The position numbers and the translations under genes are program-made. This document shows, one piece after another, positions 1 through 64,000 of a DNA stretch of 64,000 nucleotides. The DNA lies in the NCBI GenBank assembly GCA_039803925.1, contig JBDRZL010000001.1:62001-126000 (forward strand), read 5' to 3'. Source of the stretch: a candidate division WOR-3 bacterium (GTDB lineage: Bacteria; Hydrothermota; Hydrothermia; Hydrothermales; JAJRUZ01). Each line of letters begins with the position of its first letter. Within the stretch, counting starts at the first letter, position 1. The notes under the pieces were generated by a model. The model had not been told where the DNA came from and did no database searches. It was given only the letters and a program-made list of their open reading frames with translations.

Positions 1-279
1 TTTAAAGGTATTTTTAAAACCAAACATAAAATATGCCCCATCAATACCGGAAAAAGGCATATCATTATTTGTAGCAATATTTGAGAGTCCTGAGAATAAT
101 ATATTTTTTTCAACCTCAAAGTATCTTCCTGGATCAAGTAATAAATCAAGGTCATCTTCTATAAGACCCACTGTAGATAGATATCTAAAAGATCTAAATC
201 TATCACCTATAAAAGGTGGGTTAACCTGAGATATGAGAACTCCATATATGAGCAAAAAAGGTATATATTTTAATTTCAT
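1..279 (-). CDS. Secreted or outer-membrane protein, N-terminal part (runs off window)
   Basis: Ninety-three codons are present from an ATG at 277-279 to the window edge without a stop. The first 16 or so residues (MKLKYIPFLLIYGVLIS) form a short basic then hydrophobic signal-peptide-like stretch. The rest is rich in Phe, Tyr and Asp, with phrases such as GDRFRSFRYLSTVGLIEDD, which resembles bacterial outer-membrane beta proteins. No family is recognised from this fragment. It follows cutA on the same strand with a 30-bp gap that contains a GGTTCTAATCC motif seen again in other leaders. No clear ribosome binding site is visible. The reading frame is well supported; the function is not. Confidence 0.6.
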   Translation of the reverse strand, partial: MKLKYIPFLLIYGVLISQVNPPFIGDRFRSFRYLSTVGLIEDDLDLLLDPGRYFEVEKNILFSGLSNIATNNDMPFSGIDGAYFMFGFKNTFK

Positions 280-299
280 AAATTTAAAAATTTTTATAA

Positions 300-310
300 G
301 GATTAGAACC
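300..310 (-). repeat. T-arm-like leader motif, copy 1
   Basis: On the minus strand the sequence reads GGTTCTAATCC, a two- to three-pair stem closing a seven-base TTCTAAT loop, 20 bp before the ATG at 279. Similar GC islands lie upstream of other genes at 9163-9177, 17880-17891, 24258-24272 and 32442-32462. The cutA stop codon overlaps its upstream edge. Function is unknown; this copy has the weakest stem. Confidence 0.35.
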
Positions 311-618
311 TATTTTAAAGTATCATCTATCCATTTTAGGTAATCTTCATTACCTTTTTCAATTTTAAAATAAATAATTTCGGGAACTTCATAGGGATGA
401 TTTTTTTTAATGAAATTTTCAAGTTCCCTAAATTTTTCCTCTTTTGTTTTTATGATAAGAAGGTATTCTTCTTCCTCTTCAATTTTATCCTTCCATTCAA
501 AAATGGAATTTACTTTAAAATAATTAACACATGCTGCAAGTTTATTTTCAATAATTTTTCTTGAAATTTCATAGGCTTTATCTTTTCCTTGAGTTGTACA
601 AAAAACTATTATATACAT
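310..618 (-). CDS. cutA: CutA1 family divalent-ion tolerance protein
   Basis: The 102-residue product matches the whole small CutA1 family, usually 100-115 residues. It begins MYIIVFCTT and contains the family region around IIENKLAACVN (about residues 25-35), the central EYLLIIKT strand, and the C-terminal HPYEVPEII segment with a conserved terminal Trp. CutA1 forms very stable trimers of ferredoxin-like fold. It is linked genetically to copper and divalent-metal tolerance, but its biochemical role is still unsettled. I start the gene at the ATG at 616-618: a longer reading would begin inside the tRNA-Lys gene and add seven residues foreign to the family. It lies 16 bp after the tRNA on the same strand and may be co-transcribed with it. 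Confidence 0.9.
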   Translation of the reverse strand: MYIIVFCTTQGKDKAYEISRKIIENKLAACVNYFKVNSIFEWKDKIEEEEEYLLIIKTKEEKFRELENFIKKNHPYEVPEIIYFKIEKGNEDYLKWIDDTLK

Positions 619-634
619 TTTTTGATTTCTTCTA

Positions 635-707
635 TGCACCGCCCGGGAGTCGAACCCGGAACCCTCGGATTAAGAATCCGATGCTCTGCCTGTTGAGCTA
701 GCGGTGC
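635..707 (-). tRNA. tRNA-Lys (anticodon CUU)
   Basis: The 73-nt minus-strand sequence folds as a standard cloverleaf. The acceptor stem is GCACCGC with GCGGTGC, followed by discriminator A. The D arm contains AGCTC and GAGC. The anticodon stem is TCGGA/TCCGA with loop TTCTTAA, giving anticodon CTT. The T arm is CCGGG TTCGACT CCCGG. CCA is not encoded (TAG follows). The gene is GC-rich against an AT-rich background, as expected for a thermophile-type tRNA. Confidence 0.97.
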
Positions 708-716
708 TTTTAATAA

Positions 717-746
717 ATTTTAAAAAAAGACCCTATAAAAAAACAA
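717..746 (-). promoter_or_regulatory. Probable promoter of tRNA-Lys
   Basis: On the minus strand a TTGTTT -35 box (741-746) and a TAAAAT -10 box (717-722) are separated by 18 bp. The tRNA begins nine bases after the -10 box. The -35 box lies in the T tract of the upstream terminator, so the sRNA's termination and the tRNA's initiation overlap physically. Boxes were found by eye. Confidence 0.45.
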
Positions 747-771
747 ACCCCAGGGATAATAATCCCTGGGG
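735..771 (-). terminator. Rho-independent terminator of the candidate sRNA
   Basis: On the minus strand a perfect 10-bp stem (762-771 with 748-757, CCCCAGGGAT/ATCCCTGGGG) closes a four-base loop and is followed by a T-rich tract at 735-747. This is the strongest intrinsic terminator in the window. Confidence 0.85.
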
Positions 772-827
772 CAGGAGGGGGTATGGGGTCCTCATCTTTT
801 CCTACCCTTAACCTATTACATGGGGTA
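740..827 (-). ncRNA. Candidate independent small RNA of about 90 nt
   Basis: Between the DUF4388 gene and tRNA-Lys is a GC-rich segment with its own promoter (TTGAAA, 17 bp, TATTAT) and a strong intrinsic terminator. The predicted transcript starts near 826-827 and ends in the T tract near 740. Inside it, GGGTAGG (805-811) can pair with CCTGCCC (770-776). That stem encloses GAGG, a C-rich loop, and CCTC. The C-rich stretch includes CCUCCU, complementary to a Shine-Dalgarno sequence. It does not match the signal recognition particle RNA, 6S RNA or tmRNA cores that I know. A 20-codon reading frame (733-795, ATG to TAG) overlaps it; its many CCC/CTC/CTG codons are unlike local genes, so I treat it as chance. 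Confidence 0.6.
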
Positions 828-833
828 TTATTT

Positions 834-862
834 ATAATATCAAAAAAAAATTAAAATTTCAA
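834..862 (-). promoter_or_regulatory. Promoter of the candidate sRNA
   Basis: Minus-strand boxes TTGAAA (857-862) and TATTAT (834-839) have a 17-bp spacer, close to the housekeeping-sigma consensus. Initiation would fall near 826-827. The promoter sits just after the stop codon of the DUF4388 gene. Confidence 0.6.
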
Positions 863-870
863 GTTCCTAA

Positions 871-1506
871 TTATTTTTTTCTGAAAAATCCAAAAAAACC
901 TTTGTCCTTTTTCTCTTCTTCTTTTTCTTTTTTCTCTGTTTCAAATTTTTCTTTTTTTTCTTCTATCTTTTTTATTCTTACAAGACCTAATCCTATTAAA
1001 CCGAATAGAATTTTTGCTGTTTCAATTTCACCCATTCTTAAAATATTTGCGAGTTCTTTAATATTTCTTTTTCCATCAATTTGGGAAAGAACCCTCCATT
1101 CATCGGCATTTAAATTAATCACCTCAATATCTGTATTTGGGTTAGGTTCAAGTTCAAAAACTGTTTCAAGAGAAGGTATAACCTTTTTTATCCTGTTCCA
1201 TTCATCAATTTTTCTTGCAGCTTCCATTATCATTGTTGGAATTGGTATATTTAATGTTTTTTTGTCAGTCTTCTGTCCGATTTCAAATCTGAATTTACCC
1301 TTATCCCATTCAAAAATTTTTGCTATAGCAAGGTCATCGGTTTCACCTCCACATTCTGCATGAACTACTATGGAATTCTCAATAAAAATTTTTGCCTTTT
1401 CACCTGAAGGATGTTCAATAATTAAAGTTCCATCCTTCCTTCCCATTTGAATTATCTGTAAAATATCTGTTAATTCAAAATCTTCAAGTGTTCCTTCAAG
1501 TGCCAT
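871..1506 (-). CDS. DUF4388 (PATAN-like) domain protein
   Basis: The 211-residue product starts MALEGTLEDFELTDILQII and continues with GRKDGTLII, the hallmark opening of DUF4388 domains (about residues 1-105). Such domains occur in bacterial signalling and gliding proteins, often with response regulators or Rab-like GTPases. A second part (about 125-180, with WRVLSQIDGKRNIKELA) looks like the winged-helix segment often found after DUF4388. The C-terminus is a highly charged Glu/Lys tail ending GFFGFFRKK. A role in regulation or polar protein interaction is a family-level inference. It is the last gene of the hutU-to-accA unit and follows accA by one base. Confidence 0.75.
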   Translation of the reverse strand: MALEGTLEDFELTDILQIIQMGRKDGTLIIEHPSGEKAKIFIENSIVVHAECGGETDDLAIAKIFEWDKGKFRFEIGQKTDKKTLNIPIPTMIMEAARKIDEWNRIKKVIPSLETVFELEPNPNTDIEVINLNADEWRVLSQIDGKRNIKELANILRMGEIETAKILFGLIGLGLVRIKKIEEKKEKFETEKKEKEEEKKDKGFFGFFRKK

Positions 1507-1507
1507 T

Positions 1508-2452
1508 TTAAACCTCTCTGTATATTCCTATTTTAAGATACTTTTCCCTTCTTTTATTTTTCAATTCCAAAATTGTCTCTTTTTTCATTTCCTCAACATC
1601 TTTTAAAATTTTTTGCCTTACAATCCTATAAACATATTGAGGATCCTTATGAGCCCCACCAAGAGGTTCATCAATTATATCATCTATAATACCAAATTCT
1701 TTTAAATCTTGTGAGGTAAGCCTTAAATACTTAGCTGCCTTTTCTGCTTTTGAAGAATCCCTAAACAAAATTGCAGCACAACCTTCAGGTGAAATAACAG
1801 AATAAATGGAATATTTAAGTGCATAAACCCTGTCTCCAACTCCTATAGCAAGGGCACCACCTGAACCTCCTTCACCAATTATAAAGGTTATTATTGGAAC
1901 ATTAAGATCAATCATTTTATAAATACTTTGTGAAATAATCCATGCCTGCCCCCTTTCCTCTGCTCCTATTCCAGGGTAAGCACCGGGTGTATCAACAAGT
2001 GTTACTACAGGTATATTGAATTTTTCAGCAAGGTTAAAAGCTCTTATTGCTTTTCTGTAACCTTCAGGATTTGGCATACCAAAATTTCTTTTAATCTTTT
2101 CTCTTGTATCTCTTCCTTTCTCTTCACCAACTATAACAAAGGAAAATTTTTCAAGTTTCCCTATACCAGCAATTATTGCTGGATCATCTGAAAAAGCCCT
2201 ATCACCATGTATTTCAAAAAAATCTTCAAATACATTTTTAATATAATCAATAGAATGTGGTCTTTCAGGATGCCTTGCAATCTGAGTTATATTCCATGGA
2301 CTTAAATTCCTGTAAACGTTCTCCATTACTTTACTAAGTTTTTTTTCTAACCTTTCAATTTCTTCAAGAAGTTCTGGTCTTGATTTAGAGAGCTCCCTTA
2401 ATTCCTTTATTTTTACTTCAAGTTCGTATACAGGTTTTTCAAATTCAAGCAT
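1508..2452 (-). CDS. accA: Acetyl-CoA carboxylase carboxyltransferase subunit alpha
   Basis: The product is 314 residues, the normal AccA length. It shows the coiled N-terminal helix (residues 1-45), HGDRAFSDDPAI (82-93), DTPGAYPG (154-161) and GEGGSGGALAIG (193-204), which form the crotonase-like fold and the oxyanion pocket. AccA and AccD transfer CO2 from carboxybiotin to acetyl-CoA to make malonyl-CoA for fatty-acid synthesis. No accD is in the window, and accC is 44 kb away. AccA lacks the zinc ribbon, which AccD carries in this family. It lies one base from its neighbours on either side, so it is translated as part of a long polycistronic unit. Confidence 0.95.
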   Translation of the reverse strand: MLEFEKPVYELEVKIKELRELSKSRPELLEEIERLEKKLSKVMENVYRNLSPWNITQIARHPERPHSIDYIKNVFEDFFEIHGDRAFSDDPAIIAGIGKLEKFSFVIVGEEKGRDTREKIKRNFGMPNPEGYRKAIRAFNLAEKFNIPVVTLVDTPGAYPGIGAEERGQAWIISQSIYKMIDLNVPIITFIIGEGGSGGALAIGVGDRVYALKYSIYSVISPEGCAAILFRDSSKAEKAAKYLRLTSQDLKEFGIIDDIIDEPLGGAHKDPQYVYRIVRQKILKDVEEMKKETILELKNKRREKYLKIGIYREV

Positions 2453-2453
2453 A

Positions 2454-3320
2454 TCAAAAGTTTATTTTTAAGCTAAAAGAATTTATATCTTCAAATTTAT
2501 CTGAAGGTCTATAGGAATAAACAAAATTCACAAATTTTTTTATTTTCAATTCAAATCCAGTTCCAAAATTAGAAATATCATCCTTTTTACCAATTCCTAA
2601 AAATAATTTTATAAAATTTTTTAAATCTTTTTCCACAGAAATATGGTATCCATTATAAAAGTTTTTATTTCCCCACAAACCCTTTCTATAGGTAATATTT
2701 AATTCTAAATCAAATTTTTTTGAATAATTAATAATTTTAACATCAGAATAAGTTGGAATCCTTATATACTCTTCACTGTAAGAGGGTTTTGTTCCAAGAT
2801 TATTTAAGGATATTTCAATTTTTGGATTTTTTAAAATATTTATAAATAAGTTAAAATTCAGAGTAAAATTTTCTGCATTACTATTTAAAAATTTTTCCTC
2901 ATTGTAAAAAATGGAAATAAAAAAGGGAAAATTTTTTGAAAAGAAAAAACTTTTAGTAAATCCAAGAGATATACCAAAAGGATTATAAGTTAGAAGAGGT
3001 TCTTTTGAGGGAAATTCATAAAATTCAAACTTACCGTAGTCAAAAAATTTAAAAGTTAATATTAATTTCAAGCTTTCATAATAAATACTGATTTTGTTGA
3101 TTTTAGAACCTGCAATCCATTTAAGGTAATTAAAATTAATGTAGGATTTTCTTTCTAAAAAATCTAATAAATTTTTTCTTTTATATTCAAAAAAATTTTT
3201 TTCAAAAATAAAATAAGGCTCATCCTTTAACATAATATCTTCGTAAGGCGAGTAGGGGAGGAATAAATGCTGGAAACCGAAAGATGATATATATGTGAAT
3301 AGCAATAATTTTAAAATCAA
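2454..3320 (-). CDS. Predicted outer-membrane beta-barrel-like protein
   Basis: I do not recognise a named family. The 288-residue product has a weak signal-like N-terminus (MILKLLLFTYISSFGFQ). Many alternating aromatic/polar strands follow, for example FEFYEFPSKEPLLTYNPFGISLGF, split here only for illustration. It ends in SLKINF, a C-terminal Phe typical of beta-barrel proteins. Phe, Tyr, Lys and Asn dominate. The general pattern (GISLGFTKSFFF, LGIGKKDDISNFGTGFELK) resembles PorV/PorQ-type proteins, but that is only a resemblance. The start overlaps the end of the M42 peptidase gene by 4 bp, indicating coupled translation. Confidence 0.6.
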   Translation of the reverse strand: MILKLLLFTYISSFGFQHLFLPYSPYEDIMLKDEPYFIFEKNFFEYKRKNLLDFLERKSYINFNYLKWIAGSKINKISIYYESLKLILTFKFFDYGKFEFYEFPSKEPLLTYNPFGISLGFTKSFFFSKNFPFFISIFYNEEKFLNSNAENFTLNFNLFINILKNPKIEISLNNLGTKPSYSEEYIRIPTYSDVKIINYSKKFDLELNITYRKGLWGNKNFYNGYHISVEKDLKNFIKLFLGIGKKDDISNFGTGFELKIKKFVNFVYSYRPSDKFEDINSFSLKINF

Positions 3321-4312
3321 GAAAGTTCCTCCTTTATGTAGTAAATTAAAAGTTTCTTTGTTCTCAAAAGGTCTCTTATATCAAGAAGTTCATTTGGTGA
3401 ATGCATATATCTTAGAGGAATTGAAACAAGACCAGATGGAACACCACCATCCCTTACAAAGAAATTGTCAAGATCAGTCCCGGTATAACTTTCTATTACT
3501 TCAATTTGAAAAGGAATTTCCTCTTTTTTAGCTATTTTTATAAGTTTTTCAGAGATTTTTCCTGTTATAAAAGGACCTTTTGCTATTACAGGTCCTTTAT
3601 TGAGTTCAATCTCTGTATCTTCATCCAATTTAGCTCTTGCAAAAGTTACATCCAGACATATTGCTTCATGTGGCTCAAATTTTTTTGTAATCAGAGAGGC
3701 TCCCAATCCACTTATTTCCTCCTGAACAGAAAAATACAAAATAATTTCTCCTTTAAAATTCATATCCTTTAATTCCCTGGCTAAATCAAGAAGAACACTT
3801 GCAGAAGCCCTATTATCAAAAGATCTTCCTGCACAAATATTTTCACTCAATTCTTTAAATTCTGATGAAAACAAAACAGGTTCACCAGGTTTTACAGCGG
3901 TTTCTTCTGGAGTCAAAAGTCCCAAATCTATGTATAGATAATCCTTTTTGTCTTTTTCTTTTATATGAGGAGGTGTCATTCCAATTATTCCCTTAAATTT
4001 CCCTTTTTCTGTAATTAGAATTACTTCCTTACCTTTTAAAATCTTTTTATCAGCCATCCTTGTATCTATTAGGATATAGTTTTTGTCAATTTTAGTTACA
4101 TAAAGCAGAATCTGGTCAATATGTGCTGTTAATAGAAGCTTTTTACCATTTTCCTTTTTAAGTCTTCCTGCAACATTTCCAAAATAATCAATTTCTGTTA
4201 TAAATCCATTTTCTTTAAGGTATTTTTCTATAAATAAGGAAAGTTCTCTTTCTCTACCACTTGGAGCATCAAATTTTGTAAGTTCCTTTAGTAAATTTTT
4301 AATATCCTTCAT
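3317..4312 (-). CDS. M42 family metallo-aminopeptidase
   Basis: The 331-residue product has the di-metal ligand set of M42 (glutamyl aminopeptidase/CelM) enzymes: AHIDQ near residue 63, SFDNRA near 165, QEEISGLGA near 197 with the catalytic Glu pair, CLDVTFAR near 219, and YMHSPNE near the C-terminus. Family members form large tetrahedral dodecamers and trim peptides left by proteases; many are from thermophiles. Some were misannotated as endoglucanase M. The substrate cannot be predicted. It overlaps the parB stop and the next gene start by 4 bp each, so it belongs to the hutU-parAB transcription unit. Confidence 0.92.
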   Translation of the reverse strand: MKDIKNLLKELTKFDAPSGRERELSLFIEKYLKENGFITEIDYFGNVAGRLKKENGKKLLLTAHIDQILLYVTKIDKNYILIDTRMADKKILKGKEVILITEKGKFKGIIGMTPPHIKEKDKKDYLYIDLGLLTPEETAVKPGEPVLFSSEFKELSENICAGRSFDNRASASVLLDLARELKDMNFKGEIILYFSVQEEISGLGASLITKKFEPHEAICLDVTFARAKLDEDTEIELNKGPVIAKGPFITGKISEKLIKIAKKEEIPFQIEVIESYTGTDLDNFFVRDGGVPSGLVSIPLRYMHSPNELLDIRDLLRTKKLLIYYIKEELS

Positions 4313-5103
4313 TTCAAAAGTTCTTCGATTAAAAATTCAAACTCCTTTTCATCTTTAAATATAAACTCAATTTTTCCTTTTTTTCCTTTATAATGAATTT
4401 TTACCTCAACTCCCCATTTTTTTCTTAAAAGCTCTTCTTCTTTTGAAAAATCTATTTTTATTTTTTTACTTAATTTTTTTTCAATTTCTCTAACTGGAAT
4501 TTTTTTTCTTATTATTTCTTCTGCAAGTTTTATCATCTCTTCTTCATCCTTTAAACTCAAAAGGACTCTTGCATGTCCTTCTGAGAGTTCTCCTTTTTCT
4601 ATATTTTCCTTTATCACAGAAGGAAGTTTAAGTAGTCTTAAAAGGTTAGTTACATATACTCTTGATTTTCCAATTTTTTTTGCCACTTCTTCATGAGTTA
4701 AGTTAAAATCATCAATTAGTCTTTTAATTGCAATAGCCTCTTCAATGGGATTTAGATTTTCTCTTTGTATGTTTTCAATTATAGAAATTTCAGCTGCTTC
4801 AGTATCACTTACTTCTTTAACTATACATGGAATTTCCATTAATCCTGCCTCTTTCGCAGCAAGAAATCTTCTGTGTCCTGCTATTATTTCATATCCCTCA
4901 TTGATAGGTCTTACAATCACTGGTTCAATTATTCCCTTTTCCTTTATTGACTCCACAAGATCCTTTAGAGTTTCAGGTGTTATTTTTCTTCTCATCTGAA
5001 ATTTTGATTCTTTAATATTTATAATAGGGATTTTTATTATTTCTTCCCGCTTTGAAAGAAGTTCATTCAAGGTGCGACCCAAGGGGTTCCTTTTCTCTTT
5101 CAA
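4309..5103 (-). CDS. parB: Chromosome-partitioning protein ParB
   Basis: The 264-residue product has a linker and ParB/sulfiredoxin-like N-terminal domain with GHRRFLAAKEAG (a variant of the GERR box that binds CTP), the ENIQRENLNPIEEA segment, a helix-turn-helix with THEEVAKKIGKSRVYVTNLL that contacts parS, and a C-terminal dimerisation region. It loads at parS and works with ParA in origin segregation. It begins 41 bp inside the parA coding region. I saw no obvious parS palindrome in the immediate flanks; an exhaustive search was not done. Family assignment is secure. Neighbouring genes are not the usual rnpA/gidAB set. Confidence 0.94.
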   Translation of the reverse strand: MKEKRNPLGRTLNELLSKREEIIKIPIINIKESKFQMRRKITPETLKDLVESIKEKGIIEPVIVRPINEGYEIIAGHRRFLAAKEAGLMEIPCIVKEVSDTEAAEISIIENIQRENLNPIEEAIAIKRLIDDFNLTHEEVAKKIGKSRVYVTNLLRLLKLPSVIKENIEKGELSEGHARVLLSLKDEEEMIKLAEEIIRKKIPVREIEKKLSKKIKIDFSKEEELLRKKWGVEVKIHYKGKKGKIEFIFKDEKEFEFLIEELLK

Positions 5104-5821
5104 GTTTTAGCACCTCCTTTGCAAAATTTAAATAGCTTTCTGCACCTATTGAATTTCTATCATATTCAAAAATTGTTTTCCCAAAAGAGGGAGCTTCTGC
5201 CAATCTCACATTTCTTGGTATTACTGTTTTAAAAACTTTGTCACCGAAAGAGTTTCTTAGTTCTTTTTCAATATGTTTTGAAAGTAAAAGTCTTGAATCA
5301 TACATTGTTATAATAAAACCCATTACTGAAATAAGAGGGTTATAATTTGCCTTTACATATTTTATAGTACTTAGAAGGGAGACAAGCCCTTCCAGAGCAA
5401 AATATTCACTTTGAACAGGTATTATAACTTTATCACTTATTGATAAGGCAAATATAGATAGATCCCCAAGTGAGGGAGGTGTATCTATGAAAACATAATC
5501 AAAATCAAAAGATTTAAGTGATTTATGGAAACTTTTTGCTTTTTCTTTTTCAAAGATTAAACTATTTTTACCAGTCGATGGAAGAATAAAGAGATTATTT
5601 CTTTCTATTATTATATCCTCAATTTTCCCCCCCTCATTTAAAATTTCAAATATTCCCTTTTTAAAATTTTTTAATCCAAGTCCACTTGTTAAATTTGCCT
5701 GAATATCAAAATCTATTAAAAGAACTTTCTTTTTTAAAATAGATAAAGCACTTCCCAAATTTATACATGTAGTTGTCTTACCAACTCCTCCTTTCTGATT
5801 ACACAGTGATATTATTTTCAC
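5063..5821 (-). CDS. parA: Chromosome-partitioning ATPase ParA/Soj
   Basis: The 252-residue product has the deviant Walker A motif KGGVGKTTT (about residues 10-18). It also has the DFDIQANLT switch (about 37-45) and a Walker B-like [12 protein letters not shown] (about 110). It is the short chromosomal Soj type without an N-terminal DNA-binding extension. ParA dimers bind nucleoid DNA with ATP and are released by ParB. Its start overlaps the hutU stop by 4 bp and its end overlaps parB by 41 bp. The three genes are thus translationally linked, which is an unusual combination of segregation and histidine catabolism. Confidence 0.94.
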
Positions 5822-7509
5822 TCTTCCTCCCTTAACATTGGTATTTTGATTTTCTTTTCCTTTGCTATTTTAATTGCTGTTTCATAACCTGCATCTGCAT
5901 GTCTTACAATACCCAACCCTGGATCATTTGTTAAAACTCTCTCCAGTTTTTGATCTGAAAGTTTTGAACCATCTGCAACAATTACCTGTCCTGCATGAAT
6001 AGAGTAACCTATTCCAACTCCTCCTCCATGATGAAGGGAAACCCATGAGGCACCTGAAGCTGTATTTAAAAGTGCATTTAAAACAGGCCAATCAGCAATA
6101 GCATCTGAACCGTCTTTCATTCCTTCTGTTTCTCTATTGGGTGAAGCAACAGAACCAGCATCAAGGTGATCCCTTCCTATTACTATAGGAGCTTTTAATT
6201 TTCCGTCCCTGACAAGTTTGTTAAAAAGAAGACCAGCTTTATCCCTTTCACCGTAACCAAGCCAGCAAATTCTTGCTGGTAATCCCTGAAAAGGCACTTT
6301 TTCCTCTGCTAATTTTATCCATCTTCTTAATGATTCATTTTCAGGAAAAAGTTTAAGAACCTCTCTATCTGTCAAATATATATCTTCTGGGTCACCTGAT
6401 AGTGCAACCCATCTAAAGGGTCCCTTTCCTTCGCAGAATAATGGTCTTATATATTCAAGAACAAAACCAGGAACTTTAAAAGCATCCTCAACTCCTGCCT
6501 CTTTTGCTCTTCCTCTTATGTTGTTTCCATAATCAAAGGCAACTGCCCCTTGCTTTTGCATTTCAAGAATTGCTTCCATGTGCCTTGCAATTGATTCATA
6601 AGACCTTTTTAAATATTCCTCTGGATTCTTTCTTCTCAATTCAAGAGCTTCTTCTAAAGTCATTCTTCCAGGAACATAACCATTTAATGGGTCATGTGCT
6701 GAAGTCTGATCAGTTACCACATCAGGGATTATTCCCCTTCTTACAAGTTCAGGATGAATGTCTGAAGCATTCCCAACAAGTCCAATTGACCTTGGAATTT
6801 TTTTCTTTATTGCTTCATCCACAAGTTTTAAGGCTTCATCAAGATTATAAACCATAAATTCACAGAACCCCTGTTTTAACCTTCTTTCAATTTTCTTAGG
6901 TTCAACTTCTACATCAAGAATAACTCCCTCATTCATTGTTACTGCAAGTGGTTGAGCACCCGACATACCACCCATACCAGCAGTTAAAACAAATTTCCCC
7001 CTTAGAGAAGAACCAAAATGTTTTCTTGCACAGGCTGCAAATGTTTCATAGGTACCCTGAATTATTCCCTGAGTTCCTATATATATCCAGGAACCTGCTG
7101 TCATCTGACCGAACATTATTAAACCTTTTGCTTCAAGCATTGCAAAATAATCCTCTCTTGCCCATTTTGGAACAAGAAGGGAATTAGCAATTAAAACTCT
7201 TGGAGCCCATTCATGTGTTTTAAAAACTCCAACCGGTTTTCCTGATTGAATTAAAAGGGTTTCATCATTTTCAAGTTCTAAAAGTTCCCTTACAATCATA
7301 TTAAAGGATTCCCAGTTTCTTGCAGCTTTTCCTGTTCCTCCATAAACAATTAATTTTTCAGGATTTTCTGCAACTTCCGGGTCAACATTGTTCATAAGCA
7401 TTCTTATAGCAGCTTCCTGTACCCAGTCTTTTGCATTTAGTTTATCTCCTCTTGGAGCTCTAATTTTTCCAGGTTCCATTTTGAATAATTCAATTATTTT
7501 TTTCTTCAT
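5818..7509 (-). CDS. hutU: Urocanate hydratase (urocanase)
   Basis: The 563-residue product is a full-length urocanase. It converts urocanate to 4-imidazolone-5-propionate in histidine degradation, using tightly bound NAD+ as an electrophile. Family landmarks are [11 protein letters not shown] near residue 56, [14 protein letters not shown] near 175 for NAD binding, [11 protein letters not shown] with the active-site Cys near 410, and the C-terminal RHADAGYE. The ATG at 7507-7509 has no clear ribosome binding site. A TATAAT box at 7554-7559 and an inverted repeat precede it. It heads the unit that continues into parA. HutI and FtcD, which act next in the pathway, are encoded near 38-41 kb; HutH is not seen. 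Confidence 0.97.
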
Positions 7510-7525
7510 TTTAAGGCAAATTTTA

Positions 7526-7559
7526 AATAAGGGCTTTGGACCCTTCCCTTATTATTATA
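7526..7559 (-). promoter_or_regulatory. hutU promoter -10 box and overlapping dyad (possible operator)
   Basis: On the minus strand a TATAAT box (7554-7559) is followed directly by a dyad with perfect 8-bp arms, AATAAGGG (7546-7553) and CCCTTATT (7526-7533), around a 12-bp centre. Initiation about 7 bp after the -10 box falls inside the first arm. The dyad would therefore act better as a DNA-level operator than as a complete RNA hairpin. No good -35 box is visible. The binding protein is unknown. Confidence 0.4.
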
Positions 7560-7586
7560 AAGAAAATTTAATAATGATTTCTTTAA

Positions 7587-8570
7587 TTAAAACACTCCTG
7601 CCATTTCTTTTAAAACTTTTATTCTTTTCTCTATAGGTGGGTGAGTTGACATAAGGTCAGCAAAAAAATTCTCCATTTCACCAAATTTTGATTTTAAAGG
7701 ATTAACTATACACATATGGGAAACTCCTTTCATTTTCCATTGAAAGGGGTTTTGTAAAGAGGCAATTTTTTCAAGGGCTTTCGCAAGAGAAAGAGGGTTC
7801 CTTGTTAGTTCAGCAGAACTCGCATCTGCTAAATATTCCCTTGACCTTGATATAGAAAAAAATACAAGCCTTGCAAATAAGGGTCCAAGAATTGAAAGAA
7901 TCAAAAGAAGAATAAGGAGTATAAGAGTAATTGTCCCTCCCTTTAAACCTATTCTACTTCTGGTTTCTCTTCTTTTTGAGGTTCTACTATCAGTAAAAAA
8001 TTGATATCTCAAAAAACGATTTGCAAGATCAGATAACAAAAGGATTACACCAACAAGTGTGGCAGCTACGGTCATAACAAGAATATCTCTGTTTCTTATA
8101 TGAGCCATTTCATGACCTATTACTCCTTGCAGTTCTTCTCTGTTAAGAAGATTAAGTAACCCTTTTGTTACTACAATAGAGGAGTTTTCAGGATTCTTTC
8201 CTGTTGCAAAGGCATTAGGAATATCTGTATCAAGAATGTAGACTTTTGGCATGGGAAGTCCAGAGGCAATTTTCATTTCCTCCACTACATTTAAAAGCAT
8301 TTTTTCCTTCAAATCATTTAAGTTTAGTTTTCTGACTCCTATAGTTTTTAAAAGGATTTTGTCTCCAAAATTATAGGAAATATAGGAATTTATAGAAGAT
8401 AAAAGAAAGGCAAAAATTGTAAAAAAGGGAATTTTTGAATAATCAGGAAAACCGGCATAAAAAAAATCTATTAGAAATCCAAAAAAAGTAGCAAAGAAGA
8501 TAAATAAAAATATTAAAATTTTAGTTTTCCTTATGTTTTTTTCCTGTATATCATAAAAACTTTTTCCCAT
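7587..8570 (-). CDS. htpX: HtpX-like M48 family zinc metalloprotease
   Basis: The 327-residue membrane protein has two N-terminal transmembrane helices (about residues 13-60), a zinc-binding HEMAH motif near residue 158 followed by RNRDI, two further hydrophobic segments (about 165-240), and the distal ligand region SREYLADASSAEL near 248. M48B/HtpX proteases degrade damaged membrane proteins. It lies five bases after lemA, a pairing seen in many bacteria, and the two probably form one transcript. The N-terminal cytoplasmic region is longer than in E. coli HtpX (293 residues), so a more distant M48 subgroup is possible. Confidence 0.9.
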   Translation of the reverse strand: MGKSFYDIQEKNIRKTKILIFLFIFFATFFGFLIDFFYAGFPDYSKIPFFTIFAFLLSSINSYISYNFGDKILLKTIGVRKLNLNDLKEKMLLNVVEEMKIASGLPMPKVYILDTDIPNAFATGKNPENSSIVVTKGLLNLLNREELQGVIGHEMAHIRNRDILVMTVAATLVGVILLLSDLANRFLRYQFFTDSRTSKRRETRSRIGLKGGTITLILLILLLILSILGPLFARLVFFSISRSREYLADASSAELTRNPLSLAKALEKIASLQNPFQWKMKGVSHMCIVNPLKSKFGEMENFFADLMSTHPPIEKRIKVLKEMAGVF

Positions 8571-8575
8571 TTTAA

Positions 8576-9142
8576 TTAAAATTCAAGATTCACTCTCGGT
8601 GCCTCCTTTTCTTCTCCTTTAATTTCAAAGAAATCATAGGGTTTAAAATTGAAAATTCCTGCAATTATATTATTGGGGAAAACCTGAATTTCTGTGTTAT
8701 ACCTCATAACAGAATCATTAAAATGCTGTCTTGCAAAGGCAATATTATTTTCTGTATGTGTTAATTCTTCTTGGAGTTTTAAAACATTTTCATTTGCCTT
8801 TAATTCAGGATAATTTTCAAAAAGTGCAAAAAGTCTTGTTAGAACACCCCCAAGTTCTCCTTCTGCTTCCGCTATTTTTCTTATATCTCCTGTTCCTGAT
8901 GCTGAAACAGCTTTTGCTCTTGCCTCTATAACCTTCTGAAGGGTTTCCTGTTCATACTTCATATAACCTTTAACAGCATTAACAAGATTAGGTATCAAGT
9001 CGTGTCTTCTTTTTAATTGAACATCAATTTGAGACCAAGCATTTTGAACTCTCAGTTTAAGCTTTACAAGGTTGTTATAAATTCCTATGAAGAAGAAAAC
9101 AAAAAATATTAAAACTATTAAAAAAATTATAAAGGGAAACAC
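8576..9142 (-). CDS. lemA: LemA family protein
   Basis: The 188-residue product has one N-terminal transmembrane helix (about residues 3-24). The LemA helical domain follows, with NAWSQIDVQLKRRHDLIPNL near residue 38, VIEARAKA near 71, and the C-terminal FNDSVMRYNTEIQVFP signature near 142. LemA proteins occur in many bacteria and are often next to HtpX or TPM-domain proteins; their function is not established. The start is GTG at 9140-9142, with a perfect AGGAGG box (9151-9156) eight bases upstream. That is one of the best Shine-Dalgarno sequences in the window. Confidence 0.93.
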   Translation of the reverse strand: MFPFIIFLIVLIFFVFFFIGIYNNLVKLKLRVQNAWSQIDVQLKRRHDLIPNLVNAVKGYMKYEQETLQKVIEARAKAVSASGTGDIRKIAEAEGELGGVLTRLFALFENYPELKANENVLKLQEELTHTENNIAFARQHFNDSVMRYNTEIQVFPNNIIAGIFNFKPYDFFEIKGEEKEAPRVNLEF

Positions 9143-9162
9143 TCTATTTACCTCCTTTTAAA

Positions 9163-9177
9163 AAGTGTTAGAACCTC
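9163..9177 (-). repeat. T-arm-like leader motif, copy 2
   Basis: The minus strand reads GAGGTTCTAACAC within an A/T-rich imperfect hairpin (arms about 9175-9180 and 9160-9165). It lies about 20 bp before the lemA start, between the divergent lemA and zinc-ribbon genes. The loop TTCTAAC resembles a tRNA T loop. One arm base pair is mismatched. Confidence 0.3.
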
Positions 9178-9198
9178 TTTTATTTTACAATCTCTGGT

Positions 9199-9228
9199 TT
9201 GAAAAATTCAAGGAAAATTTAATATTAT
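9199..9228 (+). promoter_or_regulatory. Probable promoter of the zinc-ribbon/HIT/kinase/regulator/exporter unit
   Basis: A TTGAAA -35 box (9199-9204) and a TATTAT -10 box (9223-9228) have an 18-bp spacer and lie 35 bp before the TTG start at 9264. The five following genes are on the same strand with overlaps or no gaps, so this is the likely unit promoter. Confidence 0.45.
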
Positions 9229-9263
9229 TAAATATTAAACTAGTTTTAAAAAAGGAGAAAAAA

Positions 9264-10010
9264 TTGGGTTTTGATATTGAAACCTTGGAAAAAATTCTGG
9301 TTTTACAAGAAGTTGACAGGGTTATTTTTTCCTATAAGGATAGGTTAAAAAAATTACCCTCTATAATTGAAAAGAAAAAAAAGGAAATATCTGAAATAGA
9401 GGGAAGGATTAAAAAAGAAGAAGAAGAAATAAAAATAATGGAAAAGGAAATTAAGGGTTTATATCTTGATCTTGAGGATATAGAAGAAAATATTAAAAAA
9501 TTTGAAAGGGATCTGTTTTCAGTTAAAACTAACGAAGAGTATAGAGCTCTCCAGAGTGAAATTGAATTTTCAAAAAGAAGAAAAATGGAGCTTGAAGAAG
9601 AAATTTTACAAAGGGAAGAAAAATTGGAACAGAAGAAAAAATTATTTATTGATTTTAAAAATAAAGTAAAAAATGAAGTTGAGAAAGAAAAGGAAAATTT
9701 AAGAAAACTGGAAGAAGAATTAACAGAAATTCCAAAGAAAATTGAAGAAGCTGAAGATTTAAGATTGAGAAAAAAAATATTGATTGATAAAAAAGTCCTT
9801 GAAGTTTACGAGAGAATTTTAAGTGGAAGGGGTTATCCTGCTGTTTGTGAAGTTGAGATAAAGGATGAGGGAAATGATAAAAAGTTTTATTGTTCAGGAT
9901 GCAGTTCTCAGATCCCATTTTTCACTATTGATGAGATGATGAGAAAAGGGGAAACAGGAGTTTGTCATTATTGTGGAAGGATAATTTACATTAAAAAGGA
10001 CAAATTATGA
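9264..10010 (+). CDS. Coiled-coil protein with C-terminal zinc ribbon (COG1579 type)
   Basis: The product is about 248 residues. A long charged coiled coil (about residues 5-185, Glu/Lys/Ile rich) is followed by a C4 zinc ribbon with CSGCSSQIP and CHYCGRIIY near the end. This is the CdsZ/COG1579 architecture; the family is widespread, with proposed roles in nucleic-acid or nucleotide-related processes. I choose the TTG at 9264-9266 because AAAGGAG (9251-9257) lies six bases upstream and the product then begins at the family's normal point. An earlier in-frame codon at 9165 would add 33 unrelated residues and overlap the promoter. The last 4 bp overlap the HIT gene. Confidence 0.85.
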   Translation: MGFDIETLEKILVLQEVDRVIFSYKDRLKKLPSIIEKKKKEISEIEGRIKKEEEEIKIMEKEIKGLYLDLEDIEENIKKFERDLFSVKTNEEYRALQSEIEFSKRRKMELEEEILQREEKLEQKKKLFIDFKNKVKNEVEKEKENLRKLEEELTEIPKKIEEAEDLRLRKKILIDKKVLEVYERILSGRGYPAVCEVEIKDEGNDKKFYCSGCSSQIPFFTIDEMMRKGETGVCHYCGRIIYIKKDKL

Positions 10011-10501
10011 AAAAATTATGGGCACCCTGGAGAATCCAATATATAAAAACCCTTGAAAAAGAAAAAGGGTGTATTTTCTGTATTAAACCAAAAGAAAAAA
10101 GAGACGAAGAAAATTTTATTTTAAAAAGGGGAAAAAAGTGTTTTATAATTCTTAACAAATTTCCTTACAATTCAGGTCACCTTATGATAGCTCCTTACAG
10201 ACATACAGGTAAGATTGAAAATTTGAAGGATGAGGAAAGCCTGGAAATTTTTAACTTTTTAAAACTCTCAATAAAAGCTTTAAAAAAGTCAATTAAACCA
10301 CATGGTTTTAATATAGGAATAAATATTGGGAAAATAGCAGGTGCAGGCTACCCAGGTCATGTTCATCTTCATGTTGTTCCAAGATGGGGTGGAGATACAA
10401 ATTTTATGCCAGTGATAGGTGAAACTAAGATAATTCCAGAAGAGATAGAGAGAACCTTTAAAATTCTTTATCCTTTTTTTAATGAAGAAAATAAAGGATA
10501 G
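10007..10501 (+). CDS. HIT family nucleotide hydrolase or phosphorylase
   Basis: The 164-residue product opens with LWAPWRIQYI and CIFC (about residues 3-26), typical of the thermophile/actinobacterial Ap4A-type HIT branch. It carries the catalytic triad HVHLHVVPRW near residue 120. HIT enzymes cleave nucleotide phosphoanhydrides such as Ap4A or AMP conjugates. The WxPWR opening and WGGD after the triad favour the diadenosine-polyphosphate phosphorylase-like group over a plain Hint protein, but the substrate is not proven. The gene overlaps its upstream neighbour by 4 bp and the next gene by 20 bp. Confidence 0.92.
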   Translation: MKKLWAPWRIQYIKTLEKEKGCIFCIKPKEKRDEENFILKRGKKCFIILNKFPYNSGHLMIAPYRHTGKIENLKDEESLEIFNFLKLSIKALKKSIKPHGFNIGINIGKIAGAGYPGHVHLHVVPRWGGDTNFMPVIGETKIIPEEIERTFKILYPFFNEENKG

Positions 10502-11492
10502 ATTAATAAGTATCATAAAAAATTTCAAAGGAAAAAAAATCAAAGTAATAGGTGATATAATTCTGGATGAATATATTTTTGGTGATGTCGATAGAATTTC
10601 ACCAGAAGCTCCTGTTCCTGTAGTCCTTGTAAAGAGTAAAAAGTATAATCTCGGAGGAGCTGCAAATGTTGCATGGAATATAAAAGCTCTTAAGGGAGAA
10701 CCAGAACTTTTTGGTGTTATTGGAGATGATTATTCTTCAAAAATTCTTCTTGATATAATGGAAGAAAAAGGTATTAAAAAAGATGGAATTATTAAGGTGA
10801 ATTCAAGACCCACTACAAGAAAAACAAGAGTGATAGGACAAAATCAGCAGATAGTTAGAATTGATGAGGAAATAACTGAACCTATAAAAGTTTCTCAAAG
10901 GAAAAGAATAATTGAGAAAATTCTGGAAAATGATAATTTTTCTGCTTTTATTTTTGAAGATTATGAAAAAGGAACAATTACAAGGGAATTGATAAGTGAA
11001 ATAAAAAAAAGAAATAAAGGGAAAATTTTAACCTGTGATCCCAAAAAACATAATTTTAATTTTTACAAAAATATCACAGTCTTAAAACCAAACAGAAAAG
11101 AATTAGAATTTGTTTCTAAAAGAGAACTAAAAAATGAAAATGATATGGTAAAAGAAATTGATAAACTTTCAAGAAAACTATCTATTCCAATAATACTTTT
11201 AACTCTTGGTGAAAAAGGAATGATTTTAAAATTTGATAATAATATATATAAAATTCCTTCCCTTGAGGTTGAAGTTTATGATGTTACAGGTGCTGGTGAT
11301 ACTGTTATAGCATCTTACACACTTTCCCTTCTTTCAGGGGCTAATCCACTTGAGGCTGCCATAATATCAACGATAGCTGCTGGTATTGAAGTTACAAAAC
11401 TTGGTGCTTCTGCTGTATTCCCTGAAGAATTAATTGAAATGGTTGAAAAAAAATCAGATGAGATTTTTGAAGGAACGAAAAAAATAAGATGA
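10482..11492 (+). CDS. rfaE1: PfkB-family heptose-7-phosphate kinase (RfaE domain I type)
   Basis: The 336-residue product is a ribokinase-fold sugar kinase. Evidence includes the opening VIGDIILDEYIFGDVDRISPE (only part quoted as motif), the substrate-binding NLGGAANVAWN near residue 58, and the PfkB signature DVTGAGDTVIASY near residue 268 with the catalytic Asp. These match the kinase half of HldE/RfaE, which phosphorylates D-glycero-D-manno-heptose-7-phosphate at C1 for the lipopolysaccharide core. The adenylyltransferase half (domain II) is absent here, as in split systems. A heptose pathway fits a diderm cell and the downstream MsbA-like exporter. Another sugar phosphate as substrate cannot be excluded. 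Confidence 0.87.
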   Translation: MKKIKDRLISIIKNFKGKKIKVIGDIILDEYIFGDVDRISPEAPVPVVLVKSKKYNLGGAANVAWNIKALKGEPELFGVIGDDYSSKILLDIMEEKGIKKDGIIKVNSRPTTRKTRVIGQNQQIVRIDEEITEPIKVSQRKRIIEKILENDNFSAFIFEDYEKGTITRELISEIKKRNKGKILTCDPKKHNFNFYKNITVLKPNRKELEFVSKRELKNENDMVKEIDKLSRKLSIPIILLTLGEKGMILKFDNNIYKIPSLEVEVYDVTGAGDTVIASYTLSLLSGANPLEAAIISTIAAGIEVTKLGASAVFPEELIEMVEKKSDEIFEGTKKIR

Positions 11493-12802
11493 AAATTTTA
11501 ATTATAGAAGATGATGAGATTCAAGGTAGAAATTTAGAATCAATTTTAAGAGAAAAGGGGTTTAAGGTTAAATTTGTGAAGGATGTTCCAAATGCCCTTT
11601 ATTTTTTCAGAAGGGGTTATAAAACTATTTTACTTGACCTTAAAATGCCTGAAATAGATGGAATTGAACTAATGAAAAAGATGAAAAAAGAAGGGGAAGG
11701 AAAATTTTTAATTATTACTGCTCATGGAACAATTGAGTCAGCTGTTAATGCTTTAAAAGAAGGTGCTCTTGATTATTTAACAAAGCCTCTTGATATAGAA
11801 AAACTCATTAATATATTAAAACAGCTTGAAGAAAGAGAAAAACTTGAGGATGAGTTAGAGTATTTAAGAGAAGAGATCAAAAAATTTAAAGGGGAAGAAT
11901 TTATCATTGTCAATGAGAATGTGAAAAAAATATTTATTGATGCTGAAAAAGTAGCAGAAACAGATGCTACTATTTTAATAAGAGGGGAAAGTGGAGTTGG
12001 AAAGGAAGTTCTTGCAAAATATATACATAAAAAAAGTGGTAGAAAAGGAAATTTTGTTGCAATATCTTGCACTGCCATACCTTCTGAACTTCTTGAGGCA
12101 GAACTTTTTGGGTATGAAAAAGGTGCTTTTACAGGTGCAGAAAAGTCTAAAAAAGGAAAATTTGAACTGGCAGATGAAGGGACTTTATTTCTTGATGAAA
12201 TCGGTGATTTACCTTTAAATCTTCAAGCAAAATTGTTAAGATTTTTGCAGGAAAAACAGATTGAAAGACTCGGTTCTCTTGAAAGAGTAGATATTAACAC
12301 AAGAATTATCTGTGCAACAAATAAAGACCTTGAAAAAATGGTGAGGGAAAAACTCTTTAGGGAAGATTTATATTACCGAATAAATGTTATAAGTTTTTAT
12401 ATACCTCCTTTAAGGGAAAGAAAAGATGAGATTTTACCTTTGATGGAATATTATCTTGAAAAATTTTCTGAAAAGTATCATTTAAAAAAACCAATTCTTT
12501 CTGATAAAATAAAAAGGAAATTTATGAATTATTCTTTTCCAGGTAATGTAAGAGAACTTATAAATTTAGCAGAAAGGCTTGTTTTGTTAAGACAGGGTGA
12601 AGTTATAGAATATATACCTGAAATAGAAAAAGAAGAGGATTATGATACTTTAAATCTTTACGAATTAGAAAAGAGACATATTGAAAAGGTTTTGAAGATG
12701 ACAAAAGGTAAATTGAGTAAGGCTGCAGAATTGCTGGGTGTTCACAGGAATACTCTTAGGGAAAAATTAAAAAAATATGGGATAAAGTTTGAGGAAAATT
12801 AG
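11489..12802 (+). CDS. Sigma-54-dependent response regulator (NtrC family)
   Basis: The 437-residue product has three parts. A receiver domain (residues 1-115) carries acidic residues near 8 and the phospho-acceptor Asp50 in LLDLKMPE. An AAA+ sigma-54 activator domain (about 137-370) has Walker A GESGVGKE and the GAFTGA loop that contacts sigma-54, here as GYEKGAFTGA. A Fis-type helix-turn-helix (about 395-437) has KAAELLGVHRNTLREKLKKYG. It should activate sigma-54 promoters when phosphorylated. No histidine kinase or sigma-54 gene is next to it. It overlaps the kinase gene by 4 bp and ends directly before the exporter gene. Confidence 0.95.
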   Translation: MKILIIEDDEIQGRNLESILREKGFKVKFVKDVPNALYFFRRGYKTILLDLKMPEIDGIELMKKMKKEGEGKFLIITAHGTIESAVNALKEGALDYLTKPLDIEKLINILKQLEEREKLEDELEYLREEIKKFKGEEFIIVNENVKKIFIDAEKVAETDATILIRGESGVGKEVLAKYIHKKSGRKGNFVAISCTAIPSELLEAELFGYEKGAFTGAEKSKKGKFELADEGTLFLDEIGDLPLNLQAKLLRFLQEKQIERLGSLERVDINTRIICATNKDLEKMVREKLFREDLYYRINVISFYIPPLRERKDEILPLMEYYLEKFSEKYHLKKPILSDKIKRKFMNYSFPGNVRELINLAERLVLLRQGEVIEYIPEIEKEEDYDTLNLYELEKRHIEKVLKMTKGKLSKAAELLGVHRNTLREKLKKYGIKFEEN

Positions 12803-14590
12803 ATGAAAATTTATATAAAATTGTTTAATTTTTTTAAATCTCACTTGATAATTTTATTTCTCACAATTTTAACAACAATTTTATTTTCTCTTGTAAATGG
12901 AATTTCCCTTACAATGATTCCTCCCTTTTTACATATAATATTTGGTGGAGAAATAAAATCACAGAGTTTTTTTATAGATAGATTTTTATATTTAGTTGAA
13001 AAGCTTCTTATTGCCGATAGTAAAATTGAGTCAATTAAGAGATTATGTTTTTTTCTAATTATAATATTTGGGATTAAATCACTTTTTGGATATTTATCAA
13101 AATTTTTGTCATTTATGTTTCAAGAGATAATTTCAAGAGATTTAAGAAACGCACTTTTTTCCAAGTTTTTGAATTTACCACTTTTATACTTTTCAAAAGA
13201 AAAAACAGGTTCCCTTGTTTCAAGATTTACTCATGATTTAACCATTGTTAGATATGCCTTATCAGAGGGATTAATTCAGTTTTTAAGAGAGTTTATGAAT
13301 GTTTTAGTTTACCTTATTGTTGCCTTTTGGGCTTCTCCCTTACTTACTTTAATTTCCTTTATTATTTTGCCTTTTGCCTTTATTTTTATACAGGTTTCCT
13401 CAAAAGTTTTAAGGAGAAGAGCAAAAAGGGCACAGGAGAGAATGGGTGAAATTGGTTCAAGGGCTCAAGAAATTCTCATGAATTTAAAGATTGTAAAGTC
13501 TTTTGTTAGAAAAAAAGATGAAATAGAAAAGTTTAAAAATGAAACTGATAAGTTTTATAGAGCCCATTTAAAATATGAAAATCTTTCAATATTAACTCCC
13601 CATCTAACAGAATTTGTTGGCGCAATAATGGCTTCTTTTTTGCTATACCTCGGAGGCGTTTTTATTTTTAGATACAGCCTTTTAACACCTGATAAATTTT
13701 TTGTTTTTTTAGCTTCGGCACTTTCAATGCTTCAACCTCTAAAAGGTTTAACACTTTCTTATTCAAATTTGCAGCAGGGAATAACAGCTCTTGAAAGAAC
13801 TTTCAACATACTGAAAGAAAAAGAAGAAAAAGGGGGCTCCATACAATTTAAAAAGTTAGAAAGAGGAATAGAATTTAAAAATGTGTCGTTTTTTTATGAA
13901 AAAGAAAGGTGGGTTTTGAGAAATATAAATTTATTTCTTGAAAAGGGTAAAGTTTATGCTTTTGTTGGACCATCAGGAGCAGGGAAATCAACTCTTTTAT
14001 CCCTTTTATTAAGATTTTATGATCCTCAGGAGGGTGAAATTTTCATAGATGGAATAAACCTTAAAAATTTTGACCTTGATTCTTTAAGGAGTAAAATTGG
14101 TTTTGTTAGTCAAGAACCCAAGTTATTTTCAGGAACTGTAAAAGAAAACATACTCTATGGGAATCCTGATGCTAAGGAAGAAGACCTTGAAAGAGCAATA
14201 AAATTTGCTGCTTTGGAGGAATTGACATCAAGATTACCTCAGGGCTTAAATACTGATATAAAAGAACTTGGAAAAGCTCTTTCAGGTGGTGAAAAACAGA
14301 GGATATCAATAGCGAGAGTTTTTATTAAGAATCCTGAAATTTTAATTCTTGATGAATTTACATCACAGCTTGATGCTCGTTCTGAACATTTTGTAAGAGA
14401 GGCCATTTATAATCTCTTCAAAGAAAGAACAAGTCTTGTAATTGCTCACAGATTATCAACTGTTTTAAAGGCAGATGAAATTATTTTAATGGATCAGGGA
14501 AGGATTATTGATAGGGGAAAACATGATGATTTGTTAAAAAGGTCTGAACTTTATTCAAAACTATACAGACTTCAATTTGAAAAAGTTTGA
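12803..14590 (+). CDS. ABC exporter, fused permease and ATPase (MsbA-like)
   Basis: The 595-residue half-transporter has a six-helix type-I exporter domain (about residues 10-320). The ATPase domain (about 345-595) has Walker A GPSGAGKSTLL, signature LSGGEKQR, Walker B ILILDEFT with the catalytic Glu, and the switch His in IAHRLST. Such homodimers flip lipids, drugs or peptides. The upstream heptose kinase makes a lipopolysaccharide precursor flippase (MsbA role) the best guess, but sequence alone does not settle the substrate. The ATG directly follows the regulator's stop codon. The gene converges on the amidohydrolase gene with a 4-bp gap and no obvious terminator. Confidence 0.9.
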   Translation: MKIYIKLFNFFKSHLIILFLTILTTILFSLVNGISLTMIPPFLHIIFGGEIKSQSFFIDRFLYLVEKLLIADSKIESIKRLCFFLIIIFGIKSLFGYLSKFLSFMFQEIISRDLRNALFSKFLNLPLLYFSKEKTGSLVSRFTHDLTIVRYALSEGLIQFLREFMNVLVYLIVAFWASPLLTLISFIILPFAFIFIQVSSKVLRRRAKRAQERMGEIGSRAQEILMNLKIVKSFVRKKDEIEKFKNETDKFYRAHLKYENLSILTPHLTEFVGAIMASFLLYLGGVFIFRYSLLTPDKFFVFLASALSMLQPLKGLTLSYSNLQQGITALERTFNILKEKEEKGGSIQFKKLERGIEFKNVSFFYEKERWVLRNINLFLEKGKVYAFVGPSGAGKSTLLSLLLRFYDPQEGEIFIDGINLKNFDLDSLRSKIGFVSQEPKLFSGTVKENILYGNPDAKEEDLERAIKFAALEELTSRLPQGLNTDIKELGKALSGGEKQRISIARVFIKNPEILILDEFTSQLDARSEHFVREAIYNLFKERTSLVIAHRLSTVLKADEIILMDQGRIIDRGKHDDLLKRSELYSKLYRLQFEKV

Positions 14591-14594
14591 GTAT

Positions 14595-15977
14595 TTATTT
14601 AACTTCCCCATCTATTATTACTTTTTCAATTTTTTTGTTCTTTAAAATAACAATATCAGCAAAGTAATTTTCTTTAATTTTTCCTAAACAATTTTCATCG
14701 AATGATAAAAAGGCGCTACCCTGTGTATAAATTTTTAAAGCCTCATAGAAATCAATTCTTTCTTTTTTAGAAGGATGGTTAATAGCACCCTCAATTCCGT
14801 AAAGGGGTGAAAGGGGCATACAGTCTGAACCAAATCCAACTTTTATTTTCTTTTCAATTATTGTTTTTATAGGATTCATTTTATAAATCCATTCTTTACC
14901 TAATTTTTCCTCATACATTCCCCCTTCAAACTGCCAGTTCTTTATAAAGTTGGGTTGAATTGAAAGTGTAAATCCCATTTTTTTTATTTCATTTAAACTT
15001 TTCTCATCAATCATTTCCGCATGTTCTATTCTATGTCTTAAATCTGTTTTTTTTATGATTTCTTTACTCCAATTGATAACATTTTTTATAGCTCTATCAC
15101 CAATTGCATGGATTGCAAGTTGTAAGTTTTTATCCTCACATATTTTTAGTATTTTTTGAAATTCTTTTTTTGAAATTAGCATCTGCCCACTTTTTCTATC
15201 TCCCCTGTAATTAAAACTTAACTTTGCTTTTTTTGAACCTATGGAACCATCTGTAAAAATTTTAATTCCACAGAATTTAAAATAATCGTCTCCAAATCCC
15301 TTTAATATTCCTATTTTTTCAATTTCCTTAATTAAGTTGTAAGGTGCGTAATACCTGATTCTGATTTTTAATTTATTTTTTTCCTTTAATTTAAGAAAAT
15401 AAAAAAATCCTTTTCTTCCTACCATTTCGTGGCTCGTAGTTATTCCATTTCTAATTGCCTTTTCAATTGCTATTTCAAGGGAATTTAAAAAGATTTCTTC
15501 AGGTATTGGTAGTAAGGAAAAAATCCTTAATGGCACAAATTCCTTCATTATCCCTGTTTCTTTTTCAACTCCTTTAAAATTCTTAAATTTTTCAAGACCT
15601 CTTGTATTAGTAACTGCAAGATGTCCGCATATTCTTCTGAAAATAACGGGTTTATCCTTTGAAATTTTATCAAGCTCTTTTTTTGTTGGAAGTTTTTTTT
15701 CTTTCCATTTTGATTCGTCAAAGTTGAGTGCTAAAATAAAGGGCAAATCTCTATGATGGAATTCAAGTACCTTTTGAATTGCCTCCTCAAGGGAAGAAGT
15801 TTCATATAAATTAGGAAAAAAAGAAGAGAGACCTTCATGGATTAAATGGGTATGTGTATCAATAAATCCTGGTATTATTAGTCTTTCTTCTTTATCTCCA
15901 ATTTTTTCTTTTTCAATAACCTTTTTTATAAATTTTTTCTCAATTACAATCTCTTTTGAATTATCCTTTAATATCAT
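14595..15977 (-). CDS. Amidohydrolase family 3 protein (YtcJ-like)
   Basis: The 460-residue product has the amidohydrolase beta-barrel metal signature FIDTHTHLIHEG near residue 40. It also has the mid-barrel LAIHAIGDRAIKNVI near 288, RIEHAEMI near 313, and the late GFGSDCMPLSPLYG near 392, as in the YtcJ/N-substituted formamide deformylase group. Substrates of this group vary and cannot be inferred here. The metal-binding Lys position of urease-type relatives is not apparent, as usual for this subgroup. The ATG overlaps the stop of the preceding hexapeptide-protein gene by 4 bp, so it is the last gene of the run that starts at the GGDEF gene. Confidence 0.85.
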   Translation of the reverse strand: MILKDNSKEIVIEKKFIKKVIEKEKIGDKEERLIIPGFIDTHTHLIHEGLSSFFPNLYETSSLEEAIQKVLEFHHRDLPFILALNFDESKWKEKKLPTKKELDKISKDKPVIFRRICGHLAVTNTRGLEKFKNFKGVEKETGIMKEFVPLRIFSLLPIPEEIFLNSLEIAIEKAIRNGITTSHEMVGRKGFFYFLKLKEKNKLKIRIRYYAPYNLIKEIEKIGILKGFGDDYFKFCGIKIFTDGSIGSKKAKLSFNYRGDRKSGQMLISKKEFQKILKICEDKNLQLAIHAIGDRAIKNVINWSKEIIKKTDLRHRIEHAEMIDEKSLNEIKKMGFTLSIQPNFIKNWQFEGGMYEEKLGKEWIYKMNPIKTIIEKKIKVGFGSDCMPLSPLYGIEGAINHPSKKERIDFYEALKIYTQGSAFLSFDENCLGKIKENYFADIVILKNKKIEKVIIDGEVK

Positions 15978-17107
15978 GATTTATATTTTTTATACATATT
16001 TTTTATAAGTTCAATATATTCTTCCTCTATTTTAATATTTCTTCTTTCCATCATTTTACTTGCAACTTTGATTGCTTTTTCAAGATTATATTCTGCTTTT
16101 ATATCATCTCCCCACCAAGTAAAGGGTTTAATAAACCCTTTAAAATTTAGACCCCCGTAAAGGTTACAGAATGGCATTATAACTGTTCCTGTTGATATTA
16201 AAGTGCCTATTCCTGTTTGCACATGGTCACCTATGAAAGAACCAAGTTTAATTTTTTTAGTATTAATTTTCTCATCCTCTCTTATATTTACTTTTATCTC
16301 AGAATATGTATTTTTTAAATCACTTGTTGTAGTGAGTGCACCAAGATTAACCCATTTTCCAATAACAGAGTGGCCAACATATCCTTCATGAGCTTTATTT
16401 GAAAATCCATAAAAAATTGATGAATCAATTTCCCCTCCTAGTCTTAAAACATCCTTCAGAAAGGAATTTTTTATGAAACTTCTATTTAGATGAACATCTT
16501 TTCCGATATATAGGGGGCCTTTAAGTGTTACAGGTGGTAATATATTTTTTATTTCCTCAATTATAATTGGACCTTCTTCCGTATCTATAAAAATTCCTTT
16601 CCTTATTTTTCCTTTTTTTAAATAGAAATTCTTTTTAATTTTTTTAAAACCTTTATCAAATTTTAGAACCATTTTAACAATTTTAGGGATTAAATAGGGA
16701 AGTTCATAGAATTTATCTATATATAGTCCTTCCACATTTTTTACATCTAAATTTTTATATTTTTCAAAATCAAAAGGTGCATTTATTATTCCACTTTTTA
16801 TAAATACACCTACAATTTTTCCATTATTCTCAAGGAGTGCTTCTTTTTTTAAATCAGTTATTTTAAAAGGTATAAAAAGGGCGTCAAAAACAAATGAATT
16901 TTCTTTTATTTCAATAGAATCATATACATAGGGAGTGTATTTTTTTAATTTAAAAATAAGTTCCTTTCTTACAATAATAGTTGGTTTATAATATTTTATA
17001 ATTTTTTCAAATAAGGGATTTAACTCAAAGGTAGAATTAATGTCAGTTAAAAAAAAGAAATTTTTAATCTGTTTTTCAGTTTCTACAAAAAAGATTTTTG
17101 AAGACAA
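15974..17107 (-). CDS. GlmU-like sugar nucleotidyltransferase-family protein with hexapeptide repeats
   Basis: The 377-residue product has a divergent nucleotidyltransferase-like N-terminal half (about residues 1-180) of the NTP_transf_4 kind found in Bacteroidetes-type GlmU-like proteins. The left-handed beta-helix C-terminal half (about 195-350) has hexapeptide turns such as GPLYIGKDV, SVIGKWVNLGALTTTSDLK and GSFIGDHVQTGIGTLISTGTVI. The classical GxGTRM nucleotide loop is not visible, so catalysis is uncertain; the helix domain may be an acyltransferase. Translation is assigned to a TTG at 17105-17107, since no ATG occurs near the N-terminus. The gene lies 10 bp after the slipin gene. Confidence 0.75.
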   Translation of the reverse strand: MSSKIFFVETEKQIKNFFFLTDINSTFELNPLFEKIIKYYKPTIIVRKELIFKLKKYTPYVYDSIEIKENSFVFDALFIPFKITDLKKEALLENNGKIVGVFIKSGIINAPFDFEKYKNLDVKNVEGLYIDKFYELPYLIPKIVKMVLKFDKGFKKIKKNFYLKKGKIRKGIFIDTEEGPIIIEEIKNILPPVTLKGPLYIGKDVHLNRSFIKNSFLKDVLRLGGEIDSSIFYGFSNKAHEGYVGHSVIGKWVNLGALTTTSDLKNTYSEIKVNIREDEKINTKKIKLGSFIGDHVQTGIGTLISTGTVIMPFCNLYGGLNFKGFIKPFTWWGDDIKAEYNLEKAIKVASKMMERRNIKIEEEYIELIKNMYKKYKS

Positions 17108-17117
17108 ATTTTCTAAA

Positions 17118-17855
17118 TTATTCCTTCTTTAAAAAAGGTTTTAAAAGGTCAAGAGGTATCGGAAGCACAATTGTTGATGCCTTTTCTGTTGCTATTTCTG
17201 TAAGTGTTTGCAAAAATCTGAGCTGAATTGCAACAGGGCTTTCTTCTATTTTTCTTGCAGCATCTATAAGTTTCTGTGCAGCCTGGAATTCTCCTTCAGC
17301 AGAGATTATTTTTGCTCTTCTTTCCCTTTCAGCTTCAGCCTGTCTTGCCATTGCTCTCTGCATTTCCTGAGGTAAATCTATATGTTTTACTTCAACCATT
17401 GAAACTTTTATTCCCCAAGGATCTGTATGTTCATCAATTATTTGTTGAAGTCTTAAATTTATTTTTTCTCTTTCAGCGAGTAGTTCATCAAGTTCTGCCT
17501 GACCACACACACTTCTTAGAGTAGTTTGAGCTAACTGGCTTGTTGCATAAAGGTAATCCTCAACTTCAATTATTGCCTTTGCAGGTTCAACAACCCTGAA
17601 ATAAACTACTGCATTCACTTTGACAGAGACATTATCCTTTGTTATGACATCCTGAGGGGGGACATCCATGGTAATTGTTCTAAGTGAAACTTTCACCATT
17701 TTATCAATCACAGGAATTAAAATTATAAGTCCTGGACCTTTAACAGCATGAAATTTTCCAAGTCTGAAGATAACTCCTCTTTCATATTCCCTTAAGATTC
17801 TTATCATTGAAGCAATAAGAAAAAGAACTAAAACTAAAATATAAATGTAAATCAT
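17118..17855 (-). CDS. Slipin/stomatin-like SPFH domain protein
   Basis: The 245-residue product has one N-terminal transmembrane helix (about residues 2-20). An SPFH/band 7 domain follows, with [13 protein letters not shown] near residue 24 and ISLRT-type strands. The helical tail has [19 protein letters not shown]. This is the bacterial slipin that partners NfeD proteases, encoded just upstream. SPFH proteins form oligomeric membrane rings or platforms and may present substrates to the NfeD serine protease. The ATG at 17853-17855 lacks a clear Shine-Dalgarno sequence, and a GGGTTCTATCCC motif sits in the 52-bp gap. Confidence 0.93.
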
Positions 17856-17879
17856 AATTTTCTTTAAATTTTTTAAGAG

Positions 17880-17891
17880 GGGATAGAACCC
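17880..17891 (-). repeat. T-arm-like leader motif, copy 3
   Basis: The minus strand reads GGGTTCTATCCC, a three-pair G/C stem, 24 bp before the slipin start and within an otherwise A/T-only gap. It resembles motifs at 300-310, 9163-9177, 24258-24272 and 32442-32462, though the loop is one base shorter. Confidence 0.35.
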
Positions 17892-17907
17892 ATTTTTAAA
17901 ATTTATT

Positions 17908-19155
17908 TTATTCTTTCTTTAATGGCTTAACAATAAGTTTTAGCCCATCAAATCCAACAACAACTATTTCCTCATCTTTTAAAATATCCTCTTCTGCTAT
18001 TGCTTTCCATATCTCACCGTGAATAAATACTAATCCCTCCTTTCCCTTTATTATATTACTTTTAGCTTTACCCTTTTCACCTATCATACCCTCTTTCCCT
18101 GTAACAGTTTTTTTCCTCTGAGCTTGAACTGCTTTAAGAATAACGAAGAAGAAAAAGAGGAGTGTTGTTATTATAACAGTAACTATTGCAAATTTTGAAA
18201 TTTTTAAAAAGGGAATATCAGTTTGAAAAAGTAAAAGAGAACCAAGCAACAAGGATAAAACACCTCCTGCTCCTAAAATTCCGTGGGATTGAACCTTTAT
18301 TTCAAGTAAAAATAAAATCATTGAAAGAAGAATTAAAAGAACACCAGCATAATTAACAGGTAAGGTCTGAAAGGAATAAAAGGCTAAAATAAGGCATATT
18401 GCTCCTATAACACCAGGGAAAATTGCTCCAGGGTGTGTAATTTCAAAAAAAAGTCCATAAAAACCAAGTATTAAAAGTATATAGGCTACAGTTGGGTTGG
18501 ATATTATCATTAAAATTCTTTCCCTCAACCCCATATCAATTTTTTTTATTTTTTTATCTTTTAATTCTATTTTCTTTTTTAAACCACCGATTTCCACTTC
18601 AAAACCCTCAATTTTTTTAAGTAGAGAGTCAATTGATTCCGCAACAATATCTATTACTTTTTTATTGAGTGCTTCTTCTGATGTAAGGGAGAGTGATTTT
18701 TTAACCATATTTTCAAGAATTTCTATATTCCTATTCCTTTTTGAGCCTATACTTTTAATATAGGAAACAGCATCATTTACAACCTTTTTTACCATTATAG
18801 AATCCATTTGACCTTGGATTGAAACAGGATGGGCTGCACCTATATTAGTTCCAGGTGACATTGCTGCAATATGTGCAGCTACTGTAATAAAAGCACCAGC
18901 AGATGCAGCCCTTGCACCTAATGGAAAAACATAAACACATACAGGAATTTTACTATCAAAAATTTTCTTTACTATTATTCTCATTGATTCGTCAAGACCA
19001 CCTGGAGTATCAAGTTGTAAAATATAAATATCCGCTTCTTCTTTTTCTGCTTTCTCTATGCTTTTAACAACAAATTCAGCACCCGGTGGATTTATAATAC
19101 CTTCGTATTTTGAAAGGTAAATTAATGAAAAGATTAAAAGATTAAACATTAACAT
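17908..19155 (-). CDS. NfeD family membrane-bound serine protease
   Basis: The 415-residue product is a long-form NfeD. It has a short signal/anchor, then a ClpP-like protease domain (about residues 15-215) with [11 protein letters not shown] near 48 and the [16 protein letters not shown] block near 81-96, which includes the nucleophilic Ser. Several transmembrane helices follow (about 225-345), and then a C-terminal OB-fold domain (about 350-415, with [15 protein letters not shown]). NfeD and slipin genes form a conserved pair; the protease is known to cleave slipin/stomatin tails in archaeal homologues. It overlaps moxR by 14 bp, giving a moxR-nfeD-slipin order. Confidence 0.94.
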
Positions 19156-20128
19156 ATTTTTCCCACTTTACATGTTCTCTTATTTTATTGATTATATCCT
19201 CAACTTTAATATTATCAGCTTCTGCATAAAAGTTTAAAATTATTCTATGTCTTAAAACAGGTTCAATAAGGTAATTTATATCCTCTATTTCAACAGAAGG
19301 GGTTCCCTTTAAAATTGCTCTTGCTTTAGCACCGATAATTAAAAATTGAGAAGCCCTTGGTCCAGCACCATATCTCACATACCTTTTTACAAAATCTATT
19401 TCACTTGTTTCAGGTCTTGTTTCTCTTACAAGTCTTACTGCATATTTCAATATAAAATCTGGAACAGGAATTTTCTTAGCCATATTTTGAATTTCAATTA
19501 TTTCTCTTTTTGTAAGTATCTTTTCATATTTTATTTCTTCCTTTTCTACAAGTTTTGCTATTTTTATTTCCTCTTCCTCAGATGGATAATTTATTCTTAT
19601 CTCAAGCATAAATCTATCAAGTTGTGCTTCAGGAAGAGGATAAGTTCCCTCCTGTTCTATTGGGTTCTGTGTTGCAAGAACAAAAAAGGGCTCCTCCAGT
19701 TTATAAGTTGTTCCTGCAACAGTAACTCTTTTTTCCTGCATTGCTTCAAGAAGAGCAGATTGAGTCTTGGGTGGTGTTCTATTTATCTCATCAGCAAGTA
19801 GACAGTTTGTAAATATTGGACCCTTTACAAATTTAAATTCTCTTATCTTTGTTTCAGGATTTTCATATATCATCTCTGTTCCTGTGATATCAGAGGGCAT
19901 GAGGTCAGGTGTAAACTGAACTCTTTTAAAATCAAGGTCAAGTAGTGAGGCTAAATTTTTAACTATCATCGTTTTTGCAAGTCCTGGAACCCCAACTATG
20001 AGAGCATGACCCCTTGCAATTAAAGTTATTAAAATTTTGTCTATTACTTCTTCCTGGCCAATTATACTTTTTGCAAGTTCCTTTTTTACATTAATAAATT
20101 TTTCCTTTATTTCAAGAATTTCTTTCAT
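19142..20128 (-). CDS. MoxR family AAA+ ATPase
   Basis: The 328-residue product has Walker A GVPGLAKTM near residue 42, Walker B LLADEINRTPPKTQSALLEAMQE (catalytic DE near 111) and sensor ATQNPIEQEGTYPLPEAQLDRF near residue 150, quoted only as landmarks. The C-terminal lid domain includes VRYGAGPRASQ. MoxR ATPases are chaperone-like factors that assemble or activate partner proteins, often with von Willebrand A proteins. No such partner is nearby; the coupling here is to NfeD and slipin. It lies 18 bp after the archease gene in the same direction. Confidence 0.94.
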   Translation of the reverse strand: MKEILEIKEKFINVKKELAKSIIGQEEVIDKILITLIARGHALIVGVPGLAKTMIVKNLASLLDLDFKRVQFTPDLMPSDITGTEMIYENPETKIREFKFVKGPIFTNCLLADEINRTPPKTQSALLEAMQEKRVTVAGTTYKLEEPFFVLATQNPIEQEGTYPLPEAQLDRFMLEIRINYPSEEEEIKIAKLVEKEEIKYEKILTKREIIEIQNMAKKIPVPDFILKYAVRLVRETRPETSEIDFVKRYVRYGAGPRASQFLIIGAKARAILKGTPSVEIEDINYLIEPVLRHRIILNFYAEADNIKVEDIINKIREHVKWEKYVNV

Positions 20129-20146
20129 CTATCTATTATAAAGAAA

Positions 20147-20563
20147 TTAAATATCAAGAATAAATCTTGTCTCGTAAAAATTCTCCTTTTTCTCAAGATA
20201 ATAATCATGATATGTAACTGCCTTTACATCCTTCTTTAATTTGTGTTTTTTATTATCAAATTTTTCACCCTTTAATTCAAGTAATATAATATTTCCTTTA
20301 ATATTTACTTTTACATCCCTCCAAATAAAACCTTCTGTATCAAAAAAATATAAAAGCTCTCTTAAAACATCAATTACAATAAAATCTTCTTCTTCAATTT
20401 TTACTTCAAAATTTTTTGTTTCTTTAATTTCGATAGTTTCTTTATCAACCATAACATTTGAAAGTATAAGGGAAATTTTTTTAATTAAAGACTCAATATC
20501 TTTTGCTCTTACTATAAAACCTATATCAGCAGTATGTTCTATTTCTCTAATTTCTTCTTCCAT
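20147..20563 (-). CDS. Archease
   Basis: The 138-residue product matches archease throughout: REIEHTADIGFIVRAKDIE at the start (metal-site Asp/His region), VLRELLYFFDTEGF near residue 64, KLKKDVKAVTYHDYYL near residue 107, and a terminal strand ending FILDI with the conserved Asp. Archease stimulates RtcB-type RNA ligases and helps multiple turnover and guanylylation. No rtcB is in this window. It overlaps the 3' end of the GGDEF gene by 25 bp, and moxR follows. Start ATG is at 20561-20563. Confidence 0.92.
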   Translation of the reverse strand: MEEEIREIEHTADIGFIVRAKDIESLIKKISLILSNVMVDKETIEIKETKNFEVKIEEEDFIVIDVLRELLYFFDTEGFIWRDVKVNIKGNIILLELKGEKFDNKKHKLKKDVKAVTYHDYYLEKKENFYETRFILDI

Positions 20564-23500
20564 TCCTGTAATAAAAGTTTGGCTGAACTTTTAACTGATA
20601 CATTTGGATCATTTGTTAATTTCTCAATAACCTCTATCCATTCAGGTAAGGGTTCAAAATTTTTTAATGCTCTTATTATAAGTATTTTTATTTCTGGTGG
20701 TTTTGATTTTTTAGGCGAAAGTGGGCTTTCTGGTTTTAAAGCCTCAATAAAAGCATTTCCAATTTCAAAATTTTCTTTAAAATTTGAAAGGGAATTTATA
20801 ACTTCTCTAACAATAGCTGGTTCTGGTTCAGGTTGCAGTTTACCTTTTTTTTCTATAAATTTAATAAGTATTTTTACAAGGGGTTCTAAATTGTATTTTC
20901 CTATTAGCTTTATAAGTTCTCTCTTAAGAGTTTCATTTACCTTTTCAAATAGATTTTCTATTATTTTAATTCCTTCATCCCTATATCCAATTATAATTAG
21001 TTCTATAGCTTTTAGTTTTATTAAATCTGATTTATGCTCAAGAAATCTTTTTAAAATGTTTAATTCAATTTTAATATTTTCCTCAATAGCTGTATCAAAA
21101 AATATTTCAAGTGTTTTAATAGGCATTTCTTTTTTTAATTCCTGGTATAAGAATTCTTCGGAACTTTTGATTTTCTCTTTAAACATTTCTTTCAAAAGAT
21201 CAGATAAAAGAGTTTCTTTTTCAACTTTTTCAAGTAAATAGGGTATTGAAATTCCTTCCATAATTCTGAAAAGAACTCTAATTCTAATTAATTCATCCTT
21301 TAACCCTCTTTTTTTCAAGTTAACATATTTATCAGTTAATTTATTCAAAAGCCTTTCTTCTACTTCTGGAAAATTAGTCTTTGTAACAATTTCAGCAAAA
21401 TCCTGAATTTCTTCAAATTCTCCTTTTTCAATTTTTTCTTCTATTTTATTTATAAATATTTTTAAATAACTTTTTATAATTTCTTCTTCTTTTTCTTTTT
21501 TTATGTATTTTGTTATTTCTCTTAAAATGTAATCACTATCATATTCTAAATATTTTTCAATAATTTCAAGTGTTTTTCTTTTTAATAAAGCACTTTGGTC
21601 AGAAAGGTTTTCTATTATTTTTTTTAAAATCTGTCTTTTTTCATCAATACTTAAACTTTCAAAAACCTCTTTTAAAATTTTTTGTACCTCATCTTTTAAT
21701 AAGTCTTCTTTCTCGTAGTTTAATATTTTTATTTTTTCTTCACTTAACAGTTTCTCCTTTTCAGGAATATATTTTATAATTTTTTTTATTTTTATAGCTT
21801 CTTCAACTTTACCCATTTTTTCTGCATCTATAAGTTCATTTTCAAGTGTTTCCCTTACCTTCAGTGCTTCTTTTGCTTCAAGCTTTGAAAATTCTTTTAA
21901 AATTTTTTCATCTTCAGGTATTTCATAAAATAAATTTTTTAAATCTTCGCTTTTAAGTTCTCTTATTAAATCTTTCAGTTTATAAATCCACTCCTTTCCA
22001 TCAGGAACATTTTTCATTAAATTCAGAACTTCCTTTATTTTTTTATCTATATCCTGGGGTATTTTTTTAATTGCTTCAAGCTCTTCTCCTAAGGCTATGT
22101 AAACTTTTTGATTTATAAATATATTTTTAAGTTCTTCAATTTCTTCAAGATTTTCTATACCTCCTTTGCTTTTTACTTCAGATGACCTTTTTGATAATAT
22201 TTGAAGTAAAGTTTTTAGTTCTTTTTCATCAACTTCATAAACAAAGGATATAGATTGAATTTCATATTCATTTAAAAGTTCAACTATTTTCTGTGCTGCA
22301 AGTAGCCTCTGGTTCGGGAATAGAACCCCGTCAACAATTAAATTCCCCTCATGGTTTGAAATTGTAAAAGATTTTCTTATTTTTAGAAGATTATTTAAAT
22401 TATTTTTAAGTTTTAAAATGTTATCAAAAACAATTTTTGAATTTTCAGGATAAATTCTATAGGATTCAAGTGCACCAAAAAGAGAGATTATATTTTCCGT
22501 TATGAAAGGGAAGTCACTTGAAGTAGGAGGAGGTGCTGTTGGTATTTCTTTTATTTTTAAAGTTTTTCTTCTTTCAAGGAGTTTTTTAATATCTTCTCTT
22601 TCTTCAAGCCGTTTAGCAAGCTGAGATAATTTAAGTGAAGCTTCCATTGCTTCTTTTGTTTCTCCTGCAAGTTTTGAGTGGAATGCTAAGGTTCCAATTA
22701 AAACTTCTTCGGGAATATCCTTTATTTTCTCAAATATTTCAATAACCCTTTTATGCATCTTTCTTTTTGAATCATCTGATAGTTTTTCATATATAAACAA
22801 TCTGAAATTTTCATTTAAAAAGGAATAGGAATCCCTGCCAGAGGGTTCAAGAATATGAAGATTTACTGCTTTGTCTGCAAGATCTATGAATCTTCCTGGA
22901 TTTATTCCTATATACTTGGAAGCCACATTTATTTTAAAAGATTTTCCAAGAGCCGAAAGAGATGCTATAAAATTTCTTAATTCTCTATCAAGAGATTTTA
23001 TTTTTTCATAATAAATTTCAGTTATGCTTTCAGGTTTTTTTTGTGGTAATTCATTCAAAATAAATTTGGAACCCTTTACACTAATAATGTTATTAAAAAT
23101 TGAATACCTTATACATTCTTCAATTAAATAGGGTACTCCTTTAGATATTTTAGATATCCATTCAACAAAATCCTCTCGTAATTCTAATTCAGGAATTATT
23201 TTTTTTATATATTCTATTAACACTTCCTTTGTTAGGGGTTGCAATTCTATTTCTATATTTCCCCATTCCACAGAATCTGTTCCAGCTGAAAGAATTGAGG
23301 GAAAATCCTTTGATATTACTTTAAAAAGTTCCTTTGAGTACTTATCAATATAGTCAATATCGTCAAGGATAATAAAATCAATCTCGCCTTTTTCAATTTT
23401 TTCTTTTATTATAAATGGAATATCTTCAAATCTTTTACCATAGTATTCACAAAGGGAAGAGAAGGGAACATCTTTAAGATCGAATTTAAATGTTATATTT

Positions 23501-24210
23501 ATAAATTTTTTACCTTCTTTTAGAAGTTCATTAATAAAAAAAGAAATTAATCTTGTTTTTCCTATTCCATGAATACCTTTTAAATGTATAGGTTTTTCTT
23601 TTTTCTTAATGAAATTCCTGAACATTTCAACTTCTTTCTCTCTATCAACAATTTCTTCAGGAGTTCCTTTTTCTTTAAGAAACTTTTCCTTTTTTATTTC
23701 TTCTTCTACTTCCGAATAAAATCTGTATTGGAATTTTCCCCTCTTTTTACAGTAATAAAGGGCTGAATCAGATTTTTCAAATAATTCCTGAATGGAAAAT
23801 CCGTCTTCGGGAAAATTTGATATTCCCATACTTGCCCCTAAATTAATTTTTCCTAAGCCATAATCTATTCCATAGGGGTAATTTCTAATTGTTTCCAAAA
23901 GTTTCTTGCTTTTTTCTTCTATAGTACTTCTATCTTTTATTTTTGTTATGATAATAAATTCATCACCTGCATATCGTAAAACTTCATTATTTTCTCCCTC
24001 AAATACCGCGTATAAAATTTTTGATATACCTTTTAGAACCTCGTCTCCTTTTAAATGTCCAAATTTATCATTAATTTCTTTAAAATTGTCAAGGTCAAAT
24101 ATGATAAAAGTTCCTTCTTTCCAATTTTTTAAAATTTCTTCCCCCTTTTCGAGGAGATATCTCCTGTTTTTTAATTCTGTTAGTTCATCTATATATATTT
24201 CAAAATTCAT
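20539..24210 (-). CDS. GGDEF domain, STAND-like ATPase and helical-repeat signalling protein
   Basis: The product is about 1223 residues when started at the ATG 24208-24210 (AAGG eight bases upstream); a TTG 48 bp earlier is less likely. Residues about 2-165 form a GGDEF domain with FDLDNFKEINDKFGH and the active-site variant RYAGDEF (81-85). AGDEF variants can still make c-di-GMP, and no RxxD inhibitory site is visible. Residues about 185-400 are a P-loop ATPase with GIHGIGKTR (Walker A, 212-220) and FIILDDIDYID (Walker B). The remaining 800 residues are charged alpha-helical, HEAT/TPR-like repeats. A nucleotide-gated switch controlling a cyclase is an inference from STAND proteins. Confidence 0.8.
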   Translation of the reverse strand: MNFEIYIDELTELKNRRYLLEKGEEILKNWKEGTFIIFDLDNFKEINDKFGHLKGDEVLKGISKILYAVFEGENNEVLRYAGDEFIIITKIKDRSTIEEKSKKLLETIRNYPYGIDYGLGKINLGASMGISNFPEDGFSIQELFEKSDSALYYCKKRGKFQYRFYSEVEEEIKKEKFLKEKGTPEEIVDREKEVEMFRNFIKKKEKPIHLKGIHGIGKTRLISFFINELLKEGKKFINITFKFDLKDVPFSSLCEYYGKRFEDIPFIIKEKIEKGEIDFIILDDIDYIDKYSKELFKVISKDFPSILSAGTDSVEWGNIEIELQPLTKEVLIEYIKKIIPELELREDFVEWISKISKGVPYLIEECIRYSIFNNIISVKGSKFILNELPQKKPESITEIYYEKIKSLDRELRNFIASLSALGKSFKINVASKYIGINPGRFIDLADKAVNLHILEPSGRDSYSFLNENFRLFIYEKLSDDSKRKMHKRVIEIFEKIKDIPEEVLIGTLAFHSKLAGETKEAMEASLKLSQLAKRLEEREDIKKLLERRKTLKIKEIPTAPPPTSSDFPFITENIISLFGALESYRIYPENSKIVFDNILKLKNNLNNLLKIRKSFTISNHEGNLIVDGVLFPNQRLLAAQKIVELLNEYEIQSISFVYEVDEKELKTLLQILSKRSSEVKSKGGIENLEEIEELKNIFINQKVYIALGEELEAIKKIPQDIDKKIKEVLNLMKNVPDGKEWIYKLKDLIRELKSEDLKNLFYEIPEDEKILKEFSKLEAKEALKVRETLENELIDAEKMGKVEEAIKIKKIIKYIPEKEKLLSEEKIKILNYEKEDLLKDEVQKILKEVFESLSIDEKRQILKKIIENLSDQSALLKRKTLEIIEKYLEYDSDYILREITKYIKKEKEEEIIKSYLKIFINKIEEKIEKGEFEEIQDFAEIVTKTNFPEVEERLLNKLTDKYVNLKKRGLKDELIRIRVLFRIMEGISIPYLLEKVEKETLLSDLLKEMFKEKIKSSEEFLYQELKKEMPIKTLEIFFDTAIEENIKIELNILKRFLEHKSDLIKLKAIELIIIGYRDEGIKIIENLFEKVNETLKRELIKLIGKYNLEPLVKILIKFIEKKGKLQPEPEPAIVREVINSLSNFKENFEIGNAFIEALKPESPLSPKKSKPPEIKILIIRALKNFEPLPEWIEVIEKLTNDPNVSVKSSAKLLLQEWKKKLEK

Positions 24211-24257
24211 TTTTTTTACCTTATAATTAATTTTAAAGTTTTTCCTTAATAAATTCA

Positions 24258-24272
24258 AAGGTTCAATCCCTT
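24258..24272 (+). repeat. T-arm-like leader motif, copy 4
   Basis: AAGG (24258-24261), loop TTCAATC and CCTT (24269-24272) form a small hairpin whose seven-base loop fits the tRNA T-loop consensus TTCRANY. It lies between the divergent GGDEF and aminotransferase genes, 22 bp before the ATG at 24295, so it cannot be a terminator for either. Confidence 0.4.
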
Positions 24273-24294
24273 AAATCAAAAAATTTTTTTTAAA

Positions 24295-25545
24295 ATGATT
24301 CAAAAACTTTTAAATACTGAAATAGAGCTATTTTTAAATTCACTTACTAAGGAAGAGCTTGAAAATATTAAAGAAAATCATCTTGCCCCTAATTATAAAC
24401 CTTTTCCTGTATGGATAAAAAGAGGCTCTGGTTCAAGAGTTTATGATATAGATGGAAAGGAGTATCTTGATTTTATAGGTTGTTATTCAGCACTCTCACA
24501 TGGGCATCTCAATAGAAGAATAATTGAAAGAGCTAAAAAACAGATGGAAAGACTCACTTTAACAGGCAGGCATGTTATATATCCTGAGCTTGTTCTATTT
24601 GCTAAGGTTCTTGCTGAATATTCAGGTATGGAGATGGTTTTGCCTATGAATACTGGTGCTGAAGCAGTTGAAACTGCTCTTAAGACAGCTCGTAGATGGG
24701 GTTATAGAATTAAGAAAGTTCCCAAAGATAAGGCTGAGATAATAGTAATGGAGAGAAACTTTCATGGAAGAACAATAACAGTAATAAGTTTTTCAACAAA
24801 TGAAGAGTATAGAGATGGTTTTGGACCTTTTACCCCTGGATTTAAAATTGTCAAATTTGGTGATTTAAAAGAATTAAAAAAGAAAATTACAAAAAATACA
24901 GTTGCAGTTTTATTTGAACCCATTCAGGCAGAAGGCGGAGTTTATGTGCCCTATGATGGTTTTTTGAAAGATGTTCGGAAATTGTGCGATGAGGAAAATA
25001 TACTTATGATTCTTGATGAAATTCAAACAGGTATGGGTAGAACTGGTAAGCCTTTTGCCTATATGTGGGAAGGTGTAAAACCTGATTTGATAACAGTTGG
25101 AAAAGCAATAGGGGGTGGAATTATGCCTGTTTCAGCAGTTGCTGGAAAAAGAGAAATTCTATCTCTTATGGATCCTGGTTCTCATGGAAGCACTTTTGGG
25201 GGAAATCCTCTTGCCTGTGTGATTGGAATTGAATCAATTCTTGAAATGGAAAGGGAAAAACTCCCGGATCAGGCAAGAGAAAAAGGAGAATATTTAATGA
25301 AAAAATTAAAGGAAATTGATTCCAAAAAAATAAAAGAAATAAGGGGAAAGGGTCTTCTTATAGGTGTAGAAATAAATAAGGAATATGGAACAGGTAAAAA
25401 ATTCGCTGAAATACTTTTAAAACATGGAATAATAACAAAGGAAACTCATCTAATGACAGTCAGAATAACACCTCCCCTTACTATAACCTATGAGGAAATT
25501 GATGAAGGTATTGAAAGATTAAAAAAGGGTTTGGAAGAACTTTAA
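24295..25545 (+). CDS. rocD: Class III aminotransferase, ornithine aminotransferase-like
   Basis: The 416-residue PLP enzyme has the fold-type I subgroup III motifs MNTGAEAVETALKTARRW near residue 117, HGRT near 157, EPIQAEGGV near 207, LDEIQTGMGRTG near 240 with the PLP Asp, the PLP-binding Lys in TVGKAIGGG near 267, and GSTFGGNPLAC near 300. The GAEAVETALK phrase and overall pattern fit ornithine delta-aminotransferase, which yields glutamate semialdehyde. Acetylornithine or related omega-aminotransferases remain possible. It stands alone and plus-oriented, with no obvious Shine-Dalgarno box. Confidence 0.85.
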   Translation: MIQKLLNTEIELFLNSLTKEELENIKENHLAPNYKPFPVWIKRGSGSRVYDIDGKEYLDFIGCYSALSHGHLNRRIIERAKKQMERLTLTGRHVIYPELVLFAKVLAEYSGMEMVLPMNTGAEAVETALKTARRWGYRIKKVPKDKAEIIVMERNFHGRTITVISFSTNEEYRDGFGPFTPGFKIVKFGDLKELKKKITKNTVAVLFEPIQAEGGVYVPYDGFLKDVRKLCDEENILMILDEIQTGMGRTGKPFAYMWEGVKPDLITVGKAIGGGIMPVSAVAGKREILSLMDPGSHGSTFGGNPLACVIGIESILEMEREKLPDQAREKGEYLMKKLKEIDSKKIKEIRGKGLLIGVEINKEYGTGKKFAEILLKHGIITKETHLMTVRITPPLTITYEEIDEGIERLKKGLEEL

Positions 25546-25548
25546 AAA

Positions 25549-26556
25549 TTAAAAGTTTTTAAAGGGGTTTTCGTCCTCCTCTTCTTCATTAAAGATTATA
25601 CCCTTTCTCTGAGCATAAAGTTTTGATAACAATAAAAGAGAAAAAGGAATTAAAACTCCTGAAATTAAAAAGAAAATGTAAGGGTTTACACTATAACTTT
25701 CTGAAGGTGTAAATCTTATAATGTTAAAAATAATAAGAGAAACAGAAAACCAGATTGTTATGAAATTTATCATGGGATTGATTGATTCTGCCAAACCAAA
25801 ACCGGGTATTCTTTTTTTTGTTAAAGGCCAGAAAAAATTAACTCCCATATAACCCAATTGATCGAGAAATCCATGAGACATAAATCCTATAAAAAAAATC
25901 AAGGAGTTTTGAATGTAAAAAGGGCTTTTAATAAGATATAAAAAGAAACCGAGTAAAAAAGAAAAAAGAGTAGCTGGTAAAAACCCGTGAGTCCATTCCC
26001 TGTGCCAGGGTATAAATACTATTTTTATTTTATCCTCTTCTGGTATAAAAGCAATTGAGGGTCCAGAAAAGATATCAACGGTTATTTCTCTATATTTATA
26101 TTCAAATGGAATTTCAAATTCTTTTGATTTTTCTCTTCTTTCTTCCTGCTCTAAGGGCACAGGGATCTGTGATGTATTTACCTTTGGACCATAATAGGCT
26201 GTTATTCTTTTATTTTCCTCATCAAGAATTATTCCGTATCTTCTCCATAAATCAGGGCCTATTAAAAGGGTATGAAGTTTTATTCTTACTTCCCTTTTTT
26301 CTTCCCATGCTTTTTTTAATGCCTTTTCAAAAATGTTTATAATTTCTTCTGGATCCTTTCCTTCAGGATCTGGCTCAAATTCAAAATCCCATTTTTCTAA
26401 AAATCTATATATTTTAAAATCTAAAAAATCAGGTAAATATCCACCTATCCCTCCCCAGACAAGGTCAAGAGTACCTCTATCTGCTGCTGATTTAAGAAGA
26501 TCAGGGAAAAAGGTGGATAGGGCAAGTCCGAATGTAAAATGGGTTATTCCTTTCAT
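25549..26556 (-). CDS. Membrane-bound metal-dependent hydrolase-like protein (YdjM/DUF457 type)
   Basis: The 335-residue product starts with MKGITHFTFGLALSTFFPD. A later GGYLPDFLDF follows (about residues 36-45), with WHREWTHGF near 190 and FMSHGFLDQLG near 228. These His/Asp positions and the membrane helices (about 195-250 and 270-320) follow the LexA-regulated YdjM/DUF457 membrane hydrolase layout. A long charged soluble insertion of about 120 residues (60-180) separates the first motif from the rest, which is unusual. It converges with the aminotransferase gene. A TATAAT box eight bases before its ATG suggests a very short or absent leader. Confidence 0.7.
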   Translation of the reverse strand: MKGITHFTFGLALSTFFPDLLKSAADRGTLDLVWGGIGGYLPDFLDFKIYRFLEKWDFEFEPDPEGKDPEEIINIFEKALKKAWEEKREVRIKLHTLLIGPDLWRRYGIILDEENKRITAYYGPKVNTSQIPVPLEQEERREKSKEFEIPFEYKYREITVDIFSGPSIAFIPEEDKIKIVFIPWHREWTHGFLPATLFSFLLGFFLYLIKSPFYIQNSLIFFIGFMSHGFLDQLGYMGVNFFWPLTKKRIPGFGLAESINPMINFITIWFSVSLIIFNIIRFTPSESYSVNPYIFFLISGVLIPFSLLLLSKLYAQRKGIIFNEEEEDENPFKNF

Positions 26557-26558
26557 AA

Positions 26559-27718
<1,160 letters not shown>

Positions 27719-27742
27719 TTTTTTTTAAAAAGGAGGTTTTAT

Positions 27743-30700
27743 ATGTACAAAAAAATAAAAAGTGTCTTAATTGTAGTAAGCTTATTTCTTTTGAATTCTC
27801 CTGTCCAGGCAAAAGAAATAGCTGAACCTGAATTGTTCATTCTAAAACCAAATATACAGGATTTTAAATTACCTGCTCCAGTTTTTGATACAAACAGAAT
27901 ATGGAGCGGAAATACAGCCAATCTAACAAGAGAGGTTGCCATAGGGAGGTATTTTAAAGGTCAATCTGATGATACTTTGAGAATTATCACTGTTCAGTCT
28001 GGCGGAACAAGGTATCTTGTGATTGCAACTGATACCTCAAAAACAGGTTTTGGAAAAGGTAAATTCAGAATTGAAACACCTTACCAGTTCCCTTCAGGTG
28101 GTAGTGCATATTCAGTTGCAGTGGGAAATATAGATGGTGATGAATATACTGATATAATTGTAGGACTCGCTGCTTCTCCTTATACTGTTTACTGGTTTGA
28201 ATGGGATGCACTTGCTTCCTCATGGGTTCTTGTTAATTCTTTTAATGCTTCTGCTGCTGTATATGATATAGTTATAGGGGATGCTGATAATGATGGTATT
28301 GCAAATGAAATTGTTTTAGCTGTAAGTTCAACTACTACCCCTCATGTATTAAGAGTTATATGGACAGGAAGCTCATGGGATATAACCACCATTCCCTTAT
28401 CAGGAGCACCTTCAAGAGGAGTAGCAATTGGTGATGTAAGACCTGATCTTTTTGGTAATGAAATATATGTAGTAGGTTCTTCTTATATATGGATGATATA
28501 TTGGAATGGTTCATCTTGGCAGGTTTCAACTATAACTGGAACTGCTGCTGCTTCATGGGATGTTGTAGTAGGAGATATAGATTTATCTCTTCCAGGGAAT
28601 GAGTTTGCTGTAGTTCATAGTTCAACAACATACCAGGTTTCTGTTTGGAACTGGACTGGTTCTTCATGGAGAGGAAGGGCTTGGGCTTGGACAAGCACAT
28701 GGGGAACTTCAGATAATGATATTGCTTTTGGTGATGTTATAACTGACAACTATGGAAATGAACTTATAATTACTCCAGGAAGCGCTACAACAGGAGTTCC
28801 TGTAGTTTTCTGGATTGGTCCAGGTGGATCAGGCTGGGTAAGGGCTCTACCAAAGACAAGAGGAGGCTATGCTGATTATGGTGTTGCAGTCGGTGATGTT
28901 AATAGACATAGATCTTATAATCAGGAATTTGTTCTAAGTGGAGGTGGTTCTCTTGTGGAGGGTGAGCAGATAGTTTACTCTGATGATATAGGAACATACT
29001 GGATAAGAATGAAAAACTATACTGCCATAGTAAATCAGCCTGATACAATTATTGTTGGAATTTTTAATGCAGGTTATTCTTCTCAATCAAACTTTTATAT
29101 TAATTATAATTTCAAGACAAACCCCTTAACAGGCAGTTATTTATATACAGGAACACTTCCTCCTTTCGGGACTGATATTGTTAAAATTCCTGTAACAATC
29201 AATTTTCTTGGAATGGATACACTCTATGTAAAAACAGACTTGACAGGAGACCAGAATACGGTTAATGATAGAACATCTTTACATTTAGAGGTATATAATG
29301 ATTCTACAAGATCTGCCTCTGGATTTAATTCAACACTTTTTCCACCTTCAAACTCAACAGTTCCACCAACTTCATGGCAACGATTAATTGTTACAGGATC
29401 TTATAACTGGGAAAGGATCACATCACCTACATATCCTTCTGCTCCGGTTTTTGAAGGATATGCAGTGGCTGGATACAGGTCTTACTATGCTTCTTCAGGT
29501 TCAAAAGCAAGGCTTATTACACATCCTTTTAATGTTGGAAGCACACCGAAAAAAATAAAATTGAGATTTTATATGTATCATGACCCTGGATATCCTACAA
29601 ATCCAGATTCAATAATTATTGAGTATTCTTATGATGCTGTCACATTTCAGAGAGTAGCTGGATTTGCAAGATATTCACCTACTGCTTCATGGGTTAGGCA
29701 TGATGTTGAAATTGGAGATTTTCAAGCAAATAAAACATTATATGTTTCATTTCTTGCAAGGAGTGGATATGGTAACAATATGTTTATTGATTCTGTAAGA
29801 ATATTCGCAACAACCCCAACTGCCCCTGTTAATGATGCTGGAATTACTTATGTTTTTCCTCCTCCAAAGCCCTTTATTTATGGAAGCAGTATGAGTGTTA
29901 AGGCTATTCTTAAAAATTTTGGTCTTGCAACATTAACTAACACTCTTTTATTTTATACAACAGGAGGGACAGATACAGTCTGGGAAGACTGGACAGGTTC
30001 TCTTGAATTAAATGAAATAGATACATTTACATTTTCTGTTCCTTTTGTTCCACAGGATACAGGCATTATTACTCTTTATGTTGGAACAAAACTTCAAGGT
30101 GATCAAAATTCTTCAAATGATGTATCAAGTATCACTTTTAGAGTATGTCCTTTATATCATATTCCTCCTTATACTAAGAATTTTGATGAGAACTGGCTAA
30201 ATTCAAGTGAACCTCCTTTCTGTGGATGGGTAATTGTTGATGGGGGGAGTGAATCACCTCAGGTTCTTAACAACAATGACTGGCACAGATATGTCTCTAC
30301 AAATCCTCAAAGGACTGTAGCAAGAATATACTTTTCTCCTGTTGAATGGAGTGATGACTGGCTCATATCTCCGAGATTCAATTGTTCACAGTATGGAACA
30401 TATACCCTTTCTTTTTGGCATTATTATAATGATTTTACAACTTCAAGACTTGATTCAGGAAGAGTTTTGTTATCCACTGATGGAGGAAATACCTGGATAA
30501 AAATTGCAATGTATTCTAATCAGGATGACTCTGGAACCAAATATTTTGATATTACTCCATATGTAAATGGAATGGACAATGTAAAAATAGCCTTTCATTA
30601 TGTTGCTTATAATGAATGGTGGTGGTATATTGACAATTTTTCGATAAATTTTGTTCCTGATAATGAGGGACCAACAATTTCTCTAATTAAGGTTCCGCAA

Positions 30701-32425
30701 AATGCTTATCATGGTCCATTTACTGTAAAAGCAATAATAAGGGATATTTCGGGTATTGCTAATGATTCCCTTTATTATATCGTGGATGACATTGTTTATC
30801 AAATAGGGCACATTTCAATTTCTGGAGACACCTTTACATTTCAGATACCGGATCAATCACCCGGGAAACTTGTTGATTTTTATTTAAAAGCAAAAGATTA
30901 CGCAAACAATACAGCAATAACTCAAACTTATTCTTTCTATGTTCTTTATCCGCTTCCCTCATCAAATTTAATTGCTTATGGAATTCAAGGACAGAATGAT
31001 GTAAAACTCAAATGGAATGCTCCTTATGAAGAAATTTATTACTATGGCATACCTACTTATGCTTGGGGATTTGCAGATGGAAGTATGATTGCTACAAGAT
31101 TTACGCCCCAATATCATCCTTGCAAAATAGAGGCAATTGCTATGATGTTTTATTTATTTACTGATACTGCTGAACTAATTGTTTGGCAAGATGATGGTTA
31201 TGGTAACCCGGGTAATGTTATTTACTCAGACACAGTTATTATTACAAATTTGTATCCCAATTTTGAAATTTTTAATCTATCTTCACAGAATATTGTTATA
31301 AATTCAGGAGATTTTCATGTGGGAATAAGATGGTTAGGTGTTAATACTCCTTTTATTGTTTCAGATGACACATCAAGAACAACAAGGAATAAGTATAATG
31401 CTGGTTCAGGATGGTTTATTTTCCCATATGATTTTGTCATTTCCTCCTTTGTTTCATATTCACCGCAAATTTTGTCTTCAGTTAAAAGAATAAAAGAGAA
31501 AAATATCAAAGTTGAAGAAGAACTATTTTCTGATAATGAAAAAAATATAATTTTAACTTCACAGCTGAGGAAATATTTAATTGAAGGAAGAGAAACTTTC
31601 AAAAAACCTAATTTATATTACCAGCTTCTTGGGATAGGTAATTTTGAAATTTTGAGGAGTTTGACACCTGGAGGTCCTTATACATCAATTGGTACTACAA
31701 CACAGACTTTCTTTACAGATTTAGATGTGAATACAAACACAACTTACTACTACGTAGTAAAAACAAATTATGTAAATCCCGATACTTTTTCAGAATATTC
31801 CAATGAAGCTAAGATAAATGTAGATTTTGAAGGACCTTTATATCAGAATACAAGTTTTGATATAATGAATAACACTCTTTATGTTTCTTCAGATATAACT
31901 GACTGGACAGGCCTTCTTTACGATTCCCTTGGATATAGATTTGATGGTTCTTCCTTTAATTTCATAACCCATGACAGTGTTAAAAATACAAAATATTATT
32001 ATTCAATACCTGTTTCTCAAGGGGTTAATCTTATTGAATTTTATCTCTTTTCCCGTGACTCTTCCTGGTGGAAAAATCCTGGTAGAGATCCTGACACAGG
32101 CTATTATCAATTCACAGGAGTTTTAGAAAAGGTAAGGGAAATACCCAAAAAGTTCTTCTTTAATGTTCTCAGTTCTATTTCAAAGGATAATTATGTTAAA
32201 TTTGTTTACGGAATACCTTCAAAAACAGAGGTTGAAATAAGTGTATATAATATTACAGGAAGAAAGATAAAGACACTCTTAAAAGAGGAAAAAGAACCTG
32301 GTGTTTACTATGTTCTCTGGAATGCAGTTGATGAAAGAGGTAAAAAAATAGGACAGGGTACTTACTTTGTTAAAATTAAAACAAAGGAAAAGGAAAAAAT
32401 AAGGAAATTTATTTTTGTTAAGTAA
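27743..32425 (+). CDS. Large secreted beta-rich protein with propeller repeats and FlgD-like C-terminal tail
   Basis: The 1560-residue product has a signal peptide (residues 1-23, ending VQA). An N-terminal six-bladed FG-GAP-like propeller follows (about 60-420); each blade shows a GDxxxDxxGNE-type turn, for example VAVGNIDGDEYTD, IVIGDADNDGIANE and VAIGDVRPDLFGNE. CARDB-like domains (about 425-530 and 700-800) alternate with jelly-roll "choice-of-anchor" domains (about 535-690 and 805-980, the latter with NFDENWLNSSEPP). The end (about 1475-1560) is a FlgD-like Ig/type IX sorting-like tail with YNITGRKIKTL, WNAVDERGKKIGQGTYFVKI and a basic C-terminus. It is probably exported and surface-attached; ligand or activity is unknown. 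Codons are richer in G+C than in neighbours. Confidence 0.8.
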   Translation: MYKKIKSVLIVVSLFLLNSPVQAKEIAEPELFILKPNIQDFKLPAPVFDTNRIWSGNTANLTREVAIGRYFKGQSDDTLRIITVQSGGTRYLVIATDTSKTGFGKGKFRIETPYQFPSGGSAYSVAVGNIDGDEYTDIIVGLAASPYTVYWFEWDALASSWVLVNSFNASAAVYDIVIGDADNDGIANEIVLAVSSTTTPHVLRVIWTGSSWDITTIPLSGAPSRGVAIGDVRPDLFGNEIYVVGSSYIWMIYWNGSSWQVSTITGTAAASWDVVVGDIDLSLPGNEFAVVHSSTTYQVSVWNWTGSSWRGRAWAWTSTWGTSDNDIAFGDVITDNYGNELIITPGSATTGVPVVFWIGPGGSGWVRALPKTRGGYADYGVAVGDVNRHRSYNQEFVLSGGGSLVEGEQIVYSDDIGTYWIRMKNYTAIVNQPDTIIVGIFNAGYSSQSNFYINYNFKTNPLTGSYLYTGTLPPFGTDIVKIPVTINFLGMDTLYVKTDLTGDQNTVNDRTSLHLEVYNDSTRSASGFNSTLFPPSNSTVPPTSWQRLIVTGSYNWERITSPTYPSAPVFEGYAVAGYRSYYASSGSKARLITHPFNVGSTPKKIKLRFYMYHDPGYPTNPDSIIIEYSYDAVTFQRVAGFARYSPTASWVRHDVEIGDFQANKTLYVSFLARSGYGNNMFIDSVRIFATTPTAPVNDAGITYVFPPPKPFIYGSSMSVKAILKNFGLATLTNTLLFYTTGGTDTVWEDWTGSLELNEIDTFTFSVPFVPQDTGIITLYVGTKLQGDQNSSNDVSSITFRVCPLYHIPPYTKNFDENWLNSSEPPFCGWVIVDGGSESPQVLNNNDWHRYVSTNPQRTVARIYFSPVEWSDDWLISPRFNCSQYGTYTLSFWHYYNDFTTSRLDSGRVLLSTDGGNTWIKIAMYSNQDDSGTKYFDITPYVNGMDNVKIAFHYVAYNEWWWYIDNFSINFVPDNEGPTISLIKVPQNAYHGPFTVKAIIRDISGIANDSLYYIVDDIVYQIGHISISGDTFTFQIPDQSPGKLVDFYLKAKDYANNTAITQTYSFYVLYPLPSSNLIAYGIQGQNDVKLKWNAPYEEIYYYGIPTYAWGFADGSMIATRFTPQYHPCKIEAIAMMFYLFTDTAELIVWQDDGYGNPGNVIYSDTVIITNLYPNFEIFNLSSQNIVINSGDFHVGIRWLGVNTPFIVSDDTSRTTRNKYNAGSGWFIFPYDFVISSFVSYSPQILSSVKRIKEKNIKVEEELFSDNEKNIILTSQLRKYLIEGRETFKKPNLYYQLLGIGNFEILRSLTPGGPYTSIGTTTQTFFTDLDVNTNTTYYYVVKTNYVNPDTFSEYSNEAKINVDFEGPLYQNTSFDIMNNTLYVSSDITDWTGLLYDSLGYRFDGSSFNFITHDSVKNTKYYYSIPVSQGVNLIEFYLFSRDSSWWKNPGRDPDTGYYQFTGVLEKVREIPKKFFFNVLSSISKDNYVKFVYGIPSKTEVEISVYNITGRKIKTLLKEEKEPGVYYVLWNAVDERGKKIGQGTYFVKIKTKEKEKIRKFIFVK

Positions 32426-32441
32426 AAATATAGTTCTTTTT

Positions 32442-32462
32442 AAAAGGGTTCGAATCCCTTTT
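32442..32462 (+). repeat. T-arm-like leader motif, copy 5 (perfect stem)
   Basis: AAAAGGG (32442-32448), loop TTCGAAT and CCCTTTT (32456-32462) form a perfect seven-pair hairpin with an exact T-loop sequence, 16 bp before the ATG at 32479. A fifth T follows, so it could also be a weak intrinsic terminator for the large gene. It is not part of any cloverleaf. Confidence 0.5.
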
Positions 32463-32478
32463 TAAACCTTATAAAAAA

Positions 32479-33099
32479 ATGTTAAAAATATTTTTGGTTT
32501 TTTTTATTTCTCAGATACCATACCCAGCTTTACCAAAGGTTAAAACTGAAACTTCTGAATGGATTCCATATAGTTTTAAAGGTTCTGAATTTTTTAAATA
32601 CGAAGTAAGGGGAGTAGAAGATAAAGAAACAAAAACAGGATATGAAATTATACAAATTTCAAAATCTGGAGAAAAATATAAAATTAAAATTGAAGGTAAA
32701 TATGGAGAAAGTGAGGGTTCATTTACCACTACTGTTGAAAATAAAGATGATATAGCTGGAGCAATAATATCTCAATCTATTTTTAACCCTTATCTTGCAC
32801 CTCTTGCAGTGGCTCTATTTTCTCCAGCTTGGGCTTATTATTTTGGAGTAATTGGAATCAGTACTGAAGAAGGTTCTTACTGGAAACAAAAGGATGAATC
32901 TGGTAATTTAACTGAAGTAGAAGTGAAAGGTTCTGAAACTTATGCTGGTAAAAAAGGGAAGAAGATGATTGTTAAAGAAAATGGAAAAGAAGTATGGGTT
33001 ATAGTATGGGCGGAAGATGTAGCTTTACCCCTTTATATAAGGATGGGTAAAAAAGATGAAGGTTTTTATGAATTAAAACTTGTTGAATATAAGGATTAA
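32479..33099 (+). CDS. Small secreted protein of unknown function
   Basis: The 206-residue product has a hydrophobic N-terminus (MLKIFLVFFISQI) consistent with a signal peptide. The charged beta-rich domain that follows repeats short polar strands (EYEVRG-like, GYEIIQISKSGEKYKIKIEGK), and a hydrophobic patch near residues 93-120 contains LAPLAVALFSPAWAYYFGV. No family is recognised. The overall pattern (a reporter-like "how the quantity is weighted" beta sheet with conversions such as YAGKKGKKMIVKENGKEVW) resembles DUF-type periplasmic lipocalin-like proteins, but that is weak. It follows the giant secreted protein by 53 bp. Confidence 0.6.
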   Translation: MLKIFLVFFISQIPYPALPKVKTETSEWIPYSFKGSEFFKYEVRGVEDKETKTGYEIIQISKSGEKYKIKIEGKYGESEGSFTTTVENKDDIAGAIISQSIFNPYLAPLAVALFSPAWAYYFGVIGISTEEGSYWKQKDESGNLTEVEVKGSETYAGKKGKKMIVKENGKEVWVIVWAEDVALPLYIRMGKKDEGFYELKLVEYKD

Positions 33100-33153
33100 A
33101 AAAGAACTTTTTTAAAAAAATATAAAATTTTTTAAATGCTGTTAGGAAAAATT

Positions 33154-34194
33154 TTAATATAAAGTTATCACTTTTTTTTCTTTTTTAATTAAAATTTTAT
33201 TTTTCTTTTTTATTTCTTCTTTAAATTCTTTTATTGCCTTTATTGCTTCTTCATAACTTCCCCTTGCATTCCAAAAATAAAATTCTCTGACACCTGAAAG
33301 ATAGGCTCCTTCTAATTGAGCCTTTATATAATCTTTTCCGAAAGAAGGAGCTCTTAAGTCAAATGCCTGGACATAAACAGAAATTTTTGTATTTATTATA
33401 CCCTTTGCCCTTAATGGTGCAAGAGCATATATTAGAAATTCTCTACCATAGAAATTTTCATTATTTCTTTCAATGAATAAAAAGTTTTTCCCAAAATGGG
33501 AAGGGTATAACATAAAAGCAAATTTATCAAGATGTTTACCCATTAACTCTAAATCCTGACCTTCCCTTTTTACCTTTCCCCAGAAGCAAACGAATCCATA
33601 GGTGCATGCTGTTAATGTAACATCCTTTAAACTATCTTTAACTTCTTTTAAAAAATCTTCTATTATCTTTTCCTTACTTATTTTTCCCATACCTTCATAA
33701 AAAATTAAATCTAAATCACCATCAGAGGGAAATCTAACATAATCAAGGTGTATTTCCTTAAATCCGCACTCTTTTAATTCTTTTAAAATGCTTATTAGAT
33801 AATTTCTTACTTCTTTTTTATAAGGATTTAACCAATATGCACCATGTTTATCTTTCCATGGCTTTCCTGTATTTTTATCCAGTATAAACCAATCTGGCTT
33901 TTCCTGTGCTAAACTATATTCAACAAAACATACAAATCTTGCAATTGGTTTTAAATTATTTTCTTCTATTTTTCTAACATATTCTTTTAAGTCTTTTAAA
34001 AGTGGTCTAACAATGTGAAAATCTTTAACAATTTTATTTTTAGTATCATAAAAAATGTATCCTGATTCTTTAACATCTACAACTATCCCATTTATTATGT
34101 TCTCTTTTGCATATTCAAATGTTTTTTCAAGAATTTGTTTCTTTGAAGCTAAATAGGCATTTAAATAGAGAGCAAAAAAAAGAGAATCAACCAA
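33154..34194 (-). CDS. DUF4015 family putative glycoside hydrolase
   Basis: The 346-residue product matches DUF4015, a TIM-barrel family related to glycoside hydrolases. It has ALYLNAYLASKKQ at the start and NGIVVDVKESGYIFYD near residue 36. RFVCFVEYSLAQEKPDW follows near 86, YWLNPYKKEVRNYL near 120, and HLDYVRFPSDGD near residue 150 (catalytic-site region). No signal peptide is evident in the assigned frame. The preceding gene's TAA is followed directly by a TTG codon at 34192-34194, so start by termination-reinitiation is likely. The UDP-sugar genes upstream suggest surface polysaccharide work, as an inference. Confidence 0.82.
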   Translation of the reverse strand: MVDSLFFALYLNAYLASKKQILEKTFEYAKENIINGIVVDVKESGYIFYDTKNKIVKDFHIVRPLLKDLKEYVRKIEENNLKPIARFVCFVEYSLAQEKPDWFILDKNTGKPWKDKHGAYWLNPYKKEVRNYLISILKELKECGFKEIHLDYVRFPSDGDLDLIFYEGMGKISKEKIIEDFLKEVKDSLKDVTLTACTYGFVCFWGKVKREGQDLELMGKHLDKFAFMLYPSHFGKNFLFIERNNENFYGREFLIYALAPLRAKGIINTKISVYVQAFDLRAPSFGKDYIKAQLEGAYLSGVREFYFWNARGSYEEAIKAIKEFKEEIKKKNKILIKKEKKVITLY

Positions 34195-34854
34195 TTATTT
34201 TATTTTTAATACTTTTTTGTTTTCTTTCCCTTTTAAGAAAATTATTCTTGCTTTTTCATTTCTTCTTCCTAAAATATCATAGAAAATTTTATCTTTTTTT
34301 TCGTAACTTTTAGTGAAATATATTTTTGTTTTTTCATTTATTTCAAGTCCTATACCGTTATCGTAAAAAATAAATCCAAGTGAATCAGTAGAACCTGTTT
34401 GAAGATAAATTCTTAAAGTAAGTTTAATCCAAAATGCACCAGATGGAGCAACCTCTTCAGCTATTAACTCCTGCCAGAAAGGAGAATCTGTTGAATAAGA
34501 TGAAAAAAAGTAATCATTTAGTGAACTTGAATCCTGAGCACACCAGGTACAGTAAATTCTCCCTCTTACATCAGGGTCATTGTCAAATACAAAAAATTTT
34601 ATTTTGTAGTTTAATCCTTGATAATCAACAGGAACAAATTGCTCTAAAGCATCAGTATAATTTGTTGTTTTACTTTTTCTTTCAACTTTTATAGAATAAA
34701 TTCCCTCATTAACAATATTCCTTTCCTTATAAACAGGTAAAGCAACAGGATGATTTACACTCCAATCCTCAGGTGTTGTTGTATCTATCCAGTTCTCAAA
34801 ACTTGGATTTTTTATAGTTAGGTTTATTTGTGCTATTAAAATAAAAATCCACAT
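34195..34854 (-). CDS. Secreted carbohydrate-binding-like protein with short sorting-type tail
   Basis: The 219-residue product has a short hydrophobic start. A beta-sandwich domain (about residues 12-165) follows, opening with NPSFENWIDTTTPEDW, typical of CBM-like "NPSFE" modules. The end has FYDILGRRNEKARIIF and KKVLKIK, which look like a compact version of the type IX/FlgD-like tail (GR then a basic VxIK end). An AGGAGG box lies just upstream of the ATG at 34852-34854. It sits between the GT2 gene and the DUF4015 gene, so it may bind the same glycan. Confidence 0.65.
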   Translation of the reverse strand: MWIFILIAQINLTIKNPSFENWIDTTTPEDWSVNHPVALPVYKERNIVNEGIYSIKVERKSKTTNYTDALEQFVPVDYQGLNYKIKFFVFDNDPDVRGRIYCTWCAQDSSSLNDYFFSSYSTDSPFWQELIAEEVAPSGAFWIKLTLRIYLQTGSTDSLGFIFYDNGIGLEINEKTKIYFTKSYEKKDKIFYDILGRRNEKARIIFLKGKENKKVLKIK

Positions 34855-34865
34855 AATTTAACCTC

Positions 34866-35573
34866 CTATTTAAAAAATCTGTACTTAAATATATAAAAAA
34901 TAGCTTTTATTCCATCCTTCCAGTTTATTTTTTTACCTTCTTCATAAGTTCTACCAAAATATTTTATTCCTACTTCATAAATTCTCCATTTTTTAGGTTT
35001 TGATACTTTTACTGTAAATTCTACTTCAAACCCAAAATCCTTGCTTTTTAAATTAATTTCATCAAGAACTTCACGCCTGAACATTTTTGTGCAAACTTCG
35101 ATGTCTGAAAAGTTCATATCACATAATAAGTTAATTAAAAAACAGATTATTTTATTTCCAAGATAATGGTGAAAATACAAAACCCTGTGAGGTTCCCCAT
35201 AAAACCTTGAACCATATACAATATCTGCTTTATTTTCTAATATAAGAGGTAACATTTTATTCCACTCTTCGGGGTCATATTCAAAGTCTGCATCATGAAT
35301 AACAATTATATCACCTTTTGCTTCTTTAAATCCCCTTCTTAAAGCAGCTCCTTTTCCCATATTTTTTTCTTGAAAAAAAATTTTTATTTCCTGATCATTT
35401 ATTTTTTTAAGTATTTCTCTTGTTCCATCTGTTGAACCATCATCGACCACAATAATTTCCTTTTCTAAATTTCCATAAAGTTTTACTTCTTTAATTTTTT
35501 TAAGAACACCCTCAATATAATTTTTTTCATTATAACAAGGGACAACAATTGAAAGTTTTTTAAATTCCTTCAT
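34866..35573 (-). CDS. Family 2 glycosyltransferase (dolichyl-phosphate-mannose-synthase-like)
   Basis: The 235-residue GT-A enzyme has VVPCYNEKNYIEGVL near residue 10, the UDP-sugar site VDDGSTDGT near residue 43, GKGAALRRGF near 73 and the metal motif HDADFEYDP near residue 93. The lack of a C-terminal membrane domain and the GSRFYG/KMFRREV pattern place it near polyprenyl-phosphate sugar transferases. It overlaps the end of the UDP-glucuronate decarboxylase-like gene by 14 bp, so a UDP-sugar made by that pathway is a candidate donor. Confidence 0.9.
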   Translation of the reverse strand: MKEFKKLSIVVPCYNEKNYIEGVLKKIKEVKLYGNLEKEIIVVDDGSTDGTREILKKINDQEIKIFFQEKNMGKGAALRRGFKEAKGDIIVIHDADFEYDPEEWNKMLPLILENKADIVYGSRFYGEPHRVLYFHHYLGNKIICFLINLLCDMNFSDIEVCTKMFRREVLDEINLKSKDFGFEVEFTVKVSKPKKWRIYEVGIKYFGRTYEEGKKINWKDGIKAIFYIFKYRFFK

Positions 35574-36507
35574 TTAAATGTTCTTTAAAATATTCAATAG
35601 TTTTAAGTAAACCTTCTTTAAAACTAACTTTAGGTTCCCATTCTAAAAGTTTTTTTGCCTTTTCAATATCTGGACATCTTCTTTTAGGGTCATCCTTTGG
35701 TAAAGGCAAAAATTTTTTCTTTAAATTTTTATTTAATAATTTCTCAATTATCTCAGAAAGTTCAATAATTTTTATTTCATGAGGATTACCGAGATTTATA
35801 ACCTCTCCTTTTAAATTTTCTTTAATCCCTACTTTTATTAAACCTTCCACCATATCATCTATGTAACAAAAACTTCTTGTTTGACTTCCATCACCATAAA
35901 TAGTAAGGGGCTTATTTCTAAGTGCTTGCATGATAAAATTAGGAATTACTCTTCCATCTTCTTTTTTCATTCTTGGACCGAAGGTATTAAATATTCTTAC
36001 TATCCTCACATCCACATTGAATTTTCTAAAATAAACCATACATAAAGCTTCTCCAAACCTTTTAGATTCATCATACATACTCCTTTCACCAACAGGGTTT
36101 ACATTGCCATTATAATCTTCTCTTTGAGGATGAATTAGAGGGTCTCCGTAAACTTCAGAGGTGGAAGCAAAGACAAAGACTGAATTATCTATTTTTGCTT
36201 TGTCAAGGAGATTCTTTGTTCCTATTGAATTTACAAGCATTGTTTCAAGTTGAAATTCATAGTAGTGTTTCGGTGAAGCTGGAGAAGCAATGTGATAAAT
36301 TATATCAAACCTTTCTTTAATCTTTAACTCATTACATACATCTAATTCTAAAAATTTAAAATTTTTATATTTTTTTAAAATTTCTACATTTTTTTTACTA
36401 CCTGTAATAAAATTATCAATTCCTGTTACTTCATCACCCTTAACTAAAAATTTTTCGCATAGATGAGATCCTATAAAACCTGCACACCCTGTAATCAATA
36501 TCCGCAT
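35560..36507 (-). CDS. NAD-dependent sugar epimerase/dehydratase, UDP-glucuronate decarboxylase-like
   Basis: The 315-residue short-chain dehydrogenase has the Rossmann motif TGCAGFIGSHL (residues 6-16). It also has ASTSEVYGDPLIHPQ near residue 114, and the catalytic YDESKRFGE with Tyr and Lys near 146. RIFNTFGPRMKKEDGRVIPNF near 170, quoted as a landmark, is the signature seen in UDP-xylose synthase. It would decarboxylate UDP-glucuronate to UDP-xylose. The adjacent UDP-glucose dehydrogenase (13-bp overlap) supplies that substrate, which supports the call over a generic epimerase. Confidence 0.88.
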   Translation of the reverse strand: MRILITGCAGFIGSHLCEKFLVKGDEVTGIDNFITGSKKNVEILKKYKNFKFLELDVCNELKIKERFDIIYHIASPASPKHYYEFQLETMLVNSIGTKNLLDKAKIDNSVFVFASTSEVYGDPLIHPQREDYNGNVNPVGERSMYDESKRFGEALCMVYFRKFNVDVRIVRIFNTFGPRMKKEDGRVIPNFIMQALRNKPLTIYGDGSQTRSFCYIDDMVEGLIKVGIKENLKGEVINLGNPHEIKIIELSEIIEKLLNKNLKKKFLPLPKDDPKRRCPDIEKAKKLLEWEPKVSFKEGLLKTIEYFKEHLNEGI

Positions 36508-37802
36508 CCCTTTCTCCCTATCGGGATATAGATATAGTTAAGTTTACATATTTCTTCCATATCCAAACAGTTTCTCCCATCAACAATAATTGGTGTTTCC
36601 ATCAATTTTTTAATTTTTTTATAATCAAGATTTTTAAAAATTTCCCATTCTGTTAATATTAAAATCGCGTTTGCATTTTTTGCAGCGTCGTAAGAATCTT
36701 TTGAATAATAAATCCTCTCATTATTTTTGAATTCCCTTTTAAAATTTTCCATAGCATAAGGATCATAAACTCTTAAGTAGGCTCCTTCTTCTAAAAGTTT
36801 TTTTACTATCTTTATACTTGGAGCTTCTCTAATATCATCTGTCCCAGGCTTATAAGCAAGTCCATAAATTGCAAAAGTTTTATCCTTTATTATCCATAAA
36901 ACTTTTTTAATTTTTTCTATAAATTTTTCTATTCTTTTTTCATTTATTCTATCAACACACTTTAAAAGTTCAAAATCTAAGCCCAGTTCTTCACCTATTT
37001 TATAGAAAGCCTTTACATCCTTAGGAAAACATGAACCACCATAACCTATTCCAGCATTTAAAAATTTTCTTCCTATTCTCTTATCCAGTCCCATAGCCTC
37101 AGATACTTTCAAAATATCAGCACCAGTTTTTTCACACAAATCTGCTATCATGTTTATAAAGGATATTTTTGTTGCAAGAAAAGCATTGGAAGCATGTTTT
37201 ATAATTTCGGCTGTCTCAATATCTGTAAAGATAACTGGAGCATTAAAATTTTCATATATTTTTTCAAAAATTTTTTTAGCTTTTTCTGATTCAACTCCAA
37301 CAACAATTCTGTCAGGCTCTAAAAAGTCCTTGATTGCTGATCCTTCTCTTAAAAATTCAGGATTTGAAGCAACTTCATAGGAAACATTTTTCTTAACATA
37401 AAGGGACATAATTTTTTTAATCCATTCTGCAGTTTTTACTGGGACCGTACTCTTTTCAACAATAAGAGTAAATCTTTCTAAATTTTTTGCAATTTCCCTT
37501 GAAGCATCTTCTACCTGAGATAAATCTGCTTTTCCATCTGGAAGAGGAGGAGTTCCAACACATAAAAATATAACCTCACAGTTTTCCAGAATAACATTTA
37601 TCTTATCAGTGAATTCAAGTCTATTAAAGTTTTTATTAAGCAACTCTTTTAAACCTGGTTCAAAGAAGGGTAAATTTTTATTTTTTAAAGCATTTACTTT
37701 ATTACTATCCTTATCCATTCCAAATACTCTAAAGCCTTTTTCAGCAAAACAAACTGCTGTAACAAGACCAACATGTCCAAGACCTATGACACCCAGGTTC
37801 AT
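36495..37802 (-). CDS. ugd: UDP-glucose 6-dehydrogenase
   Basis: The 435-residue product has an N-terminal Rossmann fold GLGHVGLVTAV near residue 7, CVGTPP near 80, the catalytic-site region GYGGSCFPKD near residue 256 with the thiohemiacetal Cys, and a C-terminal domain with AYKPGTDDIREAPS near 322. It oxidises UDP-glucose twice to UDP-glucuronate. It overlaps the decarboxylase-like gene by 13 bp and heads the minus-strand sugar cluster. A GGGAG ribosome binding site precedes its ATG. Confidence 0.94.
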   Translation of the reverse strand: MNLGVIGLGHVGLVTAVCFAEKGFRVFGMDKDSNKVNALKNKNLPFFEPGLKELLNKNFNRLEFTDKINVILENCEVIFLCVGTPPLPDGKADLSQVEDASREIAKNLERFTLIVEKSTVPVKTAEWIKKIMSLYVKKNVSYEVASNPEFLREGSAIKDFLEPDRIVVGVESEKAKKIFEKIYENFNAPVIFTDIETAEIIKHASNAFLATKISFINMIADLCEKTGADILKVSEAMGLDKRIGRKFLNAGIGYGGSCFPKDVKAFYKIGEELGLDFELLKCVDRINEKRIEKFIEKIKKVLWIIKDKTFAIYGLAYKPGTDDIREAPSIKIVKKLLEEGAYLRVYDPYAMENFKREFKNNERIYYSKDSYDAAKNANAILILTEWEIFKNLDYKKIKKLMETPIIVDGRNCLDMEEICKLNYIYIPIGRKGCGY

Positions 37803-37892
37803 TTAATTTTCTCCCTTTAAAATTTAATTTTAAAAATGAAGTTTAAGATAATATTATATTTTCTTGCAAAAAAATCATTATAATTCTTAAAC

Positions 37893-37898
37893 TATAAC
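37893..37898 (+). promoter_or_regulatory. hutI -10 box six bases before the ATG
   Basis: TATAAC at 37893-37898 ends six bases before the hutI ATG at 37905. That would put initiation at or next to the A of the start codon. No Shine-Dalgarno box lies upstream. The -35 element is not obvious. Confidence 0.35.
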
Positions 37899-37904
37899 TT
37901 TGAA

Positions 37905-39122
37905 ATGGAAAAATTTGATATTTATCTACATTCACCTGAATTTATTTATATATGCAATGAAAGTTTTGATATTTATTACAAAAAAGATATAGGAATAAAG
38001 GGAGGAAAAATTAGTTTTATAGGTGATTATAAAGAAGGTAAAAATAAAATTGGTGATTCAACAAGGTTTTATAATTTAAAAGGTAAAATAATTTTACCTG
38101 GATTTATTGACCCTCACACCCATCCAGTTTACTCAGATGATAGAATTCTAGAGTTTGAAGAGAGATTATTGGGTAAGAAGTACCTTGAACTTTTAAAGGA
38201 AGAAAGAGGAATTTTATACACTGTTAAGAGAACAAGGGAAAAAAGTAAAGAGAGTTTAAAAAAAATAGTAAAGGAAAGGTTAAGGAAATTTTTAGAACAT
38301 GGAACTTTAACAATTGAAGCAAAAACAGGTTATGGATTATCTGTTGAAGAGGAAATTAAACACCTTGAAATTTTATATGAGCTGAAAAAGGAATTTCCCT
38401 TAGATATTAAAATTACTGCGCTTTTTGCTCATGCAGTACCAAAAGAAAAAAGTAAGGAAGAATATATTGAAGAGATTTTAAATTATGGTCTTAAAGAGGC
38501 TTCAAAATATGCAGACTTCTGTGATGTTTTTGTTGAAAAAGGAGTTTATACAAAAGAAGAAGGAAAAAGAATACTTCTTGAGGCAAAAAAATATGGTATG
38601 TTACCAAGAATTCATGCAGATGAACTCTCTAATTCAGGAGGAGGAGAAATTGCTTTAGAAATAGATGCTATTTCATGTGATCATCTTGAATATACTCCTT
38701 TAAATGTTTTGAAGAAAATGAAAAATAAAAGGATTTCATGTGTGTTACTTCCTGCTACCTCTTTTTTTATGCGATTACCTTTTGCAAAGGGAAGAAAAAT
38801 GCTTGATCTTGGTCTTTCAGTTTCTCTTGCAACTGACCATAATCCAGGAACATCTTTTACTTTTTCCCAGATTTTTGTTGCTGGACTTGCAATATTTTTA
38901 ATGGGTTTTAAAATTGAAGAAGCAATGAAGGCAATTACTATAAATTCAGCAAAATCTTTATTAATGGATGATAGAAAAGGTTCGCTTGAAATAGGTAAAG
39001 ATGCTGACCTTGTTGTTTTTGATATAAAAAGACTATCCTATTTATTTTATGATTTTTATAATGTAAAAAAACCTGTGCTTGTAATAAAAAATGGAAAGGA
39101 GTTTATAAATGAAATTGATTGA
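37905..39122 (+). CDS. hutI: Imidazolonepropionase
   Basis: The 405-residue amidohydrolase converts 4-imidazolone-5-propionate to N-formimino-glutamate. It has the metal motif FIDPHTHPVYSDDR near residue 68, and the substrate region TIEAKTGYGLSVEEEIK near residue 129. TALFAHAVPKEK near 172, HADELSNSGGGE near 241 and ATDHNPGTSFTFS near residue 309 carry the remaining ligands. The order fits HutI, not a generic hydrolase. The gene overlaps ftcD by 14 bp. It is 30 kb from hutU and on the other strand. Confidence 0.96.
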   Translation: MEKFDIYLHSPEFIYICNESFDIYYKKDIGIKGGKISFIGDYKEGKNKIGDSTRFYNLKGKIILPGFIDPHTHPVYSDDRILEFEERLLGKKYLELLKEERGILYTVKRTREKSKESLKKIVKERLRKFLEHGTLTIEAKTGYGLSVEEEIKHLEILYELKKEFPLDIKITALFAHAVPKEKSKEEYIEEILNYGLKEASKYADFCDVFVEKGVYTKEEGKRILLEAKKYGMLPRIHADELSNSGGGEIALEIDAISCDHLEYTPLNVLKKMKNKRISCVLLPATSFFMRLPFAKGRKMLDLGLSVSLATDHNPGTSFTFSQIFVAGLAIFLMGFKIEEAMKAITINSAKSLLMDDRKGSLEIGKDADLVVFDIKRLSYLFYDFYNVKKPVLVIKNGKEFINEID

Positions 39123-40917
39123 GTGTGTTCCTAATTTTTCTGAAGGAAGGAATAAAAAAATAATAGATGAAATAGTTAATGCTATAAAAGAAGTTGAAGG
39201 AATAAAGGTTCTTGATGTGGATATGGGATATGATACAAATAGAACAGTTGTTACTTTTATTGGAGAACCGGATAAAGTTAAAGAAGCAGCCTTTAGTGCT
39301 ATAAAAAAAGCAGCAGAACTCATTGATATGAGAAAACATAAAGGTGCCCATCCGAGAATAGGTGCCACAGATGTCTGTCCCTTTATTCCACTTAGGAATG
39401 TAACCTTTGAAGAATGTAATGAGATAGCTATAGAAGTTGCAAAAAGGGTTGGAGAAGAATTAAAAATTCCTGTTTATTTATATGAAAAATCAGCTAAAAA
39501 ACCAGAAAGAAGGGATCTTTCCTATATAAGAGAAGGTGAATATGAGGGATTAGCTGAAAAGATTTATAAACCTGAATGGAAACCTGATTTTGGCCCGCAG
39601 GAATTTAATCCCAAATCAGGTGCCACTGTGATAGGTGTGAGAGAATTTCTTATTGCTTATAACATTAATTTAAATACAAGGGATAAAAGATATGCTGAAG
39701 ATATTGCCTTTGAAATTAGAGAGAAAGGAAGAACAAAAAGAAAAGGTAAAATTTCTCCCTTTTACTTTAAAGGCGATATTGTTAGATATAAGGAAAATGA
39801 ATATCCCTGCGGTGAATGTGAATTTATAGGGAAAACTTTAGAAGAAACTTATAATCATGTGAAGGATAATCATGGTTATGATCTCTATGAACTTTTAAAG
39901 ATGAACGGAATTGACATAAAAAAAATTATTGGTAAACCAGTAAAGAAAAAGGGGTTATTTAAAAAAGTTAAAGCAATAGGCTGGTACATAGACGAGTATA
40001 AAAGAGCACAGATAAGTATAAATTTGACTGATTATAAAGTTACAAATATGCATCATGTTTTTGAAAAAGTAAAGGAGCTCGCCGAGGAAAGAGGGCTATC
40101 TGTTACTGGAAGCGAATTGGTTGGTTTAGTTCCTTTTAATGCTATTTATGAATCAGGTCTATTTTATCTTGAGAGACAGAAAGTTTCAAAAGGTCTTCCT
40201 GTAAGAGATGTTCTTGAAACAGCAGTCCAGTCTTTGGGATTAAGGGATGTAACTGATTTTGAAATAGAAAAGAAAGTTCTTGGATTACCTCTTATCTTTG
40301 AATCAAATTTACCAAAGATGTCTATATGGGATTTTGCAGATGAACTCTCAAGGACTTCTCCTGTTCCAGGTGGAGGTTCATCCAGTGCTATGGCTGGTGC
40401 TATTGCTTCATCCCTCTGCAGTATGGCTTTAAATATTACAATTTCTAAATTGAAAACTGAAGAAAATTTTGAATTGCTTTCAAATACCTCTTTAAAATTT
40501 CAGGAATTGAAGGATTATTTTCTCCTTGCAATGGATAAGGATAGTGAAAGTTTTCAGAAGTATATGGATAGTTTAAAAAGTGGTAAAAGTAAAGAGGAAG
40601 TTTTTAATACTCTTCTTGAAACAATAAATGTTCCTTTTGAAGTTGCAGAGAAATCTTTATTTGCTTTGAAACTTATTGATGGTATTATAGAATTTATTGA
40701 TGAAAATGTTATTTCAGATTTAGGGACAGGGCTTGAGATGTTTAATTCTTCTTTCAAAGGAGCTATGTTTAATGTATTAATTAACTTGAAAAATTTAGAA
40801 AATGAGTTTAAAATTAAATACAGGGCAGAAATGGAAAAAATGATAGAGGAGTTTGAACCCTTGTTTAAAAAAGTTGAAAATATTATTTTAAAAAAATTAA
40901 AAGGAGGTAAAGAATGA
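39109..40917 (+). CDS. ftcD: Bifunctional glutamate formimidoyltransferase/formimidoyl-THF cyclodeaminase with zinc-finger-like insertion
   Basis: The 602-residue product fuses the transferase (start ECVPNFSEGRN; RKHKGAHPRIGATDVCPF near residue 75; KAIGWYIDEYKRAQIS near 288) to the cyclodeaminase (about 400-602; SPVPGGGSSSAMAGAIA near residue 420). It moves the formimino group of formiminoglutamate to tetrahydrofolate, releasing glutamate, and then makes methenyl-THF plus ammonia. An insertion of about 70 residues (about 212-283) carries C234, C237, H250 and H255, with C-x2-C-x12-H-x4-H spacing like a C2H2 zinc finger. The transferase motifs on both sides remain intact. hutI overlaps its start. 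Confidence 0.94.
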   Translation: MKLIECVPNFSEGRNKKIIDEIVNAIKEVEGIKVLDVDMGYDTNRTVVTFIGEPDKVKEAAFSAIKKAAELIDMRKHKGAHPRIGATDVCPFIPLRNVTFEECNEIAIEVAKRVGEELKIPVYLYEKSAKKPERRDLSYIREGEYEGLAEKIYKPEWKPDFGPQEFNPKSGATVIGVREFLIAYNINLNTRDKRYAEDIAFEIREKGRTKRKGKISPFYFKGDIVRYKENEYPCGECEFIGKTLEETYNHVKDNHGYDLYELLKMNGIDIKKIIGKPVKKKGLFKKVKAIGWYIDEYKRAQISINLTDYKVTNMHHVFEKVKELAEERGLSVTGSELVGLVPFNAIYESGLFYLERQKVSKGLPVRDVLETAVQSLGLRDVTDFEIEKKVLGLPLIFESNLPKMSIWDFADELSRTSPVPGGGSSSAMAGAIASSLCSMALNITISKLKTEENFELLSNTSLKFQELKDYFLLAMDKDSESFQKYMDSLKSGKSKEEVFNTLLETINVPFEVAEKSLFALKLIDGIIEFIDENVISDLGTGLEMFNSSFKGAMFNVLINLKNLENEFKIKYRAEMEKMIEEFEPLFKKVENIILKKLKGGKE

Positions 40918-42422
40918 TTTTAAATGAACGATTTCAAAACCTCGCATTCAAATATTACAGTAACCGTGAATTTGATAAAGCTTTAAGACTTCTGGATAGA
41001 TTATTAGAAGAAGATAAGGATAATTTTAATCTCCTTCTTTTTAAAGGTGATATTCTATTTGAAAAAGAGGAAATAGAATCTGCTCAAAATTATTATATTT
41101 CTGCTCTTGAAAAGGCTAATAAGGAAAAAAATCATTTCAAGAGGTTATTAAGTTTGATGAAATTGAAAAGAATTCAGGGTGAAACTAATGAATTAAATTC
41201 AAGAATATTCATATCTGCATATTATCTTGGTATTTTGAAGTTATGTAAGGATTCACTTTATAAACTCTTAAGAGAAGAAGTAATTGATGATTCAAAAAAG
41301 TATCTTGAAAGAATAATAAAAGAGCTTTTTAACAATACCCCCACACAGGCTTTTCTTTTAGGAGTTCTTAATATTTATCTTAAAAATGATGAAGGTTTAA
41401 AATTATTAAATAGTGCTTTTGAAAACATTGATTTTGATGAGAGGTTAAGAAATTATAAAGAGTTAATAAAAAAATTTATTTATGTTGAGACTAAACCTTC
41501 TTTAAGTGAGCTTGAGGACATTCTTAAAATAGAAGGGTTATCTGAAAAAAAATTAGAACCTTCAGGTACAGTTGAGCTTGCTGACCTCTTGAAAAGTATA
41601 GGTTCTCTTGAGGAGGCAATTCTTGAATATTACAGTTCAATTTATGGTTATTTGAAATCTGAATCTAACATAGAAAAGGCAAGGGAAGTGCTGAATAAGA
41701 TAAAAGAAATTTCTCCTCAGGAGGAAAGGCTTACAAAAGTTGAGGAATTTTTAGATAAGTTTGAGAGCACAAAGGTGGAAACAGGGAAACTTCCTGAAAT
41801 CACACATGAAATTTTACTTAAAATATATGAGGAATTTTTACTCCCTGAAAATAGTTTTGAAAATTATATCACCTTTTTGAATCTAATGGCTGAGTGGAAT
41901 ATGCATGAGGATGTTATTAATGATTATAAAGAAATAGAAGATAGTGTTTCAGTTGATCTCTTTGCTCCCTATTATCTTTATACTTTGTATCTAACAGGAG
42001 AATATGAAGAAGTAATTTCAAAATCTGATAAATTTATAGAAGCTACAGAAAGTGAGGAGATACTTAAGTTTATAAAGTATTTTAAAGCACTATCTTTATA
42101 CAATCTAAATAATAGAAAAGAGGCACTTGAAATTTTTGGTTCTATTTATGAGCAGGACCCTGGTTTTTTAGATGTTAAGGAATATTTAGAAATAAAAAGA
42201 CCAGAAGAAGCTCTGGTAAGTGAGTCTGTTTTAGAAGAAGAGAAAGAATTAACCGCTCATGAAAAAACTATTGAGATTCCTGAGATATTGACACCTGAAG
42301 TTGAAGAAAAAGAGGCTGTAATAGAAGAAATTGGAGAAGTTTACGAGGAAAAAGAGATACCAGAAATGGAGCAGGTTAAATTATCAAAAAAGGTAATTAA
42401 AGAACATTTTATTATTCTTTGA
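40914..42422 (+). CDS. TPR-repeat protein paired with an ExeA-type ATPase (first module)
   Basis: The 502-residue product is almost entirely alpha-helical, with tetratricopeptide repeats at both ends: AFKYYSNREFDKALRLLDRLLEE near residue 12, and KYFKALSLYNLNNRKEALEIF near residue 385. An acidic tail follows, rich in Glu (about 430-490). No signal peptide is seen, so it is probably cytoplasmic. The neighbouring ATPase and the repeated TPR-ATPase order recall MshN-MshM of the MSHA pilus. It overlaps ftcD by 4 bp, so it may share a transcript with hutI-ftcD. Confidence 0.75.
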   Translation: MILNERFQNLAFKYYSNREFDKALRLLDRLLEEDKDNFNLLLFKGDILFEKEEIESAQNYYISALEKANKEKNHFKRLLSLMKLKRIQGETNELNSRIFISAYYLGILKLCKDSLYKLLREEVIDDSKKYLERIIKELFNNTPTQAFLLGVLNIYLKNDEGLKLLNSAFENIDFDERLRNYKELIKKFIYVETKPSLSELEDILKIEGLSEKKLEPSGTVELADLLKSIGSLEEAILEYYSSIYGYLKSESNIEKAREVLNKIKEISPQEERLTKVEEFLDKFESTKVETGKLPEITHEILLKIYEEFLLPENSFENYITFLNLMAEWNMHEDVINDYKEIEDSVSVDLFAPYYLYTLYLTGEYEEVISKSDKFIEATESEEILKFIKYFKALSLYNLNNRKEALEIFGSIYEQDPGFLDVKEYLEIKRPEEALVSESVLEEEKELTAHEKTIEIPEILTPEVEEKEAVIEEIGEVYEEKEIPEMEQVKLSKKVIKEHFIIL

Positions 42423-42434
42423 AGGAGGTAAAAA

Positions 42435-43244
42435 ATGGAATTATTTGAATTTTTTGGTTTTAAAAAAGACCCTTTCACAATGATTCCTGATCCTGAACTT
42501 TTCTATCCTTCCAGAATACATAGAGAAGCACTTGAAAAAATTAAATACTGTATAACAAAAAACAGGGGAGGTTGTGTATTAACAGGTGAAGTGGGTACTG
42601 GGAAGAGTATGATTTTAAGAAAATTACTTCTTGATTTTTATCAACATGAAAACTATATCCCTCTTTTTGTTCTCTTTGCTCATCAAGAAGTAGATGTAAA
42701 ATGGTTTTTAAAGAAAGTTTCAAGATTTTTTGGTTTAAATGATACAGAAAATATTTCAAGCTTAAAAGAAGAATTTATATCTTCAATTTTAGATTCTTTT
42801 GAAAAAGGGAAAAAATTTATATTTTTGCTTGACGAAGCTCATAAAATAAAATCACCGGAACTTAAGAACTTCTTTAGAGATATTCTTTCAATAGAAACTA
42901 TAGATGAGAAACCAATCTCCTTTGTTTTTGTAGGTCTTTCAGAAATAATAAAAAATTTCAGAGAAGATCCTAATTTCAGCCAGAGAATACCTATTTGGAT
43001 TTCTCTTGAAAAGCTTGATGATTCAGAAGTAATAGATTATATCAATTTCAGACTAAAAAAGGCTGGAGGAGAAGAGGAAATTTTTACACAAGAGGCAAAG
43101 GACAAAATAAGGGAAGTTTCAAATGGTATACCGAGGGTTATAAATGCTATATGTGATGCCTCTTTGCTTGAATGTTATATGAAGAGTAAAAACAGGGTGG
43201 GGGTAAATGATGTTGAAAAGGTGATTACCGGTATGGGATTATGA
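42435..43244 (+). CDS. ExeA/MshM-like AAA ATPase (first copy)
   Basis: The 269-residue product begins with the ExeA-family opening FFGFKKDPFTMIPDPE near residue 5, then REALEKIKYCI, Walker A TGEVGTGKSM near residue 47, Walker B FIFLLDEAHKI near 130, and a C-terminal lid with SNGIPRVINAICDASLL near residue 230. ExeA-type ATPases power assembly steps of type II secretion or MSHA-type pili; the C-terminal peptidoglycan-binding part of ExeA is absent. A GAAGGAGG box precedes the ATG. It overlaps the next TPR gene by 4 bp. Confidence 0.87.
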   Translation: MELFEFFGFKKDPFTMIPDPELFYPSRIHREALEKIKYCITKNRGGCVLTGEVGTGKSMILRKLLLDFYQHENYIPLFVLFAHQEVDVKWFLKKVSRFFGLNDTENISSLKEEFISSILDSFEKGKKFIFLLDEAHKIKSPELKNFFRDILSIETIDEKPISFVFVGLSEIIKNFREDPNFSQRIPIWISLEKLDDSEVIDYINFRLKKAGGEEEIFTQEAKDKIREVSNGIPRVINAICDASLLECYMKSKNRVGVNDVEKVITGMGL

Positions 43245-45169
43245 ATATTTCAGAATTAAAGAAGAAAGCAAGGGAATATGAGTTAAGAGGAGATTACAAA
43301 AAAGCTTTAGAAACTTACCAAACTGTTTTGAAATATGAAAATAATGATCCAGAAACTCTATTTAGAATAGGGCAAATTTTAATAAAATTCAAACAGGAAA
43401 AAAAGGCAGGGGAATTTTTATTAAAATCTTTTGAAATTTTTGAAAAACAAGGAATATATGACAAAAGAACTATAGCTTTATTGAAAAAATTAATTCAACT
43501 TTATCCTGATAAAAAAGATCTCTATAGAAAATTAGCAGAGGCATATTATCATGTAGGAGATTATGGAGAAGCTGGTAAAACTCTTGAATTTTATATTGAA
43601 TTTCTTTTTAAGAATGGTGAATATGAAAAAGGTTTTGAAAATTATGAACTTCTTTTAAAATGGCAACCTGAGAATTTTGCCTTAAAAGAGAGAGTTGCTG
43701 AACTTTATCTTGATTTCAAAAAAAACAAGAGGGCTATTGAAATTTATTTTGAGCTTTTGTATTATTTTTTTAACAGAAATAAGGAAAAAGAAAAAGAAAT
43801 CAGAAATAAACTCTTATCTCTCGGTGTTTCTGAAAAAGAAATTGAAGAGAGAATAAGTTCGGATAGCGAATCAGAGAAAAAAGAAAGTGTTTTTGTAACA
43901 TTGGATGAACTCTTAAAAGGTGATAGACTTAAAGCAACAAGAACTCTTAAACAGGTAAAAGAAGCTGAAAAAGAAGAAAAAGAAGAAAAAGCTGAAAAAG
44001 AAGAAATGATCGAAATGAAAGAAATAGAGAAGGAAATTCAAAAAGAAGTTGAAGAGGAATTTAGTCAGGAAGTTTCTGATACGGAATTTGGGTCAGAAGC
44101 TGCTGTAAGTGAAGAAGAGGTTTCAGAAAGTGAGATAAAAAATCCCTTAAAAGTTAAAACTCTTGCTGAAACACTTCTTATGATGGGTGATTATACAGGA
44201 GCTCTTGATACTTTTTATAAAGCTTTTGAACTTTATTTACAGGAAAATTTATTGATAGAGGCTTATAATATACTCAAGGAAATTGCGAGTAAATGGCCGG
44301 AGGAAATAAAAGCAAGAAAAGAAATGGTAAAAATTTCCCATATGTTGAAAAATAAAGACCTTCTTGTTGATAGCATATTATCACTGGCTGAGTGTTTATA
44401 CAAAAGAGGAGCAAAGGATGATGCTTTAAAGTGGTTTTTAAAGGTCCTTGATATTGAGCCAGATAATAAAAAGGCTATTGAATATGTAACAATGATAAGT
44501 CCTGAATCCTTGGAAAAATTAAAGAAAAGAAAAGAAGAGGTCCCTTTAAAAAAGGAAAAAACTATAAAAGTGGAAGAACCAAAAACACCTGAGATGGAAT
44601 TTGTTAAGATAGAAAAGAAAAAAACTCTTGAGGAGAAAAAAAAGGAGGAAGAATTTATAGATCTAAAAAGTCAGATTGTTGAAGAATTGGAAGAGGATGA
44701 GAAAAAGATTAAAAAGGATATATTCAGTGAAGTGAGGGAAACCCTTCATAAATTTTCAAAGGAAATAGATTATAAAGGCAAGCTGGAACTTGGTATTGCA
44801 ATGAGGGAAATGGGGCTTTATGAAGAGGCTATAATAAACCTTAAAGAAGCCTTAAATTCAGAAGAAACAAGGGCAAAATCTCTTGAGCTTCTTGGTGAAA
44901 TTTTTATGGAGTTAAGGAAATTTAACATTGCATTAGAGTATTTTGAAAGGGCTTTACAGGAAAAAAATTTAGAGGAGAGAAGAGTTATTTCAATTGAGTA
45001 TCACCTTGGAGAATGCTATGAAAACTTAGGAGACTCTGTCAATGCTTTAACATATTATAAAAGAGCCTATGAAAAAGACCCTGAAATAATGGGTTTAAAA
45101 GATAAAATTGAAGAACTTGAAAGTAATAGAAGAAGAGTAGTGGACGAGGATAAAATTTCTTTTTTATAA
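43241..45169 (+). CDS. TPR-repeat protein paired with an ExeA-type ATPase (second module)
   Basis: The 642-residue product has N-terminal TPRs (about residues 1-190; RGDYKKALETYQTVLKYENNDPE near 16, quoted as a landmark). A Glu/Lys-rich linker (about 225-290), a middle TPR block (about 300-410), a second charged linker (about 430-500) and C-terminal TPRs (about 515-640) follow. No signal peptide is present. It repeats the TPR-then-ATPase arrangement of the preceding gene pair, and its closest helper is probably one of the two ATPases. The function is inferred only from this context. Confidence 0.75.
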   Translation: MNISELKKKAREYELRGDYKKALETYQTVLKYENNDPETLFRIGQILIKFKQEKKAGEFLLKSFEIFEKQGIYDKRTIALLKKLIQLYPDKKDLYRKLAEAYYHVGDYGEAGKTLEFYIEFLFKNGEYEKGFENYELLLKWQPENFALKERVAELYLDFKKNKRAIEIYFELLYYFFNRNKEKEKEIRNKLLSLGVSEKEIEERISSDSESEKKESVFVTLDELLKGDRLKATRTLKQVKEAEKEEKEEKAEKEEMIEMKEIEKEIQKEVEEEFSQEVSDTEFGSEAAVSEEEVSESEIKNPLKVKTLAETLLMMGDYTGALDTFYKAFELYLQENLLIEAYNILKEIASKWPEEIKARKEMVKISHMLKNKDLLVDSILSLAECLYKRGAKDDALKWFLKVLDIEPDNKKAIEYVTMISPESLEKLKKRKEEVPLKKEKTIKVEEPKTPEMEFVKIEKKKTLEEKKKEEEFIDLKSQIVEELEEDEKKIKKDIFSEVRETLHKFSKEIDYKGKLELGIAMREMGLYEEAIINLKEALNSEETRAKSLELLGEIFMELRKFNIALEYFERALQEKNLEERRVISIEYHLGECYENLGDSVNALTYYKRAYEKDPEIMGLKDKIEELESNRRRVVDEDKISFL

Positions 45170-45173
45170 AAGA

Positions 45174-45203
45174 TTGTAAAAGTTTCTGATTTTTATTTAT
45201 AAT
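45174..45203 (+). promoter_or_regulatory. Promoter of the second ExeA-type ATPase, next to its ATG
   Basis: TTGTAA (45174-45179) and a perfect TATAAT (45198-45203) are 18 bp apart. The ATG at 45211 is seven bases after the -10 box and has no Shine-Dalgarno sequence, so transcription likely starts at or beside the A of ATG. Confidence 0.55.
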
Positions 45204-45210
45204 ATCTTAA

Positions 45211-46032
45211 ATGCAAAGTATTTCCTATCTTGATTTTTATAACTTTAAAAAAGAACCCTTTTCAGCAGCACCTGATGAAAATTTCTGGTTTAATTCTTCA
45301 CAACATAGGGAGGCACTTTTAAAAATTATTCATGGTATAAAAAACTATAGAGGTTTGATTACAGTAACAGGTGACATTGGTCTTGGAAAAACAACTTTGG
45401 CTCGAAAACTTTTGAGTGAGCTTATAAAATATGAAAACTTTGAACCTTCTTTAATAGTTATTGTTCATTCTGATATCAGTAAAATATGGTTTTTAAAAAA
45501 AATTGCCAGTAATTTAAAAATTCAGGTTAATGATAATGATCCTGTATCTCTTGTTTCAAATCTTTTAAAAAAATTGATTGAAATGTACAAAAATTCTAAA
45601 ATTCCTGTTATATTAATTGATGAAGCCAATATGCTTAAAAACAAAGAAATTATGGAAGAGATAAGGGGTCTTTTAAATATTGAGATTCCAGGAAAACGTC
45701 TTTTAAACTTTATACTTTTTGGTTTGCCACAATTAGAAGAAAATCTTAAAATGGATATGCCACTTTATGAGAGAGTTGCTTTAAAAATTAATCTTAAGCC
45801 CCTTGACTTTGATTCCACGAAGGAATATATAAACCACAGATTGAAATTAGCTGGAGCTGAATATAAAATTTTTTCAGATGATGTTTATGAAATAATTTAT
45901 AAATATTCCAAGGGTAAACCAAGACTTATTAATACAATTTGTGACAATGCACTCCTTGAGGGCTTTTTAAGAAAAACAAAATTAATTAATAGTGAGATTT
46001 TTAACAAAGTTGTAAAGGAACTTGGTTTATGA
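45211..46032 (+). CDS. ExeA/MshM-like AAA ATPase (second copy)
   Basis: The 273-residue product is a paralogue of the ATPase 2 kb upstream. It has YNFKKEPFSAAPDENFWFN near residue 9, Walker A TGDIGLGKTT near residue 50, Walker B VILIDEANML near 132 and SKGKPRLINTICDNALLEG near residue 231, with the same length and lid. The two differ in many surface positions, so they probably serve different partners or form a mixed ring. It has its own promoter and then overlaps the PHP gene by 4 bp. Confidence 0.87.
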   Translation: MQSISYLDFYNFKKEPFSAAPDENFWFNSSQHREALLKIIHGIKNYRGLITVTGDIGLGKTTLARKLLSELIKYENFEPSLIVIVHSDISKIWFLKKIASNLKIQVNDNDPVSLVSNLLKKLIEMYKNSKIPVILIDEANMLKNKEIMEEIRGLLNIEIPGKRLLNFILFGLPQLEENLKMDMPLYERVALKINLKPLDFDSTKEYINHRLKLAGAEYKIFSDDVYEIIYKYSKGKPRLINTICDNALLEGFLRKTKLINSEIFNKVVKELGL

Positions 46033-46859
46033 AAAATTTTAAAATAGATTTGCATACACACACTATTTTTTCAGATGGAGAATTATCACCTAAGGACTTA
46101 ATTTTGAAAGCAAAAAGAGAAGGTGTAAAAGTTCTTGGTATATGTGATCACGATACATTAGAGGTAAGAAATTTTATTCCAGAAACAGATTTGGAAGTTA
46201 TAATTGGAACTGAGCTTTCTTTAAGTGATGGAGAGAGAGATATACATTTACTTATCTATTTTCCTGAACCGGAGTCAGAACTTGAGAAAGTTTTAATAAA
46301 TATTAGAAGAGTAAGATTTGATAGAATAAAAAAAATAATAGAAAAATTAAAAAACCTGGGAATCAAAATTGACCTTGAAGAAGTAATTGAGGAAAAAAAT
46401 ATTCAATCTTTCGGAAGACCTCATATAGCACGAATTCTTGTTAAAAAGGGTTATGTATCCTCTATTGATGAAGCTTTTGAACTTTATCTTGGAAAGGATA
46501 GACCAGCTTATGTTCCGAAATTCAAGTTAACACCGAAAGATGGAATAGAGCTTGCAATAAAATCAGGAGGAATTCCTGTTATAGCTCACCCTGGAGTTGA
46601 AAATATTGATTATGATTATCTTGATTATCTAAAAAAACTCGGAATGAAAGGTGTAGAAGTTTTTTATCCGGATCATGATAAAGAAAAGGAGGAATATTAT
46701 CTTGAATATGCAATTAAAAATAACTTATTAATAACAGGTGGTTCTGATTATCATGGTGATAACCATGAGGGTAAAAATATAATTGCAAATAAAACATGTC
46801 CTTATGAATATTATCTAAAACTTAAAAAATTTAAAAATGAAATGCCTCATAGCAAATAG
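46029..46859 (+). CDS. PHP-domain phosphoesterase (YciV/RNase AM-like)
   Basis: The 276-residue product has the PHP metal motif DLHTHTIFSDGELSP near residue 6. CDHDTLEV near 39, GTELSL near 60, GRPHIARIL near 130, PVIAHPG near 190 and GGSDYHGDNH near residue 238 follow, all family ligand positions. The E. coli relative YciV is a 5'-to-3' exonuclease/3',5'-nucleoside bisphosphatase. Whether this one acts on RNA ends or nucleotides is not shown. Its 3' end overlaps accC by 23 bp. Confidence 0.9.
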   Translation: MKNFKIDLHTHTIFSDGELSPKDLILKAKREGVKVLGICDHDTLEVRNFIPETDLEVIIGTELSLSDGERDIHLLIYFPEPESELEKVLINIRRVRFDRIKKIIEKLKNLGIKIDLEEVIEEKNIQSFGRPHIARILVKKGYVSSIDEAFELYLGKDRPAYVPKFKLTPKDGIELAIKSGGIPVIAHPGVENIDYDYLDYLKKLGMKGVEVFYPDHDKEKEEYYLEYAIKNNLLITGGSDYHGDNHEGKNIIANKTCPYEYYLKLKKFKNEMPHSK

Positions 46860-48303
46860 AGGAGAAATAGCTGTAAGAATAGCAAGAACTTTAAGAGAAA
46901 TGGGAATATCGCCGATAGGAATATACTCTGACCCTGATAAATTTTCACTTCATAACTTTTTTATGGATTTTTCTTACCCTTTAAATGGTAAATCAAGTTA
47001 TGAAACATATTTAAATATTGATAAAATATTATGGATTATTGATAAAGAAAAACCTCAGTTTTTACATCCGGGTTACGGTTTTTTATCAGAGAATTATCTT
47101 TTTGCACTTGAAGTTGAAAAAAGGGGTGTAAATTTTGTAGGACCATCTCCAGAATCTATGAGGCTTATGGGTGATAAGGCTCTTGCAAGGAAAATTGCGG
47201 AAAGGTGTTATGTTCCTGTTGTTCCAGGTTATTCAGGTAAATTGGAGAATTCTGAAGAAGCATTGAAAATAGCAGAAAAAATTGGGTTTCCATTATTTTT
47301 GAAAGCAAGTTTAGGTGGCGGTGGAAAGGGTATGAGGATTGTAAGGAATAAGGAAGAATTTGTTTCTCTATTTAATTTAGCTTACAGAGAAGCAGAAAGT
47401 GCTTTTGGTGAAGGTTCCCTTTATATTGAAAAATTTATTGAAAAACCAAAACATATTGAAGTTCAGATAATAGCCGATAAAAAGGGTAATTACTATGCAC
47501 TTGGTGAAAGAGAATGCTCTATACAGAGAAGATACCAGAAACTTATTGAAGAAAGTCCCTCATCTTTCATTGATGATAAAATAAGAAGGGATATTGAGGA
47601 AGCTGCAATAGAGATTGCTAAGGCTTGTAACTATTATAATGCTGGAACAGTCGAATTTATTTTTGATGAAAATAAAAATTTTTACTTTATTGAGATGAAT
47701 ACAAGATTGCAGGTAGAGCATCCTGTAACTGAGATGAGAAGCATGCTTGATCTTGTTTATCTTCAGTTAAAGGTTGCAAGGGGAGAAGAACTTAAACTTG
47801 AAAAACCGTATCCTTTAAAAGGTTATTCTCTTGAAGTTCGTATATGTGCTGAGGATCCTTATGAAAATTTTATTCCTTCACCTGGAGAAATAAAGTGGCT
47901 TACTTATCCTTCAGGTCCATTTGTAAGAGTTGATTCAGGGGTATACCAGGGTTTTTATGTTCCAGAAGAATATGATCCTTTAATAATGAAGATAATTGTA
48001 TGGGGTAAGGATAAAAAAGAGGGAATTCAAAGGATGAAAAGAGCTCTTAATGAGCTGTTTATTGCTGGTATTAAAACAACAAAAGAATTCTGCTTGAATG
48101 TTATTTCAAGTGAATTTTTTGAAAAAGGAGAATTTGATACCTTTTTACTTGAGAGATGGAAACCTGAAAATTTAACTTCTTTTATTTTTGAAGAAGAGTT
48201 ATCTTCACTTATTGAAACACGGAGTTTAATAGAGGAAAAAAGACAAAGCACAATAAGTCCTTGGAAAAACTTTAGATTTTTTTATAATAATTTTGAATTA
48301 TGA
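46837..48303 (+). CDS. accC: Biotin carboxylase subunit of acetyl-CoA (or related) carboxylase
   Basis: The 488-residue product has the ATP-grasp biotin-carboxylase plan: IANRGEIAVRIARTLRE at the start, HPGYGFLSEN near residue 77, GGGGKGMRIV near residue 160, KHIEVQIIADKKGN near 205 and EMNTRLQVEHPVTE near residue 285. It is about 40 residues longer than E. coli AccC (449) because of a C-terminal tail. It carboxylates biotin on a carrier protein. No biotin carrier gene is next to it, so propionyl- or pyruvate-type carboxylation is also possible. Confidence 0.9.
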   Translation: MKCLIANRGEIAVRIARTLREMGISPIGIYSDPDKFSLHNFFMDFSYPLNGKSSYETYLNIDKILWIIDKEKPQFLHPGYGFLSENYLFALEVEKRGVNFVGPSPESMRLMGDKALARKIAERCYVPVVPGYSGKLENSEEALKIAEKIGFPLFLKASLGGGGKGMRIVRNKEEFVSLFNLAYREAESAFGEGSLYIEKFIEKPKHIEVQIIADKKGNYYALGERECSIQRRYQKLIEESPSSFIDDKIRRDIEEAAIEIAKACNYYNAGTVEFIFDENKNFYFIEMNTRLQVEHPVTEMRSMLDLVYLQLKVARGEELKLEKPYPLKGYSLEVRICAEDPYENFIPSPGEIKWLTYPSGPFVRVDSGVYQGFYVPEEYDPLIMKIIVWGKDKKEGIQRMKRALNELFIAGIKTTKEFCLNVISSEFFEKGEFDTFLLERWKPENLTSFIFEEELSSLIETRSLIEEKRQSTISPWKNFRFFYNNFEL

Positions 48304-48737
48304 TAAGAGAAGTAATCTCAAATGATATACTCCTAAAAACTCTTCTTGTAGGGTTAATTGCACAGATAATAAAATCAATTCTCTATTCATTTAAATTTAA
48401 AAGATGGAACTGGAAATGGCTAACAGAAACAGGTGGTATGCCTTCTTCTCATACAGCATCCACCTTTGCTTTAACCACAATGGTTGGAATTAGGGAAGGT
48501 TTCAGATCACCTTTATTTGCTGTAACTGCTTTTTTTACTTTTATTGTTATGTATGATGCTGCTGGTTTAAGAAGAGCTGCAGGTAGACAAGCACAGATCT
48601 TAAATAAAATAATGGATGAATTTTCTCATACAGGTAAAATTAAAGAAGAAAGGTTAAGAGAACTTTTAGGTCATACTCCCTTTGAAGTAATCGTGGGAGC
48701 AATTCTTGGTATTTTTTTGGGATTGATTTTTGTTTAG
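48300..48737 (+). CDS. Divergent PAP2 family membrane protein (DUF212)
   Basis: The 145-residue membrane protein carries the DUF212 signature GGMPSSHTASTFALTT near residue 42, MYDAAGLRRAAGRQA near 84 and a terminal LLGHTPFEVIVGAILG. The family is related to acid phosphatase/vanadium haloperoxidase-like membrane proteins, but its activity is not established. About four hydrophobic helices are present. It overlaps accC by 4 bp. Confidence 0.9.
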   Translation: MIREVISNDILLKTLLVGLIAQIIKSILYSFKFKRWNWKWLTETGGMPSSHTASTFALTTMVGIREGFRSPLFAVTAFFTFIVMYDAAGLRRAAGRQAQILNKIMDEFSHTGKIKEERLRELLGHTPFEVIVGAILGIFLGLIFV

Positions 48738-48751
48738 TTTTATTTTATAAT
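48723..48751 (+). promoter_or_regulatory. Promoter of the ARPP-1 gene, next to its ATG
   Basis: TTGATT (48723-48728) and TATAAT (48746-48751) are exactly 17 bp apart, and the ATG at 48757 comes five bases after the -10 box with no Shine-Dalgarno sequence. The boxes overlap the DUF212 stop codon region. Confidence 0.55.
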
Positions 48752-48756
48752 TTATT

Positions 48757-49665
48757 ATGAAAAAAATAGAAATTGGAGAACCTTTATTTCAGAGAAATCT
48801 ACTAATGTACCCCTTATATAGAAAAGATAATGGAGATTTTAAAGAAAATATAAAAACAATTGATGAGGCATATAAAGAAGGTTTTGGGAAATTTGAGGAA
48901 CTAAAAGAGCCTTCTGTGAATAGAATAATTTTTAAGAATAGCGGAAGTTTCCCTGTTTTTGCTATTGATGGAGAAGAAGTAATAGGTGCATTTCAAAACA
49001 GGGTAATTAATACTGCCTTTTTTTCTGAACCAAATACTGTAATAGAAGTTCCTGTTTCTTGTGTTGAAGAGAGAAGGTGGGAAGGTGAAAGAAGTTTTAG
49101 CTCTTCAGGAGTTGCTTTATATCCCAGCTTAAGGGCTATCCTTTTAAAAACCACAAATAAGAGCTTATCTTTGAATAAGACCTATTATTCAGATCAGAGT
49201 ATAGTGTGGAAAAGTGTTAAAAATGTTCTTAATTCTCTTAAGATTTCTTCCGGAACTTTATCCATTCATGATGCTTTTAAAGGATATGAATCCCAGATTG
49301 AGTGGTACTTAGAAAATCTTGATTTAAGTAATGTAAGTGGTTTAGTTGCTTTTGCGGGTGATAAATTTATATGTATGGATCTTTTTATTTCTTCTTATAT
49401 TTTTGAAAAGTTTAAGATAAAAATTTTAAGAGGCTATGCTCTTGATGCAATACTCTTAAGGGACCGTCCTACTGATTTTATAAATAAGGATAAGGTTAAA
49501 GAGATAATTGAGAAAGTCATAAAAATAAAAATGAAAAAATTTAATGGAGTTGGAAAGGGTCTTGAATATAGGGGTGAAGGTGAGAGTTTAATAGTAAGGG
49601 GATTTAAGAAAAGAGAAGAAGAGGATTTTTTACATTTGGCAGTTTTCCCAGATATAAAATTATAA
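48757..49665 (+). CDS. ARPP-1 family protein (DUF6569)
   Basis: The 302-residue product has the ARPP-1 pattern. It begins with a "GEPLFQRNLLMYPLY"-type start near residue 6, NSGSFPVFAIDGEEVIGAFQNRVIN near 66, and VPVSCVEERRW near 103 with a conserved Cys. A long helical/beta core follows, to GYALDAILL near 228. The family is found with Rhodanese-phosphatase genes and its enzymatic role is unknown. Its last stop is one base before the cyclase start, so the two genes are probably co-transcribed. Confidence 0.75.
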   Translation: MKKIEIGEPLFQRNLLMYPLYRKDNGDFKENIKTIDEAYKEGFGKFEELKEPSVNRIIFKNSGSFPVFAIDGEEVIGAFQNRVINTAFFSEPNTVIEVPVSCVEERRWEGERSFSSSGVALYPSLRAILLKTTNKSLSLNKTYYSDQSIVWKSVKNVLNSLKISSGTLSIHDAFKGYESQIEWYLENLDLSNVSGLVAFAGDKFICMDLFISSYIFEKFKIKILRGYALDAILLRDRPTDFINKDKVKEIIEKVIKIKMKKFNGVGKGLEYRGEGESLIVRGFKKREEEDFLHLAVFPDIKL

Positions 49666-49666
49666 A

Positions 49667-50425
49667 TTGGATTTTTTAAATATAAGAATCTTTGATCTTA
49701 TAGATATTTTAATTTTGTCCTTTTTCTCGTATTTTATTATAAGACTATTCAGGGGTACAAGGGCTGGTTTTATGTTTCTGGGTGTTTTTATTCTATTATT
49801 GCTTGCTTTTATTTCTTTCATATTTGATTTAGCTGGAACAAAGTTATTTTTTAATGGTTTGAAAACAATCGGTTTAATTGCTTTTATAATAATATTCCAA
49901 CCAGAGATAAGAAGACTCCTAACAAGTTTCGGTCGTTTGCCGCTTTTAAAAGGAGAAAAAATTAAGGAGGAAAAAATTGAGGAAATAATAAATATCCTTG
50001 TTAAGGCTAGTTTTTCTCTAAGAGATAAAGGCTATGGTGCAATAATTGTAATAGAGGGGAAGATGGTTTTAAGCGAATATACTGATAAGGCTTTATTTGT
50101 AGATGCAAAAATTTCTGAACCCTTGTTTCTTGCTATTTTCAATCCAATTTCACCTGTGCATGACGGTGCATGTGTTATAAAGGATGATAGGATAAAATTT
50201 GTAAGGTGTATCTTACCAGTTTCTGATTCACCACTTATAGATATTTCTCTTGGAACAAGACACAGAGCTGCTATTGGTATAACGGAACAAAGTGATTGTT
50301 TTGCAATTGTTGTTTCTGAAGAAAAAAGAGAGGTTTCTTTTGCTTACCAGGGAAAGTTAATAAGAAGAGCTACAAGAGATACTTTAAAAAGAAATCTTGA
50401 AGTCTTTTATAAGGGAAGGTTATAG
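49667..50425 (+). CDS. cdaA: Membrane diadenylate cyclase
   Basis: The 252-residue product has about three N-terminal transmembrane helices (about residues 8-80). The DisA_N cyclase domain has the catalytic DGACVI near residue 165 and LGTRHRAAIG near residue 199 (the DGA and RHR motifs). It makes c-di-AMP from two ATP, a messenger for potassium and osmotic control. The assigned TTG at 49667-49669 lies just after the upstream stop; no Shine-Dalgarno box is seen. CdaR and GlmM, its usual partners, are not in the window. Confidence 0.93.
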   Translation: MDFLNIRIFDLIDILILSFFSYFIIRLFRGTRAGFMFLGVFILLLLAFISFIFDLAGTKLFFNGLKTIGLIAFIIIFQPEIRRLLTSFGRLPLLKGEKIKEEKIEEIINILVKASFSLRDKGYGAIIVIEGKMVLSEYTDKALFVDAKISEPLFLAIFNPISPVHDGACVIKDDRIKFVRCILPVSDSPLIDISLGTRHRAAIGITEQSDCFAIVVSEEKREVSFAYQGKLIRRATRDTLKRNLEVFYKGRL

Positions 50426-50435
50426 ATAGAAGAAA

Positions 50436-51134
50436 TTAAGGTGAAAGTAAAAAATTAAATACTCTCTTTATGTAATTTTTAAAATTTGATTCATTAGATA
50501 GGGAATACTCAATCATAGATTGGTAAATAGGAAATAAAGTTAGAAATCTCAATATACTTCCTGCACTAACTTCCTCCTTTGGTCTTGTAACTTCAACAGG
50601 TCCAAAAAAAACAACCTCGTCAGCTTCTGTAAAGTATTTATCAAGAAAATTTATAATTTTTTCAGTGGAAGTTAGATCAATCTGCTTATCTAAGAGTTTA
50701 ACATAAACAAAGGCATTCTGAATAACGGACACAACATCCTCTGGATATTGATGGAAAAGAAAGGCAAATCTTGATTTTTCATATTTACCATTTATTCCAA
50801 AATATACTCCTGATTCTAAAGGTGAATGAACTTCAAATCTTAAAAATATTTTTAATAAGTCAGAATTTATCTGGTAACTTTCATTTTTCCTGGGTTCTAT
50901 ACCGTATCCAACAAAATTAGCCTCTTCAACATTTAATGAAGGTATAACTGATAGTTTTGAATGCCAGAAAATGTCAACCCCAACAATTTCTTCAATTGTG
51001 TTTAAAATAGGTGTAACAAGATCCTGAAGTTTTGGTCTTATTTCATCATAAAAAAACTTAACTTTATCTTTGCTTTTAAATATCTCTTCAAGTTTTTCAA
51101 TATTTATATAAGGTTTTAACACAATTTCATCCAT
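50436..51134 (-). CDS. Uncharacterised protein downstream of hflX
   Basis: The 232-residue product is soluble, with no signal peptide, and mixes helices and strands. Examples are PILNTIEEIVGVDIFWHSKLSVIP near residue 43, FEVHSPLESGVYFGINGKYEKSRF near 95 and VVFFGPVEVTRPKEEVSAGSIL near residue 182. I do not recognise its family and found no catalytic motif. It follows hflX by one base, so it belongs to the lon-hflX unit. It converges with cdaA with a 10-bp gap. Confidence 0.6.
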   Translation of the reverse strand: MDEIVLKPYINIEKLEEIFKSKDKVKFFYDEIRPKLQDLVTPILNTIEEIVGVDIFWHSKLSVIPSLNVEEANFVGYGIEPRKNESYQINSDLLKIFLRFEVHSPLESGVYFGINGKYEKSRFAFLFHQYPEDVVSVIQNAFVYVKLLDKQIDLTSTEKIINFLDKYFTEADEVVFFGPVEVTRPKEEVSAGSILRFLTLFPIYQSMIEYSLSNESNFKNYIKRVFNFLLSP

Positions 51135-51135
51135 T

Positions 51136-52227
51136 TTAAATTTTAATTTTACTTTTAAATTTTAAAGCATAAAATTTAATTTTGTCAAGAAGTAAATTTA
51201 TATTTTCTCCTGTTTTTGCCGAGATGAAAACACATGGAGTATATTTATTCTTCAGATATACTTTCTCTTCCTCTTCAAAAAATAAATCATACTTGTTGAA
51301 TACATAAATAGTATCCTTTTTTAAGACATTCATATCTTCAAGGATTTTATTTACAGATTTTATATGTTCTTCCTTCCTTGGATTCGAAATATCAACAACA
51401 TGTAAAAGTAAATCTGCATCTTCTATTACTTTGAGTGTTGACTTAAAAGAATGAATAATGCTCAAAGGTATATCTTCTATAAAACCGACTGTATCACTTA
51501 TAATGACAGGAACACTATCAATGTAAAATTTCCTTGTAAGCGCATCTAAAGTAACAAAGAGTGCATCTCTTGTTTCTGCTTTTTCCTTTGCAATTAAGTT
51601 TAGGATTGAGGTTTTACCTGCATTGGTATAACCAACTAAACATATTTTAAAAAAATTTTTTCTTTTTTTGCTCTGAACATTTCTTTGTTTTTCAATATCT
51701 TTTAATTTTTCCTTTAAATATTTTATTCTAAGCATTATGTTTCTTCTTTTCACTTCAAGAATTTTTTCACCTGGTCCCCTTGTACCTATACCACCACCAA
51801 GTCTTGAAAGCCATTGTCCCATTCCCCTTAATTTACTTAATCTGTATGTAAGTTGAGCCAGTTCAACCTGAATTTTTGATTCGCTTGTCTTAGCATGTTT
51901 TGCAAAAATATCCATTATTAACTCTGTTCTATCTATGACTTTAATTTTTAGAAAATTTTCAAGATTTCTTGTCTGTCTTGGTAAGAGATCACAACCAAAA
52001 ATCACACTTAGAGCGCCATTTTTTTCAATTTTTTCTTTAATTTCCATTAATTTCCCTTTACCAATATAAAATTCTGGATCAATTTTATCTCTAAATTGTA
52101 TAACTTCGGAAGTAATTATTGCTCCTGCTGATTTTACAAGACTTTCAAGCTCTTGTAATTTATAACTTGATGTTTCCTTTTCCTTGGGACTAAATACTGC
52201 AACTAAAACTGTTTTTTCTTCTTTCAA
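51136..52227 (-). CDS. hflX: Ribosome-dissociating GTPase HflX
   Basis: The 363-residue product has the HflX N-terminal domain with IGKGKLMEIKEKI near residue 56, the GGGIGTRGPGEKILEVKRR linker near residue 145 and a G domain with G1 GYTNAGKTS near residue 198, G3 DTVGF near 244 and G4 NKYD near residue 308. HflX splits stalled 70S ribosomes after heat or antibiotic stress. Start is a TTG at 52225-52227 that overlaps the lon stop (TTGA), so it depends on coupled translation. Lon-HflX coupling fits stress response. Confidence 0.92.
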   Translation of the reverse strand: MKEEKTVLVAVFSPKEKETSSYKLQELESLVKSAGAIITSEVIQFRDKIDPEFYIGKGKLMEIKEKIEKNGALSVIFGCDLLPRQTRNLENFLKIKVIDRTELIMDIFAKHAKTSESKIQVELAQLTYRLSKLRGMGQWLSRLGGGIGTRGPGEKILEVKRRNIMLRIKYLKEKLKDIEKQRNVQSKKRKNFFKICLVGYTNAGKTSILNLIAKEKAETRDALFVTLDALTRKFYIDSVPVIISDTVGFIEDIPLSIIHSFKSTLKVIEDADLLLHVVDISNPRKEEHIKSVNKILEDMNVLKKDTIYVFNKYDLFFEEEEKVYLKNKYTPCVFISAKTGENINLLLDKIKFYALKFKSKIKI

Positions 52228-54575
52228 GATTTAAAGGAAACAATATGGGAAAATTCTCCTGATTTTATTTTATTCTTAATTAAATCTGGAAAAACTATAT
52301 TGATTGCTTCATTTATAGTTTTAATATAACAAAAATCAATACCTTCTTTTAATTCTCTTCTCGCTTTTTTAACATCAGGTTTTGAATCCTCAGGAAGAAG
52401 AATTCTTTTTATTCCACCTCTTTTAGCAGCATTTATTTTTTCTTCAAGTCCGCCTATTCTTAAAACCTCACCAGTTAGAGTGATTTCACCTGTAAAGGCT
52501 GTATCAGAGGGTAATTCTTTTTTAATAAGTGCAGATAATATAGCAAGAACAATTGCTAACCCGGCTGAAGGTCCATCCTTTGGTATTGCTCCTTCAGGTA
52601 TGTGTAAATGAATATCATATTTCTTGTGAAAATCTTTTGGTAAATTGTAAATTTTACTCATTGACCTTAAATAACTGACAGAAGCATAAACTGATTCCTT
52701 TAGAACATCCCCCAGTTGCCCTGTTAATGTTAATTCTCCCTTTCCTTCCATAAGTAAAACTTCAATTCTCATTATATCTCCACCATACTCTGTCCATGCA
52801 AGTCCATAAGCTACACCTGGTTTTAATTTTCTTTCACTTTCAATTGTTGTATATATTGCAGGTCCAAGAATTTTGGATAGGTCTTTTTTATCCACAGAGG
52901 TAGCTTCACCTTTCTCTACAAAATTTTTAGCAGCATATCTTATTACTTTGGAGAGTTTTCTTTCTAATTCTCTCACACCAGCTTCTCTTGTGTATTTTCT
53001 GATTATTTCAAGTATAGCACTATCTTCTATGGAAAAATACTTGGGATTTAAATTTACTTCTTCAAGTATTCTTTTAATAAGATGTTTTTTGGCAATCATC
53101 AATTTTTCAAATTCAGAGTAACCGGGTAAATTTATAATTTCCATTCTATCCCTTAAGGCAAGAGGAATTTTGTATAAGGAGTTTGCTGTTGTTATAAAGA
53201 GTACTTCTGATAAATCAAATTCAACTTCAAGATAATGATCAACAAAATGTTTGTTTACATCTGGATCGAGAACTTCCATAAGGGCAGCATAAGGATCACC
53301 CCTGTAGTCCATTCCCACTTTATCAATTTCATCTAAGAGAAAGACTGGATTTTTTGAGCCTGCTTTTTTTATGCCCTGAATTATTCTTCCAGGAAGAGCT
53401 CCTACATAGGTTCTTCTATGTCCCCTTATTTCAGCTTCATCCCTTATTCCTCCAAGGGACATCCTTACAAATTTTCTTCCAAGAGCTTTAGCTATTGATT
53501 TTGCAAGAGATGTTTTACCTGAACCTGGGGGTCCAACAAAACAAAGAATCTGTCCTGTAATTTTTCCCTTTAATTTTAAAATTGATAGGTATTCTAAAAT
53601 TCTATTTTTTGGTTCAAAAAGACCATAGTGGTCTTCATCAAGAATTTTCTTTGCTTTTTTCAAATCAAGGGTATCTTTTGTTCTTTTGTTCCATGGCATT
53701 GAAATCAACCAGTCAAGATAGGTTCTTATAACAGCTGCTTCAGGTGAAATAGAAGGTGTTATTTCAAGTTTTCTGAGCTCTTTAAGGGCATGCTCTTTTA
53801 CATCCTCTGGCATACCTGATTTTTCAATCTTTTCTTTTAATATTTGAATTTCATCTCCTTCTCTATATCCGAGTTCCTTTTGAATTTGCTTCATTTGCTC
53901 ATGAAGAAATACTTGTTTCTGACTCTTCTGTAATTCTTCTCTTGTTTTTTCTTCTATTTCAATTTTTAATTTTCTGAACTCAATCTCTTCAATAATTTTT
54001 TTATTTAATTCTTCAAGATATTTAAGTAAATTATCAATTTCAAGAAGTTCCTGTTTAACTTCTGCTTTAACAGGGAGATGTGTTGAAACAAAATCTGCAA
54101 TTTCTATTGGTTTTCTTTTTGAAAATAAATGAGCAAGAAGGTCCTCTGGAAATCCAGGTAAAAAACCTGTAAGGGTTCTGAAATTTTCTGTTATAATTCT
54201 TGCCAGCTGGTAAGCTCTTTCATTTTCAATTAAATTCCTCTCATAAATTTCAAACTCTGCTTCATAAAACTTTCCATTGAAAATAATGTTTAAAATTTTT
54301 ACCCTTTCAATACCTTCTACAACAATTCTGTAATTTCCTTCCGGTGATTTAAATTCAGTTAAAACTCTTCCTAAGGTTCCAACAGTATATAAATCCTTTA
54401 TTTCAGGATCATTAACAGAGGGGTCCTTCTGTGCTAAAAAAATGAGTTCTTTTTCCTTTATTTTTAAAGCTTCTTCAAGTGCATTTTTAGAAAACTCTCT
54501 TCCTAAAACAAGTGGATATATAGAGTTAGGAAAAAGCACAACTTCCCGCAGAGGAATTAAAGGTAATTTTCTCAT
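52224..54575 (-). CDS. lon: ATP-dependent Lon protease
   Basis: The 783-residue product is full-length LonA. It has an N-terminal substrate-binding domain (about residues 1-190) and coiled region, an AAA+ domain with GPPGSGKTSLAKS near residue 348 and VFLLDEIDKV near residue 410, and a protease domain with the catalytic Ser in PKDGPSAGLA near residue 668 and Lys near 711 (GGLEEKINAAKR region). It degrades misfolded and regulatory proteins. A TTGAAA/TAATTA promoter five bases before its ATG, with no Shine-Dalgarno box, points to a leaderless mRNA. Confidence 0.96.
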   Translation of the reverse strand: MRKLPLIPLREVVLFPNSIYPLVLGREFSKNALEEALKIKEKELIFLAQKDPSVNDPEIKDLYTVGTLGRVLTEFKSPEGNYRIVVEGIERVKILNIIFNGKFYEAEFEIYERNLIENERAYQLARIITENFRTLTGFLPGFPEDLLAHLFSKRKPIEIADFVSTHLPVKAEVKQELLEIDNLLKYLEELNKKIIEEIEFRKLKIEIEEKTREELQKSQKQVFLHEQMKQIQKELGYREGDEIQILKEKIEKSGMPEDVKEHALKELRKLEITPSISPEAAVIRTYLDWLISMPWNKRTKDTLDLKKAKKILDEDHYGLFEPKNRILEYLSILKLKGKITGQILCFVGPPGSGKTSLAKSIAKALGRKFVRMSLGGIRDEAEIRGHRRTYVGALPGRIIQGIKKAGSKNPVFLLDEIDKVGMDYRGDPYAALMEVLDPDVNKHFVDHYLEVEFDLSEVLFITTANSLYKIPLALRDRMEIINLPGYSEFEKLMIAKKHLIKRILEEVNLNPKYFSIEDSAILEIIRKYTREAGVRELERKLSKVIRYAAKNFVEKGEATSVDKKDLSKILGPAIYTTIESERKLKPGVAYGLAWTEYGGDIMRIEVLLMEGKGELTLTGQLGDVLKESVYASVSYLRSMSKIYNLPKDFHKKYDIHLHIPEGAIPKDGPSAGLAIVLAILSALIKKELPSDTAFTGEITLTGEVLRIGGLEEKINAAKRGGIKRILLPEDSKPDVKKARRELKEGIDFCYIKTINEAINIVFPDLIKNKIKSGEFSHIVSFKS

Positions 54576-54580
54576 AAATA

Positions 54581-54609
54581 TAATTACTTCATTAATTTGA
54601 TTTTTTCAA
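54581..54609 (-). promoter_or_regulatory. Probable lon promoter overlapping the divergent DUF6754 promoter
   Basis: Minus-strand TTGAAA (54604-54609) and TAATTA (54581-54586) are 17 bp apart and the -10 box ends five bases before the lon ATG at 54573-54575. It overlaps the plus-strand promoter at 54597-54626 almost completely, so the two divergent genes could compete for polymerase. Confidence 0.4.
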
Positions 54610-54626
54610 GATTATTTTATTATAAT
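54597..54626 (+). promoter_or_regulatory. Promoter of the DUF6754 cassette, next to the ATG
   Basis: TTGATT (54597-54602) and a perfect TATAAT (54621-54626) are 18 bp apart. The ATG at 54633 begins six bases after the -10 box, where transcription should start, and no Shine-Dalgarno box lies before it. Confidence 0.55.
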
Positions 54627-54632
54627 AAACTG

Positions 54633-55754
54633 ATGTTAAAAATTTTTTTTATTTTCTCCCTTTTACCCCCTTCAGAGATAAAGGCATATGATGTTCCAAA
54701 TGATGCTGGTGGAAGAATTTCAGTTGAATGGAATCTTTCTCCTGATGATTCCTTGATAGATTTTTATATTCTTTTTAGACAATATCAAAAAGAAGGAACC
54801 TGGGCTTTGCCTGAAACTGTCTCTATATTAAAAAAAGGTGAAAATTCTTTTACTGATCAAGGTTTAAAGAATGGTATTAGTTACAGATATTTTGTAAGAG
54901 CTGTTAAGGGTGGAGAATTTATAGATAGTGATTATTCCAATATAGCAATCCCATCTGCCCAGTGGTTTCATAAAAAAAGAGCAAGTGCCTTAATACTTTT
55001 GATTATTATTGTCAGCTTGCTTTTATTTTACATTGAAAAAGCTAAAAAAGGAGAACACCTTTATATAAGAAAAATAGCCGGTTTAGATGCTATTGATGAA
55101 GCAGTGGGAAGATCAACAGAACTTGGTAAACCTTTGCTTTTTTCTCTTGGTCTTGGAACAATTGCTGAAATACCAACTATAGCAGGACTTTCTATATTAA
55201 AAAGAGTTGCGAAAAAGGCAGCAGAATATGAAACTGATTTGATTGTTCCTTGTTTTGATCCTGTTGTTTTTGTTGCTGCTCAAGAGACAGTTAAGGAGGG
55301 ATATTTAGAGGCAGGAAGACCTGACCTTTATAAAGAAGGAAATGTTTTTTTCCTTTCTTATGAACAATTTGGTTACGCTGCTGGTGTTGATGGAATAATG
55401 CTTAGAGAAAAACCTGGAGCAGTATTTCTTCAAGGATATTTCTATGCTGAATCTTTAATTTTGGCAGAAACGGGTAACTCAATTGGTGCTATTCAGATTT
55501 CAGGAACAACTGCAGTTACACAGCTTCCATTTTTTGTTGCAGCCACTGATTATACTCTAATTGGTGAAGAAATGTATGCAGCGAGTGCATATCTTGAAAA
55601 GGAACCCTTATCCCTTGCTACCATAAAGGGAGAAGATTGGGTTAAGGTTCTCCTAATTATTGTTATTTTAGCTGGTGTTTCTCTTGAAACTCTGGCTTTT
55701 TTTGTTAAAAACCCCTTTTTACATTTTTTAAAAGAATTTTTTACAATTTTATAG
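54633..55754 (+). CDS. FN3 and DUF6754 domain membrane protein (cassette gene A)
   Basis: The product is 373 residues when started at the ATG 54633. An earlier in-frame TTG at 54597 is part of the promoter. It has a signal peptide (MLKIFFIFSLLPP...), then a fibronectin type III domain with VPNDAGGRISVEWNLSPDDS near residue 20 and SYRYFVRAVKGGEF near 86. A transmembrane helix (about 115-135), a soluble DUF6754 core (about 140-330, with AGLDAIDEAVGRSTELG and AIQISGTTAVTQLPFF) and a final membrane helix (about 340-360) follow. I know DUF6754 as an uncharacterised domain. It opens a five-gene cassette. Confidence 0.8.
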   Translation: MLKIFFIFSLLPPSEIKAYDVPNDAGGRISVEWNLSPDDSLIDFYILFRQYQKEGTWALPETVSILKKGENSFTDQGLKNGISYRYFVRAVKGGEFIDSDYSNIAIPSAQWFHKKRASALILLIIIVSLLLFYIEKAKKGEHLYIRKIAGLDAIDEAVGRSTELGKPLLFSLGLGTIAEIPTIAGLSILKRVAKKAAEYETDLIVPCFDPVVFVAAQETVKEGYLEAGRPDLYKEGNVFFLSYEQFGYAAGVDGIMLREKPGAVFLQGYFYAESLILAETGNSIGAIQISGTTAVTQLPFFVAATDYTLIGEEMYAASAYLEKEPLSLATIKGEDWVKVLLIIVILAGVSLETLAFFVKNPFLHFLKEFFTIL

Positions 55755-55755
55755 A

Positions 55756-56541
55756 ATGAAAAAAGAAATACCTTTAATAATTACCTTTATATCAGGACTT
55801 TTACTTGTAATAGCTCTTTTTATACCCCATGAACCCTTTGGTAGTCTTCAGGAAAGATTTAATGATTGGTATATTATTGTTTCAGGTTTTACCCTAATTC
55901 TCGGTGTTGATTCTTTGCTTTTATACCACTACCGAAAAATAAAGAGAAAGGAAAAAGATGCTCCTTATTCAGTAATTCTTATTCTTAGTTTTGTTACAGT
56001 CCTTATATGGGGTATATATTCAGGAATAAAACATGGGAACCCTTTTGCTCCTACTTCTACTTTTTTGAGATACTTTTATACATACATTTTTGTTCCACTC
56101 GGTGCTACAATGTTTGCCTTACTTGCGTTTTTTATAGCCTCAGCAGCATATAGAGCCTTTAGAGCAAGAACGTTTAATGCAACACTTTTACTTATTTCAG
56201 CAGGTCTTGTTATGCTTGGAAGAGTTCCAAAGGGTGAAGAGACAATTCCTTATTTTATTGGAATAACCTTAATTTTAATAGCCTTGATATTTGCTCTTGA
56301 AGGAATTCAAAGAGTTAACCCTTACGAAAAAGCTTTATTTTTTGTTCTTTCAATTTTATCCTTAGGAGTAATTTTCCCTTTATCTATATTACTTAAAAAG
56401 TATCTGCCTTTTATAGCAGATTGGGTTATGAATATTCCCCAGCTTGGTGCTAAAAGAGGTATTTTTATTGGAATATCACTTGGAGCAATAGCGATGTCTA
56501 TAAGGATAATTCTTGGAATTGAAAGGACTTATCTAAAATGA
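55756..56541 (+). CDS. Multi-pass membrane protein of the DUF6754 cassette (gene B)
   Basis: The 261-residue product has about seven or eight transmembrane helices, with short charged loops such as YRKIKRKEKD (about residue 60) and RVPKGEETIPY (about residue 155). No family or catalytic motif is recognised. It begins one base after the stop of gene A and its end overlaps gene C by 4 bp, so the three are surely co-translated. Channel or anchoring roles are both possible. Confidence 0.65.
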   Translation: MKKEIPLIITFISGLLLVIALFIPHEPFGSLQERFNDWYIIVSGFTLILGVDSLLLYHYRKIKRKEKDAPYSVILILSFVTVLIWGIYSGIKHGNPFAPTSTFLRYFYTYIFVPLGATMFALLAFFIASAAYRAFRARTFNATLLLISAGLVMLGRVPKGEETIPYFIGITLILIALIFALEGIQRVNPYEKALFFVLSILSLGVIFPLSILLKKYLPFIADWVMNIPQLGAKRGIFIGISLGAIAMSIRIILGIERTYLK

Positions 56542-57359
56542 AAAATTTTTTTGAAAAATTAGCCAGGATTGATAGAAGAATTATATACTTAATTGTCTTT
56601 ATCAGTGTTACAATTCCCTTACTTACACGAAAAGGATTTAAATTTGAGCCTCTTCAGGAAGTTAAAAATGCTTACGATTTTATTGAGAAATTACCTGAAG
56701 GTTCTGCTGTTATGATATCCATAGATTATGATGCAGCAAGTATGCCAGAACTCCAACCTCTTCTTGAAGTGGTTTTAACCCATCTTTTTAGAAATAATTT
56801 TAAAGTAATAATGCTTGGGCATTGGCCTCTTGGACTTCCTCTTGGTCAGATTGCCTTGGAAAAAGTTGCAAGGGAAATGCATAAAAAATATGGAGAAGAT
56901 TATGTTTTTCTTGGTTATAGACCAGGAGTTGCGGCAGTTATTCTAAATATGGGAAAAGAGATAAGAGGGGTTTTTAATTCTGATTACAGGGGGAAACCTC
57001 TTGATTCAATACCATTAATGAAAAACATTCATAATTACAATGATATAGCTTTACTTATAGGTTTTGAAGCAGGAGCAACAGGAGATTACTGGGTTCAGTT
57101 TGGACAAGCAAGGTTTGGTTTAAAGATAATTCTTACATCAACAGCAGTTGTAGCTCCTGATATGTATCCTTATTATCAGGCTGGTCAGATTGTTGGTTTA
57201 ATAGGGGGGTTAAGGGGGGCTGCTGATTATGAGATTCTTGTTAATAAGAAGGGATTTGCCTATGCTGGTATGACCGCACAGACAGTAATTCATATTATTA
57301 TTATTGCACTTATTCTTTTAGGAAACATAGGATATTTTGCTTTAAGGAGACTAAAATGA
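56538..57359 (+). CDS. Membrane-anchored soluble-domain protein of the DUF6754 cassette (gene C)
   Basis: The 273-residue product has an N-terminal membrane helix (about residues 15-33), a large glycine-rich soluble domain (about 45-245) and a C-terminal membrane helix (about 248-268). Its core has AVMISIDYDAASMPELQPLL, LGYRPGVAAVIL and IILTSTAVVAPDMYPYY, quoted as landmarks. The TSTAVVAP segment and the spacing around it resemble the SGTTAVTQLP region of gene A, so both may share a fold. No known activity fits. It overlaps genes B and D by 4 bp each. Confidence 0.65.
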   Translation: MKNFFEKLARIDRRIIYLIVFISVTIPLLTRKGFKFEPLQEVKNAYDFIEKLPEGSAVMISIDYDAASMPELQPLLEVVLTHLFRNNFKVIMLGHWPLGLPLGQIALEKVAREMHKKYGEDYVFLGYRPGVAAVILNMGKEIRGVFNSDYRGKPLDSIPLMKNIHNYNDIALLIGFEAGATGDYWVQFGQARFGLKIILTSTAVVAPDMYPYYQAGQIVGLIGGLRGAADYEILVNKKGFAYAGMTAQTVIHIIIIALILLGNIGYFALRRLK

Positions 57360-57999
57360 TTGATTTAATTTTTATGTGGATAGCTGCTGGTTTAACTCTT
57401 GCTATTTTTTCCTTTTTGTATAAAGATAATCCCTTCTATAAATTGGCCGAACATATTTATGTGGGCTCAGCAGCAGCTTTCTGGTTTTTATATTTATGGT
57501 TTTTTGATGTAGAGCCTAAAATACTTACACCTTTTAAACCACTTTTTAAAGAGTATGGATTTTTTAAAATGTTTTTACATTTTGGTCCAGAGCAATGGAT
57601 TCTATTTATACCAATTACACTTTCAATATTTATGCTTTTAAGATTTATTCCACCTTCAGCATGGCTTTCAAGATGGTCAATAGCTTTTCTTGTTGGTATG
57701 GCTGCTGGTCTCGGAATAACAGGTTCTTTACAAGGTTATGTTATTCCACAAATCCAAGGCACTTTACTTCCGCTATACACGGGAGATCTTTTTAGTAGCT
57801 TTAATAACATAATAATAATTATTGCAACTGTTACAACCCTTATTTATTTCTTTTTCTCAAAAGAGCATAAAGGTCCACTCGGTATTTTAGCTAAAATAGG
57901 GATTACCTTTATAATGATTGCTTTTGGAGCATCATTTGGATACACAGTAATGGCTCGTGTTTCACTTCTTATAGGAAGAATACACTTTCTCTTATTTGA

Positions 58000-58024
<25 letters not shown>
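57356..58024 (+). CDS. Multi-pass membrane protein of the DUF6754 cassette (gene D)
   Basis: The 222-residue product has about six transmembrane helices (for example LIFMWIAAGLTLAIFSFLY at the start and GITFIMIAFGASFGYTVMA near residue 180). Between them are loops with GPEQW and GSLQGYVIPQIQG, the latter possibly a re-entrant or functional loop. No family is recognised. It overlaps gene C by 4 bp and the following TPR-like gene by 25 bp. Confidence 0.65.
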
Positions 58025-60898
<2,874 letters not shown>

Positions 60899-60909
<11 letters not shown>

Positions 60910-63900
60910 AAGGTTTTTGATATTTTTTCCGGTTTTAATCTTTATCTGGATTTTAATCTATATTTCTTATAACTTTGCAATATGGAAAACTAAAAAGGAT
61001 ATAGAAAAGAGATTGGAAGAATTTTTAATGGAAAATGTTGAAATAGAGGAATCATTTATAAATCTTTCTGGTTTTTCTTTTAAAAATTTAAAAACAAGGT
61101 GGTTTCAAATTGAAAGATTTAATCTTGATTTCAATCTTTTTGCACTTGTTTTTTTTAAAAATGCAGGATCGCTTGATGTTGAGTATGTAGAATTTAACCT
61201 TGATTCCCTAATAAGTTTTGTAAATAAAAAGTTAAAATTAGAGAAAAAAGAGGAGAAAGAAAGGATAGGAACTTTAATTTTATTTATTGATAATGCTTTA
61301 ATTAGAAAAATTAAATTGACTTATAGAAACCGTGAATATTTCTTAGAAAATTTTAAATTTTCATTAAATATACAAGGAAGGGAATACCAGTTTAAAACTT
61401 TTTTTACTTCTCCCACTATTTATAACCTTACATGCGAACTAAGCATTTTAGGAAAAGGAAAATATGTTAGAATTTTTACAAAAAACTTTAGAAGCGAACT
61501 TTTTGACTTCAATTTAAAGGCGGATCTAAAGGAAAGAGATTTTTTGATAGTACTAAATGATTCTAAGATAAAAAATTATTTTGTAAAAAATGCTAACATA
61601 GAGGGAAGCTTTGATGGAAATGTTATAGAAATTAAAAAAATGGATATTATGTCGGATATTTTAAATATAACCACAAATTTTAAGTTTAAGGATAATACTC
61701 TTAAGGGTTTCTTACAGGGTTCTTTTGTTTTTGATGGTATTAAATCGAGCATTAAAAGTGATTTTTTTATTGATATTAAAAGGGAAACTTTTTCTGGGGA
61801 TATTTTATTAACTGATTTTATTTACAGGGATTTTAAATTTAATAAAATTTTTTACAGAGGAAGTATATATAAAAATTTTTACTTTGACCCAGATTCTTTT
61901 GATATAAGGTCAGATTTTTTAGAGAGTTATGGAAAAAAGGGGGATGGAGATATAACCTTTAAAATTGAGAAAATTTCTCAAGAAATATTGAATAAGTTAA
62001 ATTTCTTGAATTTTATTGATAATTTTGATTTAAAAGCAACAGGAATACTTAAAATAAAAGAAAAAGATTTTGATATTATAGCACAGGGAATTTTTAAAGA
62101 TATTTTGATTAAAGATTTTCTAATAGATACTCTTAATTTTACTTGTTCAAGAAATGAGGGAATTAATAGTGTTAATTTTTATTCCAAAGAGTTAAATTTT
62201 AAAGGTGTTAAAATGTCTTTAGATTTATTAGGACTACTTTTTTCTGATTTTGACAGTATAAATTTTATTTTAAAGGGAATTTTTCCTTTTTTAGGTAGTA
62301 TTGAAGAAGAGGGATTTTTTATTAAAAAGGACAAAAGGGAAAAGATTAAATTAAGTAATGGATATTTATCTTTGAGTCCTTCTATTGATATTTCATTTGA
62401 TTCGCTAAAATTTTTAAATGGGTTTTCAAAAATAAAAAAGGAAAATGAACTTTTTTATTTTAATCTTAAGGGGGGTGATTTGTCCTATATTCCTTTTCTG
62501 GATTTGAAAGGAGAATTAAGCTCTCAAGTTAGATTTAAAATAGAAGATAATTTTTTTGTTTTAGTAGATGGTAAAATAAATGTTAAGAATTTATTTTATA
62601 AATTTTTAAACATAGATACCTTTAATTTTTCTTTTATAAGTAGTAAAGATTCAATCAAAGGCAATGGGTATTTCATAAGTAATAAAAAAACTGGTAAGTT
62701 GAATTTGGATTATCATAAAGGAAATTACAATTTTGAAATATATGGAAATGACTTTAGTATTAATGACTTTAATATTTTTGTAAAAGACTTATTTAATCTT
62801 GAAAGGGGTGATTATGATTTTAATTTTAAAGGAAATATAAAAAATAATAAATTTGATTATATTGCTGAGGTAAATTGTGAAAATGTTTCTGGTGTATTTT
62901 ATCCAGTTGCTTTGAATTTTACCAATATTCATATTTACCTTGTTTTCAGAAATGATACTTTTCTTTATGATTTTACTGGATTAAGTGGAAATGGGAGATT
63001 AAGAGGAAGTGGTATAGGAAAACTTGGTCTTGATGGAAACGGTTTTAGTGTTAGTGGTAAGGTGAGCTTAAAAGAAGTTGATATTTATCCCATACCAAAT
63101 ATAGAGGCTGATGTAAATGGTGAGATAGTTTATAAAGAGGATCAGAGAGGTCTTTATATAGAGGGTGATCTTTTGATAAATAAAGCTTTTATTTATCCAT
63201 ATTTTGAAGAAGAGGCTTTAAATAGATTTTCTAAAACGAGTATAAATTTAAACCTAAAGGGAGAAAACATTTTTATAACAAGTGAATATTTAAATGCTGA
63301 ATTGAGAGGTAATCTTTCTATTTTATCTCCTGATTTTACGAGGAAAGTTTTTAAAGGAAGGTTTGATGTCAAAAGGGGAAATATTTTTTATTTGGGAAGA
63401 ATTTTTGATATAAGGGGAAATTCTTATGTGGAATTGAAAGGTGAGGATAAGTTTGATCCAGAGCTTTTTATTGAGGCTGAAACCTATTATTTTAATCCTA
63501 TAAATAGAGAGAAAGTAAAAATTATAGTAATAACAAAAGGTAAATTATCTGCACCTGAATTTTCTTTAAGATCTGATCCTCCAATTTATACTGAAACTGA
63601 GTTATTTAAGATGCTTACCTTTGGTTCAGAATTAATTGGCTCAACCATTATTGAAGGGACAGTTTCTACGGAAATTAGGAAAAGGTTAAAAATTAAAGAA
63701 CTCTTAATAACAGGTCTTTTAAAAGGTGATCCTGTATTTACTGTTGGAACATATGTTAGTGAAAAGGTATATCTTAAATACTCTCAAGCACTTTATAATC
63801 CTTCGAGGAATCTTTATCTTATAAAATATTTTATTTTACCTACTCTTTCAATTTATACAGAAAAAGATGAAAAAGGTAGTTTACAAAGTGGTTTAGAATT

Positions 63901-63916
63901 GGAATTCCGTTTTTAA
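60899..63916 (+). CDS. tamB: TamB/DUF490 family translocation and assembly protein
   Basis: The 1005-residue product has an N-terminal membrane anchor (about residues 5-25, IFFPVLIFIWILIYIS) and then a very long beta-rich, AsmA-like region of repeated strands (about 40-850). The TamB/DUF490 C-terminal domain (about 850-1005) has LKYSQALYNPSRNLYLIKYF near residue 960 and a final aromatic strand ending LEFRF. Such proteins bridge the inner and outer membranes to carry lipids or help beta-barrel proteins. It is shorter than E. coli TamB (1259), and no tamA is adjacent. It implies a diderm envelope. Confidence 0.88.
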
Positions 63917-63918
63917 AT

Positions 63919-64000
63919 CTATTTTCTAATTTTGAGGTCTGAAGCTATTGTATCAAAAAATTCTCCTATGAATTTTAATCTTTCATCATTTCTTATTCTA
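63919..64000 (-). CDS. C-terminal fragment of an unidentified protein (runs off window)
   Basis: A minus-strand frame enters from the window edge and ends at a TAG at 63919-63921 after 26 residues. The tail reads FIGEFFDTIASDLKIRK. It is two bases from the convergent tamB stop. The frame is open and its charge pattern fits a real protein tail, but 26 residues do not permit a family call. Its start is outside the window. Confidence 0.5.
   Translation of the reverse strand, partial: RIRNDERLKFIGEFFDTIASDLKIRK

Follow-up and report, generated by a model that had tools for sequence, protein, structure and literature searches.

A GGDEF-STAND ATPase protein with a YP-HEAT arm in a candidate division WOR-3 bacterium: a putative ATP-switched diguanylate cyclase

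The locus

The window that we analyzed, 64,000 nucleotides from a contig of a candidate division WOR-3 bacterium (JBDRZL010000001.1, positions 62,001 to 126,000), carries on its reverse strand the gene for a large protein, P0001, which an ORF check of the window reads as a single unbroken frame (Table 1). The ATG is preceded by AAGGT; an alternative TTG start at 24258 would give a longer P0001 and is possible but weaker. Since orthologues of 1164-1247 aa occur in four other genomes (identity 95, 66, 60 and ~31%), the gene is not a chance frame, and dN/dS between P0001 and genome G001 is 0.09 in the GGDEF domain, 0.14 in the ATPase and 0.05-0.20 across the parts other than GGDEF. The gene is genuine and under purifying selection.

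The order of the archease and P0001 genes is retained in genomes G001-G003. Because it is lost in G004, which nevertheless has an orthologue of P0001, we dropped a functional tie to archease-MoxR-NfeD-slipin. We also rejected a reading of P0001 as part of a defence system; no PADLOC family was found in it at E up to 1.

Table 1. Features of the P0001 gene and its neighbors (window coordinates)
Feature	Position	Strand	Details
Whole gene	20539..24210	-	1223 aa; ATG 24210, stop 20539-20541
GGDEF domain	23734..24195	-	residues 6-159; PF00990 E 1.4e-29
AGDEF active-site motif	23956..23970	-	residues 81-85; no RxxD upstream
STAND-type P-loop ATPase core (predicted)	23086..23649	-	residues ~188-375; alignment A1, weak Pfam ATPase matches
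Walker A, GIHGIGKT	23554..23577	-	residues 212-219
Walker B, FIILDDID	23353..23376	-	residues 279-286; with acidic pair
GxP motif, GVPYLIEE	23116..23139	-	residues 358-365; GVP at 358-360
Winged-helix-like region and arm	22567..23085	-	residues ~376-548; aligns with relatives to ~530-545
YP domain (name coined here)	22117..22557	-	residues 552-698; ~140 residues
HEAT-like helical arm (predicted)	20542..22095	-	residues ~706-1223; predicted model and hhalign
Archease	20147..20563	-	PF01951 E 2.9e-32; 25-base overlap with the P0001 gene
Class III aminotransferase, divergent	24295..25545	+	PF00202 E 1.9e-120

The GGDEF domain and the ATPase

A preliminary description of this DNA placed a GGDEF domain with an AGDEF active site at the N terminus, followed by a P-loop ATPase, and both are there. 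P0001 lies well over the curated cut-offs of PF00990 (103.4 bits against 23.8) and TIGR00254 (105.3 against 37.4), and its top match among solved cyclases is 4urs_A (E 4.9e-21). Loss of metal-binding Asp residues, which had been named as grounds for abandoning the assignment, is not seen: D39, D56 and D83, together with N47, G82 and K155, are invariant in the 61 aligned GGDEF-STAND sequences. Position 84 is E in 57 of these, P0001 among them, and position 159, a K in P0001, is K in 41 and R in 11. We take D39, N47, D56, D83, E84 and K155 to be the metal- and substrate-binding residues.

The I-site position is indeed without RxxD, as had been noted, but the idea that this absence speaks for control by the ATPase has to be given up: since RxxD persists in 54 of the 56 relatives that share this ATPase, its absence is no mark of such control. 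Only P0001's own clade, in all five members, has lost the motif and still retained the catalytic residues; it sits on a long (0.75), well-supported (0.999) branch in the tree of GGDEF-STAND sequences. The pairing of AGDEF with a lost RxxD in one clade could reflect a changed, sensor-like role. Taken further, the GGDEF domain might no longer make c-di-GMP at all, binding GTP or nothing and dimerizing or sensing for the ATPase, while the YP-HEAT arm would be the output and dock on another enzyme. The long branch, AGDEF and the missing RxxD (absent in 5/5 of the clade against 2/56 of the relatives) speak for this reading, but every catalytic position is retained under a low dN/dS, and the active-site motif, intact in P0001, is broken (NGDAF) in the two relatives without RxxD. 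Moreover, the published work on VCA0965 of Vibrio cholerae (PMC3974145) describes a protein in which AGDEF is compatible with demonstrated activity, although VCA0965, compared here by active site and RxxD alone, does have RxxD. We consider a GGDEF domain that has ceased to be catalytic unlikely.

P0001 falls below the Pfam cut-off for every ATPase model (AAA_16, 17.9 of 32.6; nSTAND6, 15.7 of 27.7), and its top matches, NPHP3_N, AAA_14, AAA_22 and AAA_16, are weak and mixed. Relatives that align end to end with this region, however, match AAA_16 at up to 3e-28, and they also match TPR_MalT (up to 6e-27), nSTAND3 (2.5e-09), NACHT and NB-ARC. The GxP motif before the winged-helix-like region, a defining feature of STAND ATPases, is conserved, with P360 in 61/61 and G358 in 60/61 aligned members, and the TOMM kinase/cyclase model TIGR03903 matches residues 281-532 through its ATPase part (E 3.6e-05). 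The winged-helix-like region was placed by alignment alone, and a single-sequence model of the GGDEF-ATPase half (pLDDT 35) was useless. To judge from the sequence, the ATPase is of the MalT/AAA_16-like STAND kind with a winged-helix-like region, the clade originally proposed. In MalT and the STAND class, reportedly treated by Leipe and colleagues in 2004, an ATPase with GxP is joined to a winged helix and C-terminal helical repeats; the effector of MalT is DNA-binding, whereas P0001 has an N-terminal GGDEF domain.

A protein without RxxD might also be a constitutive diguanylate cyclase that escapes product inhibition, the ATPase and arm serving for localization only; YfiN, which PMC10127611 describes as having no I-sites and being held down by a partner, offers a precedent. 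Since every orthologue retains Walker A, those of family f1 also retain Walker B, and the dN/dS of the ATPase is likewise low, an ATPase that is a mere tether is hard to explain, and we regard this arrangement as distinctly improbable. That the ATPase belongs to another AAA+ clade, ORC/Cdc6-like or TniB-like, seems very improbable indeed: the mixed Pfam matches and the only solved ATPase matches, human Cdc6-homologue chains (E 0.0021), would allow it, but the retained GxP, the STAND-type matches of the aligned relatives and the TOMM kinase/cyclase match all argue otherwise, and no TniB family appears among the Pfam matches at E up to 1.

The YP-HEAT half and its relatives in the phylum

No Pfam or NCBIfam model matches the YP domain, and the YP profile A4 gives weak, scattered matches to solved structures (best E 0.0021). 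Within the phylum, YP profiles match 55 (A3) and 63 (A4) of 147 genomes. From the YP set we dropped L094, a weak match that by the look of its sequence is presumably GyrA; L143 duplicates L075 and was left out of the count, and L132 has no YP match among its ORFs. Beyond the domain, from about residue 720, a single-sequence model (mac5de878f023, mean pLDDT 60) predicts an all-helical arm that resembles many HEAT/ARM solenoids; since Z reaches 11.3, under the value of about 13 at which caution is set for repeat proteins, we claim only the general arrangement. HEAT_2 scores 18.0 bits in P0001 against a cut-off of 27.7 and 85.8, 74.0 and 70.9 bits in free YP-HEAT relatives, and a Pfam search found no TPR in P0001. 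By hhalign, the C-terminal part matches three free-standing YP-HEAT groups at 93-99% and the TPR tail at 0.1%; the best alignment, to free proteins of 603-633 aa, reaches 99.0% (E 7e-18, 568 columns). Profile comparison thus indicates that the C-terminal half is a complete copy of a free-standing YP-HEAT protein. The "800-residue helical scaffold" of the preliminary description survives as C-terminal helices but divides into an ATPase arm, the YP domain and the HEAT-like arm; its repeats are HEAT-like and not TPR, and the order of N-terminal effector and C-terminal repeats stands.

The fusion of GGDEF-STAND and YP-HEAT in one chain was found in five of the phylum's 147 genomes. GGDEF-STAND, normally with a TPR tail, is present in at least 57 of them, across 16 families, so the architecture, at first thought uncommon, is not rare in this phylum. 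The figure is a hand count among the matches listed, with at most nine candidates scored per genome: 53 genomes have one match spanning position 10 or earlier to 520 or later of 569, and four of family f1 were counted through two joined pieces. Outside the phylum the search covered Pseudomonadota genomes and plasmid records. YP profile A4 matched none of 299 genomes in Pseudomonadota, the phylum of L007 (Glaciecola), against 63/147 at home; A1 matched none of 398 at E 1e-62, a weak null, since it lacked a positive control and scored just three candidates in each genome listed; and none of 1339 matched plasmid records spans 80% of P0001 residues 1-550.

Free YP-HEAT genes keep particular company. 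In 44 of 62 cases the same-strand run that holds them also holds a gene of one of three kinds, class III cyclase-like, GGDEF or HD-GYP, and 18 have no such neighbor; the cyclase-linked cases are phylogenetically clustered, most coming from family f18. All 12 YP-HD genes counted adjoin a gene of one of these three kinds, and in three genomes (L187-L189) GGDEF-STAND-TPR is followed within one same-strand run, three genes further downstream, by a YP gene.

The GGDEF-STAND-TPR proteins of the phylum align with P0001 end to end through the GGDEF domain, ATPase and winged-helix-like region; they differ in their TPR end and, with the two exceptions, in having RxxD. The class III cyclase-AAA_16-TPR proteins (L099, L113, L140) share an N-terminal cyclase fold, STAND ATPase and helical repeats, but have a class III cyclase in place of GGDEF, and in this phylum YP-HEAT is then a separate gene, adjoining that of the cyclase. 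This group includes a plasmid match annotated as an adenylate/guanylate cyclase domain protein and the TIGR03903 TOMM kinase/cyclase. STAND-switched class III cyclases are already known, and mammalian sAC is a cyclase-STAND-repeat protein of this kind. Our literature searches found no paper on a STAND-switched diguanylate cyclase and no published name for the GGDEF-STAND-TPR proteins. In the conflict systems of Kaur et al. 2020 (PMC7159879), a nucleotide-signal domain, rarely GGDEF, is joined to NTP-dependent systems, but these are vWA-MoxR/VMAP and not GGDEF-STAND-HEAT.

A proposed working of P0001

We hold, with moderate confidence, that P0001 is a cytoplasmic ATP-switched diguanylate cyclase with a YP-HEAT adaptor built into its own chain. 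In the resting state the STAND ATPase would have ADP bound and would prevent the GGDEF domains at the N terminus from meeting. Binding of a ligand or partner to the C-terminal YP-HEAT arm would release the ATPase, ATP binding would lead the chains to self-associate, and two GGDEF domains would then meet and convert GTP to c-di-GMP. YP-HEAT, elsewhere in the phylum a separate protein, would have replaced the TPR sensor tail. The host genome encodes six GGDEF, one EAL, two HD_5 and two MshEN domains. PilZ and MshEN were the receptor families searched, and no PilZ was found; the c-di-GMP probably acts on MshEN-type ATPases.

A more tentative reading, and one less likely than not, is that YP-HEAT is a dedicated adaptor of nucleotide second messengers across the phylum, linking STAND switches with three kinds of enzyme (class III cyclases, diguanylate cyclases and HD-GYP phosphodiesterases), and that P0001 is a natural one-chain version that reveals which parts touch. 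The fusion points to an unannotated module near enzymes for the synthesis and breakdown of nucleotide messengers, and it may reveal a so far unnamed signalling partner. The STAND-switched diguanylate cyclase has hardly been described, yet its gene type is common in this phylum; if YP-HEAT is an adaptor, many YP-HEAT genes of the phylum would gain a testable function.

The fused gene and its surroundings

The full GGDEF-STAND-YP-HEAT fusion, in which a domain we call YP and a HEAT-like helical arm follow the cyclase and ATPase, occurs in only five of 147 genomes sampled from the phylum: G000 to G003, of family f1, and G004, of family f2. Since the five sequences form one clade (support 0.999) and dN/dS between the query gene, P0001, and its G001 orthologue is low (0.09 in GGDEF, 0.14 in the ATPase, then 0.05, 0.07 and 0.20 [arm]), the parts are a single gene maintained by selection, and no assembly error. 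Its ATG is preceded by AAGGT, and its end is overlapped for 25 bases by the start of an archease gene, after which come genes for AAA_3 (MoxR-type), NfeD and Band 7 proteins. This order is conserved in G001, G002 and G003; in G004 the orthologue is present and the order is not conserved. The source genome comprises 1.84 Mb in 29 contigs.

Coordinates of the query gene and of proteins compared with it
Feature	Positions	Strand	Description
P0001 (window)	20539-24210	-	query gene, single gene, 1223 aa; ATG at 24210
GGDEF part of P0001 (window)	23716-24210		compared with locus L038
Gene in locus L049	2543-6247		GGDEF protein
Gene in locus L057	1028-4711		GGDEF protein

The GGDEF part has a dS of 0.77 from G001, against 0.11–0.21 elsewhere in the gene, as if one lineage had swapped this stretch by recombination.

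The GGDEF-STAND portion and its missing I-site

The preliminary description regarded a GGDEF-STAND layout as uncommon. A GGDEF-plus-ATPase profile (A1) matches 126 of the 147 genomes at 1e-20, plain GGDEF proteins included, and near-full-length matches, mostly in frames of 1040–1110 aa, occur by hand count in at least 57 genomes of 16 families, so the basic layout is ordinary in this phylum. Several genomes (e.g., G025, G022, G119) hold many copies. A Pfam scan of eight relatives showed TPR tails in seven, all but the orthologue L041. We found no paper describing GGDEF-STAND or YP-HEAT proteins, judging by titles and the starts of abstracts. One paper names STAND in its list of domains; Kaur et al. 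(PMC7159879) report GGDEF in other NTP-dependent systems; and the searched text of a review of c-di-GMP evolution (PMC10333796) contains neither TPR nor tetratricopeptide.

The ATPase of P0001 carries Walker A (GIHGIGKT), Walker B (FIILDDID) and GVP motifs. P0001 itself scores under the cut-off of all Pfam ATPase models. We nevertheless class the ATPase as STAND/MalT-like, in line with the STAND-like ATPase first proposed, since aligned relatives match AAA_16 (3e-28), MalT-like TPR, nSTAND3, NACHT and NB-ARC, and P0001 residues 281–532 match a TOMM kinase/cyclase model (3.6e-05). A winged helix is suggested by alignment only. The distant orthologue L041 has NP in place of GVP, and GxP is therefore imperfect across the query clade. 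L049 and L057 have their sole exact Walker A at about residue 460 and an altered P-loop (GTGR, GSGR) at about residue 200, which suggests two ATPase units in tandem.

The GGDEF domain spans residues 6–159 (Pfam, E 1.4e-29). When P0001 was aligned with 60 other GGDEF-STAND sequences, D39, N47, D56, R79, G82, D83 and K155 were identical in all 61, and position 84 was E in 57. The AGDEF motif originally noticed is confirmed, its first residue being A in P0001 as in each of the four orthologues; it occurs together with the RxxD I-site in three relatives (L047, L176, L177). VCA0965 shares AGDEF with P0001, and in that protein the motif is compatible with activity (PMC3974145). RxxD is absent from all five members of the query clade. 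Among the remaining 56 sequences, taken as the top match of each genome and not drawn at random, a pattern script found RxxD in 50 and alignment added four motif variants outside the script's pattern (L153, L155, L169, L171), giving 54. The other two (L178, L179) lack RxxD and have a broken active site, NGDAF, so that some members have probably lost cyclase function. Among the 61 aligned sequences, loss of the I-site combined with a kept active site is confined to the query clade. The missing I-site had been taken to fit control by the ATPase instead of by product; both groups, with and without RxxD, have the same ATPase, which therefore does not account for the loss of the site.

The YP-HEAT half and its free relatives

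BLAST alignments of the query with its relatives, orthologues excepted, stop near residue 490–620. Residues 552–698 make up a domain that matches nothing in Pfam or NCBIfam; we named it YP after its conserved tyrosine-proline stretch. At E 0.01, a profile built on the five orthologous sequences (A3) has matches in 55 of the 147 genomes, and a wider one (A4) has matches in 63 at 1e-4. The proteins matched are HEAT-repeat proteins of ~510–920 aa (HEAT_2 2.5e-24 in L075, 1.2e-20 in L077) and HD-domain proteins of ~455 aa (HD_5 1.4e-29 in L081). Judged by profile comparison, the C-terminal half of the query is related to free YP-HEAT proteins along their length: it scores 99.0% over 568 columns with five proteins of 603–633 aa, 97.0 and 97.2% with two other YP-HEAT groups, 93.9% over 130 with a fourth that matches by the YP domain alone, and 0.1% with the TPR tail. 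Predicted from a single sequence (mean pLDDT 60.1, pTM 0.37), the arm is entirely helical beyond about residue 720; its fold matches are HEAT/ARM solenoids with middling scores. The query's own genome encodes one free YP-HEAT protein (879 aa, outside the window), flanked by a small cyclase-like gene and an AAA_16 gene with a zinc-ribbon-like start.

Gene neighborhoods and a possible mechanism

ORFs of 64 stretches fetched from A3 matches and of four orthologue loci were scanned with profiles built here; L094, a false YP match, was dropped. We counted 62 HEAT-type YP genes, 12 YP-HD and 4 GGDEF-STAND-YP genes; the HEAT type was defined by lacking GGDEF and HD, and Pfam HEAT was checked for just a few of its genes. 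In same-strand runs (gaps under 200 bases), HEAT-type YP genes accompany a small class III cyclase-like gene with a zinc ribbon (25/62), a large class III cyclase-like gene (18/62), a GGDEF gene (8/62) or an HD gene (12/62); 44 have at least one such neighbor and 18 none, but these events are not independent, because most cyclase-linked cases fall in family f18 and four of the scored neighbors themselves went into the cyclase profile. All 12 YP-HD genes adjoin a HEAT-type YP gene. By Pfam, the large neighbors checked (L099, L113, L140) are class III cyclase-AAA_16-TPR proteins; among small ones, Guanylate_cyc exceeds the cut-off in L077, L078 and L111 and falls under it in L092, and L075 has the zinc ribbon only. 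Two small candidates, L087 and L089, proved to be ribulose-phosphate epimerases.

A conserved run of class III cyclase-STAND-TPR (~1057 aa), small zinc-ribbon cyclase-like (~215 aa) and YP-HEAT (~730 aa) genes recurs in L099, L101, L102, L110-L115, L117, L118, L120, L124, L127, L134, L137 and L139. HD-domain proteins whose N-terminal part is a YP domain, each adjoining a second, HEAT-type YP gene of 511–567 aa, occur in L081-L084, L090, L091, L106, L119, L129, L136, L138 and L140. Several GGDEF neighbors of the 681-aa type are separated from YP-HEAT by a GMP synthase gene (L121); this gene, identified by Pfam in L121 and by equal length in L125, L197, L198 and L201, lies there with YP-HEAT on one side and, on the other, a GGDEF gene or the beginning of a gene like it. 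Among 15 further loci, chosen partly for a GGDEF-STAND gene on the same contig, L187, L188 and L189, from three genera of family f14, have a single same-strand run of GGDEF-STAND-TPR, two other genes (LPG_synthase_TM and Phos_pyr_kin, named from Pfam matches in L187 alone) and a YP gene; the YP gene is HEAT by Pfam in L187, and the L188 contig stops inside it.

Free YP-HEAT genes beside cyclase, GGDEF and HD-GYP genes, and the fusion to GGDEF-STAND here, make a Rosetta-stone argument, which is not proof, for physical contact. In the STAND scheme a repeat arm senses, the ATP state switches the protein and N-terminal effectors meet. A GGDEF effector suits this scheme because diguanylate cyclase works as a dimer: the YP-HEAT arm would sense, the ATP state of the ATPase would switch the protein, and the GGDEF domains would be brought together as a dimer. 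The query's own genome encodes six GGDEF, one EAL, two HD_5, two MshEN and no PilZ domains. One MshEN stretch translating as RLGSTLVELGYITEKQLVEVLAKQ is close to the c-di-GMP-binding motif described in PMC5013675, from which we infer that the type IV pilus/type II secretion ATPases are likely targets of c-di-GMP in this organism.
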